Translations under genes and position numbers: made by a program
Shown here: positions 1 to 64,000 of the stretch, piece after piece
How positions within the stretch are numbered: position 1 is the first letter of the stretch
How the letters are laid out: each line of letters begins with the position of its first letter
Notes under the pieces: model-generated
Database searches by the model: none
What the model was told of the DNA's origin: nothing
The model's input: only the letters and a program-made list of their open reading frames with translations
NCBI GenBank assembly: GCA_019671135.1
Contig: JAHRHY010000019.1
Span: 372,001 to 436,000, forward strand
Direction: 5' to 3'
DNA length: 64,000 nt
Source of the DNA: Linnemannia hyalina
Taxonomy: Eukaryota; Mortierellomycota; Mortierellomycetes; Mortierellales; Mortierellaceae

Positions 1-480
1 GTCTAATGAGAAAGGGCTTGCATCACCTGGACTGGACATGTTGTATGGAGTTAGGAGGATCAGGATGGGAGTGTTGATTGATGAATGTGGAGTTGCAAAG
101 TGGTGAAAATGATTGATGAAAGGCAGAGGTCTGATGAAAGGGGCTGGCGAGAGAAGACAAGGCCGTGGGAGTGGTGGCAATACCGAAACAAAAGCTAATG
201 ATGAAATGGAAGATGAATAGGCAAGACCATGGAGAAGGCACACAGAAAACATTTGTGGTGATTTGGAGTGGCTTAGCTTCTGGTGGCCATTTCGCTATTT
301 TACGCGCTCGCCTGCGAGTGTCTGAAAAAGCACGATACGAGCAGGTAGGCACTATGCCCTTTGGCCATTGGTAGCAATAGTAGTTTCTAGCCTTTGGAGA
401 ATAGTCATTGACATAAAACACCTTTCTTCCACGATACGAGCAGGTCTTGAGAGTTACTGTCTTTATTCGCGATATTGAGA
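1..480. other. No gene recognised at left edge
   Basis: Open frames are short or run through the adjoining simple repeat. The short motif 'cacgatacgagcaggt' occurs twice here (about 331 and 433), which may be a remnant of a small duplication. Nothing else is supported. Confidence 0.5.
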
Positions 481-485
481 GGGAA

Positions 486-511
486 CACATACACACACAC
501 AAACACACACA

Positions 512-574
<63 letters not shown>

Positions 575-705
575 CACACACACCACACACATCACACACA
601 TCACACACATCACACACATCACACACATCACACACATCACACACATCACACACATCACACACATCACACACATCACACACATCACATCACACACATCACA
701 CACAT
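486..705. repeat. CA microsatellite followed by a 9-bp minisatellite
   Basis: About 85 bases of (CA)n, with two interrupting AAACAC units at the left, pass directly into about a dozen tandem copies of the 9-mer CACACATCA up to about 705. The 9-mer looks derived from the CA tract by a point change and amplification. Because it is purine/pyrimidine alternating on both strands it leaves long repetitive 'ORFs' (Cys-Val-Met or His-Thr-Ser repeats), which are not genes. Confidence 0.95.
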
Positions 706-739
706 ATATGCATACATCCTTTTTCTCGTCTGCCGCTAT

Positions 740-1290
740 TCGAGTTATGCCCGCTGACCCCGAAGATACTCCTTTGGATACAAGAGTTGCCGAGAGAAAC
801 TCCACTCTCCCTTCTCCCTCTCCCTCGACAAGTGACCCTGTTCAACCGGGCAACGACTCGGCCAGCCAAGGGCAACTCCCTCCAAGATCCCCACATTTTG
901 TACATCATGTGACTAGAAAGGTACCATTGCCTTGCAACTTATATTGCCTGGGCCTATCATCTGTGCCAAGCGCTTACAGCCCAAACTCTTTGTGTTTCCC
1001 ACAATACCTTCCAACCGGAAGGAATCGCCATCTTCTATTGTGGGCAGAACGAGTCAGATTTCCAGCAGGACCACACATCGCTCGTTTCTCCTGTTCACGC
1101 GTCCGCTCTCTTTTCTTTTTCATTTTTTGTTTGCACCCTGCCTGTCTTCTTCTTTTTACCACCACCGACAACAACACCATCACCATTCACCATGCCAGAG
1201 TCAGAGTCAACAACGATCAAGACCCCCATTGCCACCAGTATCATCAATGCATTACAGAACTGATCGAGCACAGTTCATTGTTGGCTGATA
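740..1290. other. Stretch with weak coding hints only
   Basis: On the plus strand an ATG at 747 opens a Pro/Ser/acidic frame that could reach a GTACCA donor near 920, and an ATG at 1192 in a good context opens only 23 codons. On the minus strand the gene at 1298-4321 may run on into this interval after a donor at 1297. None of these can be decided by eye, so no gene is called. Confidence 0.35.
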
Positions 1291-1297
1291 TGCTTAC

Positions 1298-2577
1298 CTC
1301 ACAAACGCTATGACAAGCTTGGTCTATGCTGGCCAGAAGTTTCGCTCTCTCATCTTCGTCGACGTCAAACGTATTGGCCGATTCTGGTTCTGCTGCTTCT
1401 GAGGTCAGACCTGAGGGTGAGACCACTGTTGCTGTCGCAGGCTTAGAAGGACCTGACAGAGTGTCTACTTGAGTGATTTGATCCGCGATCTCGTCTTCAT
1501 CCGGGTGGGTACTCTCGGTAGGTACCATCGTACGGGAATCGAGCACTATAGAACATACTACAACACTATTTAGCAACTATATATTCATAAGGTAGTTTTA
1601 GTCATTCTTTTAAATCAACTGATACTCACCACGCTTGCTCAAAGAGGAGTCGAAGGATAACGGCACGTCGTCACGGCTCTGCGTATTACTCTGCATGTCT
1701 GTAAGGTATTCCGAAGTAGAGATTGACTCGCATAGGGTTCCGATCCCTTGATCAAATGTGCCGCAGTTCTGATTGCCGAAGATTGAGTTTGGCGGTCGAG
1801 CCAGAACTGCTGCCCATCCCCATCATCACTCTTCCACGTCTCGAATTTTCCCAAGAGGTCGTTTTGACATCCTGTTGCAATTCGCTGTCCCGGATCAGCC
1901 GCATGTATTTACTGTGCGCCTCTCCCTTGTTGTTCAGTTTGAACTTACCGTAGAATGTATTCGGCGATTTGTCAACAGTTTTACGAATGCAAGAGATCTC
2001 GGATTGTGCAGTAAATATGTAGCGGTTAGACGCTTCAAACATAACATTATGCAAATCGGTTTCAAAGGGTAATTCCGCAAGAGAGTAACCCTGCGAAAAG
2101 ACAACCAAACCACGTAGTTCTTCCAGCTATTGCAATGTCTCCCATGAGCTTGACTTGATAAAAAACCCACAACCCCTACACAGTTATTGTAGATTAAAAT
2201 AATAACACACAGTACACATTTAGGCACTTTAGTTAGCAAATGTCAACAACATGTGCTCGTGATTAACATACCATAAACGTCAGCCATAAACACTGATATG
2301 TCTTTGACGCCGATGGCGGCGTATGCTTCTTGTAGACAACAGGCATGTCTCCCGTTCTTGCGATTCTGGACTGCGAGATCCCGTTCGCTTGAATCCTCGT
2401 TCTTGAATTCAATGCTAGATAGCTCGATGTCCTCGTACATGAAGACACAGTCAACCTTATGTCCCGTGTCACTGACATCACCATACTCCAGCGATTGCAT
2501 GTCCCTCATGAGCGGGAGGCCACCAGAACTTTTTTCGCCATGCACACAGACATTTTTTCATGCTTCATGACCACAGC

Positions 2578-2618
<41 letters not shown>

Positions 2619-4321
2619 AAACGCTCCCACTTACGTATGAAACGTCACTTTGTCGGCGATGATATAGAAGATGAACATCCAAAGATGTAAGCAATCACTC
2701 TCGGAGGGAAGCTTTGAGCCGAAAGGTGGACGTTGAACAAAATTGCACCTAGGAAAGAGGCTACATGTCAGTGCTGTACTTTCACCAAGCGCACATGAGG
2801 GGGTACTTGTCTTGAGAGCAGTAGTTTCGTAGCAAGATCACTTACAACAGGATAAGAATCTCGATAGCCTTGTCTTCTATTACAGCCTGCTCCGGTGGAA
2901 CTTTGCTGTTCGAATGTTGCATGCTGAGGAAGCTCCAGCAGTTGATGATTTTTTTCGAAGAGTACTCATTCCTCCTTCCTCTAAACACGCAACGTGGTCC
3001 TTCATAAAAGCTGTCGAGAGATGTTGATCGAAACCGGCTATAAAACTCGGGGATCTGGCTTGATCCTGTACGTCCTCATGGTCCGACTCCTCGAATTGCT
3101 CGCACACATTTGCGGACATTGTATCGCAGCCCTGTGGAGAAATACATGCTTCAGAATCAGCATGCAGGCATGCACAACCACGAACAACATATAAACAATC
3201 TCTTACTGTGCATCCTTTAGGAGTGTAATGTCATCTCCTACCAGACTTGCGCCATATACTCTTCCATTGACTCGACAGTATGTTGGAACAGCTGCGCATG
3301 GATGGGTTCCATCGACGGTTGCGGTGCTGGAAACCTGATATCCTTTTCACCGTTAATATATTATCAGCATTTTTGCGCGTTAGTAATTTATCAAACCCAC
3401 CATCTTATCTGCACGGCCTTACAATATTTATCAGCTAAAGAGTTAATGCGCGCCATGGCTCTTCCATTGTGTAAGCGACTCGGCTCTTCTTCGTTGTGGC
3501 TGAGCTCGGTGTTCTTTGGACGGACGCTGGTGAAGTTGATGGGTCAGGATGAGCTGTTGCTTCAATTATGTAGATAGCAATGTCAGAGAAAACATCAAGG
3601 AAAATAACGCCTTTCGCTGTTCAAGAAATGGACATAAACCGGCCCTTCACAAGCAACAGAAATGTCGAATACTCACCACTGTCGACGGAGTTTGGGCTCG
3701 ACACTGAGGTCGATTGAGAGAGATGGTGGAACGGGGGCCATGCCTCCATGCGTCCGAGCCAACAAGAGAGCTTGGACTACGTTCTATGGCAGGCAATGGT
3801 AATTTTCATGAAGCACTATAGATGTGAGATGGTAGTTGTCATACGCAACAAAATTTGAGAAAGCAATTACAACCTATACCTTTTAGTCGTTCGCCGACAC
3901 ATCGCAGGTAATCAAACCGGAAACAAGTTAGGTTTGCTTCTTGGTGTCGTTTCGAGTGTGATCAACGTGATCAACCTTTATAAAGAAAAAGAAAACTTGA
4001 TGATATTATCGATACACCCTACATCAATTCTGTGAGCATCAGGCCAGACATACTTACGAGTTTCGCATCATGCTCCTCCTTCCTCTGCCTATCATTCCAG
4101 TATTTTTGACGTGTGCGCTTCGACTCGTTCCAGGCGGTGATAAGACGCTTATGCAGTGCCGAATCTCGCTATAGAACATGTGGAAGGATGATAACTTCCC
4201 ACACAAAAGCGTCCTCCTGTCTTTGGTTCGAAGAGTAACAACAAAAGTCAAAGAAGTCGACGATGTCGTACTGATACAGCGAGTATTGCTCTAAGTAGAC
4301 CTCACGAGGAAGCCTACCCAT
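1298..4321 (-). CDS. Multi-exon protein with PD-(D/E)xK nuclease-like core, possibly decayed
   Basis: At least nine exons can be chained on the minus strand. Approximate exons are 4321-4058, about 3550-3424, 3334-3207, about 3062-2846, 2748-2635, 2529-2272, 2119-1630 and 1545-1298. Most carry GTAAGT/GTATGT/GTGAGT donors and phases that agree. The exon at 2529-2272 reads KVDCVF...IELSSIEFK followed by QNRKNGR, the D...ExK...Q spacing of a PD-(D/E)xK nuclease core. Other exons carry RPPFGSKLPSESDCLHLW and LRGLVVFSQGYSLAELPFET. I know similar proteins as a large lineage-expanded family in Mortierella-type fungi; their biochemical role is not established as far as I know. An in-frame TAG near 4168, a phase clash at 3423/3334 and a frame change near 1850 suggest either missed introns or a decaying copy. 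The 3' end is not resolved. The start at 4321 is the first ATG of the reading frame. Confidence 0.6.
2577..2620. repeat. (CAA)n microsatellite inside an intron
   Basis: About 14 CAA/TTG units lie between the GTAAGT donor at 2634 and the acceptor at about 2530 of the PD-(D/E)xK-like gene, so the repeat is intronic and not translated. Confidence 0.85.
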
Positions 4322-4329
4322 TGTATCTA

Positions 4330-4980
4330 AACGCAATTTCTCAAAAGATAAATAATGATAGTTAGTGAGGGTTTGATAGAGAAAATGATTCCGCGATTAG
4401 CCACACACTCTTCACCAGACAGTACTAAAGCTAAGGATGATGCCCCCAGACCAGTAGCTTTACCACTCTTATATCCATCTCGCCCAAGGTCAACCAGGGT
4501 TCCGAATACAAAAGCGATAATGGCGCGATAACCAAGACTGGAAAGAGGACTCAACCGGGCTGGTCCTCAGACGCCCGATCAACCCGGCAAAAGAGCATTG
4601 TCCTCCTTGCTTGGCCTTCAGCAGGAGTCAATGCCCCGCGTTATAATTATCCTATACGAATTCGATCGCACTACCATGAGCCTGTAAAAATATTAGGAAC
4701 CTGACTCCACGAGAGGGCGGTCGGCGAGAGACAGTAGCAAACGTGAGGGAAGTGTGCGCTGGAAGGAGAAAGAGAGAAAAGAGGTAGATGAATAAGTAAG
4801 GATGTAAGGAGCGAAAAGAGAGGAGGAAAAGTTGCGGAAGGAGGTAAAAAAGGTATTGTGTAAGAAAGAATGCGAGAGCAAACGAAGGAGAGAGAGGGAT
4901 GAAAAGGTTGTGGAAGTGGTGATGAAAAGTGCTTGACAAAAATGATCAATCTTTCGTGATATTGACGTTTTTGGAAATGC
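4330..4980. other. Intergenic DNA, purine-rich on the plus strand
   Basis: From about 4735 to 4930 the plus strand is strongly GA-rich, i.e. CT-rich on the minus strand, resembling the pyrimidine-rich leaders seen upstream of other genes here. No convincing frame was found between 4330 and 4980. Confidence 0.5.
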
Positions 4981-5040
4981 TCATTCACCAATGTTACTGA
5001 TCGGTCCCCAGATATGATTCGTAACCTCAATCATCGCCAC

Positions 5041-5044
<4 letters not shown>

Positions 5045-5078
<34 letters not shown>
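5045..5078. repeat. T(34) homopolymer tract
   Basis: An uninterrupted T run of about 34 bases. Similar long A/T runs occur at about 8504-8525, 39640-39662, 51762-51794, 57156-57189 and 63065-63092. Confidence 0.9.
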
Positions 5079-5079
<1 letters not shown>

Positions 5080-5080
<1 letters not shown>

Positions 5081-5394
5081 ATGAACCGGCATTGGATCTT
5101 CGTCGGAATGGTAATACGTAAACGGAAAGTGCTTCTGTCATAAACAGTGTCTGCGGTGAGTGACAAGAGGTATTTGCATTCCTTAGTGAAAGCAGTGATA
5201 TTGAGGATGGTCACCCAGCGGACGTTCAAGTGTTCGAATATGGTGACCATGGTCGCAAGAGTGTTCCGGAGCCACTGCTCTGTGTTCCCGTCTTGTGTCA
5301 TGTCGTCCCAGATGATCCTGTCCCAACAGGCCATGCGATCATCGATTGCATTCCAGAACCATGGGGTGAGAGCATTGTTCCAGGTATGGCACAC
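5080..5394 (-). pseudogene. Possible fragment of a protein-coding gene ending in a poly(A) run
   Basis: The minus strand keeps a fairly natural, Trp-rich open frame (for example WDDMTQDGNTEQWL and TIFEHLNVRWVTILNIT) of about 105 codons. It then runs directly into about 34 A residues (plus-strand T tract 5045-5078) with no stop before the tract. It reminds me of the leucine-rich region of fungal F-box proteins, but I see no F-box. A 3'-truncated or retrocopied fragment is possible; so is a missed 3' exon. I treat it as a weak call. Confidence 0.3.
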
Positions 5395-5399
5395 CTGTC

Positions 5400-6340
5400 T
5401 GCATGAGGCAAAATCCGGATGCGTGAGGTGCTGGAGAAAAAGGAGAAAGGGGAAAAGAAAAAGAAGGGCAGTTTCCGTGACTGCGTGGACGCATGGTCAA
5501 AAAGTAATCGGAAATCTGGTCGTAGAAGAAACTCCTCCTTTTTTGCCTCGCTCTGTCGCGCGTCTGTCTCCTCGAGTCAGACCACTGAAGTCCTTCAGGA
5601 ACCACCTGGAACAAATCATGCCAATTGTGTGAGGGGTTACCCCTCTTGATGTGCCTTTAGTACACACTTCCATCCCGTTCATAACCATTTTTTGTGCTTC
5701 TCTTTCTCTTCTCTCTCTGCCCACACACGGATGTATCGGTGTCAACGTTGTTGTTTCCTTATTTTAGTTTTCACTCCGACCCTCCTTTTTGCGCATGCCC
5801 CATTGACCACCAAAAAGGAGAGAAACATGATGAGGATCGGCCTTTTTTGTCATTGCCGTTGTCTTGATGAGAAGAAATAACATGAGTCTTTCATACGGCC
5901 TTGTAGGTGGTAGGTGTAACACCACGACTACTGTAGTTCGCGCAAAGTCAAGGGAACATTTATTTCCAGAAAGCCACGGAACCGAGATGGAGAAGATAAA
6001 AGTAGGCTTTCTGGCGATAAGAATTCACGCGACGGATAGACAAACACGGCGCGTTTTGATTGATTCCTTAGATGGGAAGATTTGAAACAAGCACAATGTT
6101 ATCAATAATCAATGGTATGACAGCAAGCATTGTCACTCACCAGGAAGGAGAGCCCCACTTTATTTCCTTTACATTTTCTTTCCCCTCTTTCTTTCCCCTC
6201 TTTCTTTCCACTTCCTACCCCTTTTCTTCCTTTTTTTTCTTTCATTCTTACTTACCTTAGCAATTTACTCCATACATGCCACACGCGTGCTTTTCTTTCT
6301 ATCTTATTATCCCGGTTTTCCTCAAGGCCCTCTGCTCCCA
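5400..6340. other. Gene-free interval
   Basis: Open frames are short, low-complexity (Lys/Arg or Phe/Ser/Pro runs) and without splice support. Between about 6165 and 6245 the plus strand is a CTTT-rich tract. Confidence 0.5.
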
Positions 6341-6344
6341 CCCA

Positions 6345-6580
6345 CACATGCACATCCAACACTCGAGCCGTCATGGAAGAAGACATCTTCATCAATCAAC
6401 CAACGCCCACAAACATGACCAACCCACCCCTCCCCACTACTTGCAGCGAGTTCGGGACAAGGAAGAGAGAAGAAATGGACGGAGGGACGAGTAGGTGAGC
6501 ACCGACGATGGCATGAGGAACGAATACTAGAGAACTGTCTTTTAAAAGAAAAGTAACAATAAAACGAAGAAACTGACTAT
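6345..6580 (+). repeat. Diverged copy of the outer end of the 56-64 kb palindrome
   Basis: This segment can be aligned by eye with 63425-63690 in the same orientation (and with the inverted copy near 56560-56850). Shared stretches include 'atccaacactcgag', 'ttgca(g/a)cgagttcggaac/tttggaac', 'gatggcatgaggaacga', 'tgtcttttaa' and 'gaaactgactat'. There are many substitutions and small indels, so it is an old copy. Only the outermost about 240 bp of the palindrome arm is present. Confidence 0.85.
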
Positions 6581-6599
6581 GGTTTTGGGTTTGCAATGT

Positions 6600-7140
6600 G
6601 GTGATTGCTTCCGGTTCTTTGTAAGAGAGGCCGCCATCAAGTGGGTATCTTTTTGGCCCACATCATCAACCGTTCACGGCACTAGTTTGTTGCGGTATAG
6701 ATGCCACTCGAAAATAGGTTATTTTTGCTTTTTTATTCCCTTCAGGTCAAGAACTTTGTATTCTCGTCATCCTATGAAACCCGCTCTTCTTTGCTCACAA
6801 CCACAAACTTCGTTAACCATCGTTGCCACTAAAAACGACAACTTGCAACAAGACGTCAGCTAATATGCTTGCGTCGCTCTAAGGTGTAGCCTCCGGAAAA
6901 GCACCTCTCTCGTTTGACGAGAAAAAAATGGCACTTCGATATTGGCAGCAAAAATAGGTGAAAAAGTACACTCAGTTTTGAACAATTGACAAAACATCAT
7001 CTCTTCACGCATTTTTTTGCACAACGACAAACGACAAGGGAAATCACGGTGTTTATTTCCTGGGTTTGGAGCCAAACCAGAATTATAAAAAAAAAAAAAA
7101 AAAAAGCTAGGAGGCAGGCAGGCAGGCAGACAGGACACCT
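6600..7140. other. Gene-free interval 5' of nothing recognised, ends in A tract
   Basis: No supported frame. An A(18) tract and four GGCA/GGCAGGCA units lie at about 7086-7130 just beyond the 3' end of the thioredoxin-like gene. Confidence 0.45.
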
Positions 7141-7147
7141 CTAGTGA

Positions 7148-7459
7148 TCAATCAAAGCGCTCGATAAGGTACTGGAGATCATCAACCCCACCGCCAACAT
7201 GCCAATGGACAACTCTCTTCCCGTCATACGCCATGACCGTCGGAATCGCCTCAATCCCCGCACCCCTCGCGACTTCGGGGAGCAACTCGATATCGACTGC
7301 GACAAATTCGATGCCTTCATGGTCCTGGGAGAAGGCCTCGAACTTGGGGACGAATCGGAGACAGGGTTCGGCGAGGGACTTTTGGAAGTGGACGACGATC
7401 TTGCGGCCGGAGGCGATGAGTGTTTGGAACTCGGTTAAGGATTTGATATCGCGGACCAT
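7148..7459 (-). CDS. Thioredoxin-like protein lacking the CxxC active site
   Basis: A single-exon 103-residue protein with the thioredoxin size and layout. The N-terminal helix/strand ends in RKIVVHFQKS. The active-site position reads LAEPCLRF where a thioredoxin has WCGPC, so the nucleophilic first Cys is Ala and only the resolving Cys remains. Next come VAVDIE, then the cis-proline motif IPTVMAYDGKRV, and a C-terminal GGGVDDLQYLIERF helix. Without CxxC it cannot perform ordinary dithiol-disulfide exchange; a monothiol, chaperone-like or regulatory role is inference. It is divergently arranged with the FMP32-type gene (355 bp between starts), so the two may share a promoter region. Confidence 0.88.
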   Translation of the reverse strand: MVRDIKSLTEFQTLIASGRKIVVHFQKSLAEPCLRFVPKFEAFSQDHEGIEFVAVDIELLPEVARGAGIEAIPTVMAYDGKRVVHWHVGGGVDDLQYLIERFD

Positions 7460-7814
7460 TGCATAAAGTGAGGGTGAGGGTTAGGATTAGGGTGGTGTCT
7501 TGGTTGGTTGTGCGGGTGAAATATGTGTTTGGGGATTGAAGAAAAGGAGGGAAAGGGCCCTTGTAGAAACGCGTTCTGTGCAATTTATCCTATGTTTTTG
7601 TTAAAATTAAGGGGTCCTTCGGGGCCAAGAGTGGACTGGATGCCCAAACTTCTACTCGAGATCTCGACACAGACAACGTCCTTCCTCCCACGCTTGTTTC
7701 TTTCCTCACACATCAACCACCCAGGAACCTGGCATCGCTCGGAGATACAGAGGATCAGGAGACACCACACTTTCACCTACAAAAACGCCGTCAGACATAT
7801 AGAAACATACAGCA

Positions 7815-9031
7815 ATGTCTAGCAGGATCATCGCAAAAGCATCGGGAATCGCGTCCCGTCAAGCTTCCTCCTGTAGGTCCACTTTCTCGCAAATGCCGAG
7901 AACCAGCACTTTTCTTTCGCATTGGGGCCAAAGATGGAAGGGATGTGACATCTCTTCCCCGACTCGGCCGACCTTTTGTTCTCTTACAGCGACTAATCAG
8001 CAACCCACCTGTGACAACTTTTCCCTCTCTAACTCCGTTTGTCAGGCACGAAGACAGTGGTATCAGGACCTGCAGTACGGACCTATATCTCAGGAACACC
8101 TCTCACCACCTCACTATCGCGGACACATCCCTCAACAACACCCTTTACTTCCACAACCTCAACCTCCCTCCTCTCCTTGTCAACTCCCACCAAAACCAGA
8201 ACCTCTCCATCAATCGAATCGATCCGCATCTTCTCGACCACCGCCCCAGCACTAAACGATAGCGGCCACCACTTTGACACCCACCGATTCGTCGAGAAAC
8301 TGGAGCGGGAGGGTTTCACACGCCAGCAGTCTGAGGCTATCATGAATGCGCTGGATGAAGTTGTGACTGAGAGTATGGATAACTTGACCCGCAACATGGT
8401 TACCAAGGCTGACCAGGACAAGGTACTTTTAGCGGCCCCTGGCTAATTATTTGCTCATCCCATTTGTTGACCGCAAAACTGTTTCCTAATCCTTTGCTTG
8501 CAACTTTTTTTTTTTTTTTTTTTTTGGTAAAATGGAACAAAATAGACGGTGTATACGTATAAGGTAGACTTTGCAGCCCTAAAATCCGAACTCCAAATGC
8601 TGGAAAAGAACGACTTCTCCCTTACAAATACCAACAATGAACGCCTCGTCTCCGAGATTGAAAAACTCCGTCAACGACTCCGTGAAGAAGTCGCCCGAAC
8701 CCAGGCTGGCGTCCGGTTGGATCTGAACCTGGAGAAGGGCCGGATTCGGGATGAGGCTGCAACTCAAGAGTTGAAGGTTCGCGCGACGGAGGAGAGGATT
8801 GAACAGGAAATTGCAGCGTTGAGGACTCAGATGGAGACGATTAAGTTGCAGACGTTGCAGTATATGATTGGAACTATTACTGGTGCTGGAGCCTTGATCC
8901 TTGGTAAGTTTGTTGCTTTTGGGAGTGTTTATTTTTTAACCGTGTGTAAGGACTTTGTGCTTGATACTGAGCACTGACACATTTCTTTTGTTGTTGTTGC
9001 GACGATAGCATATTTGCGCATGTTCAAGTAG
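7815..9031 (+). CDS. FMP32: FMP32/CCDC90-type mitochondrial inner-membrane coiled-coil protein (DUF1640)
   Basis: Four exons (7815-7872, 8046-8422, 8546-8903, 9009-9031) join in phase to give 271 residues. The N-terminal about 90 residues are Ser/Thr/Arg-rich with few acids, as in a mitochondrial presequence. The conserved core starts at FDTHRFVEKLEREGFTRQQS and continues with a long coiled coil (FAALKSELQMLEKNDFS, then RLRQRLREEVARTQ). The C-terminus has one membrane segment (LQYMIGTITGAGALILAYLR) close to the end, which is the family's usual architecture. Relatives include yeast Fmp32 and animal CCDC90B/MCUR1; yeast Fmp32 has been linked to cytochrome oxidase assembly and proline metabolism and MCUR1 to calcium uptake. 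The last exon encodes only the final seven residues. A T(22) tract lies inside intron 2. Confidence 0.93.
8504..8525. repeat. T(22) tract in FMP32 intron 2
   Basis: A homopolymer run within the intron between 8422 and 8546, forming an over-long polypyrimidine stretch about 20 bases before the acceptor. Confidence 0.9.
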
Positions 9032-9199
9032 CGGACAGGATGTACAGGAAAGAACAACCCCCACCTAGACTAGCCGACTATATACAGGAACCACAAAATA
9101 TAAAAAAACGATATCAACAGCAAGCCATACCAGCAGCTTCAATTGCTCCGCAAAAAAAGAGAGCCTAAAAGCAACAACCCCTTTGGCTGGCTTGACGAT

Positions 9200-12100
9200 C
9201 TAGTTACGATAACGGGCTTGAGCACGCACACACTCCTCGCGGATCCTGGTCAACTCATTCAACGACCACGTAAACTCATTGGACTCTGTTGGAGTTGTAG
9301 CTGGAGCTGGTATGGTAACTGGAGCTAGAGCGACTACTGACAGGTCGCGCAATGTCTGCGCAGCATCGGTCACGGGCTGTGAATCGATCAAATCCATGAT
9401 CCAGGAGACGAACTCGAGGTCCAGTTGGCGGCATTGGTGTCCTTGCTTTGGTCCCTCGTGAACGATCTGCGAAACGAGGAATTCAGTTGATACAAAAAAA
9501 GTATCAGTAAGAGGGAAGGGGGAAATGGATGCGAGGAGGGGATGAAAAGAAAGAAAAAAACAAGACGGTATAACGTGCCATCCTCATGAGCGTCAGAATA
9601 TCGGACACGGCGCGTCCCAACTGCGACATGACCTGCTTATCCTCCTTCGTATCTTCATATTCACCCTGCTGCCCCTGGACCCCTGAACGATCAAAAGGTA
9701 TTATAGCCGACGCCGGAGTCACTGCTCCTCTCTCTGCCCGTGATGCCCGCTTCCGAATCCAATCAATAAATCCCTTAGCAGCCACATCCCACCTCCGCCA
9801 TAGACTGTTCAGGAGCTCCTTATGGCCTTGATACCTGAGTCGTGATCGGATCCATGAATGAGTAGAACTCTCCTGTGGTGCTGGGTACACGATCAACTCA
9901 AGTCTTTTCGATGACTTTGCAGTGGCTTTGGAGGCTGTTGTCGCTGTTGAGGATGATGACGGTGATGGTTTCTGGTGGAAGCATGTCAGAAGCGTTTTCA
10001 TGTACACCCGCAAAGTCCTCCAAACCATACTATCGTCCGCCTACACGTTCATATCCAAATCAACGTAGAATAAATAGTGAGTTAAGGAATTAATAACGAG
10101 ACTTTCAACCTTCTGAGAGAAAGAAGCCGAAGAAAGAAAAAAAAGGGGCAACTCACCTCACGAAGCAAAGACTCGCAAAGCCCATCAAGCAACATCCCCA
10201 ACCATGCCACCAAACCCTCAACAGTCACACCCTCCGACCCAAGCCCCGATCCCAAACATTCATTCAACGTCTTTGTCATCCAAGAGACAAGCGCAAACGC
10301 CAATACCCTTGGGTCCGACGCCGGCTGAGGCTGATAGGCTACATAACGGCCTTTCACCAATTCGTCCATCAACTCCAGACAGATATGTACCATCAACGGC
10401 CGGTTTTCTTCGATAGTCAGGGGGACTGAGCTTGGAAACCGAGTGTGGATATTGTGGAGGAGGAGTATTACTTCGACGGCGCAGTCAGCTACACAGCTCC
10501 ATGTTTCCTGCCAGTCGACTCCATGTTGGTTCATCGTGTTTGAGAGGGCGGTCTCTGGTGAAGGGAGGAAGAGGCGGTCCATGAGGTCGTGCACGGCCTC
10601 CCAAAGCGATGTCAACAAGTCCGACTGATCCTCCAAGATATACTCTACGACCGTTAGTCAGTCACAAAACGATTAGCAACACATCAGCACCGTTTCTCAA
10701 AGAAAAAACAGTCTTTTGAACAATAAAATAAATGAGGTGTGCGAAACTCACCATCGTCAACATCGAGTTGAATTGATAGTACGCGGATGTTAGACCACAT
10801 AGTTTTGAAGAACCTCGTCAACTGATGCTGCCCCTGCCAGACAGTACCGGCCTGGCACTGCTCCACCTGAAAGAGCAGCTTGCCTATCACTAAGTTTCGC
10901 AAAGAAAAGCAAAAACAAGATGATCAGCCACGCCGTTATCATGTACGAAATGTCATGGCATTGCGGAGATATTTTTTCACAGATCTAGAGTTCTTCTTAC
11001 CTCGCTTCAGGTTCTGATATCCTTCCCACTCTATCAAGGGCTCTTTCCTGTCGCAGGGTTTGAGCAGCGGTACAACAATATCAAGCATTTCCCAAAGGTA
11101 GTTCAACACTATCATATATGTTGGAACAAGGAGCAATGAAGATCGCGTGTAAGTATCTCAACAACCTGAGGTCAGCAAGATAAGAGAAGCCTAGTCGGCC
11201 CAACTCTCCATCCCGGTTCGCTCGCACTTGCCTGCTTCAACAGCTTTACCGCTCACACAAAGAGTTATCGCAACATCAATAACCTCCTCAAGGACTCGAA
11301 ACTGAAACTCTTTTGCTGCATCATCTTCTTGACCAGCTGTCGCAGAAGGGAGAAACCCGGCAAAGGACTTGATAATACTGCAGACGACACAGAGGATGCG
11401 CCAACGAGGGTCGACTTGGCTCGCTTCCATGGGGGTCGATTCGAGAAGTTGACATATATCGCGAAAAATCGTCTAATTGAAATGAAAAGTCAAAATGAGG
11501 TACGAGTATATTAATTGTAAGGGATAGTACCTTATGGAACCAAACTATTGGGAGCAATGATGAAACAAGCCAATATCTCCACCTTGATTGAGCAAAGTGC
11601 GAGTGGGTACTTCAAGAGCAATTGGGCCATGTGCTCCATCTTGCCGCCATTGTTCAACAATCGTCGTCGTCCTAAGCCTGCCGTTGCTTTCAGAGAAAAC
11701 TCCTTTTCTAGAAGCATAAACATCTACCGACCACAAATATGATCGTTATCAGATAAGAAGTCAAGTAACACATAAGCAACCACCTTCAAGTGCTCAAAAA
11801 GAAAATCAACAGATCAGTTACCATTCGAAGAAGAGTGGGCGGAGGATCCTTGGCGATACAATCCTTCAGAGAACTACCGTCATGACTCCAGAACCACACC
11901 AAGACCTCCCCGACATGCAATTTCAACATTGCGCGTGACAGCGATCCCTCCTCGGCGCTTTGAACAGAAAATTGTAGCCCGTCCAAGATCGTCGCAAGGC
12001 TGAACGGCCGTCGCTCGTTTCCTTCCGGGTCAATTGCTTGATCAAGTGTCTAGGAGTAGAACCACACAAAAAACCAAGCTCGTTAATTGGTAGCTCAATT

Positions 12101-14031
12101 CAGATCTCGATATGGCTGTTTGGTACCCAAAAAAAAAACTAGGCAAAGTTCACTGCGCAAAGGCCTACCACATAAACATATGTCAGCTCGATCCAGCTAG
12201 CGCCATAAAGATGGTCAAGAGACTTTTCGTTGCCCAAAAGTATCGGGATGGACTCCCACACTGCCTTGTTTCCACTAAACGCGGCGCCATGGGGAAAGGT
12301 ACTTTTCATTCAGTCCAACAGCTGTTCGCTTCAAGCACAGACCCTGCATCGAAAGAGAGGGTGAGATGAATAGCTCACCTTGGACACTTGTGAAATCGAA
12401 GCTGCAAGTAATAGAAAGCAATCCCCCATCGTTGGCAAGCTACTCGGCATTCTTCTTCTTGTTCAGTCCCCTGGTTGCCGGCTCCAAGATAACTGTGCAT
12501 GTCATGCACTACTTTGAAGATATCAAAGAACACAGAAAGCGTTAGTATTTTCGACAGATATGGTAGACCATTTTTTGCGCCAAATATCGAAAATCACATA
12601 CTATGGAAGGTAGTCAAGACATGAAGGCCCGGAAGAGTGTCACCGGCCAAGATCGTACGCGTGGAATTATCATCTAGTACGGACTCGGAAAAGATCCCAC
12701 CCAGACACAACAAGCGCGCTACGAACTGTTCGCAGGTCGCTGCAACCATGTCAGAGCTCGTAGCTTGCAGTGACCTGATTGTTCGCTCGATGATGTCCGA
12801 GGAGACTACGCGATCGAGATGTAGTAAAAATAAACCAGCGGTTAGCATGTCGAGATCGTTAGGCAGCATTACAGCCCGAAAAATATCCTCAGCGCAGACG
12901 TACGCAATCCCGAGAGAAGTTGGTCTTGAATGGCAGGCACTAGATTAACATGCTCGAGCGTCCTAAAGATCTGGAATAACGTCAATAGGCCCGCGACCAA
13001 GTGTACCACATCTTCATCGCACTCGGGTGACTAGATCGAATATCATGTTAATCAGTCAGCGTATGTCAGTACAAGAGACCAAACTATACCGTCAACAGGG
13101 AAAAACAACGCGAGAGTTAGGAACATACCAGGTGCATGGGCAGCAGAGCCTCATCAAAGATGCGAACTACAAGGTAGAAAAGACCTGTGAACTCCAGCAG
13201 ATGAGTCTCGCTGCTCTGGTTCTCGCAAATGATGATTAATGTCCGCAGGAGAGAGGCTATAACAATCTCGACTATTGCCACAAAAAAAAGGAAATGCGTC
13301 ACCATAGTAAGAGCAGGGGTCGTTGGTCTATGCCATCCATCCTTTTTGCCACCAAATCTAACAACATCCGATTTTTTGTATGTACGTCTGGGGGGTGGTA
13401 TTTACCTTGCAGCAAGATACGAATACTCTCTTCGTCTCCCTGGGACCTGCCCACTTCCTCGTGTTGTTGTCGCATCTCACGGAAAAGTATCCACAACGGT
13501 TCCAAGACTTGAGAGACAATCGACCGAAACAAGATCCCAAGCTCCGACACTGAATCTGCCATCATCCAAGAATCCCGTCTTGGTCTCGTCCAGGCATGGT
13601 AGGCAGCAAGTGTGATTCTGTTGATAGTATCCAATCGGTGTGTCAGCGCAACTACCATGTCGTCGTACATCCCAGTCGACTCTATGATTTGGGCTAAATG
13701 CATCTCGTCAGAGCAAAATGAGAATGTCAGAAAAATGGTGGCAAAAAAAAGGAACAAAAGTAGCTGCAGGTGCCAATAAGCAAGCAGAAAATATGAGCTT
13801 GCCATAGAGTGAAGAAAACACTTGGTCAAAGAACACCTGGAGTGTGGGTCGAGCGTCATTGTTCCCAAGGGTCCAAATAGCGTCAGAGATCGTGTCGAAC
13901 GAGAGGTCCTCCTGGACGAGTCCGTTAGTCTCACCGGACAAAGCTGGTGCAGGTAAAAGTCGAGACCGTTGAACGGATCCCAGTTTGGATAACAGTGCAT
14001 CGAGCGCCATTATTGCTTGTTCGGGAGTCAT
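9200..14031 (-). CDS. Large alpha-helical protein of unknown function, at least 13 exons
   Basis: One long minus-strand gene. Exons that chain in phase include 14031-13803, 13693-13406, 13271-13129, about 13030-12601, then pieces near 12525-12385, 12255-12165, 12050-11815, 11740-11525, 11465-11232, about 11115-11001, 10890-10750, 10635-10160, 10035-9580 and 9466-9200. The product is leucine-rich, mainly helical and acidic (for example VVHLVAGLLTLFQIFRTLEH and LNYLWEMLDIVVPLLK) with no catalytic motif or membrane segment that I recognise. This suggests a HEAT/ARM-like scaffold, but I cannot name the family. Some donors are GC rather than GT (at 13802, 11231 and probably near 9582). One exon needs a single-base correction in the A5 run at 12879-12883 to keep frame, and the exon at 11740-11525 also shows an unresolved frame change. 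It is convergent with the FMP32-type gene. Confidence 0.8.
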
Positions 14032-14141
14032 CGTGGGTATGGATGGTCAAGGGAGGAGCAAGAGAAAAGAGTTGAGAGGCATTCATGTCACATGTAGTCA
14101 TGGGTAGATTAAATTACAGTCACACAAAGAGTTTATTTTGA

Positions 14142-16326
14142 TCACCGTTCGCGCGCGCCGAACTGGGGATTGCTCTGTGCCCCAGACTTGTACCCTCGTG
14201 GCTCGTTACTACTACTACTACTGCTTCCTTCGCCGTGATTATAACTGAGGGCGCTGATAGAGTTGACTCGACTTGGCACTGTAGAATTTGTGCCGCTGTT
14301 AGCATTGACGCTAGTTGAGATGAACGTGTGTGATGGCGTCGGCGAAGGAACAAGGACGTAAGGCTGGTAAGGATGAGCGGCATAGATTGGTGGTGAATTA
14401 GGTGGAATCATAGGTGCTTGTTGGTGCTGGTGTTGCTGAGAGTAATAAAGATTCGCTGCTGAAGTCATAGTCGACGATCCAACATTAGGGATATTTTTGG
14501 AATCCTGGGGGTATTCGGTGGTGACATTTCTGAAAGGGTCATGGCCGCCGGCTGCAGGCGCGGTGTAGATGCTTGCGGCTTGATAGGGTTGAGTCTGCTG
14601 TCGGTATTGAGACGCTTGCTGCTGTTGTCGCTGTTGTTGGATTTGCTGCTGTTCCTGCTGGAGCTCCATGAGGCGGCGATGCAACTCTAATTCCTCTTGT
14701 TGAGTATGAAGTTGCACTCGAAGCTGCTGCAATTCCTCATCATTCCTGGTGGTCTCGTCAGGGTATGTTACACCACGGTTACGATCTGGATCATCGTCGT
14801 CTCCCCGAGTGTTCAACAGCGAAGCGCCATGAGGATGCTTCCTCCGTCTTTGGACGAAATAGCCTACAAGAACTGCCGCCACGATGAAAACCAATCCGCC
14901 GATAGATACGCCAACAATAAGACCAAGGCTTGATTTTCCACTCCTGTCGCTCGAGTCCGTTCCAGAGGGGTTGATTGGGCCGTCAGATGGCTGGGGTAGT
15001 CCTGCAAATGATTTCGGAGCGGTATAGTGATCTGTCCAAGTCATTGCGTCGATGTCGAAAATAAGGGCATTCAAACCCACCAACTTCTGCTTCTCGTCCT
15101 GACCTCCCCACACCAGGAGTTGGTTTCCGACGATGGTGCAAGCCACGTATACACGAAACAATCCTGGTGGTCCTGCTTTCCATGCGCCCGTTACTACGTT
15201 GTAGACATAGATGTCGTTGGCAAATATCAACCCTTGAATGCGCCCACCATATACCACAATCAATGTGCCATCGTCGTCTATGTACACGTTAAGGTTGGGA
15301 AATGTGATGTTAGATCGAGTAGGATATCTGACACTGCCACTTTGTTTGTTATTACTGTTGCTGTTGCTGTTGATGTTATGTGTGTGTTGTCTCAGAGTAC
15401 ACCGCCCACTTACTAGAGGCCATGCAATGATCGGAGCGCATGGGTGGTGGGGGTCCAATCGTTGCCTACCGTGCGAGATTGTGAGATATGTTAGTGACGT
15501 TAGACATAGTTCAGGGAGGGGGAAGCAAACAGTCGTCGCACAAAAAAAAACTTACAACGGTGGAGAGGGTATTTGTGTTAGGATCAAACTCGGTGAGGAC
15601 GTTGTCCGTAGCAATGCGGTTGAGGGCAGCATTGTATCCACCAAAGTACATGATGGATTTTCTGGACTTTACCCAGACGTTGGCATAATATGCACGAGAC
15701 TTCAAGATGTCCACGGGCAGCTGAAAGGCAGTGGTGATGGTATCGGATTTAAAATCGTAAACTGACATGGTGTCTCGATTCCCAGTGAAACCTCCAGCCA
15801 TGTAGACCAATCCCGTATCTGGATCTGTCACAGCCCCGATCCCCTGCAGAGATGCATGGTCAGGGTTGATCTGGGAGGGCGACCAGGTGTTGGATGCAAT
15901 GTTGTAGCGCATCGCAAAGGTTGGGCTGAAGCGGAAGGCGATCAGGGTCTGTCCGTCAGCTGATGTCACAGCTGGGAAGATGTACTGTTGGGGACCCTTT
16001 GCGAGTTGGTGCCAGACGGGTTGAGTTGCTGGCCAAGAAACGGCCAGGTCGAGGTACATGAACTGGGGGATGGAGGTGAAGTTATGTTCGACCCCTACAG
16101 AGTCTCCACTGAGGATGTAGAACCGGGTGGGTGTCCTTGCAGTCCCTGGGCTGCGAATGGGAACGGGGAAGAAGGGAGGACCGGTTTGGGCTGAGCTTAG
16201 GCTTAAACTTGACAGGAAAGCAATGAGGGAGTATGCAAGTAGTGCGAGATTCGTTGTTTTCCTTGGGACACAAGTACGAGTGGACCATCGTCGTCCCCTT
16301 GGAGTATTGTTGTCCTCTGTGTCCAT
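14142..16326 (-). CDS. Kelch-repeat single-pass membrane protein
   Basis: Three exons (16326-15556, 15465-15414, 15277-14142) give 652 residues in consistent phase. After a basic N-terminus, LALLAYSLIAFLSSLSLSSA (about residues 28-47) is a signal peptide or signal anchor. Residues 70-310 hold Kelch-type blades: QGIGAVTDPDTGLVYMAGG, SIMYFGGYN, GTLIVVYGGR, NQLLVWGGQ with adjacent WxP/YD strand motifs, predicting a beta-propeller outside the cell. A membrane helix follows (LGLIVGVSIGGLVFIVAAVL) flanked by the stop-transfer run QRRRKHPHG. The cytoplasmic tail is Gln-rich and then Ser/Pro-rich and disordered. The short middle exon carries IGPPPPMRSDHCMAS, the lead-in to a blade. Ligand and role are unknown; galactose-oxidase-like activity is not implied, as no Tyr-Cys site was identified. 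Confidence 0.9.
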
Positions 16327-16334
16327 TGTTGAAT

Positions 16335-17330
16335 TGTGATTAGATGAGAGAGAGGTGAAAGTGATGAGAGAGGGGAGGAAGAGGAATGAGTTGTTAGATG
16401 AGCACAGAGCGAGAGCGAAGGGAAGGAAAAGTGAGGAGGAAAGCGGTCGAAGAGAAAGAAGAGAAAGAAGACGTGAGCACGGTGAAGGTGAGCAAAGCAA
16501 AGCAAAGCATATATGTTTTTTTTCTTCCTTTCCGCGCTCTCATGTTTTCTGTTTTGTGTTTTAGCCCTTTGTGGCAGTGCAGAAACCATATCAACAAGGA
16601 AAACTGGAACCGGCAAGCCAGGCACAAGCAACAACCATTATCAACTTGATCGATGATAAAGGGGCTATGTTTTGTCATTTCAATTGCACTCATCTTCGCC
16701 AGCAAAGCTGTCAACAAACCTTGCCCAACCTTCGATCCCTTGTGGGTGATCAAACAAATATCCACTCGGTGGTGGTTGTTGATTCTTTATCAAAAAGGTC
16801 AAAGGTGACAGGACAGACAAGAGAAAAGCGAGAGATGGGGCTGAACCCATACATTAAACAAACCTATTTCTGAGCAATTGACTGGCTGTGTGTTTGCTGG
16901 TTGTAGTATTTGTGGTTTCTTCACATACGCATACATATCCGATGGCTCATCAATGGGCAACCCTCTATCCCGCAACCCTGCCGCATGTATACACATGAAC
17001 AGAAAGGCTAGCTCGAATTCACCAGGCTATCCATTCGAGCAGCAAGAGGAGTGAAAGAGGGGGGTTTTTTTTTCGTCAACAGCGACTGGTTTTTATAGTT
17101 GATCAAAAATTATTACACCTCAGTGAAACAGATAAGGTCATCAGTGATGGTGCCTGGATGAGGATCGATCTTCTCTTGATGGCGAAGGAGAGGGGCCCCA
17201 TTATATTTGAATTGCCTGGATGCCATTAACAGCCTTCTCGATACTAATATCACCGTTCCTCGTCTTTCATTTTCTTTCGCTTATTCTCGACCAGTAGATA
17301 CAAAACAAAAAAAAGGTCGTGCACTGTTTT
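16335..17330. other. Intergenic region between Kelch and F-box genes
   Basis: 16350-16490 is purine-rich on plus, i.e. the CT-rich leader of the Kelch gene. No frame beyond that has support. Confidence 0.55.
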
Positions 17331-17337
17331 TATTTGC

Positions 17338-19086
17338 TCAAGCCGTCGCGCGATCAGACGAGGAAGACTGAAGTTTCGGTCGGACAACCTCACTCTTGCC
17401 CCAGGCCTTCATCGTCTTGTGCAGCTGTTCGTTCTTGTCATAGTTGCAATGCATGTAGAACGACATTGCCTTGAGACGCGGGAACGATTTTATGATCCAC
17501 TTGACATCCTCCTCTTCCATGACCTGCCCAGGGATAAACCAGAGCTCCTCCAATTGACGCAGCTTGTCCAGTTGAGTCATGCCAGCAGACAATTGAAGAC
17601 GAAGCGCTCGCATATCGGGGGGTTGGAGTGGTCCTGCCACGATGCGGGAGACCTGAAGTACCGTCAGACTTCGTAACATGGACAGACGATCAAACACGGC
17701 CATCTGCTGGGCCTTGAACTCGTCAGACGTGACGTCCTTGGACACACCCATGTCAATAAATAGCATGAGGGTCTTGAGTCGAGGTGAGCATAGCCAGACT
17801 GGGTCCTGAAGGATATCGTCGGCACAGAGGCGGTCAGCTGAAAAGTACTCGAGCGTCGGTATGGAGTAGAGGAGGTGCTGGATCATTGGACTCGTCAGGG
17901 ACTCGCACGCACGAAGGTCAATCTCCCGAATCGTCAAAAAATGGCGTCCCATTGCCGCCAGTGCAACAGGACCAAAGCCGGTCTTGGTAGTCCGCCAGCT
18001 CTCCAGTCGAGGCATGAACTTGACAAGTCCAGCCAGATCCTCGTCCTTCATAATGTCCCCAAAAAGATCCAGAGAATGCAGATTCGGCCAGGCTCCAGCT
18101 GCAAGGCTGCAGGTCACTTGTTGGATGGGGAACGTGATTTTAAACCCTGATCTGCGCCAGTAGAAGGATGTTATGTTGGGGCACAACTTCATGAAGAGGA
18201 GTTGCCTTTCCGGTTCGGCGTTATGGATCTTATGCAGGCGTAGATCCTGGACTATCTTCAGCTCTGGCCCAGAGGTGTAGGGAAAGGTTGCATCAGGCAA
18301 GGTGATCTCGAGTAGGTAAAGAACAGAGACCCTCGTGCAGGCGAGAAGGAACGGCTGTAGATTTTCCGGTGATACTTTCATTTTGAGCAGTTTGAGGGTT
18401 TGCAGACGTGAGCAGCGACCGATAGCCTCCCACATCAATGTCGAAGGCTCAAATTCAGACGCATCCAGCTCCAGTTCCTGCAATGATGATGAGTGCTCCC
18501 GAATCATCTTTGGCACATCTGCCATCGCTGACTATTTATATTAAGACAAGGATCAAAAGGTAAGTCAATTTGGACAGATCGACTCAATGGGCAAAGTAAG
18601 GCCAAAGGCATGAAAATATAACCTTCTTTCCTTAGTCTTAGAACCCATCGAGACAAATAAAACAAAACGAGGCAAACATACCATGGACCAGAAGCGTGAT
18701 CGGGTATGAATATGGAGCTGACTGAGGTTGACACATCCTTTGAGCGTAAAATAAGTAGAGTTGCCTCTGCAGGCCGCGGCCCTAAGGGACTTTATCAACC
18801 GCGCGTACTTCTGGAGGGTTTGAACTGTTGGTGAGATGCAAGACTCAGGGATGTGAACGTCCGCCCAGAGGAGAGGATGGAAGGAGGCGTGCCATTCCTT
18901 GGAAACTCGGGCGCAGCAGGCAAGACCCTTTGAGGTGAGGAAGTGACTGATGCGTGTCCTGATCTCTGGCAGGTCGAGGGGATGTACTGACTTGGGTGAA
19001 TGTGTTACTGTTGTTATTGATGATGGTGGCGAGCGGAGTGAGTCTGGTTGGTTGTCATCGAGGTCTCGTTGGTGTTGGGACAACAT
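17338..19086 (-). CDS. F-box/leucine-rich-repeat protein
   Basis: Two exons (19086-18679 and 18531-17338, phase 0 junction) encode 533 residues. The F-box lies at about residues 35-75 (HPLDLPEIRTRISHFLTSKG, then CARVSKEWHASFHPLLWADV). It is followed by irregular leucine-rich repeats: LQTLKLLKMKVSPENLQPF, LHSLDLFGDI, IREIDLRACESL, LEYFSADRL, LKTLMLFID, LEELWF. This is the typical substrate-adaptor layout of SCF ubiquitin ligases; the F-box would bind Skp1 and the LRRs a target that cannot be predicted. Such proteins are strongly expanded in Mortierella-type genomes. It is divergent from the U5-40K gene with 473 bp between starts; that interval contains a GT(8) run. Confidence 0.92.
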
Positions 19087-19559
19087 CGTTGTTTAGGAGA
19101 AAAGAAGTAAGTGAAGAGAATAAGAGGTGTGTGTGTGTGTGTGTGATGGAAGTACAAGGACAAGGAGTGAAGAAGAGAGCAATGGGAAAGGGATGCCCCA
19201 CAATGGCTGTTGGCTGGGGACAGGCACAGTCAAAAAGAATAGAAAAAGTCAAAAGGTGAAAAAGAAGGTTAAAGAAGAGTGAGGGTGAGTTTGATGGTGA
19301 TCTTGGAAAGCGACGGTGTGGATGTAAGAGAGAATAACAATAAAAAAGAGAGAGAGAAAGAGAGTGATGTGCGACGCTTGTCTCTTTGTTCTCCCTTCTT
19401 TTCTCAACTCTTCGTGTCATCCGCACACCTTTATTTCACCTCCACAACTCCCTCTCACTCTCCGCTCTCCTTTCTCCTCCTTTCTTGGCTCTTTCTTGTC
19501 TCATTCCTTCTTTCTCTCTTGCATTCAACTCAGCTCGACTCCTTCTTGACTGTAAACTC

Positions 19560-21328
19560 ATGGAGAAACGCAAGCAACCACCAACACCGACAGCAAACGA
19601 CACCCCATCCAAACGACTGCGACCCTTTCAGCAGGAACAGCATGATACCCACCACTTTCACTATGACACCTCCATGTCCACAACCCACTCCTATCACACA
19701 AGTCATCTCTTCACCCCCTGGCTCCCCTTGGTAACAAAAATCGGCCTCGTTGTTTTATTTTATCAGTCTGAACCCTTTTTTCCATGTGTTCCGTGGACAA
19801 AAACGCATGTAAAACCGCGCAGCTCACTAGAAATTCATCTCCCGTCAATTAATAGATCTCTCGTCCACAAGATACCTTCCGAACAACCCCACCTGTCGCG
19901 TTTACAAGAACCACTGTACCCAATACCCCGACACGGCTACAGGGTCACACAGCCGCAGTCTACACCTGCGCATTCAGTCCCTCTGGCAGGAGCATCGCCT
20001 CCGCTGGAGCCGACAAAAGCATTTGTACAGCACCATGCCCTCAATGTGGTTTCCTACTCTTGGCTTCTCGAAATTTTGTTGCTAACCCCCTTCTTCTCGC
20101 TTCGATGTTCGATGTTTTTTAGACCTTTGGAACACAAACGGAGGCGGGGACCATTATGGGATCATCCGAGGACGACATCTGGGTTCTATCTTGGACATCC
20201 ATTGGTCGCGATCAGAAAAGTATGTTTGTTTACGCTTCCAAAGTATATGGCAGCGTTTTGTGGCATGTTCAAGAATTATGGCAACAAGAATGTATGGGGG
20301 AAAGAGGACGTCGCAAGCAAACGTAGGCTGACTTATTCCCACTGAACCAATTGATTTTTTTTGTATGCGCATTAGCATGTTGGTGACTGCATGCGCAGAT
20401 GGGACATGCGGTGCATTTGATGCGCAGACTGGAGAGCGGATATCGACCTTCAAGGGACACACAGCCAGTGTAACATGCTGTACACCAACGCAAACTGGAC
20501 CAGAACTTACAGCCAGTGGATCCATTGACGGTTCAGTCAAGGTACATTATACGGACATTTGTATGTGGATACTGTGCGCTGCGAAAATACAAAATGCTAC
20601 CGCAGTAGCTGATCGAACATGGTCATTTGATCCCATCACGGGCTGATAGATATGGGATCACCGTGCACCAGGGATCGCAGTAAACTTCACCCCACTGCTG
20701 CACCAGTTCCCACCAGTCTCATCAATCGCATTCGCGGATACCAACGACATTTTGTTTTCAGCAGGGTCAGGTCACGAGATCATGGCCTGGGATCGTCGAG
20801 TCATGCGCGTTGTCTACACATTATCAGGACATATGGGCGCAATAACAGGGATACAACTATCACCAGACGGGACACGACTCTTGTCCAGTTCAATTGACAA
20901 TACTGTTCGACTATGGAACCTTGGTCCCTATTCAGACCCTTCAAAGCGATTACAGCGGGTGTTCCAGGGGGTGGCAATGCAAGGAATGGAGGAGCACTGG
21001 AGTCGTCCCGCTTGGTCGAGCGATGGCCTCTTGGTCAGCTCTGGGGCTGATAATGGGAATGTGATGATCTGGGATACCCAATCAGGTCATGTAATGCAGA
21101 CTCTGTCCGACCATCATGACTGTGTGAACCAGGTCGATTTCCATCCAAGAGAACGTATCGGTAAAGCACTACCTCAAATTGTCCATAGTAAATAATTGTG
21201 GACATGTCGTTTTTTGTTGGATGAGCTGATAACCAAGCACCGAACTTTTTTTTTCTGGTTTGTCTTATGGCATTGCGATAGTGGTCTCGAGCAGCGCGGA
21301 CAAAACTCTCGCCCTGAGATCCCTGTGA
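19560..21328 (+). CDS. SNRNP40: U5 snRNP 40-kDa WD40 protein
   Basis: Six exons (19560-19730, 19856-20024, 20123-20219, 20376-20541, 20650-21160, 21282-21328) join exactly in phase to 386 residues. A short basic N-terminus (KRKQPPTPTA ... SKRLRPF) precedes seven WD40 repeats, with GH/WD signatures at RLQGHTAAVYTC, KSIYLWNTNG, TFKGHTASVTC, SVKIWDHR, IMAWDRR, TVRLWNLGPYSD, VMIWDTQSG. The order and the GITGIQLSPDGTRLL/NTVRLWN blocks match the human U5-40K protein (Prp8-binding, WDR57), a component of the U5 snRNP and U4/U6.U5 tri-snRNP in the nucleus. Repeat 3-4 linkers and CCTPTQTGPEL correspond to the conserved Cys-Tyr-Pro block of the family. The last exon is only 47 bases. Confidence 0.94.
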
Positions 21329-22464
21329 CATCTGTAAGATATGAACCAGTCGAATAAAAGTTTTGGCACGGAAGACCACTTTTCAGATTGATAACGAAAT
21401 GATTGAACAAAGTCGCTGTCTTTAAGTTTAATATATGATCGTCATAAACAATAATTTACTCTGCATTTCAAACATCCACACAGGAGGAGCGCTCCCACAC
21501 CCTCCTCATACCGATCATGCCCACCCATTGTGAATTGAAAGGAAAGAATAAAAAAAAAATGTAGGAAAGTGTAGTGGACACTAGAGGAAGAACCCAACCA
21601 TAAGAGTTGCCTGTCGTGTCCAAGTTTTCCATTTGTTAATCATCATCTACAATCATACTTTCTTGCTTTTGGTCCGCACATGTCATCCAGGAAGGATCAT
21701 TACTCGAGCTCATAGGGTTTCTGCGTTGCTTCGAAGGAAAAAGAAGGGTACAGTGAATGATAAATATTTGATATGAAAAAGAGAGTGCCCACATTGCCCA
21801 CCAGAGTACAAGTTTAAAGCCCCACCTCGACCATTATGAAAAAGAGTAAAAAAAAGTTGGGCTTTAACTCCACAACCCAAAACACCCAACTGCTTTAGCG
21901 GCTCTAATGAAGAAAGTAACAGAGGCCCGAAGGACTCTGTCTGCGAATACTGGCCCACGAAGTCCAAATATTTCCCCCGACATTAAAAAAGGCGAGCCGG
22001 ACAATTGAGCAAATGGAATGCAAAGACAAAAGACCGCAACAAACAAACAAGAAGAAAGGGTCAGAGATGAGTCCCTGTACTCCGAAGAAACCCAACCTGT
22101 TGCTTTTTACTCCACTGCTTTATCGTTTTCACAAACCCCCTGCGTGCGACAGGAACAACCGACAAAGGGTATACAAAATATCCACGAGAACATGCTAGGC
22201 CAGAGTTTGAAAAGGGGATAACAATAAAAAGAGGCAACAATCAAAAGTTTTTTGGGACGCAATGTCCCGCCATCTGCTTGTAGATGTCTTTGTCCCAGTA
22301 AATATAACAACAAAACTTGACAAAGAACACCCCCACCTCCTTCACCTCCAATACAAGACCTGACAAGAGAAAACACGCCCTACACCAATCCAAGACGCGA
22401 GATATAAACACCTCGAAAACGACTTCCTCGAAAAAGAGAAAAAGAAAAGGTGAAAAAGTAAAAC

Positions 22465-22590
22465 CTCCGGGCACCATTCCAAGGAACCACGTTTGTCTGC
22501 ATGGCCCACTAACGGGGCGGAATGAAGACGGTCCAGCAAGGAATGATGTTTCCCACCTTCTCCTTCATCTTTATACGCCGAAAGCTTCTT
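22465..22590 (+). repeat. Diverged direct repeat, copy 1
   Basis: Aligns with 22725-22855: 'attccaaggaaccacg' versus 'attcaagggaccacg', 'catggcccacta' versus 'catgacccacta', then 'acggtccagca' in both and 'cccacctt' versus 'tccacctt'. Unit spacing is about 260 bp. Confidence 0.75.
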
Positions 22591-22724
22591 CTCAATGACT
22601 GTTGTCTCGAAAGCTGTAGGGAAGTTATCCCTGACAAAACTGCCAGGCCTGAAAGGAGAATAAAGGACTGAAAAGACCAATACGATTTGTAATAAAAGAG
22701 AATGGTGGACGGGCAAGGAACTGT

Positions 22725-22855
22725 ATCGAGGGATACTATTCAAGGGACCACGATTGTCCCGCATGACCCACTATAGAGGTGGAGCAGAACGGTCCAGCAT
22801 GAATAGAGGAAAGTGTCCACCTTCGTTCACTCCCAGAACTGAAGGGTATTCCAAG
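22725..22855 (+). repeat. Diverged direct repeat, copy 2
   Basis: Second copy of the about 125-bp element at 22465. Neither copy has a conserved reading frame, so these look like non-coding repeats rather than duplicated exons. Confidence 0.75.
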
Positions 22856-25800
22856 CACAGCTTCAGGTCCAAGCAGACAGCAGATGGATTTAGGGTTTTT
22901 TGTAGGATGGTGGAGTTCGTTGCCCTTTATATCAGTTGACCAGCACGCGTGAGGGAGTACTGGAAAGAGGGACAATAACAAAGCAATGAGAGTAAGAGAC
23001 GAGGAAGGAAAAAAGAAAGAGCGAGAAGAGAGAGAAAGAAGGAACGAAAGATGGCAGTTCAAGAAAGCAGACATCGTGATGCCGCATAAAGACGTGTTGT
23101 AGAAAACAAACACAATGAACAACAGGGGTCACTCTCACGAGAAAGAAAAAGAAGCAAAGCAGAAACCAGGCCGTTTGTTGCTTTCTCTGATGAAGAAAGA
23201 CGGGTGTGTGTGCTCGAGTTACCTTTGGAGACGCGACAAAGAGATGTGTATGTTGTGTTTGTGGGATGAACAATGAGAACAAGACGCGCTCCTTGGTTGT
23301 TGTCGTTGTTTGAAGCCAAGAACTCGCACGTGATTTTTCTCAGCCACCAGTCCAACGCGGGGTAAGTAGCGCCACCAATTTTCACTGTCGCGGAAATGGA
23401 GGAAAGGACCAGAATGAGGCCACAGTTGGGACAATACGAAGTCGACTCCCGCACAGGCACCATTACTCTCTGTCCCTGACCGTGCTTCTTATTCAACGGT
23501 GACAAAAGGCAAAACGAGTATAGTTAACCACGCTCTTTTCCCCCTCTATGTCTTTCGCGAGTGGATTTATATCTCCTTCCTTTGCTCAATTGCTTTGGCA
23601 CCCAGTTTATTTTGTGTTCGAACTACGGCAAAACCTCCCTTGGATGGAATAACCTTCAAAAAAATGCTGGATGAGAATTCATAATGTCATATCGCAAAAA
23701 GGCATTCGATAGAAAAGAAGTATAAGCGGTTTCAAGGCGAGAGACGCGCTGGGGTTCTTTTGAAGCCAGTTTGGCCAATGCCCTTGCTCCCAATGGTAGT
23801 TTAGGGCGATCGGAAAAACAAGAACGAAAAATGTCCAAGATGACCATTTGATCCAAAAGGCAAAAGGAACAAATTGGTGGCACTGCGCATCCCCTTCAGT
23901 CTTCTATCATTCAGAAACATATATGCATGGGAATGTGGTGGGCAGGGAGTTCACCGAAAAGGAGGATTGCTTCGTCAGCATGGACTCGAATAGGTGATGA
24001 CCTTGGTCCTGCCTATTACTCCGAGAGCGATTTTTAAGCTGGGACAAGGTACGGAAGCATGCAGTACACAGTATCGAAGAAGTATAAACCAAACAAAGGA
24101 GAGTACAGCCAGTGGTAAATAACTCGAGCACACACCTCCTTTCTCCGAAGAATGAACAACATCGAAATAGTAAACAGAACGTGAAAAAGAACGTGCTTTG
24201 GACATGATAACGAAGGGTAAAAAAGAGAGAGGGGAGTCAGTGGAATTGCGAACGGTCAGGGCGGGCGGGATTAACCGATTACCCGAGCGCAGGAGATGCA
24301 AAGATACGAGAGCTCAAGAAAGTGCGCTGTTTTTTATTGCAGCATGGATCCTTATTGGATGAGATAGTTCGCCCGCAAGTCATCGGTCGATCGGGGTTTT
24401 GTAAGGCGAAATACGTGTACCAGATGGACATGAAGTTCATCCATTCTGACTGTTTGCTGTTTGTTGTGTGTGTCGGAGCATTGAGGGATCACATCATGAT
24501 AGGATGTCCATGGCGCGCTTTTTTTATGTTTTTTTTTGAGAGCCGATAATTAGTAAAACGAGACACATCTTATTTTTTATATCAGAGTTCCGTCCGTGGT
24601 AATTTGCATACAGTAGGTGCACCTTCATGTGAACTTTTTTCCATGCATGGTGGCATTGAGGCAATATATGTGTTGGTACGCAGGTTCTGATTCCGTGTTT
24701 TTGCACCTCGATCTGATCTTCCTCATTAACCTGGGCCACTGCCGTTCCACGTCTCTTTGGCTTCGATCTGTCTGGCCCCTTTTCTTGTCCCTGGAACTTA
24801 GTCCTCATGCCTTGACCTGCCTTCACTTCCTATCCTTTCATTCAATTTCAAATGCTGCACCCTTGCGTAGCAATTCATTCGCACTTGTGGTCTAAGGAGT
24901 GGGCGGGTGCAAAACTACAATTAACAATATCGCGTACCTTTTGCTTAGATATTCCTCCTTGTGCATTGATCTTTAGGAGTTTTGACCTCTCATCGAGGGC
25001 TATTACTTCGCTGTTTTTCTGGTCTGCTTGCGCGTGTACCTTGAAGGCGGTTGTCCCTGTCAAGTTGTATTTTTATCCAAAGTCATCGCGCACACGACAA
25101 CAAGGCTGGCTAATTGCTAGTTGAGAGCCATGAGGAATAAAAGAAAGGTTTTCGAGAGCATTCAGGTTTTGATGTGATGTGGTGTCTTGCAGTGAGTGGG
25201 TATGATGCGAAAATCGGCCATTTAGTTCGAGGGCCAAATAAAGGCGATGCTGCAGGTCAAAAAAAGAAAACCCCTCACTCATCGGATGCTATCCACGAGG
25301 GTAGGGGGAGGAAGGTGATGAAGGGTCATGTAGAGGAAATATAGGGTGGCAAAAGCAAGGGGAATAACGTGGCTAATCTTTTCTGCTGATTGCGATTCTT
25401 TTCTCTTGCCCATCCTTTTGTCTCCGTCCCTGTGTCACACACTCATCTGCACTTTTGTGTTTTTGTCACAGGCACACAAGCGAGAACAAGTTCCCTTGAA
25501 AGATGCTTGTAGTTCTCCACTACCACCACCACGTTATTATTTTCTTCGTATGTGGACGTTGAAATGACGAATCCAAAAGCTACCTCATGATTTGTACTGC
25601 ATTCCACCGTGCCCATCTAGCCAATCAGCAGGCTCCATTCTGGCTACCTTTTTTTTCTTCCCTTCTTTAGTGTGGTGTGGCGGATCGAGGAAACGGCAAA
25701 AAGCTGTTGCCGGGTCATACTTTTTTTTTTTTTTTTGAATAGTACTCAGGCCCTCGAAGAGAACCCAAAAAGCGAGGGAAACTGATCGTAGTAAAGCCTT

Positions 25801-28239
25801 ATTACGTATACACAGCGAGGGAAATGAGGCGAGTGCGCAAAGAAAATGTTGATAGGGAGAGAAGAATATGGGGTACCCCTCTCTTTTTCTACTTTCCCCA
25901 ACGTGATGCTGCTCACCAAACAAAAAACAAACTGTCGTTGTTATTTTCGTTCTTTGTGCTCTGATCATGGACGGAAATTACAGTGGACGAACTGTAACGT
26001 GAGAAAAATTGAACCATCGGAAAGATAGAACTTCCGTTGTGGTTATTCTGGTCTTGTGGACACACCTTGCAGGGTAGATGGGCAGGGGGATTACAGTGTA
26101 GGGAGGCGTCCCACATTAAAGATAACGTTGTTTTTTCATGGCTTTATTTTTTCCTGTGAGAAAGTCTACTCTTGTCTGATCACAAGAGAAAGAACCAGGC
26201 TGGGCTATACGACAGGGCTGGACGATATCTCGTCATTCTTCTCATCCCTTCACTTTATGCTTGCTGACTGAACGACTCACTTGCCAAGAACACAAACCTG
26301 AAGGCTTGGAAGAAAATAAACAGGCGAACGCACAAAAAAAGTGAGATCAATTGACAGCCAGTCGATTCGCTGAGCAGATGTCTCTTCGATCCACTCGGAG
26401 GTCATTTCCACCAGGCATGTTTGTTTTATTGGATCTCCTTTGCGCTTTGCGACTGTTGCTAAGCAATTAGAGCGAGAGATAAAAAAGTAGACAAAAACGA
26501 GTATCGATGAATTTTTTGGCTCACAGAGCTAGGGGAGTGAGAGATCGGACAAATTCGCAAACCTGCAATTATGCTCAATGTTCGTCCTTCTTGTTTTCGT
26601 TCTTCGACCTTCTACTCTCGACTGTCTGACCGAAGAAGATAGTCAAAATACTTGTTTTTGTTTGTTTGTTTAGCTGTAAACAACGCGCACGTACGCACAT
26701 GGACAGACTGATTGCTCGGAGCGAAAAACAAGAACTGCACAGACTGCAAATCACACTAACGATAATAAAAAATAAGTGGTAGACAGGAATTGAAGATCTT
26801 ACGGAACAATCGAGGAAGCGAAAATAGTCAGTCGGCGATAGGAGGAACAGGGGTTGTTGGGGTTGTATAGGGGAAAGGGTAAAAGGAGAAAGGAGGGAGT
26901 GAGCGAATTACTGGCCACGCTGAATTGAAAATGGGAGTTCATCCACTCACTCACGCGCAGCTTTGGCTACGTGGATAGGACCAAATAGAACACCAAGAGA
27001 TTGAAAAGAGATGGAGGGGAGGAAAGAGAGAGTGAAAGGAGGAAAGAGAGAGGGAAGGGATGAGAAGAATGATGGGTAATCGGGTTCATGACGCCTATGA
27101 CACGATGACTCTTTGACCGTTCGTTGGTCATGTATAGCATTTCGTCGCGGATGAAATGTAAAAGTACGACTGTGACAGCAAGACGACGCTTCTATGCCTA
27201 CGCCCATCAAGGCACGTCAACAAAAAGTTTGAGAAAATGGACAGGACACAATGCAGGTGACACTCTTCTCATATCCATTGTATTAGGAAAGGGCTAGCGG
27301 TAAGTAGGAAAGAGAGTGAAAAAGAAGAGTAGAAAAGAAAGAAGAAAAAGTGTATTCATATAAGTATGTTTGTGTGAGATTTAGTTTTTGCCCTTTTGAA
27401 AGACCTTGATGGTTTGGCCTTCGGCATCTGCTGTCAATTCGCGACGAACGAGAGGGCGCTGCAAATAGAATCAACCCTTTTATACAGAAAGATGAGAGTA
27501 AAAGAAAGTGGGAGTTGATGGCGAGAGTGTGTGTTTTTATCTGAATGTAGAAAAGGGTGTTGTTGAGGGAGATAGATAGGCAATGGATGAATGTCTATTG
27601 TGGAGATGATCTGCTTTTTTTCTTGCTCCTTTCTACATGTTTTTCCTTCCAGTCGGTTGATTTTTCATTTACATTTTTCCAGCTGATGGATATACTGCGG
27701 GGAAGAGCATCAAGCAACAACTGCCCTTCGAAAAAAAAAGCGACCGAGACCTGGCCAGCCAAGGGGGAACCATCAGCTCGAAACAACTCAAAGTCCCATC
27801 ACCACCACCACTATCACCCTCATCACTTATGAACCCATCAAAAAATAAAATCAGTCTCGACTGAATTGATAAAGCCTATTCTTTTTTCTTTTCTATGACG
27901 AGATTTTCGCCTTTTTGAAAAAAAGTATTACAAACGACTCAATTGAATTGAATACAGTCATAGAATGTGCCATATTCGAGATAACCCACTCACTGTTCAT
28001 TGCTTTGCAAACATAAAAAACCAACTCGTAGTCGTCGTTGCCAGCCAATGAAAATCGATTCTTTCTGAACAATGGGTAAACAGATGTCCATATCTCTCTC
28101 ACTCACTTGTTATCCTTGTGCCTGTGAACAAGAACGCAGTGCTGTGGGTCCACGGCCGGCGAGAGAATAAAAAATGGCACTTTTGATTTTCCGCGCAGAC
28201 AGATATACTTTCCCTTATTTATTTTTTATCGCTCACGAC

Positions 28240-28990
28240 TTCGCTTCTTCCTTTCATCACTTTTCTTCTTCTTCTCTTCGACTTTTACTCCTCTCTCTCT
28301 TCTCTCTCTTTCTTCTTTTCTTCACTTTCATCCTTTCATCTTTTCATCTTTTCATCTTTCACACTCCTCCCTCATCATTCATATCATCTCTTCTACACTC
28401 TTCTCAACAACTCCAACCCGCTCCAACTTGCTCCAACTTGCTCCAACTCGCTCCAATACAACTCACTCACTCACACCTCGTTCCTCGATCCCCGCCGGCT
28501 ATTTGTCAACCATATCTCACCAATAGGCAACCTGCGACAAAAAAGAACACTTCTTTTCAACACTCAATCCCTCACACGACTATTTTTTTCACTTCTTTCC
28601 CTTTTTCTTTTGTCTCTTTTTTTTCATAACTCGGTACCTGGATCATCCTTTACCGTTCTTCTCCTTCTCTCTTCTCCTATTCTCCACCCTGGATTAACAC
28701 TTCCCTTGCATGTATCCAGTCATCCTCTACATCTTCCGCACTCCATCACCACTACCCGCCAAACTGGATCCAGCCATAGCTCCACTCCCAGCTCACCCAT
28801 AAAGGCGCCCCATCCCTTTTGTTACCCTTCCTCTTCCTTTTGCTTCTTTGCCAAGAACAATCCTCCCTACTCTTTCCTTCTTTGTTAATAATACGCCCAC
28901 TTTTCTTTGTCCCACCCTTCTTCCCTTTCTGACGCCCTGACCCCCTTTCCCGCAACCATCCCAATTCTCCCCCACTCAACCACACACATA
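28240..28990 (+). promoter_or_regulatory. Pyrimidine-rich leader of the protein kinase gene
   Basis: About 700 bases of plus-strand CT-rich sequence precede the kinase start, including a run of TTTCATC units (28328-28360) and four tandem copies of an about 11-bp ctccaacttg-like unit at 28410-28460. Long CT leaders are a common feature of strongly expressed fungal genes. Its role here is inference. Confidence 0.5.
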
Positions 28991-28999
28991 CCCATAACA

Positions 29000-31496
29000 A
29001 TGTTGACTACTTGTCCTGTCCAGATCCTCCCTTCTACCTCCCCTGCCTCCCCGGTCCCTAAGAGAACAATCGCTGTCTCTCCCTTGGTCCGGTCAACCCC
29101 GTCCCTGGAAGAGGAGGGAAACTGCGATATGCCTCTTACATCTGATCAATCAACACAGCAACAGTCTCGGCACACCCCTCATGTCCTCCATCATGTCACG
29201 TCCCGTCTTGTTGTTGCTGCCCAATTCTCTCAGGATCCTCTTGACGACGAGAACGCTGATGTCTCGAGCCTTGGAGACGATTCGGAGGCGGATCGGTCTA
29301 CTTTGGCGGATGAATCTCCTCGTAGTGCACTTGCCCCCGTGAGACAGGGGTCTTCGGGGTCTTCGTATTCTATGATGTTGCATCCCTTCCAAATGGAAAA
29401 CTCTCCGTCGACTTTCTATCAGCAAAACACTCAGTCGCACGTTTCCTCTCACCAAGGTTCACATCACCACTTGACGAGGACCAACACCGATACCACAGAT
29501 GTCCTGCTCTCGATGCCTGCCTCGATCGAGGCTTCAAGACACAACTCGGACGATGAGGATGATAGTCACTCGCCTTACCCTCGTCATCATCGTCATGGGC
29601 ATGGTCATCACCACAGCCACCTCCACCCACATGCTCCTCATCATTATCTGGACCAACAACAGCATCACCACACCTCGTCGATTCAGGACTGGACTCAGCG
29701 TCGTCAGTCTTCGATCTCCAATTCCGCTCAGCAGAATTTCTACCTCCAGGTACCACCCAAGCAACAGCCAAAGGCGGAGGAGAAAGTCGAAGTCAAGCAG
29801 GAGTCCGCCATCGAGGCCCCATTGGTTCGGGAGATCACTTCTGCATTAGAGGCAACACAATTGTGCAACGAGCCCGATCATGAACAGGAACAGGAACAGG
29901 ATGACCTGCGCGATGACGCCACATCGGTCGCCGTCTCGTCCGTCGAGGAGTCCGTCGCCACCGACACCGTCGCCCGCCCCATGCCCATCCCCAAATCCAA
30001 GGTCCCTCACACCTACCTCCCCGCCTCGCCCGTCTCCCCTAAGAAGTCTTCTTCCTTCTTCTCCAAGCGTCGCGATTCAAAGCTCTACCGCAAGAAGTCT
30101 GCCCGTGAAACCTCCCATGGCATCTTCCATGACCTCAAGCGGTTCTTGAAGGTCCACTCCAATTCTCCCCTCCTCTCGCCTTCTTCCCCACCTGCTAGTC
30201 CTGCTGATGCGTCGTCGCCCCCCAAGATGAAGAAGTCTTCGTCGAGCAGCAGCCTCCACAGCGAGTCAAAGCACCATCACCAGGGCCCCCACGGCAACGC
30301 GATCGAGACCAACCTCCGCAAGAAGTACGGCAAGATGGGCAGAGTCATTGGCTCTGGCGCTGGAGGCACCGTCCGTCTCATCACCCGCGAATCCGACCAC
30401 AAGACTTTTGCGATCAAACAGTTCCGGAAACGCAAGGCCACCGAGTCTGAACGCACCTACGTCAAGAAGATCACCTCCGAATACTGTCTTGGCTCGACCC
30501 TCCACCACCCCAACATCATCGAGACCCTCGACATCATTCAGGAGGGTGACAGCTTTTACGAGATCATGGAGTTTGCGAAGCACGAGTTGTTCTCGTCGGT
30601 CATGTCGGGCGCCATGGTGCGGGACGAGATCGCTTGCTGCTTCAGGGGTATTGTTGACGGTGTTGCCTATCTGCATGAGATGGGTGTGGCACATAGGGAT
30701 TTGAAGTTGGATAACTGTGTCATGAATGAGCGTGGCATTGTCAAGATTATTGATTTTGGATGCTCCATGGTCTACCAGTTGCCCTTTGAGAAGCAGATCC
30801 AAATGGCCAAAGGTAAACAAAAAAAAACCAGTTTTTTGCTCTTTTATTTCGATGCATTATTACTCTCTCGTGTGATGCTCACCGTTGAAAAAAATAGATT
30901 ACTAACCTTTCCTCTCAATTCTCAATACCACCAACTAAATAGGCGTATCTGGCTCAGACCCATACATCGCCCCAGAAGTCTTCACAACCGAAGAACACGA
31001 CCCCCGCCTGGCCGACGTCTGGTCGCTCGGCATCATCTTTGTCTGCATGACCCTCTGCCGGTTCCCCTGGAAACTCGCCAAGACCGGCCCCGACGCCGAC
31101 CCCTCCTTCGAAGCCTACGCCAACGGCTCGGGGGCCGGAAAGGCCCGTCTCCTCAAACTCATGCCCCGCGAATCCCGTCCCATTCTCGGTCGCATGCTCG
31201 AAGTCGACCCTGCTAAACGTGTCCTGATGAAGGAGGTGCTCGAGGACGAGTGGGTCAAAGGGATTGAGGTGTGTACTTTGCAGTCAATGTGCTTGTATCA
31301 CCCTCATCATCTGGGCGAGGACCCAAACTGCATCTCGAACCCCAACCCCAAGCCCCGGTTCCATCAGCAGTCGGCCTATGTCAAGGATGAAGATGTGAGA
31401 GGTGTGGAAGTCGAGTCGTCGGAGGATGAAGAGGCTATTAGTGTGACGACGGCTTCTTTTACCAGTATCCAGATGGCTGTTGCTCCCGTCCACTAA
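29000..31496 (+). CDS. HAL4/SAT4-type serine/threonine protein kinase
   Basis: Two exons (29000-30812, 30943-31496) give 788 residues. The first about 420 residues are disordered, with His-rich (about 190-230), Glu/Gln-rich and Ser/Pro-rich blocks. The kinase domain starts near residue 440: glycine loop [16 protein letters not shown]-equivalent [10 protein letters not shown], catalytic loop [14 protein letters not shown] in [10 protein letters not shown], activation segment [12 protein letters not shown], and [12 protein letters not shown]. The HRDLKLDN plus SDPYIAPE combination and long N-terminal extension match the fungal HAL4/HAL5/NPR1 group. That group regulates plasma-membrane ion and nutrient transporters, for example the Trk potassium system in yeast. 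The intron sits within the activation segment. After the domain a short acidic tail follows. The upstream in-frame extension has no ATG, so 29000 is taken as the start. Confidence 0.93.
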
Positions 31497-31997
31497 GAGT
31501 GCCCTTTCAACCCTCCTTTTTCTTTTTTTTCCACCTTGTATTTTTACTTTTCCATATCCCTCGCATGTAACAACACCCCTCCTCCTACTCTTAGATAACA
31601 TACACCGCAATCTGTACCAATTTATATACTAAAAACAACCGCATCCATCACGCTTGATACCTGCTGTGCTTTGTTTGTTTGCTATGCTTTACGATTATGC
31701 TTGATGACATGAGACAGGACAGCAGGTTTTGCCTTGGGTAACTGGAGTATGAGTCTCGTGATGGCAGTGAGAAGAATGACGTCTTATCCATTATTGTGCA
31801 TGCAATCACCAAGACTAAAAAAAGCCACGCTGACAAAATCATACTGAAGTTTAGCCTTGAACACGTTTTTTTTATATCTTTCGATCATGCTCTCACATAC
31901 TTACACCATGGTCCCCACCCAATGCGCTCACCACCACCACTTGTTTTGAAATACCAACACTATCATAGCCTAAAAATACAATTGACTTTTATTACTC

Positions 31998-34378
31998 TCA
32001 CTTCTGCCTCTGGCCCATCTGAACAGGCACCGACACAGTCGCCGTGGGATTCGAGAAGGAAGGATGATAAGCATGATCCATCAACATGGTTACAATCCCC
32101 GTCCAGGGAACATTCACAAACGTCATACAACACCGCAGACTCTGAGGTGCCTTAACAAGCGCCTCAATCTCCTGTCGCGTCCCGACGCCGTTACTATTGA
32201 TCATCTCCTGTCGCGAAGACATCGAGGACCCCTTCCCGTCAGATTGTTTCTCTGATCCACGCTGTTGTTGTGAAGAGGAGGGAGAGTGTGGAGGTGAGAC
32301 TGAGGAGCCGAAGCTTGGTGTGGACTGGTTGAGGTTCTGGGTCAATGAATGCACAGCCGAACTCGTAGGTGTCGTCACACCGCCACTACCACTACCACCG
32401 CCAGCTCCATTTTCATATCCTCCACCTCCTCCGTTAGCGCTATTGCTACTGTGATCGTTGTAACTGCTACGCTGCTGAAGCTGCTGAGGAGTCTGTCCAG
32501 TCGCCTGCGCAAGCGTCGCCAACGAGATCCGACGGAGCGATTGGAAGAACGATCCTGACGAGAACGACTTTGCAGTCGATGAGACGCTTGCTCCTGTTGG
32601 TGAAGGCGACGTACTCGATATGGGTCCTGCGTTTTGGTTGTAAGAGGATGGCGAATTTTCGATTCTGGAGGATGGGTGATGTTGTTGCTGTTGACCATTG
32701 ACGTTCCCGTATCCTTCTGCAAATGATGTCCTTTGGCCATTGCTATCGCCATTGCCATCGCGATGATGGCTGTCGTACTGACCGTTCGGTATGGGTGGGA
32801 GCCCCTTTTCAGAGTTGGATCGAGGTGAAGTAGGCGATCCTGATGTGGTATCATCTAGTGTTGCCAGGTCATCCCCAATACTCGACGCCGTAATTGCCAC
32901 CTGTCGAATAAATATGTATTCCAAAGTTAAATCTCTGTGTTTCTCCAAAATAACAATAGGGGGTGAGATATATGCATCTATAAATTACCTGAGCATGACC
33001 ACGCGCACCTGGCCCTCGCATCATGACAAATTCGGTGGGGACAGTATGAGGTCCCAACTTGAACCGCCTGCCAACCTTGGAGGCCGCCTTTTGTTGGTAG
33101 ATCCCAAGAAGACTCTGGAATCCCGCAGCACCCTGGAACAATGTGATCTTGCTCCCACCACGGGTCGAGGTGCTAGGAAATGGACGCCCAGGTTGAAGCC
33201 CATCTCCTGTAGGTGATTGTGGGTTGTTTGAATCCTGGGCGGTTGCTTTGGTCCGACCATGATGCGAGGTGTTCAGAGTGAGAGGTCCCGACACTACTGA
33301 AGATTGTGGTCCTGATGGTTGGTGATGGGTAGTAACGGTAGAAGTTGGGTATCCTGTCCTCGCAGTCGGCACCGTCACAGCAAGTTCGACACACAAGTAT
33401 TCATTGTCGCGGACCATAAGCTGCTCAAACGAGTCCTCAAAGTCGTCAATCACATAGTAGATCAAGGGCCAGGAGCACTCGACCGACTCTTCCTTGACAT
33501 CCATGCGCGATTTTGTCGGTGAAGCGTAAACATGTTTGGATACATGTTTCCGTGTACATATCATACTCGTCTTTGTCGTTCCTGTCACTGGGTTCGTCTC
33601 TGACACACGCGAACACACCGCCACCGTCAGCTTGCACTGGAGCTATCAATGCAATAGTAATATGTACAAGAGGCGTTAGTCCCAGTGGCTCTGCTAAAAA
33701 GAAACAACCACAAGCGAGAAAGGAAAAGACAGTAAACAGTACCTGGACAATGACGTTCAAGAAGAAGGTATCCTTCCAGAGAACAACATCTTCCTGTTCC
33801 GGTGTCAAGATCCCCCGTCCATTGGTGCCCTTGACCTTACGTTTGACAAACACCGGATCAACACCCAGTCCGCCGTTCTCGGCTTCGTCCGATACCCGTT
33901 GAACAAAGAAGAGCAAATCATCGTTCCTGTCATCCGATTGATCCGATACGAACAGTTCGTGGAACAACTGTCTCCATCTATTTCGTTTTCGTCGATAACG
34001 AAGCAACCAGAACAAGATGATAAGAAACTCGAAAAAGTAAGTATGCTGTAGCAAAATTCCTGCAAGGGATGATGAACAAAGACAGCCTACAAGGGGCAAG
34101 GGAGGAGTCTCCTAAGCAATCTAAGCTGAAAAAAGGGTGCACAGTACGGGAAAAAAGTACCTTGGATCATGCGCGTCAAGATCGATGTCATGGCGCTGCG
34201 ATTCCCGAAAGTCACGATATGGGTCAGCATGTGCTCCCCTGGCATGTCCTAGTGTCTGCGCTTGTTGCGCCTGTCGTATCGCATGGTTCTTGACAGTATC
34301 CTGCTGTGTCCCAGGGTCAATGGGGCCGTGGAGGTTCTCTTGGACCAGTCTGTCCAGTATAGCTCGCAAATTAGACAT
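31998..34378 (-). CDS. KIAA0930/DUF2045 family protein
   Basis: Four exons (34378-34161, 33977-33743, 33642-32989, 32900-31998) give about 669 residues. I recognise the animal KIAA0930 (DUF2045) pattern block by block. RWRQLFHELFVSDQSDDRND and LLFFVQRV come first. WKDTFFLNVIVQLQCKLTVA and HVYASPTKSRMDVK are followed by WPLIYYVIDDFEDSFEQLMV and LCVELAV. FQGAAGFQSLLGIYQQ and VMMRGPGARGHAQVAIT follow, and a final block FVNVPWTGIVTMLMDHAY lies near the C-terminus. The molecular function of the family is unknown. The fungal copy is longer, with a Ser/Gly/Gln-rich insert of roughly 240 residues before the last block. It is convergent with the kinase gene (502 bp between stops). The exon 1 donor position is uncertain by one base. 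Confidence 0.9.
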
Positions 34379-34384
34379 TTTGTG

Positions 34385-35885
34385 TTGGCCTTCTGTTAAG
34401 TGTTGTAGAAAAAGAACGGGCTGGAGAAGGAGGCTGTAAGGTGTGAACAAGGAGGGGAAAAAAAAGATGCAGCGAGAGTGTGTATTACGTATGGGTATGA
34501 AAGAAGTGTGGTTGCCTTATGGTGTTATTACGAAGAATAAAGCGTAAAGTATTGGTACAATAGAAAATGAAGAAGGAATGCAGAGTGGTGCTTTCACGAA
34601 GGTGTGTCCATGGAATGTGTTTGCATGAGCGAAAGTGGGAAAAGAGAAGAGCAGTATGAGAGGCGGAGTTGGTGTATGATGGAGCTGGAGGTGGTGGTCA
34701 GGAGACTGAAATGGGGAGAAAGTTAGAGAAAGGCAGTTAGGGTGTATGAATGAGGAGAGGACAATGAGAGAAGGAGGGCAATGACAGAAGATGGTGACGA
34801 AAGGGAGAAGAAAAGATGAAAGGAAAAAGAGGAGGCGAATGAACAGGCGACGACAAGAAAAAGGGAGCCACAAACGAGAGCAACAAAAAAAAGTCTTCAC
34901 TAAAAAGGTTAAGCAGAAGAGCGTTCAGTAGACACAAAGAATAGAAGAGGAAAAACAGGGGCGACAGAAGAGGGGAGGAAGGAGACATACACGACAGACA
35001 TTCTCGCCTCTCACCGACAATGATTCAGTAAGTAAGCACACCTCCGTCAGGACCACAGCTGGATGAATACGGTCATGGCCACGCTGCATTCAAATAAGCT
35101 ACATCTCTTGCTGATAGTTTCCATCGCGTCAGGTACGCGTCCCAGTCAATCAATTGATCTGTTGCAAAGCCTACAACTAACTAAGCCCCCGGCTAACTAC
35201 TCTTCACCATCAATCAGTCCAAAAACAGAGTGTCGCTTCTTGTCGAACCCTCGCCCCAAGATCCCATGCCTCGTTCCAAGTCATCACCCTTGCTTCCTAC
35301 GGTCCATGTCCAACTCCTTCAGCAACCCTTGTTAGCTCGACAGTCCACTCGTTACCTTCAGTTTCCACCATTTCTCAACCAACCACGCCAGCCCATCGCT
35401 CAGCAATTCTGAGAAAAAAAAGTGACTTAGTCGAAGAGGCAATGATAAATGGAGCTGTGGAAAGTATGAGGAGAAAGGAAGAAACTACCGGTTTTGAACA
35501 GCGTGAAAGATATAAAAAGTTCGCTGATCGCTCCTGAATTTTTTTTGGCGCAAGTGCATCCCTACTTTACCAGCCGTAATTGAACCAAACGAGGGTGCAG
35601 AAGCAATCAAGGAGAAAGAAAGAACGCGCCTTTATCTTGATGTTCGTTCAGGCGCCAATATACTCTGCACCATTCATAAGTGTCCGTCCAGGGCTACCAG
35701 CAACGCGTCGTGTAGGCGCATTTTTCTTTGAATTGATGATTGAGGAAGAAAAGTAGGTTCGTGGTAGCGAATGATCGCAAATGCTGCAAATCGCTTGTCT
35801 ATGCCGGCTGCTCAAAAAAGATAAAGGCAGTACTTCGTTTAGGTTCTCTTTTCTGCTCTTCACACTTTTCCTCTCCTCCCCACAC
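34385..35885. other. Interval between divergent genes
   Basis: 34440-34990 is GA-rich on plus (CT-rich leader of the DUF2045 gene). A possible two-exon small protein (ATG at 35019, CA|GTAAGT donor; acceptor near 35217) gives only about 41 codons and was not called. Nothing else is supported. Confidence 0.5.
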
Positions 35886-35894
35886 TTCGTCGCC

Positions 35895-37160
35895 ATGGTA
35901 ACCTACCGCACTCATCTCGACAGTGAACATTCGAATCAGTACGCCGCTCAAAGGAAAACAACAGCATCAACTCAAGACTCACTCTCTCATCCTCATCACG
36001 TTTCTTCTGTCTAGGCCAACTCATCACAAAAAAAGATTGCTCATGAGAACACAAAGACCCTTCTCTCCCTCCGCAAAGGGTTCATTTGGGTCAACGTAAG
36101 TCTTCGTCTTCCTCTCTTTGCTCTGTCATTCACCTTTCCTCGTCATTCAATTGATACTAACCCTCCTTCTTCCCTTATCCAACAAAATAGGCGTTCTATA
36201 TCTTCTACAGGATCGTCTACCACTGGAGCTCATTTGGATTCAAACTCGCAGCGGGATACACCATCACCGCTGGATTGACCTTCTTCCTCTACAGCCAGAT
36301 TAACGCCATGTCCCAGCCTCGCTACAACAACAGGGGCGAACTTGCCGATGCCGGCCAGGATCTCTCCCAGGAGGGTCTCGTCCAGTAAGTTTCCTTGGCG
36401 CTCGTCTTGTTGCGATCGGCTGAAATTGAGGATTTTATCTCTTTGTGTGCTCTGACTGTCGAACTGAATTGGATGCAGCCCAATCATTGGACAAGACGAG
36501 GATAAAGTTTGTTTTTTCTCTTTCCTTCTCGTTCTTTCGTTTCCCTTGGCTTCGACGGAGTACAACCGCATTCACCACCCCATAAAATTATTGCAAATAC
36601 CATTTGTCATGGGAAATGAAGAGCACCCGCTACGTTATCTTTCTCATTGTGAGTGCTTGGCATACTGACATGCGACCCTTCACGCTCTTGTGTCATTGTG
36701 CAACGAATAGGTACGCATTTGATATTATTTACGTTACTTGGTTCGTCCATGTCGTCTCTGCCTTCTGGTCCAAAGCCTGGTGGTTCTACCTCGCCGTAAG
36801 TTTCCTATTACATTCTCATTGACACATATCGTCACTTTCGAGTGACAGCAAACAGCTTACAGGACCATGGATCATGAACACAGGAAAGCGAACGACCAAA
36901 AACTAAACGTGGATCATCCTTCACCTTTGTCTCTTATACAACATACACATTAGATCCCTGCATATGCTGGATACAAGGCATGGCACTTGGCCATCAAGCC
37001 CATGTTGGGTCGCGGTGGATTGGGTGGTGGCTTGGCTGGTATTGGAGGAGATGCTTCTGCAGCCTCGGGAAGTGGTGCCCCCGCCGATGGTACAAAGTCC
37101 AAGAGACGTGAAAAGATGGAGAAGCGTGCCGAGAAGGGACCCACTATGAAGTACCGCTAA
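35895..37160 (+). CDS. SND2: SND2/TMEM208 ER-targeting membrane protein
   Basis: Five exons (35895-35897, 36015-36095, 36191-36384, 36711-36795, 36954-37160) give 189 residues. The first exon is just the ATG followed by a GTAACC donor; exon 2 continues with ANSSQKKIAHENTKTLLSLR. The hallmark pairs of membrane segments follow: FYIFYRIVYHW and GYTITAGLTFFLYSQ, then FDIIYVTWFVHVVSAFW and AWWFYLAIPAYAGYK. The D-x-G-x-DLSQEGL loop between them matches the TMEM208 motif. The basic C-terminal tail ends KRREKMEKRAEKG. In yeast Snd2 works with Snd1/Snd3 in an SRP-independent route that targets proteins to the ER. It is convergent with the small gene at 37513. Confidence 0.93.
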
Positions 37161-37512
37161 ACGTCGTTCAATTTCTTGTATTGCTGGAAAACGGGATCTA
37201 TCAGGATCTGGGAGTTCTTCAGGAGATATAGCCGACAGACAGGAAGAGGGCATCGTAGAGTCCTTTTTCTTCGAATACATTGTAACATACTTTTTTGACA
37301 GATCATGTAGGGAGCATGTTTTACAGGAAGAAAGATATGTTTTTAATGGTGGTCTATGGAAACAAGAGGGATATTTTACAATGGATTGGTTTTGAGGAAT
37401 GTTACAAGGCGGGATGAATAGTGAGGAGAGGGTAAAACTCTCGACGAAAAACGCTGGTAGTTGTCGTCGTCATGTTGTTCTTGGAAGATTGAAAAGGCTG
37501 GTTTTTGCTCGA

Positions 37513-37743
37513 CTAGAACTTGATGACAGGAGGTGTGTGGCTGTTGCTATGATTTCTTCCGACGAATTGCTCCAAGAAGAATGGCTGATCCAAAGCCTGC
37601 TCGATCGTCATTGTCCAAAGCTCGTCCGGTCTTGGTTCTTGGACTGAACTGCGGGGGGACAAGACTGGAGATGTTGCTGTGGAGCTTGAGGCTGAGTGTG
37701 TTTTGTTGGTGTTCTTCCTTGTCGAGATCTTGAACAGCGTCAT
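37513..37743 (-). CDS. Small hypothetical protein
   Basis: A 76-residue single-exon frame starting MTLFKISTRKNTNKTHSASS and ending in a more ordered segment, RPDELWTMTIEQALDQPFFL. The composition of the second half (DELWTMTIEQALDQPFFLEQF) looks like a real short helix pair, and a CT-free ordinary start context precedes it. I do not recognise a family. The 3' end is 352 bp from the SND2 stop, tail to tail. Confidence 0.5.
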   Translation of the reverse strand: MTLFKISTRKNTNKTHSASSSTATSPVLSPRSSVQEPRPDELWTMTIEQALDQPFFLEQFVGRNHSNSHTPPVIKF

Positions 37744-38554
37744 TGTTTGTTGATAAAGGGGGGTAGGGAGGAGTTGGTGTCTTTGTATAGCTGTTTGGTT
37801 TGTGTGTGTTGGGTTGTCGATGGTTTTTTTTTTGTTGAAGATGACGGAGGGAAATGCTAGACCTTTTATACTTGGGTAAAAGCAAGTGTCCTCTTTGCCC
37901 AATGGCCTGTATGACGATGACTCCATTTGTTGACCATTCTAGTTAACGGCAAAGAAAGAAAAAAAAAAAAAAAACGGAAACTCCGCCGTTCAATGATGTA
38001 GAATGTTGTTCGATGTTCGTTGCTTCATACAACTTTGAGGCTTCTTTTTTTGTTGACATTTCCCTCGCTTGCACTAAAACGGACGACCCATGATGTCATA
38101 GTGAATAGACAAACCACACGACATGACCCTTCTTTATTTCTGGTCTGGGCTCAGCAGGCAAGGAAGAGTAGGACCATGCCAAAGGAAAAAAAATCTTTGG
38201 TTTTGTTCCAAGGGTGCATCCAGATCTCTTCGATCACTTCGGGGATTAAAGGTAGGGTACGGGCGCCACGAAAAATGACATCATGAGATGGACTGAGAAT
38301 CGATCAGTGAGTGAGGTTAACGGTCTCAGGTAAACACACACACTCTCTGGCGCTACCATAAAAGTCTTTCCAACATCCTGCTCCAGCGGTTCTGAACCAT
38401 ACTCTCACCGCTCTCAGTTTCATCCTTTCTGCCTCGGCTTTTACGGCGCGTGGATCGCCCTGGCCAAGCAGGCACAATTGCAAAAGGATCAAGTCATTAG
38501 TGGTACAAACGAAAGTGACCCTCCTCCCGTCAGTCCGCTTTTTTTTTATTGTTA

Positions 38555-38895
38555 TCAAGTAATAGAGTTCCTACCAAGTCGACGGAACCATAGCGCAAGC
38601 TGACACTTTGAGAACTGACAACTCTCCATCATCAACTCATCCATCGTTATCTCCTCTTCTCCCCTTCTCCTCTTAATCTCCTTCTCCACCTCCTCCACCG
38701 TATCTCCGTCACCGTCCATCTTCTTCTGCGCCTCCTTCTCCCGCTTGCGCCTCTCGCTTCTCATCCAGTACTTGATTCTTTCAAGTAACCTAAACCCCGA
38801 ATCGGGTCCACAAACCGACAGTGCCACATCCATCGCTTGTGTCCAGGACTTTTGTCGGATCTCTTGGTTTGTTTGGAGGGGGATTTCCTGGGGGA
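38555..38895 (-). CDS. Partial hypothetical gene (one convincing exon)
   Basis: After an acceptor CCCCCAG at about 38890 the minus strand opens EIPLQTNQEIRQKSWTQAMD, then ALSVCGPDSGFRLLERIKYW, a Lys/Arg/Glu-rich helical segment, and QLALWFRRLG before a stop at 38555 or a GTAGGA donor just upstream of it. It looks like a genuine helical exon. The 5' exon may be the frame at 39013 onward (MNPSILYLFLVILP) but the donor is unclear, and a possible 3' continuation (frame near 38520-38310) could not be joined. Function unknown. Confidence 0.4.
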
Positions 38896-39049
38896 AAAGT
38901 TGTGATAGCCTATGCGTTTTGCTGGTTCAAATGTCTTTGTCCTTGTCGTTGTTGTGGTGGGAGAGAGGGCGTGGGAGGATGACGAGGAAGAGGTAAAGAA
39001 TTGAAGGATTCATGGCTTGGAAGATAGTAAGTGCTTGGTTGATTAACAA

Positions 39050-39115
39050 CGGGGGAAAAAAAAAAAAAGTGCATAGCAAAAAGAAAAGGAAAAGGGGGGG
39101 GGGGGGGGGGGGTCG
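39050..39115. repeat. A(13) and G(18) homopolymers
   Basis: An A run at about 39057-39068 and a pure G run at about 39095-39112. On the minus strand the G run is C(18). Such runs are prone to polymerase slippage and to consensus error. Confidence 0.85.
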
Positions 39116-39275
39116 TGCTAAGCATGGCAAAGTCAAATCCTCATTTTTTTTTTTTTATTTATCTCTATATTTTTTTTCCCGCGCTTCTTCACACACCGTT
39201 CCTTCCCCACTCCCTCGTAGAAGTAAAAGAAAGAAACGGAACCATCTCTCCCCCCCACCCCAGTAGAATCTTCCT

Positions 39276-40630
39276 CTACTGACCCTCCTCACCAACCTCA
39301 TCCTCACCCGCAGGAACAACCCTCACAAACAACACCGTCAAGCCCGTCCTGTAACTCCCATGATCTCTCATCTGTACAAAAACCGTCGGTTCCTCCTTCT
39401 CGACCACAAGCACTTGGGGGAGCTGGAAAATAAATGCTTCTGAGGGGTTGATCTCTTCCTTGTTGGTTGCCGTGGTGCGGGCGAGGAAGTTATGAGTGGT
39501 GGAGGGTGTGTATGTTATAGTGCTTTTTTCAACGTTGTGCCATTCCGGGACCTATTGAGAGAAAAGCCGTAGAAAAGAGAGAGAGAGTGGATGGTCAATG
39601 TCAATTCGAGTCTGATGAATAGGTGACATTCAAGAAAGGAAAAAAAAAAAAAAAAAAAAAAAGAAAAGGGGAAAAAAAAAAAGTTACCTCGTCGCGAGAA
39701 AATGTAGTAACTCGGAACTGAACCCCAGAAGTACAAGACGTATCATCCAACGCCAGACCCCACTGGACACGATACCGCCCCGGTCCAACACCAAAAATGA
39801 CCGCGCTCACATCCAACCACCACAGTCCTGATTCCAGTTTCGCGACCAGTCCGTAGGGGCTCCTGTTATCACTAACAAACCCCCAGAAATCGTCTCGGTG
39901 GCAGATGTACATCTCCTTTGGCGGTACCGCTGTCCTCGCTACAATTGAAAGAGAAAGGGAGTCCCAAAAAAAAATTAACTGTCAATTTCTCTCATTGGAG
40001 AGGTAAAAAAAAAAAAAAAACTAAACATTGGCACATTCCTCTCTCTCTCCTTTCAACAAAGGGGCACTTACAATACATCCAATACCACTCAACAATCTTC
40101 TCCTTCGCCACCACGCTCGTATCCTTCACCTCCCCAGCCTCCTTATTAACCAACTGCCTCGTCAGGTAGTCCCTTGGATTCAACAAATAAAGCAACAAGC
40201 CCCTCCCCAGCCATAACACAAACCGCTGATGCCACACCCATCGCGTGTCCAGGTTATAATAGACATATTGACAGGTCTGGAGGAGGGACGCGAAGGTTGA
40301 GCAGGGGAGGAGGAGTGCGATTTGCATTAGGATATCGAGCGGGATTTCCTGGAGTTGGTTTTTTGGAGGCGCAGGTTTGGGTTTATAAGGTGGGATTTCG
40401 AGTGAGGCTGCGAAGGAGGGGGAGGAGGATGTGATGGTAGTGGTGGAAGGTTGCTGGTTGACGTTGATGTTGTTGTCTACTGGTTGGACTAGTGGGTGGT
40501 GACGAGTGAGTTTCGAGTCCAGGCAAGCACGTCCTCCTCCTGCTGGTAGTGCTCCTCCTCCTCCTCCTCCTACTGGTGGTAGTGCTCCTACTCCTGCTGT
40601 TGCTCCTGTTGCTGACGTTACGTGTTGCAT
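39276..40630 (-). CDS. F-box protein with C-terminal PP2-like lectin domain, copy 1
   Basis: Three exons (40630-40072, 39937-39688, 39551-39276) give about 361 residues. A Gly-rich N-terminus is encoded by GGA repeats. The F-box is at about residues 95-140 (LQEIPLDILMQIALLLPCST, then LLQTCQYVYYNLDTRWVWHQ). After a linker comes a phloem-protein-2-like (Nictaba-like) domain: FWGFVSDNRSPYGLVAKLES, GLWWLDVSAVIFGVGPGRYR, VQWGL, and a final strand TVFVQMRDHGSYRTGLTVLF. Plant F-box/PP2 proteins use this domain to bind glycans; here a substrate-recognition role within an SCF ligase is inference. Exon order and domain borders are identical to the neighbouring gene at 40926-42326. Intron 2 holds an A(23) tract. 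Confidence 0.88.
39640..39662. repeat. A(23) tract in an intron
   Basis: A run of A residues followed by a second A(11) run inside intron 2 of the F-box/PP2 copy 1 gene. Confidence 0.85.
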
Positions 40631-40925
40631 ATTTCCTTGCAGCGTTTGTGTCCTGGTAGTAATTGGAAAAAAGTGAATAAGGAAAATGCAGTAACAAAAA
40701 GAAAAAGAAGAGAAAAAGAAAAAGATGAAAAGAGGAAGAAGATAACGAAGCAGATTTCACGCAACCTTCCAATGCGCCATGCGTCACTTTGGATTTTTTG
40801 TTTTCCGCTATTTTTGGGCTGACCTGAACGATGGGCCTCGATGCTCTGTTTATTCAAGAAAAGGCGGGTACAATATCGAAGGTAAACACCCTCTGACGCC
40901 TCCACAACACAATTCACATTCACCT

Positions 40926-42326
40926 TCACTCGTCCTCCTCCTCGTCCAGTTCTTCGTCTTCCTCCCCAAAATCCTCCTCCTCGGCACCATTCGCATTTCC
41001 GGCCTCCTGCCAGTTCGGGCCCCAGAGAAAGTTCCCCCACTGGGAAGGAGCAAGCCACGCAGGTGTTTCTCCCGTACCTCCGGTCACCCACTGAGCAACC
41101 GTATTATATACACCCCCACCACCAGCTTGTTGTGGATCAAACTCCCTCCCGGCCTGAACATCATCATTTGCCGCTTGCTCCCTCTCTTCCCATTGAGGAT
41201 CCACTGGCAGGGGTATAAACGCCTTTGTAGGGTCATCAACGCTGACCAGACGAATATAATCGACCATTATTCCAGATTTGGCTTGATAATCATCATGGTT
41301 CTTGAACTGCACAAAGACTGTGGGGTGTTCGGGTCCTACTTCGAGTTGATCGGGGAGTTGGAGGAGGATGCGACCTGGTTGGAACTTGTCCCTGGTGGTT
41401 GAGTTTGTTGCCTTGACAAAGGATGATTCTCTGGTGGGCATGAAGCCGATTGTGTCTGGGCGTGCATTATCCCACGCTGGAATCTGTCATCATCCAAAAA
41501 ACAAAAGTACACATTAGAAAAAAAAATCATGCATAAAAAAAGACCAAAGAAGGAGCGACATACATTAACTAAAAACCAAAAAAGAAGAGACTCACCTCAT
41601 GACCAGGAAGGGCGACGGCCCGAAAGAGCGTGTCCTTGACGCCGGTGAAAGAGTTGACAGTCAAATTCCACTGGACATAGTACCGTCCGGGAAGGACGCC
41701 ATGAAAGACCGCACTGACGTCGAGCCAGTTGACATAACTCAGTCGGGCCACCTCACCAAACTGGCTCGCCGTGTCTTCCACCATGGACCAGTTTCTGTTG
41801 TTCATATGGATGATGACCATGTCCCTTGCTGGGATCGTAGTCCTGGCTACAGTAGAGAATGGGGATAGAAGATCATAGTAACGTCATTAGCATGATAGAT
41901 CGTAGGTGCAGTCTCTCGTTGGCCTAGTAAAGTAACCCAGAAACATGGGAACAAGAGGAGAAACGTACCATATTGCCGATACCAGTCCATCAATTGCTGC
42001 TTGGTCGCAGAGCTTGTCAAGCTCAGGTTACTTTTAGGCGCTTCATCCGGGATTTCACCATCCACAGTCTTAGGCGTAGGTTCAACCTTCAAGGACGAAG
42101 CAGTGGCATCCTCCTGAACCTGTTTGAGCTTGGCGGCCAAGAGGGCTTGTCCCAGGCGGATCACGAACCGCTGGTGCCAGACCCAATGGGTATCGAGGGT
42201 TTGATGAATGTATCGGTTTGTCTGTAGGAGCCGTCCAAATTCGCGACAGGGTAAGGCGAGGGCAATGTCGATGAGCACGTCCACTGGGAGGCTGCAGAGT
42301 GTTGGTGGTGGTAAGGACGTGGACAT
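40926..42326 (-). CDS. F-box protein with PP2-like lectin domain, copy 2
   Basis: Three exons (42326-41969, 41846-41596, 41483-40926) give 388 residues with exact phase. The F-box is at the N-terminus (LCSLPVDVLIDIALALPCRE, then LLQTNRYIHQTLDTHWVWHQ). The PP2-like domain reads NWSMVEDTASQFGEVARLSY, VNWLDVSAVFHGVLPGRYYV, QWNLTV, and PTVFVQFKNHDDYQAKSGIM. Compared with copy 1 there is a longer C-terminal tail that ends in an almost purely acidic stretch (EEEDFGEEDEELDEEEDE). Shared intron positions and adjacent same-strand placement show a tandem duplication. Sequence divergence is large, so it is old. Confidence 0.9.
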
Positions 42327-42601
42327 CTTTGTTGTGGTGAATGAGAGAGTATGTGTGTGATGAGGAGGAAGAGTGAATGAATGAATGAATGACAAGAAGA
42401 AGAAGAAAAGAAGAATGGAAGGATGGATGCACAAGAAAGTGTTCACTCTTATACCAGTTGGTCGCAGCTCAAGTCTTGGCATGGCACAGTAGTAACACGC
42501 TCAAAGAGACAATTTTTTTCGCCACCAAATTCAATTGGTCATGCAAAATGAGTGTATTAGAAAACCGATATAGTGAAAAGTGGTGGTGAGGAACAGGCTG
42601 G

Positions 42602-45005
42602 TTACTCGCCCATCTGGAGACCAAAAGAGAGGGCCACTCTCGCGGCCAGTTCCCGCCTCTCATGCTCCGGCAAATTCTTCCCTTGCTCTATCAATCACAA
42701 AAAAGAATTCAAATGACTTTTGATGAGAAATTGCACACAGCACAGCACGACAATTATACATCAATGCGATCTGGGCTGGAGGGAGCAAATCTAATGTTTA
42801 CCTCGAAGGCCTTGGATGGTAGCAATGGTCTGCGCCATGCCATCATTATCATCAATATTCGAGAACAAAGCCTTATGCATCGACTTAATCGATTCCTGGT
42901 TGGGTGTCGACATCCCGTCCACTATCATCATTTGACACATAACCAATTATTAGTAACTTATGTCAAAACCATACACGATATGAAGTTGTTTAAACCCCAA
43001 TTGACATACCTGAATAATGAAACTCAAAGTCATCGAGGGCATCTGCACCGGGCTGGGCGCTGACAAAGTTACCAAACTCAAAATCGTTGGATCCATCCAG
43101 CTCGAACGACGCATCTCTATCCGACGAAAACTCATACGACGACTCTTTGCCACCACCGGTGCCAATTGACGAATTGGTGATATTACCACCATCTGCAGGC
43201 TGACCCAAAAACTGCCGGAACTGTCTCTCCAAAGCCTGCTCGATAGGATTCTGACTGCCCAGAATAGAAGATGTTGAAAATGAATCCTGACTTGACCAGA
43301 ACTCCAAATCATCGCCATCCAGCTCCTTCATCGACTGACTGCCTCCAGTCGATCCAAACTCGTCGTCAAATCCTTCCTCGGTCATATTGCCACCGTCCGT
43401 CGTGGTCGTTCCAACGCTAGTATCGGCGGTTTGTTGAGATAATGATCCGTTTCCTGGTGCTGATGGAGAAGATGACCGGTTCCGCAAATTGAGTTCTGCC
43501 AGTGCCTTGTAAAACGCTCGGTCATCATCTTCGTCGTCTTCATCGTCATCGTCATAATCCTCATCATCGTGCAGTTGACTGAGGTCACCCATATCCTGGT
43601 CATTGAGGCCCATCCTTGCTCCTTGGTCTCTCCAAGGCCCATCGCCAAGCATGTCTGCGTCGTCGTCCTGGAACGACATCATCATACTCCGCTCGTGGAG
43701 ATCGCGTTTCTTGCTGCTCTTTCTCTTCAGGCCATCCCACATGTGCGCCGCCAATGCTTCCAAGATCCTATCAAGCCCAACATGTTCGTCTAATATGTGT
43801 AATTGGTAGCCAACATAAAGTTAGCAACCGTTGCTGGCCATACAATGGGGCGTACATGCAGTAAGTCAGAGCTCGTCTGCCTACCGAGATTCGAGTTCAA
43901 GGGCTGGTCCTGGAGATCGATGAATTCAAACCCATTGGCCAAGCACCAGTCATCAAAATCCTCAACAACATCGCTCTCCAGTCTGCTTTCCTGAGCATTC
44001 TCCTGATCCATGGGTGCATCCGTCGCCACACACAGAGTGATAGAAGGCTCGTGTCTCTCCACAAATGCCAGCCAGGGCTTGATGTCGTGAAACGTTGAAG
44101 GCTATTGCAACAACACAAAGAGCAGCCAGCGTTAGTAATCAATTCCTGCGAAATTGGGCTGGCAACATGGCTATTCATTTGAAACATCCAAGAGTCAGTC
44201 CTATTGTTTGTTGTACCTGGTTCTTGGAGAAACAAAAGACGACAGCCTCAACAACAGCACCCATCTCATCCAGATCACCACTCTCAATCATCCTCTCCAG
44301 CTCAGTACCTCCATGGGCCTCGGTCTCGTCGATCCAAAAGTCGACCTCGACCGAGTAGTACTTTGTATCGATGGTCCAGGGGATAGTGACTCCAGAGTGG
44401 TCGAGCTTGGGCCTCGTTGTCATGGTGGTGTTCATCTGTGCCTCGTCCATCGTCTCTTCTTCTTCTTCTTGTCCTTGGCCTCCTTGATGACTGTTTTGCG
44501 AATGCACCGATCTGGTCTGCGCAGGAGAGGCGAAGAGCGATTGTTGTTGGTGTGTAGATGAAACGGGTGAGAATGGCGAGGAGTGATGACTACTATGACC
44601 GCCGTTATGGTTACTGGTATGGTCAGGTTGTGCGGTATTTGGTGGCGTCGTGGGCGACGAAACCGTCAATCCTTGCAGTTGAAGTTGCTGAGGGTCATCC
44701 AGAATCGTCTCCTCAATCGTCGGTACAGGAATCGCCGGTAAAATAAGTGGTGAAGAAGGTCGAGACTTTGATGCAGAAGTCGTCGGCACGAACCTCGATC
44801 CCAAGATGGCTAAAACAAAAACCATGCGCACAATTGTATAATCCTCCGATGTTAGTTATTGTTTTAAAACGCATTCTTTTTTTTCCACGGCGTATTAGTG
44901 ATTCGAGAAAGAAGAGACGGTACCCTGGACGAGGGAGAGTTTTCCAACACCTCTCCTGCCGACGACGAGGATCTTGTTGCGAGGCAGGTTCTCGGATGCA
45001 AGCAT
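42602..45005 (-). CDS. AAGAB: AAGAB (p34) alpha/gamma-adaptin-binding protein homologue
   Basis: Six exons (45005-44924, 44809-44217, 44101-43885, 43789-43010, 42921-42802, 42687-42602) join in perfect phase to 625 residues. The N-terminus has a degenerate small-GTPase P-loop (KILVVGRRGVGKLSLVQ). The pseudo-GTPase domain continues with VTIPWTIDTKYYSVEVDFWI, AVVFCFSKNQ, and DDWCLANGFEFIDLQ at the G5-like position. A long acidic disordered region follows. The C-terminal helix ends in PEHERRELAARVALSFGLQM, the conserved AAGAB C-terminal block. AAGAB (Irc6 in yeast) is a cytosolic chaperone that helps assemble clathrin adaptor complexes AP-1 and AP-2. The low-complexity insert between WTIDTKYY and the P-loop makes this copy roughly twice the animal length. 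Confidence 0.93.
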
Positions 45006-45009
45006 GGTC

Positions 45010-45635
45010 AAGTGTGAGTGGGTGTATGGAAATGTATGTATATAGTGTGGTGGGTATGAGGAGGAAGGACGAAGGAAGGAAATGAAAGAAAAGGGGGGGG
45101 GGAAGTGCGAGAGAATCAGAGAAGGTTCGAAGTGGTGACAAATTCGTGCTCACTCACGCCTTTAAAAGCACTAATGCCGCTGGAAAAAGTCACCTCATTC
45201 GCTCTCTCTTTCTCTCGAGAGTGTCAACTCAAGCTGTCTGTTGTCACACTTGGTTGTGGGCTCCATTACAACAAACAACAGCTGTGAACAAAGTAAGAAA
45301 GAACTCCTCGCAGCTCTATCCAATGGACTTTTTTCATGGCCATGACACTGCACAACAGTCTATACAACTGCGGAGAAATGAACACATTCCCGCCAATTCT
45401 CTTTTTTCATCAGGTCAATGCTGAGGGGGAATCTATTAGTGATAGTTGTTTGCCTATGTGCTCAATCTACATCTAAAACCTTTTCTCTTCTTTTTGCTCC
45501 CGTTCTGAGTCTCTATGCGCTGGATGCATCAATAATATATCTAAAAAGCAATTGACATGAATTAACGAACATATGTTAGCGAAAACGTGTCTTCTTCATA
45601 CATCAATTCATGCCAAAAAGTGATAAAGGAACAAC
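45010..45635. other. Intergenic region
   Basis: The sequence just upstream of the AAGAB start contains a G(9) run at 45093-45101. No further gene is supported. Confidence 0.5.
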
Positions 45636-45639
45636 GGTA

Positions 45640-47207
45640 TCAGATAACGCACCCCTTCTTGGCGACAAGGCCTCTGCTGGAAATAAAGGCCGAGTACTTG
45701 AGGACAAAGTTAGGAGTCAAAGACGCAGCAGCGCCAGGGAGATTGGGCTGCAACAAGGCAGCAAATGTGTTCTTGGGCAAAATCTCAACAGCGTCTCCGT
45801 GTGTCAACAGCTCGATTCCTTGCTCCTTGGCATAGTTGATCAAATCCCGAGGAAGCACACAGCAGTCCTGCAAGTTGACCTGGTTGACCTCCGGTGCGAC
45901 CGCATTCACATCCTCGGCCGTGGCCAATGTCTTCAAAATCTCGAGCTGCTGCTTCGAGAACTCGGCAACTCCCAAACGACCGATCCGTCCTGACTGACGC
46001 AACTCTGACAACTTCTTCCAGAGGGGCAGGACCGAGGTCTTGATCTCGGTGGTGAATGCCTCGACCTCGGACTCGTCCAATCCGTTCTCGTCAAAGCTCT
46101 GGTGAGGCAAGGAGAGAATAAAGTGATCAATCTTGATGTCGGGGATTCCCATTGCGGTCTCCAGATCGGCAAATGCAATGGTCAATAGCTCAACTGAGAG
46201 GGGTGTTCCTTCCGTTGCTGAGAGGTAGAACATCTTGACTATTGTATGAAATGATGGACATACATTTGACGTTAGTATTTCACTCTGTGGTTGTTGCCTC
46301 TAGACTAGCCAACATTAATTAGTCAAAGTGAGTAGGCAAGAGGCTTACCTGTGACTTCATAGAGGGAACGATCGCCAGCCAATGGTCCCAAGCTCGTCTC
46401 GTCCGTGATGGTGATGGATGAGCCCTTGACACGGGCAGTGTCGACCGAGTAGAGCAATGTGTCCTGAACAGCCGAAACCAACTAATACGAAGACAAGAAA
46501 CAAAAGGTTAGATATCGATGTTTCAAGAAGTATCTGACGAGAAGGATCCCTCCTGGTTGCCATAACGGCTATCGTAACCCGCAACCAAGTTCGGGTTGTC
46601 GGTTCTTTCACTCCGGAGTGTCAAAAATATAGCCGGAGTCATAACAACTTCCAAAAGGTAAAAGATCCAACCATTCGCATTTGTTTTGTTTCTTGTCCAA
46701 CTGTTTTGTTTGTCAAGAGATAACAGTGCACGACCCCTTTCACTGCTTCCTTCTCATCTTTCCTTGCATATGAATCCTCTTTGTTTACCCTTGCAAAATT
46801 CTGGTGCTGTTGTTACCCGGTGGATCGGTGAACGTGGTGCTGGCGATGCTGTCGAGAGACGGCTGTTTAATGCACTCTTTTTTTCCCCAAAGCGTGCCAG
46901 GTCTCTTCTCCCCTTGCACTGTCTGTTTATCAGCCTGTCAGTTTTCTCCACCAAAGAAGAGAATTGGATCCGTCGTTCTTACCTCTTGGTTCGACTTCTT
47001 GAGCGAGGTGTTCAATTGGCCAGTGGTCCCCGTACGCATGGTGTTTCCGGTATAGAGGGTGAGGTGTGAGAAGGCATTGTTGGCGAATGCGCTTGTGCCA
47101 CTAACTTCTGTTGTCGACTGGCTGTGGTTGTTGTTGTTGTGCTCGGCTGATCCGTTTGTGTATCCGTTGGTGGCTCCGTTGTGAGCTTCTGAAGAGAGTG
47201 CGGTCAT
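45640..47207 (-). CDS. GCLM: Glutamate-cysteine ligase modifier (regulatory) subunit
   Basis: Three exons (47207-46983, 46481-46349, 46238-45640) give 318 residues in correct phase. An Asn/Ser/Thr-rich N-terminus is followed by an aldo-keto-reductase-type barrel. HFILSLPHQSFDENGLDESE, then LWKKLSELRQSGRIGRLGVA and EFSKQQLEILKTL, and the diagnostic NQVNLQDCCVLPRDLINYAK and GIELLTHGDA, match GCLM. The C-terminus FVLKYSAFISSRGLVAKKG also matches. GCLM binds the catalytic subunit and raises its activity in the first, rate-limiting step of glutathione synthesis in the cytosol. No catalytic tetrad of active aldo-keto reductases is expected or needed. Confidence 0.95.
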
Positions 47208-47214
47208 GGTTTGA

Positions 47215-48385
47215 TATATGTATATGTTGTCCTTGAGGGGGAGGTGTGGTCTGCTTGATGTCGAGTTGGTGGAATGAGTGGAGAGGGATGAAAGATGAGA
47301 AGGAGAAGAGATGAATGGAACACAAAAAAGTGAGAAAGAAAAACTTTTTTTTTAACAGAATAAAGTTTTGAGTGCGGGTGATAAAAGTGAAGGAAGAGAG
47401 AAAGGGGAGAAAGTGTGTGATCAGATCGCTTTTTCTTTTTTTATTCTTTCTCGGTGTGAATGAACTTTTTTTTTTCTGTTGTGTTATGGTTGGTTGTGAT
47501 GAGAAGAAGTGGACGAAAACGTGCAGGCGAAGAAGAGTGAGGAAGGTCGGTGGAGAGAGAAGAAGATAACAGAAAGAAGAAGGTAAAATAGCCGTGAGAA
47601 GAAGAAGGTAAGAGACACGATCGGGGCAAAATAGGACTCTTGGATGGATACGCAACGATTATTAATGCTTCGCGGCGGAATGAAAATAAAAACCATGAAA
47701 AATTTGATTTGTCAGAGAGGAAAAACAAGAAAACGCCTGCAACTTACTATTGCTCGGGGAGTACTCAATGGTCAGGGGGGAGAGAGGGAGGGAGGAGAAA
47801 GCAAAGCGAGGCTTTTTATGGATGGCATTGTTGTTGCTATCCCCACCCAACAACCAGATGTGAGCACAGAGTGATCCAGGGGGGATGGCGAGACATGACG
47901 AGAGATGTCAGACCAGACTCAACAAAACAAACGAGGCAGTGAAATGAAAAAAGGGCAGGGGGACAGAGTCAAAGGATAAGGAGGTAAACAACTCTACGTA
48001 CTTTCCAACAAAACAAAAGAAGGCACAACCAATGGAAAATGAGAGTCCACTATATCCACAGTGTCCTCCTTGCCAGATGGGTTGATATGGCACCATTCCA
48101 CCTCATCACTCCCATCCCTACGCAGATCTCTTCTCTTCGGCCGCGAGAAGGGTTGATTCGCATTCTTCTCAGAGACATGTCCAGCCGACCTCAGCTCAAT
48201 TGATTGCCACGTTTAGATCCTGCCCTTCTGTCCATCAATTCCCACAGGATCCAATATTTACGTTATGCATTATTTTTGTTTTATTCGAAAAGACATCTCA
48301 ATGCTCTTCAATGCCTATCGTTGGTCCTACTCGCACACATCTAAATGGTCTTGGTGCGTGTTGGGTCGGTGTTCGCGGGGAATCT
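47215..48385. other. Intergenic region
   Basis: 47260-47640 on the minus strand is CT/T-rich, the leader of the GCLM gene. No supported frame. Confidence 0.5.
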
Positions 48386-48393
48386 TATTTTTC

Positions 48394-49921
48394 CTAGTCG
48401 GAGGATCGGATATTCCTGAGCACATCATTCTCGTTATCGTCCTCATCATCAGAGATGACAAGCTCGCGCTCGAACAATGCAATATCGACATCCACATCTC
48501 CCTCCTCCATGAACGTAGCATCCGACTTGGCCAAGCTGTGATCGCGCTCGAACAGTTGACGACCTACGCGCGCCGCGTGCATGAAAAATAATGTTTTTTT
48601 TGTCGAATGGTTAGAAAATTTGCGCAGATCATACCAGAATAGAAAGACAACTTATATAGCAATAGTCATGACTAAGTTTTTTTCGGAGTGGTGGGAGTAA
48701 TTCCTTACCGCTAGGCTTCAGCAACTTGGGATCATCCTTCTTCAGACCCTTCTCGATCCGCTCCTTCTCGGCCATCTCTGAATCGAAAGCAGTCTTCCAT
48801 CTTGTGAAGAGCTCTACCGTCACCCTTGTTCCCTCCTTGCGCTTCTCCTCCTCCTAGTAGACGTAGAGTGAAGAGCGAAATGGGTCAGTCCTCGCAAACC
48901 GACATTTTCTTACCATTGCTGCATTATAGATCACAGCGTGTTTCTAGTCGACAAATCAATCGTTGCCGCACGTGTGCTATTTCATCCCGTTGAGTTTGTT
49001 TCGCCTTACCTCGAGCTCGCGCTGGGCTTCCTCCTCTTCTTCACGCTCCCTCCTCTCCTTGTTGTTGACAATGATTTCCGAAAGAGTATCCTTAGCGATC
49101 GAGGCCATTGAAAATACCATGCCCATTCCTATTGCCTCCTCAGCCTATCAATCACAGTTCGGAAAATAAACAAAAACAAGATATCGGTTTCGTTAGTTGG
49201 CGCCGTCTTTTTGGGACACAAAGGCTTTGCAGTGCAAATTGCGGCATGAACCCGCGACGCCGCCATTTTCACGCAAAGCGGCGTGTCGTCCAATACTCCA
49301 GTTTTTTTCCCAGTACGTGTCCAGACAGACGAACGGACGGCGCACTTACAGCTTCGGTGACTTTTGTCATGATGGTATCAAAGTCCTCCTCGTCCAGCTC
49401 GCCATCTTCCATGTCGATCGAGAACTCTGGTAATGTGTCGGGGTATGTTTCTGTGTACTTGACGTGCAACTTCATCGCATCTATTCATGTTCAGCATAGC
49501 AAAGTGAAGGGTAAGTTATCAATTGAATTGGGTCTGACATGTAAGGAAGGAGTCGATCGACTAAGCCATAGTAATGCCAATAGGAATAGGAGGAACTTAC
49601 AGGTGTCGTCGCCGTCCTCCTCGTCGGGGACAATGAGGATAGTAAACTCGACAGGGTCGGCCGAGATCTCTTCGTATTCATCAGGGTAGATGGACTGAAG
49701 TGCCTCCAGCTCATTCGCCTGTTCCTCCTTGTAATCTATTGTCGTCCATTTGACAAAAGGAACCGTTCAGCCATGCGTAACGTTTTTCAATCAGGCACAG
49801 GCTCACATCCTTTGCAGCTTTTTGTTTTTTGTCGTTTTATTGCATGGATCCATGTCCTCCTGTTCCTTTACAGTGTCTGCCGAGTCCATGATTCATTCGT
49901 CCCTGTGTCGGTACCTGTCAT
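48394..49921 (-). CDS. RWDD1: RWD-domain protein of the RWDD1/Gir2 family
   Basis: Seven exons (49921-49915, 49735-49601, 49480-49350, 49144-49010, 48943-48914, 48853-48709, 48563-48394) join exactly to 250 residues. The first exon is seven bases (ATGACAG) and gives the N-terminus MTDYKEEQANELEALQSIYP, which matches human RWDD1 closely. The RWD domain spans residues 1-115 (YPDTLPEFSI, EEAIGMGMVFSMASIAKDTL). The DFRP2-type C-terminal region contains TRVTVELFTRWKTAFDSEMA and GRQLFERDHSLAKSD, ending in an acidic tail. In yeast Gir2 binds the DRG-type GTPase Rbg2 and Gcn1 and tunes translation control. No transcription signal is visible beyond the CT-rich leader. Confidence 0.95.
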
Positions 49922-50270
49922 TGTCCGTCGTCGTTCTGTTGGGGTTCGAAAGGGGGGGATGATTCAAAAGTGCCACCACTTCTCTCACAACCACCTTTTT
50001 TTTCTACTACCGCCCAGTCGCCCAGTCAAAGCAAAAAGAAGTGTTCAAAAGGCTGGCTCCAATGAGATCCAATGGCCAAGCCACACACTTTTCGAACAAA
50101 AAAAATCGCACCCTTCTAGTCCCTCGACAACCCTATCTCGCGTTCACGTCGCGAAACGCCTGATATGCCCTTCTTTGCAACCCACGAGCTCTTTTCACCT
50201 ACACACCTACATAATCGGACAAAAGTCAATCGAATCTTGCATTCAGTCCTTCAAGGGTATCATGTCTGTT

Positions 50271-50985
50271 TTATTTCTGCGTATTCCCTAATGGCTCCAT
50301 ATCGGAGTGTTCCAACATTGCAGATACCCCCTGGATATGCCACACCAGCTCCTGCGGCAGCCTTTCCAACCCCAATAGATCCTTCACATCCGCCACAGTC
50401 ATCGCATACGGAGAGTTCTGCTTATTGACCAAAACCAACAATGGAAGTAAGGTCAAGTCTTCGACTTCTTCTCGTAGCACAGTGGACAGTCGTTCGGCCG
50501 CCAGTTCCATCGATAAGGGGATCATGGTCCGCCGAGTCCCTCGAGGGCACTGTCGAAAGTTGGCCCGCCAAGTCTCGTAGTGTCTGAGAGCACGACTATC
50601 TCGATCAGTGATATCCCAGAGATTAAGGACTCGCTTGTCACGTTTGTCCTTGTAATCGAATTTGATGGTCTCAAGGTTCTCGGAAAGAGAGGGAGTGAAG
50701 TTGACGTACAGATCCATGTAGAGGCAGTAGAGGGTCGCGGTCTTGCCGGCGTCCGAGAGTTCCATCATGATGTAGTATGGTAGACTGTCTGTGACGTAGT
50801 GCTGTTGATGAGAGACCGGGGTTTGGGAGTGAGGTCGCTGCGCCCATCTTTTGCACCAAAATGTAATAAAAGTATAGAGTGTGTGGGGGTAAGGAATTGA
50901 GCTTATTGTATGCAGCAGTTGCACCGCGGCAAATATCGGGCAACCTCTCCTTGTTACGCTGGACAAAGTTCTCAATCTCTTGCAT
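50271..50985 (-). CDS. Highly divergent Arf-like GTPase-related protein
   Basis: A two-exon model (50985-50857, 50801-50271; 55-base intron, donor GTGCAA) gives 219 residues. Arf-family landmarks are recognisable in order but altered. G1 reads ELSDAGKTATLYC (one residue short of GLDAAGKTT). G3 reads LNLWDITDRDSRALRHYE where Arfs have WDxGGQ, so the catalytic Gln is lost. G4 reads LVNKQNSPYAMT where NKQD is expected. The final block is VWHIQGVSAMLE. Nucleotide binding may be weak and hydrolysis impaired; a pseudo-GTPase is plausible. The usual N-terminal myristoylated Gly is absent in this model, which instead adds about 45 unrelated residues. The start and intron are less certain than the core. 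Confidence 0.7.
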
Positions 50986-51054
50986 TCTATTTGACGCCAA
51001 TTCTCATACTCTTATTACACTCTTATTAACCTCTTATTTAATCTAGTTGACACC

Positions 51055-51063
51055 AATTCTCCC

Positions 51064-51096
<33 letters not shown>

Positions 51097-51110
51097 ACAC
51101 ACTCTCTCCA
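51055..51110. repeat. CT microsatellite in a divergent promoter
   Basis: A run of CT dinucleotides with few interruptions between the Arf-like gene and the C2H2 gene, which are transcribed away from each other with 221 bp between starts. Confidence 0.8.
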
Positions 51111-51206
51111 TCACTCTTGCTCACTCCATCTACCCTCCATAACATCCCATCCAAACATGTCCCACTCGCAGGCCCCAGAGAACAACCTCGTGTTGTGTCG
51201 GCATCG

Positions 51207-51509
51207 ATGACGCCAGTTCCTGCAACGACGCAGCTGTTGCTCTGCCCTGTCTGCAGTCGAGCCTTTAAGCCAAGTAAGAACCAGAACACTAACTTGCGCC
51301 GTCATATCAAGAACATCCACAACATGTCACCAACGATGCACCCCCGCAAGTGCAAATGGGACTCGATACCTGACGGCCGCATCAAGGACGACAAGGACCG
51401 CAAGGAGCGCACTCGCAAGAGCAAACGTCTTTGGGCTCGCAAGTCCCGTCTCCGTCGCAAGGCCGAGGAGGCAGCCTTAGGGTTGTGCATGCTCAGTCAG
51501 GCGGTCTAA
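51207..51509 (+). CDS. Small single C2H2 zinc-finger, very basic protein
   Basis: A 100-residue single-exon frame from ATG at 51207. One zinc finger is seen near residues 13-38: CPVCSRAFKPS, then NLRRHIKNIHNM (C-x2-C ... H-x4-H). It is followed by a strongly basic segment (KDRKERTRKSKRLWARKSRL then RRKAEE) that would suit DNA binding and nuclear localisation. An in-frame upstream extension exists without an ATG; the ATG at 51157 is in another frame and stops after 17 codons. A small transcription-factor-like protein is the simplest reading. It could be the remnant of a longer protein. Confidence 0.6.
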   Translation: MTPVPATTQLLLCPVCSRAFKPSKNQNTNLRRHIKNIHNMSPTMHPRKCKWDSIPDGRIKDDKDRKERTRKSKRLWARKSRLRRKAEEAALGLCMLSQAV

Positions 51510-51522
51510 GACAAAAGGCTGC

Positions 51523-51542
51523 CCCCCCCCCCCCCCCCCCCC
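51523..51542. repeat. C(20) homopolymer 3' of the zinc-finger gene
   Basis: A nearly pure C run starting 13 bases after the stop codon, followed by a second C-rich run near 51580-51590. Confidence 0.9.
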
Positions 51543-51699
51543 TCCACCGCCACTAATATTTACCCCCACGCCACAGCCCTCCCCCCCCACCCCCGAGTTG
51601 GTGTCAGAAAAATTGATGCTGATTGCATTCCTTGTGTCGGTCAGCAAAAATACTATGTCCATGTGCCCCAATCATCAGAATAGCGAAAAGGGAGGTCCG

Positions 51700-51761
51700 G
51701 TTCTCACAGACTGTGACAGCAGCGAGAATGCAGAGCGGTAGAGTGCAAGGCTGGCCGTCGC

Positions 51762-51796
<35 letters not shown>

Positions 51797-51930
51797 GCAA
51801 AAAGTGCAAACGCGGCCGACCGTCACCAAAAAAACCCACCAAAATCCAAAATCGCGCTCGGCTCTTAAGGTTACGCCAGAAGCGGCCACAATGAGCCACC
51901 AAGTAAACCGGGAGAGGGTGGCCCATTTCG
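51700..51930. repeat. A(31) tract with flanking imperfect repeat
   Basis: A run of about 31 A residues at 51762-51794 is flanked by related sequences: 'ctggccgtcgccaaaaaa' before and 'cggccgaccgtcaccaaaaaaa' after, separated by 'agtgcaaaaagtgcaaa'. This looks like a small tandem duplication with one A tract expanded, possibly derived from a transposable element tail. Confidence 0.55.
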
Positions 51931-52224
51931 ATGTTTAAAAGTATAAGAAAAAGAAAGTCAACACGATCATTAAAATAAATTAATTAACACAAAGATGTCA
52001 ACAAGTTTGCTTTAGACGAACTTTTATCTAGGGGACTTGGACTGGCATAGGGAGGCAAAAATCATATCAAAGGCATCTGCTCAAACAAGGAAAAAAGATG
52101 GTTGGTGAGCAGGCGGCAAAAGTGACAGCTAAGCCACAAAACTTTCAATAATTGCCAAGGAGTGAGAACATCATCTCTCCTCCACTCAATTAAATCGACC
52201 TTTGCTAACATTCTTTCTTCACCA

Positions 52225-52539
52225 ATGCAGGACAAGCGAATCATCGTCTTGGTGTCTCTGGCCTTATTAGTTGCTAGCACTTTAGCAGATGTGACGTCTC
52301 GGGAGAAATGGGACCGATGGTTACGATGGGGAATAGAGGAATGTAATGGCGATCCTTACTGCCTGAACGAACTTGTCTCGTATGATGATGCGGAGACGTT
52401 TTGTGAAAACGATCTCAGCCCTATAATTATTATTTTCAGAGACCAACCTTACGAGGACAGCTTCTGCGAGTTCATCCCAAAATCACCCCGCATTTCAGAG
52501 TGCGTACAGACTGATCAAGGACCAGCGGCATACACATAA
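52225..52539 (+). CDS. Small secreted cysteine-containing protein
   Basis: A 104-residue protein with a clear signal peptide: a basic start MQDKR, the hydrophobic core IIVLVSLALLVASTLA, and likely cleavage before DVTS. The mature part is acidic and holds five Cys (EECNGDPYC, ETFCEN, DSFCEF, SECVQ). No known domain is recognised. Size, signal and Cys content fit a small secreted protein of the effector-like class seen in soil and plant-associated fungi; a role is inference. An in-frame upstream ATG at 52162 would bury the signal peptide, so 52225 is preferred. Confidence 0.65.
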   Translation: MQDKRIIVLVSLALLVASTLADVTSREKWDRWLRWGIEECNGDPYCLNELVSYDDAETFCENDLSPIIIIFRDQPYEDSFCEFIPKSPRISECVQTDQGPAAYT

Positions 52540-52544
52540 AGAAG

Positions 52545-53385
52545 CACCACAATCAACCTCCGATCTATGAGCAATAACTCTTGGACTTCTATCATATCCG
52601 ACATTTTAAAATGACACTCTTTTGCAATAAGGATATCCGTCTTTGTTTCGCTCCTTACCTTTAAAAATATATTTCTTTTTAACCTCGATGAACAAGCAGA
52701 GATAATGGGATGTATGTTTGTTTTTTATTTGTTTTATTGGAGAGATAGAAGGAAGAAAGAACAGAGTGAGTTAGAAAGGAGAGAACAGAAAGGAGCAGAG
52801 GGTGAGATGATCGGTTGGGGTCTGAGGAACAAGAACAGTGGAACAGAGGGGGTCTTCTCATATTCTCTACCTCGCATAGAACTTGCTCGAGATAAACAAG
52901 AAGAACTTCAAGTGTAAATAACACTGTGGGCAAATTACGACAGGCATTAAGTTGAAGTACCTGCGAGAGAAAGATAGAGCCTTTGGAATTGTTGCTCTCA
53001 CAGCGCCTTTGCTCTCACAACGCCTTTGTCTCTTTTCACCGAGGACTTGTCCGGCGGTTCGTGAAAATTGTACGAGATGGGAAGCCCACTTCATGTCCCG
53101 CCCTTCCCATCCCCTAGTGTAGCTTTTCTTGCCTCGCGATGTTCTTACACGGATGGTGAGACTCTACGTACTGCACTTTTTTTCTTTTGTCTTTGGATTT
53201 GCTGAGAAAATAAGGTAGTGACGTTAGACATGCTCTCACAACGCCTTTGCTCATGCTCCCATGAAATCGAAAAAGCTGAGACTGATTGTTCTCACATTCA
53301 CTTTGCATTTGATCTTCCTTTTGCCTCATGTGTTTGCATCAGTTTTTAGGCTTAAGATTTCGGGCTGATGTCTCACCTTCGCCTT
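52545..53385. other. Gene-free interval with a scattered 17-bp motif
   Basis: The phrase 'gctctcacaacgcctttg' or a close variant recurs at about 52994, 53010, 53232 and 53374. Frames here are short. The motif may belong to the decayed transposon next door. Confidence 0.5.
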
Positions 53386-53469
53386 TGCTCTAATAGCGCG
53401 AACGAAAAGCAGAAATAAATAGCCCTTCCGAGGAACAATGGGGCAAATCCTGCGCAAAGATCTTACCAT

Positions 53470-54240
53470 TAGTTTTCTCACGAAGATTAGTTTTCTCACG
53501 AGCAAGAAGGGCACCGCACAAGAACACAAACACTGGAACGGTCGAGGACTGGAAGAACGTGATGTTCTCTGATGAGTGTGCATCTTCAGTCGCATTGGGT
53601 CCCTTCGGCAAGAAAGTACGATTACCACAGACGCCAACAACAACAACAACAACAATACCTACCTCACCAAGTTCGACCGAAAAACAACAGGGCGGTGGAA
53701 GGGAAATATTGGACTGGGGGGGGGGGATTGCATTGGATATCCTGGCATTGGAGGCCTTTGCTGGGTCGAGGGCAAACAAGGATTCGGATGCCTATCTGGA
53801 CGTTTTCCCAAACTCGTGTTCCTTCCAGTCCCGCGGTTGGCTGCTAGGCATGGACAAAAAAAGAAATTCATGTTCCCAGGAGGGACAATTGCTCGCCCCA
53901 CACACACACACTGCACTCAAGTCCATGCACTTTTTTTGCGAGGGCACAGGATCAAGGTTCTTGAGTGGCCATACTAATTCACCCCGACATCAACCTTATC
54001 GAGAACGTTTGGTCGTACATCAAAACAGGAGCCGGACCGGCAACCAGAGGCGGCTGAGGACCTGGACAGGGCTGTGGGAGACGTGTGGAGGCGATCTGGA
54101 GGGGAGATTCCTACAGAGTACCTTCACAACCTGTACGAGAGCATGCCCGACTGCTTGGCGATGGTGATTCAGAATAAATGACGCAACACCAGGGTACCGA
54201 TGACCGCGGCAGATGAAGGGCATGCAACAGATTCAGCCAA
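53470..54240 (+). mobile_element. Decayed Tc1/mariner-type transposase
   Basis: Pieces of a DD34D/E transposase lie in order in different frames. VEDWKNVMFSDEC (second catalytic Asp region, 53548) is followed by a CAA-expanded middle, HRIKVLEWPY (53946), HPDINLIENVWSYIKTGAG (third acidic region), and then the C-terminal EIPTEYLHNLYESMPDCLAM ending VIQNK. Frameshifts and at least two stops separate them, and a (CAA)n expansion with a G(10) run interrupts the middle, so it is inactive. Terminal inverted repeats and a TA duplication were not located by eye. Confidence 0.9.
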
Positions 54241-54244
54241 TTAG

Positions 54245-54810
54245 AAAAACTGATTCAATGAAGTTTGTTTTCTTGAAAGTAGTGTTGAACACTATTCTAT
54301 TTAAGTAATTTAGCTGGGGGTATCAAGTGAACAATGAAAAAGGGAGAGTGTAGCGACAGAGTGGGTTTAGAGAGTAGAGGGTCGGGATGAGAATGAGAAA
54401 AAGTTGATGCATGTCGAAAATTGGGATTCATTGAATCAATATTTCTAATGACTGTACCTTCTCCCTTTCCCCTTCTCATGTTATGTTGTTGATCACCATT
54501 TCCCACTCTGTCGACTGCCCATTCCAGAACATAATCAATGGGCTCCAGGTGCTGTACTGCAAGAAAAGCAGGCACATGCAAGATCGTATCCTGATCTGCT
54601 TTTTTCCTGCCCACTAGGTCGACAGTGCAGATGAACACACCAAAAGACGCAATAATCGACCAGCGTTCTCAGCGATGTTGCATTTTGACCATTAAATGTC
54701 GGTAGGTTTATTTTACAAACGAGATAAGTGGAGAATCAGGCTGCTTCCATCCTTCTTCTTCTTCGTCTTCGCATTCTCCTCCTCCTCATCGACAGCGTTG
54801 GAAGATGTGG
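54245..54810. other. Intergenic region
   Basis: No supported frame. This is the 3' flank of the PEP-mutase family gene. Confidence 0.5.
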
Positions 54811-54814
54811 CAAG

Positions 54815-55591
54815 TCAAGCAGCCAGCAGCTGCTCCGCCGCCTGCTTGTATGCGTTCATCGCGACCCGGAAAAGGCCTGGACCGACCGAGATACGGGCGA
54901 CGCCCAACTCGCGCAACTCGGGTACAGTCAGGTAACCCTCGCCTAATCGTAGAATGACATTCAAACGTCCGTTCAATCCGGTGACCAACTGCTTGACCTC
55001 CTCGCGCGATACACCACGACCACTGGGTCCACCCCAGACAAAGACCGTGTTGGCGCCGGCCTCCAAAAACGCCTTGCCACGCGCAATCGCGTCTTCGACC
55101 GTGCCACCATGACCCAAGACATCCGTGCGTGCGTTGACGGCAAACTCGGGTAGACCCGCAGCCTTGGCGGCCTCGACCGCAATCTTGACGCGGGACACAG
55201 CGTCGTCAAAGGAGCGCAGCTTGCGTTGCTTGGAATCCACATCCTCTAAGTTACAGCCGACGACACCCAAAGCGATGACTTGCTTGATCGTGTCCGCCAG
55301 ATCATCGTAGCCGTCCTGCAAGTCTGCCGTCAGTGGGATGCCCTTGGGGACGACTACCTTGGCAATCTTACTGATCGCGGTCATGTTTTGTTCCTTGGTC
55401 ATATCGTCGTCATAAACGCCCTCGATGGCAGCAATGGCATACGAGCCTGTGGCGACGGCCTTGCAGGTGGGTAGGGAGGAGACAATGTCCGCGGTGGCGG
55501 CGTCGTGGACGTTGGTCACCACAAGAGGGTTACCGGGCTGGTGCAGGGCGCGGAAGGCGGCAGCGGTGGCGTTCTGGTTGGTGAGCGACAT
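54815..55591 (-). CDS. Isocitrate lyase/PEP mutase family enzyme
   Basis: A single-exon 258-residue protein, normal length for the non-glyoxysomal branch of the ICL/PEPM superfamily. It has the alpha/beta-barrel order NPLVVTNVHDAATADIVSSL, then PLTADLQDGYDD (metal-binding Asp), VVGCNLEDVDS (Glu-Asp), FAVNARTDVLGHGGTVEDAI, and FVWGGPSGRGVSREEVKQLV, ending ELGVARISVGPGLFRVAM. Members cleave or form C-C or P-C bonds at 2-oxo acids (oxaloacetate hydrolases, methylisocitrate-type lyases, carboxyphosphonate mutases). The exact substrate cannot be told, and the lyase catalytic KKCGH is absent. The gene has no intron and is markedly more GC-rich than its surroundings, so bacterial ancestry is possible. 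Confidence 0.92.
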   Translation of the reverse strand: MSLTNQNATAAAFRALHQPGNPLVVTNVHDAATADIVSSLPTCKAVATGSYAIAAIEGVYDDDMTKEQNMTAISKIAKVVVPKGIPLTADLQDGYDDLADTIKQVIALGVVGCNLEDVDSKQRKLRSFDDAVSRVKIAVEAAKAAGLPEFAVNARTDVLGHGGTVEDAIARGKAFLEAGANTVFVWGGPSGRGVSREEVKQLVTGLNGRLNVILRLGEGYLTVPELRELGVARISVGPGLFRVAMNAYKQAAEQLLAA

Positions 55592-55599
55592 GATTTAGT

Positions 55600-56440
55600 T
55601 CTGAGTGCTCTGTGTGGGTGAGTGTTGGTTGTGTTGTTCGGTGTTGATGTTATTGTCGAGGCGTGTCAAGTAAAGATGGGTTGGATAGAGAGGGAAAAAA
55701 AGACGATGATTGTGGGAAAATCTTGAGGTATTTATGCATTTGCATTTTGGGTGTTTCTCAACGCATTGACGACAACTATACGACGAGCTGTCAGACAAAA
55801 TGCGGATGTTGACAAATGCCCAAAATATGGAACTCTCGATTGAAGACAGGCGCCACCGAACGAGAACATAAAGTACAGAAACATCAATACTAAAAATACG
55901 CTAACCAACCGCTTTATCTGTCGATGCGCCCGAGCTGTATCAGCAACCCCCCAGTCCAGGCCACAAGGAGAAGAAGCTGCTGGAATCTGCGATGCGAAGA
56001 CGAAGGTCATTTTCTCAAGTACGTTGAATGATGATGTTTAAAAGGAGACCAACGGCGAAAAAACTCCAGTCAACTGAAAAGTGACGGTCATCACAAGGAG
56101 GAGGGACGAGACGCCGTAAGGCGAGAAGAGGTGGTCGTGGGCAGAGGGACAGAAACAAAAAATGGTCTCCAGGGGAGCAGGCACTAAGAGAGCATGGAAG
56201 CCCTTTTTTCGAACAACTGCGGAACTCTGACAGGGGAAAGGACACACGAGTACGCCGCGTTTTGAACAAAGAAAATTTCAAGGGAACTGAGGAAATATTC
56301 GAGGGTACAGTAGCCGCATGCAAACGTTGCTTGAAGTCAGGGGTCTTAACGCCGGCCGTCATGTCTGTGAAAAACATGTCAAATCAAACGAGCACTTGAC
56401 CTCGTCAAACGAACTGTCAGCAACTCATGTAATAGCTTTT
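55600..56440. other. Intergenic region up to the palindrome
   Basis: No supported frame on either strand. Confidence 0.5.
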
Positions 56441-57155
56441 CCATATTTAAAAGAAGAGTCACACACATATGTCCATGGCACCTATGACAACGCGAATAGT
56501 CCGTCCTTTGTAGGACATTCGTTGATCAAAAATGTCCCTAAAATCTTTCTCATCAAGGGAGGGATAGTCAGTTTCCTCGTTCACCCCATTTTCTTTATTA
56601 AAAGACAATATGCTCTCGTATTTCGTTCCTCATGCCACCCCTCGTTAGTGCTCGTCCACCCGCTTCTTCACCCGTTCCTTCTCTCTCTCTCTCTCTCTCT
56701 TCCTTTGTTCCAAACTCGTTGCAAGTAGTGACGTGGGTTGGTCATCATTGTGGGCGATGGTTAGTTGGCGAAGAAGCCTTGTTCCATTACGACTCGAGTG
56801 TTGGATATGTGGGTGGGAGTGGGAGAGACCTTGACTCGCACGGAGGTCGAGGCGAGGGAAGGTTGTTCCTCGTCCGATGGTTGAGTGCCTTCATTTCTAC
56901 TTGACTTCCTGGTACCAAAGAGCAAACTGACGGATGCATGACATATCGTCGCTCCTCTTTTCTTTTTATTCAAGATACAAGGATCTCTCTGTCATGTTCA
57001 AATACTCAGGAATCATCATCCTCAATGATAATTAGACGCGACTTTTGGGGGGAAAAAAATAATAATAAACGGTTCACAATTGATCAGTTGAGAGGATTGC
57101 AAACGTTCCCCCCTTACAGCCAGCTCCCGGCACTTTAACACGCGGCACTCCGTTC

Positions 57156-57189
<34 letters not shown>
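57156..57189. repeat. A(34) tract in left arm (T tract at 63065-63092 in right arm)
   Basis: Homologous homopolymers of about 34 and 28 bases at mirrored positions, showing independent length change after the inverted duplication. Confidence 0.9.
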
Positions 57190-57192
<3 letters not shown>

Positions 57193-57614
57193 CCTGTAAA
57201 AGTACTCTCCCACCAGCCCAGCACTCTCCTTCAACAAACCTCTTTCCTTTCACGCTAAAGATGCACACGAGGCGTTCCGTCAAGATCCTACCACACCTTC
57301 ACCTCCGCACACTCTTGCCACCACTTCTTCTATCCCCCTCTTCTGCTCCGATTTGGCCCCTACTCAGCTCGTGGGGGACACTAATGCCTCACGTCGCCGT
57401 AGTAGAGAAAATATTTTCCCTCAGTTACCAATAATACCTCACAAAAGAAAGAAGAAATAAAAGCAAGGAACAAAAAAAAAGAAGCAACAGAAAAAAGAAG
57501 CAACAAAAAAAAGGAACAAAGAACAAAGAACAAAAAAAAAAAGCAAGCCCTCAGTTGCCTACAATGCCTCATAATTCCATAAAAAAAAGGAAGTTCGCAT
57601 TGAACAGAGCGCTT

Positions 57615-58285
57615 CAGACTTTGTATAAGTCATCACAGGCATAGTGTCTCAGACTATATGCAAGTCATCATAGGCATAGAGCCTCAGACTGTGTGCAAGT
57701 GTCATCATAGACATAACGCCTTAGACTTTGTGCAAATGTCATCATAGACGTAGCGCCTCAGGTTTTGTGCAAGTGTCATCATAGACATAACGCCTTAGAC
57801 TTTGTGCAAATGTCATCATAGACGTAGCGCCTCAGGTTTTGTGCAAGTGTCATCATAAGCATAGCGCCTCAGACTGTGTGCAAGTAATCATAGGCATAGA
57901 GCCTCAGACTTTGTGCAAGTGTCATCATAGGCGTAGAGCCTCAGACTGTATGCAAGTGTCATCACAGGCGTAGAGCCTCAGACTTGTGCAAGTCATCATG
58001 GGCATAGAGCCTCAGACTGTGTGCAAGTCATCATAGGCATAGAGCCTCAGACTGTGTGCAAGTCATCAGAGGCATAGAGCCTCAGACTGTATGCAAGTCA
58101 TCACAGGCATAGAGCCTCAGACTGTATACAAGTCATCACAGGCATAGAGCCTCAGACTGTATGCAAGTCATTATAGGCGTAGAGCCTCAGACTGTATGCA
58201 AGTCATTATAGGCGTAGAGCCTCAGACTGTATGCAAGTCATCATAGGCATAGAGCCTCAGACTGTGTGCAAGTCAACATAGGCAT
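57615..58285. repeat. 35-38 bp minisatellite, left arm, about 18-19 copies
   Basis: Units of the form 'tcatcataggcatagagc' + 'ctcagactgtgtgcaag', 35 bases, with a 38-base variant that reads 'caagtgtcatcatag'. Sequence variants (actgtatgcaag, actttgtgcaag, gacgtagcgcctcagg) are spread non-randomly, pointing to local duplication of units. Confidence 0.93.
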
Positions 58286-58639
58286 AGAGCGACTCCCATC
58301 CTAAAAAAAAGAAGACATGCAACATAACATAGATTAGCACCCCCATTACGTCTTCCTCCAACAGCATTTACCAGTGCTGGGAGGACCAGACGCCCCCTGA
58401 GGGGGACAGGGGGGGGGGGTAGTGACTCCTTTCGACCCCTTCCTGATACCCTCTTGTCACTAAAGTGATACGATGATAAAGAAGCTTTCTGATTAGTAAA
58501 ACGTTCGGGCTACGAAAATTATGTGTAGAGAAAAAACTAACTACACCCACGCGCGCACCCACTTTCTTTTCCTGTTGCTTGAAGGGAAGGGACGAGAAGG
58601 GAAGGGAAGGGGGGTATTTATCTTACTAGGCGTCGGTCC

Positions 58640-59095
58640 AGACGGTGGAGGCGGGTGTAACGAGGAGCAACGCTCGACTCTTGTTACACCCTATCTTGGC
58701 AGGGGCGGGTATAAGGAGGAGCCAGCTCAACTCTACTTACACCCGCCTATCTAGGCAGGGGAGGAGAAAAAAACCCTTTGGAGGGAGGCAGGCGGGTGTA
58801 ATGAGGAGCCAGCTCAACTCTACTTACACCCGCCTATCTAGGCAGGGGAGGAGGAGCAAGCTCGACTCTACTCAACCCTGTGAGGGGAGGCGGCTGGGTG
58901 TAAGAAGAGGAGCCAGCTCAACTCTACTTACACCTGCATATCTAGGGGAGGAGGAGCAAGCTCGACTCTACTCAACCCACTAAGGGGGGGACGGCTGGGT
59001 GTAAGAAGAGGAGCCAGCTCAACTCTGCTTACACCTGCATATCAGGGGAGGAGGAGCAAGCTCGACTCTACTCAACCCTTCTCTCTTGGTAGACC
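58640..59095. repeat. About 100-bp complex tandem repeats, left arm
   Basis: Repeated phrases 'gaggagccagctcaactctacttacacc' and 'gaggagcaagctcgactctactcaaccc' alternate four or five times with 'ggcgggtgtaa' or 'ggctgggtgtaag'. The mirror block is at 61302-61757. Confidence 0.85.
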
Positions 59096-59948
59096 TGGGG
59101 CTTGAGGGTGAGGAGGGCATCACTTCCTCCTTGCACCCTAACTTGCCACTAAAGCGATATGGATGACAGTAATTAAATCTCTGATGATTAGTACATAGTA
59201 TACTCGTAACCATGATGAGACAATCACTCAAGAACAAAAGCGCAGGAGAGCGTGGGAACTGGGAACCCTGGAGTTGTGTAAAGAACGCAAGGAAGGAAGC
59301 AAGAGAGCGTGGGACCTGGGAAACGAAGAGCGTGGGACCTGGGAAACGAAGAGTGTGTAAAGAAGGGGAAGAAAGAGTAAAAAAAAGTAGCGCAAACGTA
59401 AACGCTCACCCCCACAGAAAAAGACGAGGAGGGGGCAAAAAGAAAGCAAGTCAGACGCGCAACCCATACACGACAACTCAAAAGAAAAGGATTCCGGAGA
59501 GCGTGGGAGCTGGAAAACGACGTGGAGTTTAAGAACGAACAAAACAAGCAGGGCAAACACAAACGCTCACCCCCACAGAAAAAGAAGAAGAAGGAACAAA
59601 AAGAAGGCAAGGCGTGTGCTCTTGCACAAAAACACGAAGAAGGAAGAAAGAAACTAGGACAAAACAACGCACACGCGCACCCAACAACGAGAAACAACGA
59701 GATAAGGAAAGTAGAACGGGAAAGAAAGTGTGGGAGAGGATATACAACGCGAAAAACAGACACACCCTCTTTCGTTTTCTGTTCCTGAGAAAGGGAGGAA
59801 AGGAAAGGAAGGAAAGGGAAGGGAGGAAAGGAAAGGAAATGGAAGAGAAGGAAGGTGGTTTTCTTACCAGGTCAGCGGCGGTTTCCAGAAGAGGAGTGAA
59901 GAAGAAAGAGAAGAAAAGAAAACAACTGTTTTGGCCAGGGAGATTGCC

Positions 59949-59969
59949 TTTTATACCACGTGGCACGTG
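59949..59969 (-). promoter_or_regulatory. TATA box with two CACGTG boxes, left arm
   Basis: Minus-strand TATAAAA (59955-59949) preceded by two CACGTG hexamers (59969-59964 and 59962-59957) seven bases apart. Exact mirror of 60428-60448. Confidence 0.65.
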
Positions 59970-60126
59970 CAAGCAAATATTACTGCGTCATCTTGGGTGG
60001 CAAAGAGCAAGGGCGAGTGCGTGTGTAACTAGAGGGGTGGTTGACAGGGCTCTCAAAAAGGAAGTATACGAAAAGGTTTCCCATGCAATATGGGATATTC
60101 CCATCTCTCTAAACGCAGGACCTTCT

Positions 60127-60270
60127 CCATTGACCATGAACCAACCTTTGTCTGACTCTTGTTTCATTCGTCATCCATGGCCTCTCTCCGCACCTCTTAT
60201 TTCCCTTTCTTAATGCCTCTTCTGTCCTTCTCCAAGTAAAGGATGGTTGCATGGTCAATGGGTCCATGAT
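60127..60270. other. Palindrome centre (loop) with imperfect inner stem
   Basis: About 144 bases separate the perfect arms. The ends still pair imperfectly: CCATTGACCATG at 60127 is matched by CATGGTCAATGG at 60250, offset by nine extra bases (gtccatgat) on the right. That leaves about 88 bases of true loop. Confidence 0.85.
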
Positions 60271-60427
60271 AGAAGGTCCTGCGTTTAGAGAGATGGGAAT
60301 ATCCCATATTGCATGGGAAACCTTTTCGTATACTTCCTTTTTGAGAGCCCTGTCAACCACCCCTCTAGTTACACACGCACTCGCCCTTGCTCTTTGCCAC
60401 CCAAGATGACGCAGTAATATTTGCTTG

Positions 60428-60448
60428 CACGTGCCACGTGGTATAAAA
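60428..60448 (+). promoter_or_regulatory. TATA box with two CACGTG boxes, right arm
   Basis: CACGTG at 60428-60433 and 60435-60440 directly abut TATAAAA at 60442-60448. CACGTG is the core site of bHLH factors in fungi. The arrangement fires away from the palindrome centre, and the mirror copy fires the other way. Confidence 0.65.
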
Positions 60449-60529
60449 GGCAATCTCCCTGGCCAAAACAGTTGTTTTCTTTTCTTCTCTTTCTTCTTCA
60501 CTCCTCTTCTGGAAACCGCCGCTGACCTG

Positions 60530-60612
60530 GTAAGAAAACCACCTTCCTTCTCTTCCATTTCCTTTCCTTTCCTCCCTTCCCTTTCCTTCCTTTCCTTTCC
60601 TCCCTTTCTCAG
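60530..60612 (+). other. Well-formed intron in the right arm (mirror at 59785-59867)
   Basis: GTAAGA donor after CTGACCTG, an uninterrupted CCTTTCC-type polypyrimidine stretch, and a TTTCTCAG acceptor, 83 bases, starting 82 bases downstream of the TATA box. The left arm has the mirror copy. A transcript from the TATA box would have a short 5' exon with no ATG. Confidence 0.55.
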
Positions 60613-61301
60613 GAACAGAAAACGAAAGAGGGTGTGTCTGTTTTTCGCGTTGTATATCCTCTCCCACACTTTCTTTCCCGTTCTACTTTCCTTATCTCGT
60701 TGTTTCTCGTTGTTGGGTGCGCGTGTGCGTTGTTTTGTCCTAGTTTCTTTCTTCCTTCTTCGTGTTTTTGTGCAAGAGCACACGCCTTGCCTTCTTTTTG
60801 TTCCTTCTTCTTCTTTTTCTGTGGGGGTGAGCGTTTGTGTTTGCCCTGCTTGTTTTGTTCGTTCTTAAACTCCACGTCGTTTTCCAGCTCCCACGCTCTC
60901 CGGAATCCTTTTCTTTTGAGTTGTCGTGTATGGGTTGCGCGTCTGACTTGCTTTCTTTTTGCCCCCTCCTCGTCTTTTTCTGTGGGGGTGAGCGTTTACG
61001 TTTGCGCTACTTTTTTTTACTCTTTCTTCCCCTTCTTTACACACTCTTCGTTTCCCAGGTCCCACGCTCTTCGTTTCCCAGGTCCCACGCTCTCTTGCTT
61101 CCTTCCTTGCGTTCTTTACACAACTCCAGGGTTCCCAGTTCCCACGCTCTCCTGCGCTTTTGTTCTTGAGTGATTGTCTCATCATGGTTACGAGTATACT
61201 ATGTACTAATCATCAGAGATTTAATTACTGTCATCCATATCGCTTTAGTGGCAAGTTAGGGTGCAAGGAGGAAGTGATGCCCTCCTCACCCTCAAGCCCC
61301 A

Positions 61302-61757
61302 GGTCTACCAAGAGAGAAGGGTTGAGTAGAGTCGAGCTTGCTCCTCCTCCCCTGATATGCAGGTGTAAGCAGAGTTGAGCTGGCTCCTCTTCTTACACCC
61401 AGCCGTCCCCCCCTTAGTGGGTTGAGTAGAGTCGAGCTTGCTCCTCCTCCCCTAGATATGCAGGTGTAAGTAGAGTTGAGCTGGCTCCTCTTCTTACACC
61501 CAGCCGCCTCCCCTCACAGGGTTGAGTAGAGTCGAGCTTGCTCCTCCTCCCCTGCCTAGATAGGCGGGTGTAAGTAGAGTTGAGCTGGCTCCTCATTACA
61601 CCCGCCTGCCTCCCTCCAAAGGGTTTTTTTCTCCTCCCCTGCCTAGATAGGCGGGTGTAAGTAGAGTTGAGCTGGCTCCTCCTTATACCCGCCCCTGCCA
61701 AGATAGGGTGTAACAAGAGTCGAGCGTTGCTCCTCGTTACACCCGCCTCCACCGTCT
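61302..61757. repeat. About 100-bp complex tandem repeats, right arm
   Basis: Exact mirror of 58640-59095. Each unit holds a short inverted motif (gagccagctc / gagctggctc), so single strands could fold locally. Confidence 0.85.
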
Positions 61758-62109
61758 GGACCGACGCCTAGTAAGATAAATACCCCCCTTCCCTTCCCTT
61801 CTCGTCCCTTCCCTTCAAGCAACAGGAAAAGAAAGTGGGTGCGCGCGTGGGTGTAGTTAGTTTTTTCTCTACACATAATTTTCGTAGCCCGAACGTTTTA
61901 CTAATCAGAAAGCTTCTTTATCATCGTATCACTTTAGTGACAAGAGGGTATCAGGAAGGGGTCGAAAGGAGTCACTACCCCCCCCCCCTGTCCCCCTCAG
62001 GGGGCGTCTGGTCCTCCCAGCACTGGTAAATGCTGTTGGAGGAAGACGTAATGGGGGTGCTAATCTATGTTATGTTGCATGTCTTCTTTTTTTTAGGATG
62101 GGAGTCGCT

Positions 62110-62640
62110 CTATGCCTATGTTGACTTGCACACAGTCTGAGGCTCTATGCCTATGATGACTTGCATACAGTCTGAGGCTCTACGCCTATAATGACTTGCA
62201 TACAGTCTGAGGCTCTACGCCTATGATGACTTGCATACAGTCTGAGGCTCTATGCCTCTGATGACTTGCACACAGTCTGAGGCTCTATGCCTATGATGAC
62301 TTGCACACAGTCTGAGGCTCTATGCCCATGATGACTTGCACAAGTCTGAGGCTCTACGCCTGTGATGACACTTGCATACAGTCTGAGGCTCTACGCCTAT
62401 GATGACACTTGCACAAAGTCTGAGGCTCTATGCCTATGATTACTTGCACACAGTCTGAGGCGCTATGCTTATGATGACACTTGCACAAAACCTGAGGCGC
62501 TACGTCTATGATGACATTTGCACAAAGTCTAAGGCGTTATGTCTATGATGACACTTGCACACAGTCTGAGGCTCTATGCCTATGATGACTTGCATATAGT
62601 CTGAGACACTATGCCTGTGATGACTTATACAAAGTCTGAA
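62110..62640. repeat. 35-38 bp minisatellite, right arm, about 14-15 copies
   Basis: Inverted version of the array at 57615-58285 but about 144 bases (four units) shorter, the largest length difference between the arms. Confidence 0.93.
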
Positions 62641-63060
62641 GCGCTCTGTTCAATGCGAACTTCCTTTTTTTTATGGAATTATGAGGCATTGTAGGCAACT
62701 GAGGGCTTGCTTTTTTTTTTTGTTCTTTGTTCTTTGTTCCTTTTTTTTGTTGCTTCTTTTTTCTGTTGCTTCTTTTTTTTTGTTCCTTGCTTTTATTTCT
62801 TCTTTCTTTTGTGAGGTATTATTGGTAACTGAGGGAAAATATTTTCTCTACTACGGCGACGTGAGGCATTAGTGTCCCCCACGAGCTGAGTAGGGGCCAA
62901 ATCGGAGCAGAAGAGGGGGATAGAAGAAGTGGTGGCAAGAGTGTGCGGAGGTGAAGGTGTGGTAGGATCTTGACGGAACGCCTCGTGTGCATCTTTAGCG
63001 TGAAAGGAAAGAGGTTTGTTGAAGGAGAGTGCTGGGCTGGTGGGAGAGTACTTTTACAGG

Positions 63061-63092
<32 letters not shown>

Positions 63093-63789
63093 GGAACGGA
63101 GTGCCGCGTGTTAAAGTGCCGGGAGCTGGCTGTAAGGGGGAAATGTTTGCAATCCTCTCAACTGATCAATTGTGAACCGTTTATTATTATTTTTCTCCCC
63201 CAAAAGTCGCGTCTAATTATCATTGAGGATGATGATTCCTGAGTATTTGAACATGACAGAGAGATCCTTGTATCTTGAATAAAAAGAAAAGAGGAGCGAC
63301 GATATGTCATACATCCGTCAGTTTGCTCTTTGGTACCAGGAAGTCAAGTAGAAATGAAGGCACTCAACCATCGGACGAGGAACAACCTTCCCTCGCCTCG
63401 ACCTCCGTGCGAGTCAAGGTCCCTCCCACTCCCACCCACATATCCAACACTCGAGTCGTAATGGAACAAGGCTTCTTCGCCAACTAACCATCGCCCACAA
63501 TGATGACCAACCCACGTCACTACTTGCAACGAGTTTGGAACAAAGGAAGAGAGAGAGAGAGAAGGAACGGGTGAAGAAGCGGGTGGACGAGCACTAACAA
63601 GGGATGGCATGAGGAACGAAATACAAGAGCATATTGTCTTTTAATAAAGAAAATGGGACTATGGACGAGGAAACTGACTATCCCCCCCCCGATGAGATCA
63701 ACGAATGTCCTACAAAGGACGGACTATTCGCATTGTCTACGGTGCCACATCCATATGTGTGTGACTCTTCTTTTAAATCGCATATTTAA

Positions 63790-64000
63790 CAGTGCTTATT
63801 GGAAGGCGGATCATTGAATACATTGGATGGCGAAAGTTCTCGACGCGTCGCGTTTTTTTTTTCTTTTTCTTTCTTTCTCTTTTGTTCCCCCTTTCCGCCA
63901 AACACACAAGGAACTTCATCCATCAGCTCTCTTCCTTTCCATCACGTCCTCCTGGAACATGACCCCTCCCGCTATTCAACGACACATTTACTCATAAAAA
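63790..64000. other. Right edge, no gene recognised
   Basis: A CT/T-rich run at 63850-63890 resembles a gene leader, and an ATG at 63959 opens 12 codons only. A gene may begin beyond the window. Confidence 0.4.

Follow-up and report, generated by a model that had tools for sequence, protein, structure and literature searches.

A palindrome family in Linnemannia hyalina: probable divergent pairs of one apparently noncoding unit, with arms probably homogenised by conversion

What is represented by a near-perfect palindrome of 7.3 kb that has mirrored outward promoters and, according to an initial annotation, no recognisable gene? The palindrome lies in a stretch of 64,000 nucleotides of the fungus Linnemannia hyalina, below called the window. 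As read from the DNA itself, it has a pair structure, its twin promoters are strongly conserved, and it belongs to a family of five palindromes built on one centre, four of which show near-zero internal divergence. It is probably a divergent pair of one RNA polymerase II-type, apparently noncoding unit, the arms of which would be homogenised by conversion.

The two inverted arms and the spacer of 144 nt between them were recovered as initially described, as a near-perfect palindrome around a short loop (Table 1). The perfect inverted pair covers 2072 nt in each arm (58055-60126 and 60271-62342). Beyond this core, inverted blocks of 649 nt (99%), 373 nt (99%), 142 nt (97%) and 110 nt (97%) follow outward. 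The arm alignment runs inward from approximately 56443 and 63777.

Table 1. Features of the palindrome, in positions of the window
Feature	Position	Strand	Basis or remark
Left arm	56443..60126	-	Unit reads outward, leftward; inverted-repeat search and arm alignment
Right arm	60271..63777	+	Unit reads outward, rightward; inverted-repeat search and arm alignment
Central spacer, asymmetric, nested stem inside	60127..60270		Alike in five palindromes
Promoter block, left	59945..60064	-	Conserved; 17-mer CACGTGGTATAAAAGGC at 59946-59962
Promoter block, right	60333..60452	+	Conserved; TATAAAAG inside; 17-mer CACGTGGTATAAAAGGC at 60435-60451
Candidate first donor-like splice site CTGACCTG/GTAAGA	60520..60535	+	Predicted from sequence
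Candidate acceptor-like splice site (AG following a T tract)	62086..62096	+	Predicted from sequence
Short hairpin unit array, left	58650..59078	-	Tandem-repeat search
Short hairpin unit array, right	61318..61760	+	Tandem-repeat search
Conserved block, left-arm copy	58331..58513	-	Comparison of loci
Conserved block common with dispersed loci, conserved hairpin inside	61884..62066	+	Comparison of loci
35-nt tandem array, left, four units longer	57614..58290	-	Tandem-repeat search and arm alignment
35-nt tandem array, right, containing box C/D-like motifs	62107..62639	+	Tandem-repeat search
Dispersed repeat R, outer end of left arm	56557..56855	-	AATAAA at 56594-56599, minus strand
Dispersed repeat R, outer end of right arm	63395..63681	+	AATAAA at 63643-63648
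Truncated dispersed-repeat end, left	56448..56527	-	90% like the right one
Truncated dispersed-repeat end, right	63696..63777	+	GATCAACG end faces palindrome

The inner stretch 57161-60126 has no substitutions between the arms and two length differences (74 and 70 nt), both in the 35-nt tandem array; these correspond to the four-unit minisatellite difference of the initial annotation. The outer parts contain the substitutions, the homopolymer length differences and the indel of about 20 bases also reported there, the latter being of 22 nt. Counted outward from the promoter, there are no substitutions in 2749 aligned positions and then eight in the 576 compared. The nominal Fisher p-value of this gradient is 8e-7 (2750 and 576 positions entered), with the cut placed after the data had been seen, and arm differences below approximately 1% could have been smoothed by assembly polishing. 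The gradient is consistent with gene conversion, as had been suggested.

The following scheme may be proposed. Firstly, a short inverted repeat already present before the promoter would have snapped back or switched template, giving a mirror copy of the unit. Secondly, the arms would pair, and gene conversion, strongest near the centre, would erase differences, with the outer ends escaping. Finally, selection would keep both promoters, and the locus would give a double dose of one RNA.

When the genome was searched for the arm sequence, a check proposed at the outset, this sequence was found again at further loci. The genome (51.5 Mb) contains five palindromes with one common centre, one inverted pair and five single units; part of the unit is found again at nine other loci. 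Among named proteins, the best match of this genome is 84% to Entomortierella parvispora. The initial picture of a palindrome stands, but it missed two points: the unit carried in twin copy by the arms is also present in single form, and the palindrome is a member of a family. Across the family the palindrome arms are approximately 2.4-3.9 kb long and lie on several contigs. The spacer is common to all five palindromes, with p-distances between them of 0 to 0.136. Two long near-identical inverted arms around a spacer are found in the window, in C33:602k and in C33:700k. C12 fits this description by substitutions, though with indels of up to 130 nt. The fifth, C11:808k, is a hybrid palindrome with unlike arms, whose centre and left arm are common with the window.

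Between palindromes the arms diverge by 5.9-19.7%, the exception being the window and the left arm of C11:808k, which differ by 1.4% (14/987). Within palindromes, at 120-1150 nt from the promoter, there are no differences in the window (0/1030), C12 (0/1027), C33:602k (0/1030) and C33:700k (0/1030). Recounts over nearly the whole arms gave 0/2443 substitutions and one 57-nt indel in C33:700k, 2/2620 substitutions, both adjoining the spacer, in C33:602k, and 12/3487 substitutions with five indels in C12, where the substitutions fall in the middle of the arm and not at its ends alone. The pattern of concerted evolution, with arms closer within than between palindromes, is seen in four of the five and fails in the hybrid C11:808k. 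In the tree of 17 arms (13 of them different), left and right arms pair in four of the five palindromes and those of the fifth are split (AU p 1.4e-5).

A different possibility is that there was no gene conversion, and each palindrome is young, having formed independently by snap-back at the short hairpin, so that its arms are identical through youth. The single units C1:2778k and C1:4014k fit such a history: their inverted repeat around the centre spans just 29 or 41 nt, and beyond it they have approximately 60 nt of flank in common. C1:2778k sits inside the palindrome tree (support 83/100), so that the palindromes may have had more than one origin. Further, the arms of C33:602k and C33:700k are alike up to the compared ends, and the right-hand ends differ between these two palindromes. 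In favour of conversion, the left flanks of this pair, compared over 854 and 571 nt, have 78-79% identity and the arms 94%. Youth does not agree with the uneven divergence along the window arms, nor with C11:808k. Since the latter shares the centre and the left arm with the window at 1.4% divergence, the palindrome is older than the split of the two, if it has a single origin. Given this divergence, and if the common ancestor was already a palindrome, the inner arms of the window should show approximately 39 differences without homogenisation; none is seen. Thus we regard independent recent formation as unlikely. Under the preferred reading, with conversion between the arms, birth was probably also by snap-back, at the short hairpin still carried by two single units.

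The most familiar gene-converting palindromes are those of sex chromosomes, which are interpreted as a remedy for the lack of recombination there. With small palindromes, single units, a hybrid and a seed hairpin in one culturable fungus, it would become possible to test how palindromes are born, maintained and lost. According to PMC8981503, mammalian sex-chromosome palindromes likewise have inverted arms more than 99% alike by arm-to-arm conversion and a spacer between them. However, the mammalian arms can exceed 1 Mb (median 37 kb for the X palindromes of that study), whereas the fungal ones are of a few kilobases, lie on several contigs and carry a unit in which no long protein frame is shared. 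Outside mammals, the W chromosome of willow also has palindromes that show signs of gene conversion; unlike the fungal case, these are two palindromes over 200 kb, sex-linked and containing protein genes (PMC7023750).

The mirrored outward promoters of the initial annotation are present: the 17-mer CACGTGGTATAAAAGGC occurs on both strands (Table 1). Every one of the 17 exact genome matches listed belongs to this family. With at most two mismatches there are 22 genome matches, compared to six for the reversed control, and one of the five inexact matches falls in another arm-matching stretch. In the single pair of the window and C33:602k, the 120-bp promoter block differs at 2/117 positions, compared to 176/933 in the arms (Fisher p 6e-8) and 13/135 in the spacer (p 0.008). 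In other sequence collections, two longer family patterns matched nothing; a match of the 17-mer in one phage contig was put down to chance. The conserved twin promoters hint at a noncoding gene family, of which no description was found among the matches listed in the literature search. Transcription, splicing and polyadenylation of the unit are predicted from motifs.

The initial annotation also suggested long double-stranded RNA, and the locus might be a hairpin feeding small-RNA silencing in this way, as 2 kb of each arm is a perfect complement of the other. However, both conserved promoters point outward, and therefore the two transcripts would be identical in sequence and not complementary; readthrough from outside would be needed. 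The suggestion of double-stranded RNA is thus not supported, and a silencing hairpin is very unlikely as far as these outward promoters show.

The statement that there is no recognisable gene holds for Pfam, which gave no domain when two frames of the window arms were scanned, and for Rfam, with no match in the window at the gathering score, but short unexplained frames exist. A relaxed Rfam search at six loci gave 13 matches to snoRNA, scaRNA and miRNA families, all 13 below the gathering score. Among the outward-strand ATG frames of eight arms, no long frame is common to all; a protein gene was set aside on this ground, short frames excepted. A frame of 36-42 amino acids in the conserved block is common to the window and other arms, and its differences by codon position (12, 13, 13; six arms) are without third-position excess. 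A 60-aa frame in the C33-type arms has differences of 1, 2 and 6 by codon position, and its stretch is deleted from the window. A small peptide is possible because short frames are common to several arms.

RNA structure and the box C/D-like repeats are no more than suggestive. In the hairpin array, stem position 6 is C-G, T-G or T-A. The structure signal of the conserved block is weak: RNAalifold gives -13.9 kcal (covariation term +0.53) and double changes in three of 27 pairs; the shuffle z-scores are -0.22 and -1.70. In the 35-nt array (41 distinct units from nine arms), conservation is 0.94 in boxes C and D and 0.87 in the rest of the unit, with three of 37 shifts equally high. Clusters of box C/D snoRNAs have repeated RUGAUGA and CUGA motifs and short flanking stems. 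The fungal array similarly has RUGAUGA/CUGA motifs and flanking stems inside a possibly spliced unit. However, unlike in box C/D snoRNAs, its unit is only approximately 35 nt and the boxes are conserved only slightly above the rest. A protein-binding RNA, with the hairpin arrays and the box C/D-like array as its sites, would be a guess. A tentative and rather doubtful extension is a long noncoding RNA family specific to Mortierellaceae, whose arrays of hairpins and box C/D-like kink-turn motifs could bind many copies of one protein and whose palindromes are uniform high-dose loci. If so, two identical genes would be served by one bidirectional promoter centre at several loci of one genome, and arm-to-arm conversion would keep the RNA uniform.

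The outer ends of the arms contain the dispersed repeat R, which occurs beside arms in both orientations. Two mirrored odd ARAGORN predictions of tRNA inside it are not believed.

A mobile element had initially been considered, and a foldback-type transposon would have long inverted repeats, internal tandem repeats and a small middle. The long inverted arms with a 35-nt tandem array in each, the several genome copies and the outer end common with a small dispersed repeat agree with it, as does the Tetris/DAIBAM-like layout. Tetris of Drosophila virilis has long inverted repeats, internal tandem repeats and a small noncoding middle, shares its outer end with a miniature element, and carries target duplications of 8-10 bp at its copies (PMC4079207). 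No duplication of that size was found at the palindromes of the window, C12, C33:602k and C33:700k, where target-site words reach at most 5 nt, and no outer ends are common to the copies. No transposase domain was found in ten frames scanned (two from the window arms, eight from the flanks), and single units with conserved promoters exist. The outer 80 nt were rejected as terminal inverted repeats of the Tetris kind: when both ends of the window palindrome were aligned with 12 loci, the dispersed repeat proved to have its sharp end pointing inward, facing the palindrome, an orientation that is not watertight because the second inverted copy of this end is preceded by shared sequence. The proposal of a mobile element thus found no support, and a foldback origin is highly improbable.

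Perfect inner arm identity is typical of read-through or collapse artefacts. An assembly artefact of this kind (a read-through hairpin read, or collapsed or duplicated contig ends) is the remotest explanation, as the arm differences are real and graded, an argument already made initially, the same centre occurs at five places with arms mostly 5.9-19.7% apart, the arms of C11:808k are unlike, and no palindrome lies at a contig end.

Partial arm matches were also seen at C12:1400k, C50:998k and C20:296k, where the reading frames alone were read.

The arms of the window palindrome are free of substitutions when 57161-60126 is compared with the opposite arm; just two length differences occur there, both within a 35-nt tandem array. 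Outward from the promoter, 0 of 2749 aligned positions are substituted, followed by 8 of 576 compared (nominal p 8e-7, the cut being set post hoc), and arm differences below approximately 1% might have vanished in assembly polishing. The centre, taken as DNA, has a strong predicted hairpin (z -13.6), as would be expected of the centre of any palindrome.

The window corresponds to C11:372001-436000 of a eukaryotic genome (51.5 Mb, 50 contigs), which was searched for the arm sequence, as the initial annotation had proposed, and further copies were found; the copy numbers are lower bounds and cover a single genome. The promoter 17-mer CACGTGGTATAAAAGGC has 17 exact genome matches, all of them within this family. 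One asymmetric spacer of 125-135 nt is common to all five palindromes. The inverted pair C33:445k/457k is 99.6% identical over at least 4833 nt.

Features of the window palindrome and related loci (positions without a contig name refer to the window; elsewhere, contig and approximate position, k)
Feature	Location	Strand	Remark
Palindrome left arm	~56443 to 60126	-	inverted alignment
Palindrome centre			144 nt between arms
Palindrome right arm	60271 to ~63777	+	inverted alignment
PEP mutase family protein	54818-55591		adjoins palindrome
Repeat R	6335-6580, 56557-56855, 63395-63681		~290 nt
tRNA-like calls	56802-56900, 63348-63446		mirrored
Five palindromes	window, C11:808k, C12:321k, C33:602k, C33:700k		ten matches of CACGTGGTATAAAAGGC
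Inverted pair	C33:445k, C33:457k		two matches; 12 kb apart
Single units	C33:651k, C1:2779k (also C1:2778k), C1:4014k, C48:2276k, C48:2322k		five matches
Other conserved-block loci	C48:1525.9k, C3:1015.7k, C7:897.2k, C8:1177.0k, C2:321.1k, C4:1621.7k, C1:3134.4k, C5:209.2k, C5:690.4k		nine loci

Arm divergence follows a pattern of concerted evolution: within four of the five palindromes the arms are nearly identical, whereas between palindromes they are diverged. At a distance of 120-1150 nt from the promoter, the two arms differ at 0/1030, 0/1027, 0/1030 and 0/1030 positions in four palindromes, and the branch between the left and right arms of C12 amounts to roughly one change in the alignment used for the tree. 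Between palindromes, arm divergence over the same stretch is 5.9 to 19.7%, with one exception, the left arm of C11:808k, which is 1.4% from the window; spacer divergence is 0 to 13.6%. Nearly full arms were recounted outward from a start 60 nt inside the promoter. This gave 0/2443 substitutions and one 57-nt indel for C33:700k, 2/2620 substitutions, both next to the spacer, and no indels for C33:602k, and 12/3487 substitutions with indels of 35, 128, 3, 130 and 1 nt for C12. BLAST arm identities run lower (95.3% for C33:700k), because indels and array misalignment are counted. In C12, ten substitutions fall at 1250-2500 nt and none in the remaining bins to 3500 nt, which is not a simple gradient; the middle of these arms lies partly in tandem arrays, where the alignment is uncertain.

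In the tree of 17 arms (13 different), left and right arms cluster in four of the five palindromes. In the fifth, C11:808k (C11:805264-811102, locus L011), the left arm clusters with the window but the right arm with C33:445k; the two arms are 19.5% apart, and a tree forcing them together is rejected (p 1.4e-5). The centre and right promoter of this palindrome are window-like, and its right side resembles C33:445k from directly past the TATA box, flank included. By its sequence, C11:808k is thus a hybrid. Given the 1.4% between its left arm and the window, separate evolution of the window inner arms since the split from C11:808k would predict approximately 39 differences, and none is seen. This figure assumes that the ancestor of both was already palindromic, as suggested by the centre and left arm that they share. 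The arms of C33:602k and C33:700k are 94% alike and their left flanks 78-79%, which may reflect exchange between palindromes or constraint.

The mode of working is probably similar to that of the gene-converting palindromes of sex chromosomes (PMC8981503, PMC7023750). However, here the scale is small, several fungal loci are involved and the unit is apparently noncoding. Among the papers listed by the literature searches, whose scope leaves out most subscription journals, no description of the family was found.

The features of an arm follow one another outward in this order: the promoter block, which includes TATAAAAG; a donor-like CTG|GTAAGA; a stretch rich in pyrimidines; the short-hairpin array; the conserved block, 183 nt long (C33-type arms, 262-266 nt); an acceptor-like T tract with AG; the 35-nt array; and dispersed repeat R, in which AATAAA occurs. 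The promoter block of the window differs from that of C33:602k at 2/117 positions, against 176/933 for the arms and 13/135 for the spacers of this pair (Fisher test, p 6e-8 against arms and 0.008 against spacers). The promoter block being less diverged than arms and spacers, this argues for selection on transcription of the unit.

The unit looks noncoding, though it may encode small peptides. The absence of a recognisable gene, claimed initially, agrees with the ATG frames of at least 30 aa on the outward strand of eight arms: no long frame is common to all eight, and a Pfam search of the 179-aa and 199-aa arm frames gave no match. The longest frame (184 aa, C33:602k) matches a 115-aa frame of C33:700k at 55%. 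The conserved block contains a frame of 36-42 aa in the window and several other arms, overlapping another frame. It is 87.5% identical over 32 aa between the window and C33:602k, and its variable columns number 12, 13 and 13 by codon position (six arms). In C33-type arms (L011, L013, L015, L016, L017, L018) there is also a 60-aa frame region whose variable columns are mostly third-position (1, 2, 6; six arms); it is deleted in window-type arms.

The conserved block was also found at nine other loci, a lower bound, as additional short partial matches were left out. In most of the seven aligned, the block is accompanied by an exon-like 5' motif containing GTAAG and by a T-tract AG, after which comes GATGAG or a close variant. 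At six of these seven the unit is flanked by open frames of at least 281 aa; at C8:1177k the largest frame is at most 209 aa. Ten frames next to the six loci were scanned with Pfam: seven have domains, including glutamine synthetase, an ABC transporter and a kinase domain of TOR-like type, and the other three gave no match.

The consensus fold of the block (16 sequences) is weak; in one hairpin (alignment columns 246-292) each pair is broken or gapped in just 1 to 3 of the 16. One stem position of the hairpin array is found as C-G, T-G or T-A, and another is mostly T-T. Paired cells number 187/248 against a shuffled mean of 174.5, a level attained in 1/1000 shuffles, a count inflated by GGG-starting units being counted as GG too. 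In the 35-nt array (41 distinct units, drawn from nine arms; the anchors failed on the left arm of C11:808k), box C/D-like columns are conserved at 0.94 against 0.87 in other columns, with 3/37 shifts equal. Rfam box C/D matches are weak, all under gathering scores.

The origin of the palindromes may be reflected in the single units. C1:2778k and C1:4014k keep the spacer, with part deleted in each, within an inverted repeat of 29 nt (86%) or 41 nt (83%). They have about 60 nt of flank in common past this repeat and are distant from each other in the midpoint-rooted arm tree. At C33:445k the spacer is present with a different left flank; at C33:651k similarity starts only at the promoter. The simplest reading of these sequences is a hairpin-first origin: the older state would be a short hairpin, at which a long palindrome could be born by snap-back or template switch, in one event or several.

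A mobile element, suggested initially, is not favoured: no target-site word longer than 5 nt was found at the four palindromes tested, and end points differ between copies. The layout is similar to that of Foldback elements (PMC4079207), but neither a target duplication nor shared ends were found for the palindromes tested. The outermost 80 nt at both ends belong to a dispersed repeat and represent its truncated ends. A transposon carrying the palindrome would probably not have these as its tips, as the sharp repeat end faces the palindrome, an orientation that is not watertight, since shared sequence precedes a second inverted copy. The long double-stranded RNA also proposed would not arise from the palindrome by itself, because the promoters point outward and both RNAs would have one sequence.

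The dispersed repeat with the sharp GATCAACG end (L026, L027, L047-L056) forms an inverted pair of approximately 250 nt in several loci and contains a short hairpin. Repeat R has some thirty or more genome sites (a lower bound), adjoins family arms in both orientations, and also lies directly upstream of the C3:1015k unit. The two tRNA-like calls have a four-base anticodon, overlap repeat R and are probably spurious. The PEP mutase family protein is 84% identical to that of Entomortierella parvispora, the closest match with an organism name; two further matches are nearer (94 and 87%), and later named ones include Podila, Mortierella and Linnemannia. As E. parvispora belongs to Mortierellaceae, these matches lead to the host being taken as a fungus of Mortierellaceae.

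The stretch C33:443001-460220 (L013/L014) is a larger inverted duplication of at least 4.8 kb per side; its centre, 7.5 kb long, includes a polysaccharide deacetylase frame. Also present in the duplication are a duplicated 498-aa frame, for which Pfam gave no match, and two family units that face one another. A 1.4-kb stretch has just two matches, 79% alike: C1:2777158-2778604, adjoining a single unit, and C33:452527-453988, inside this inverted duplication.
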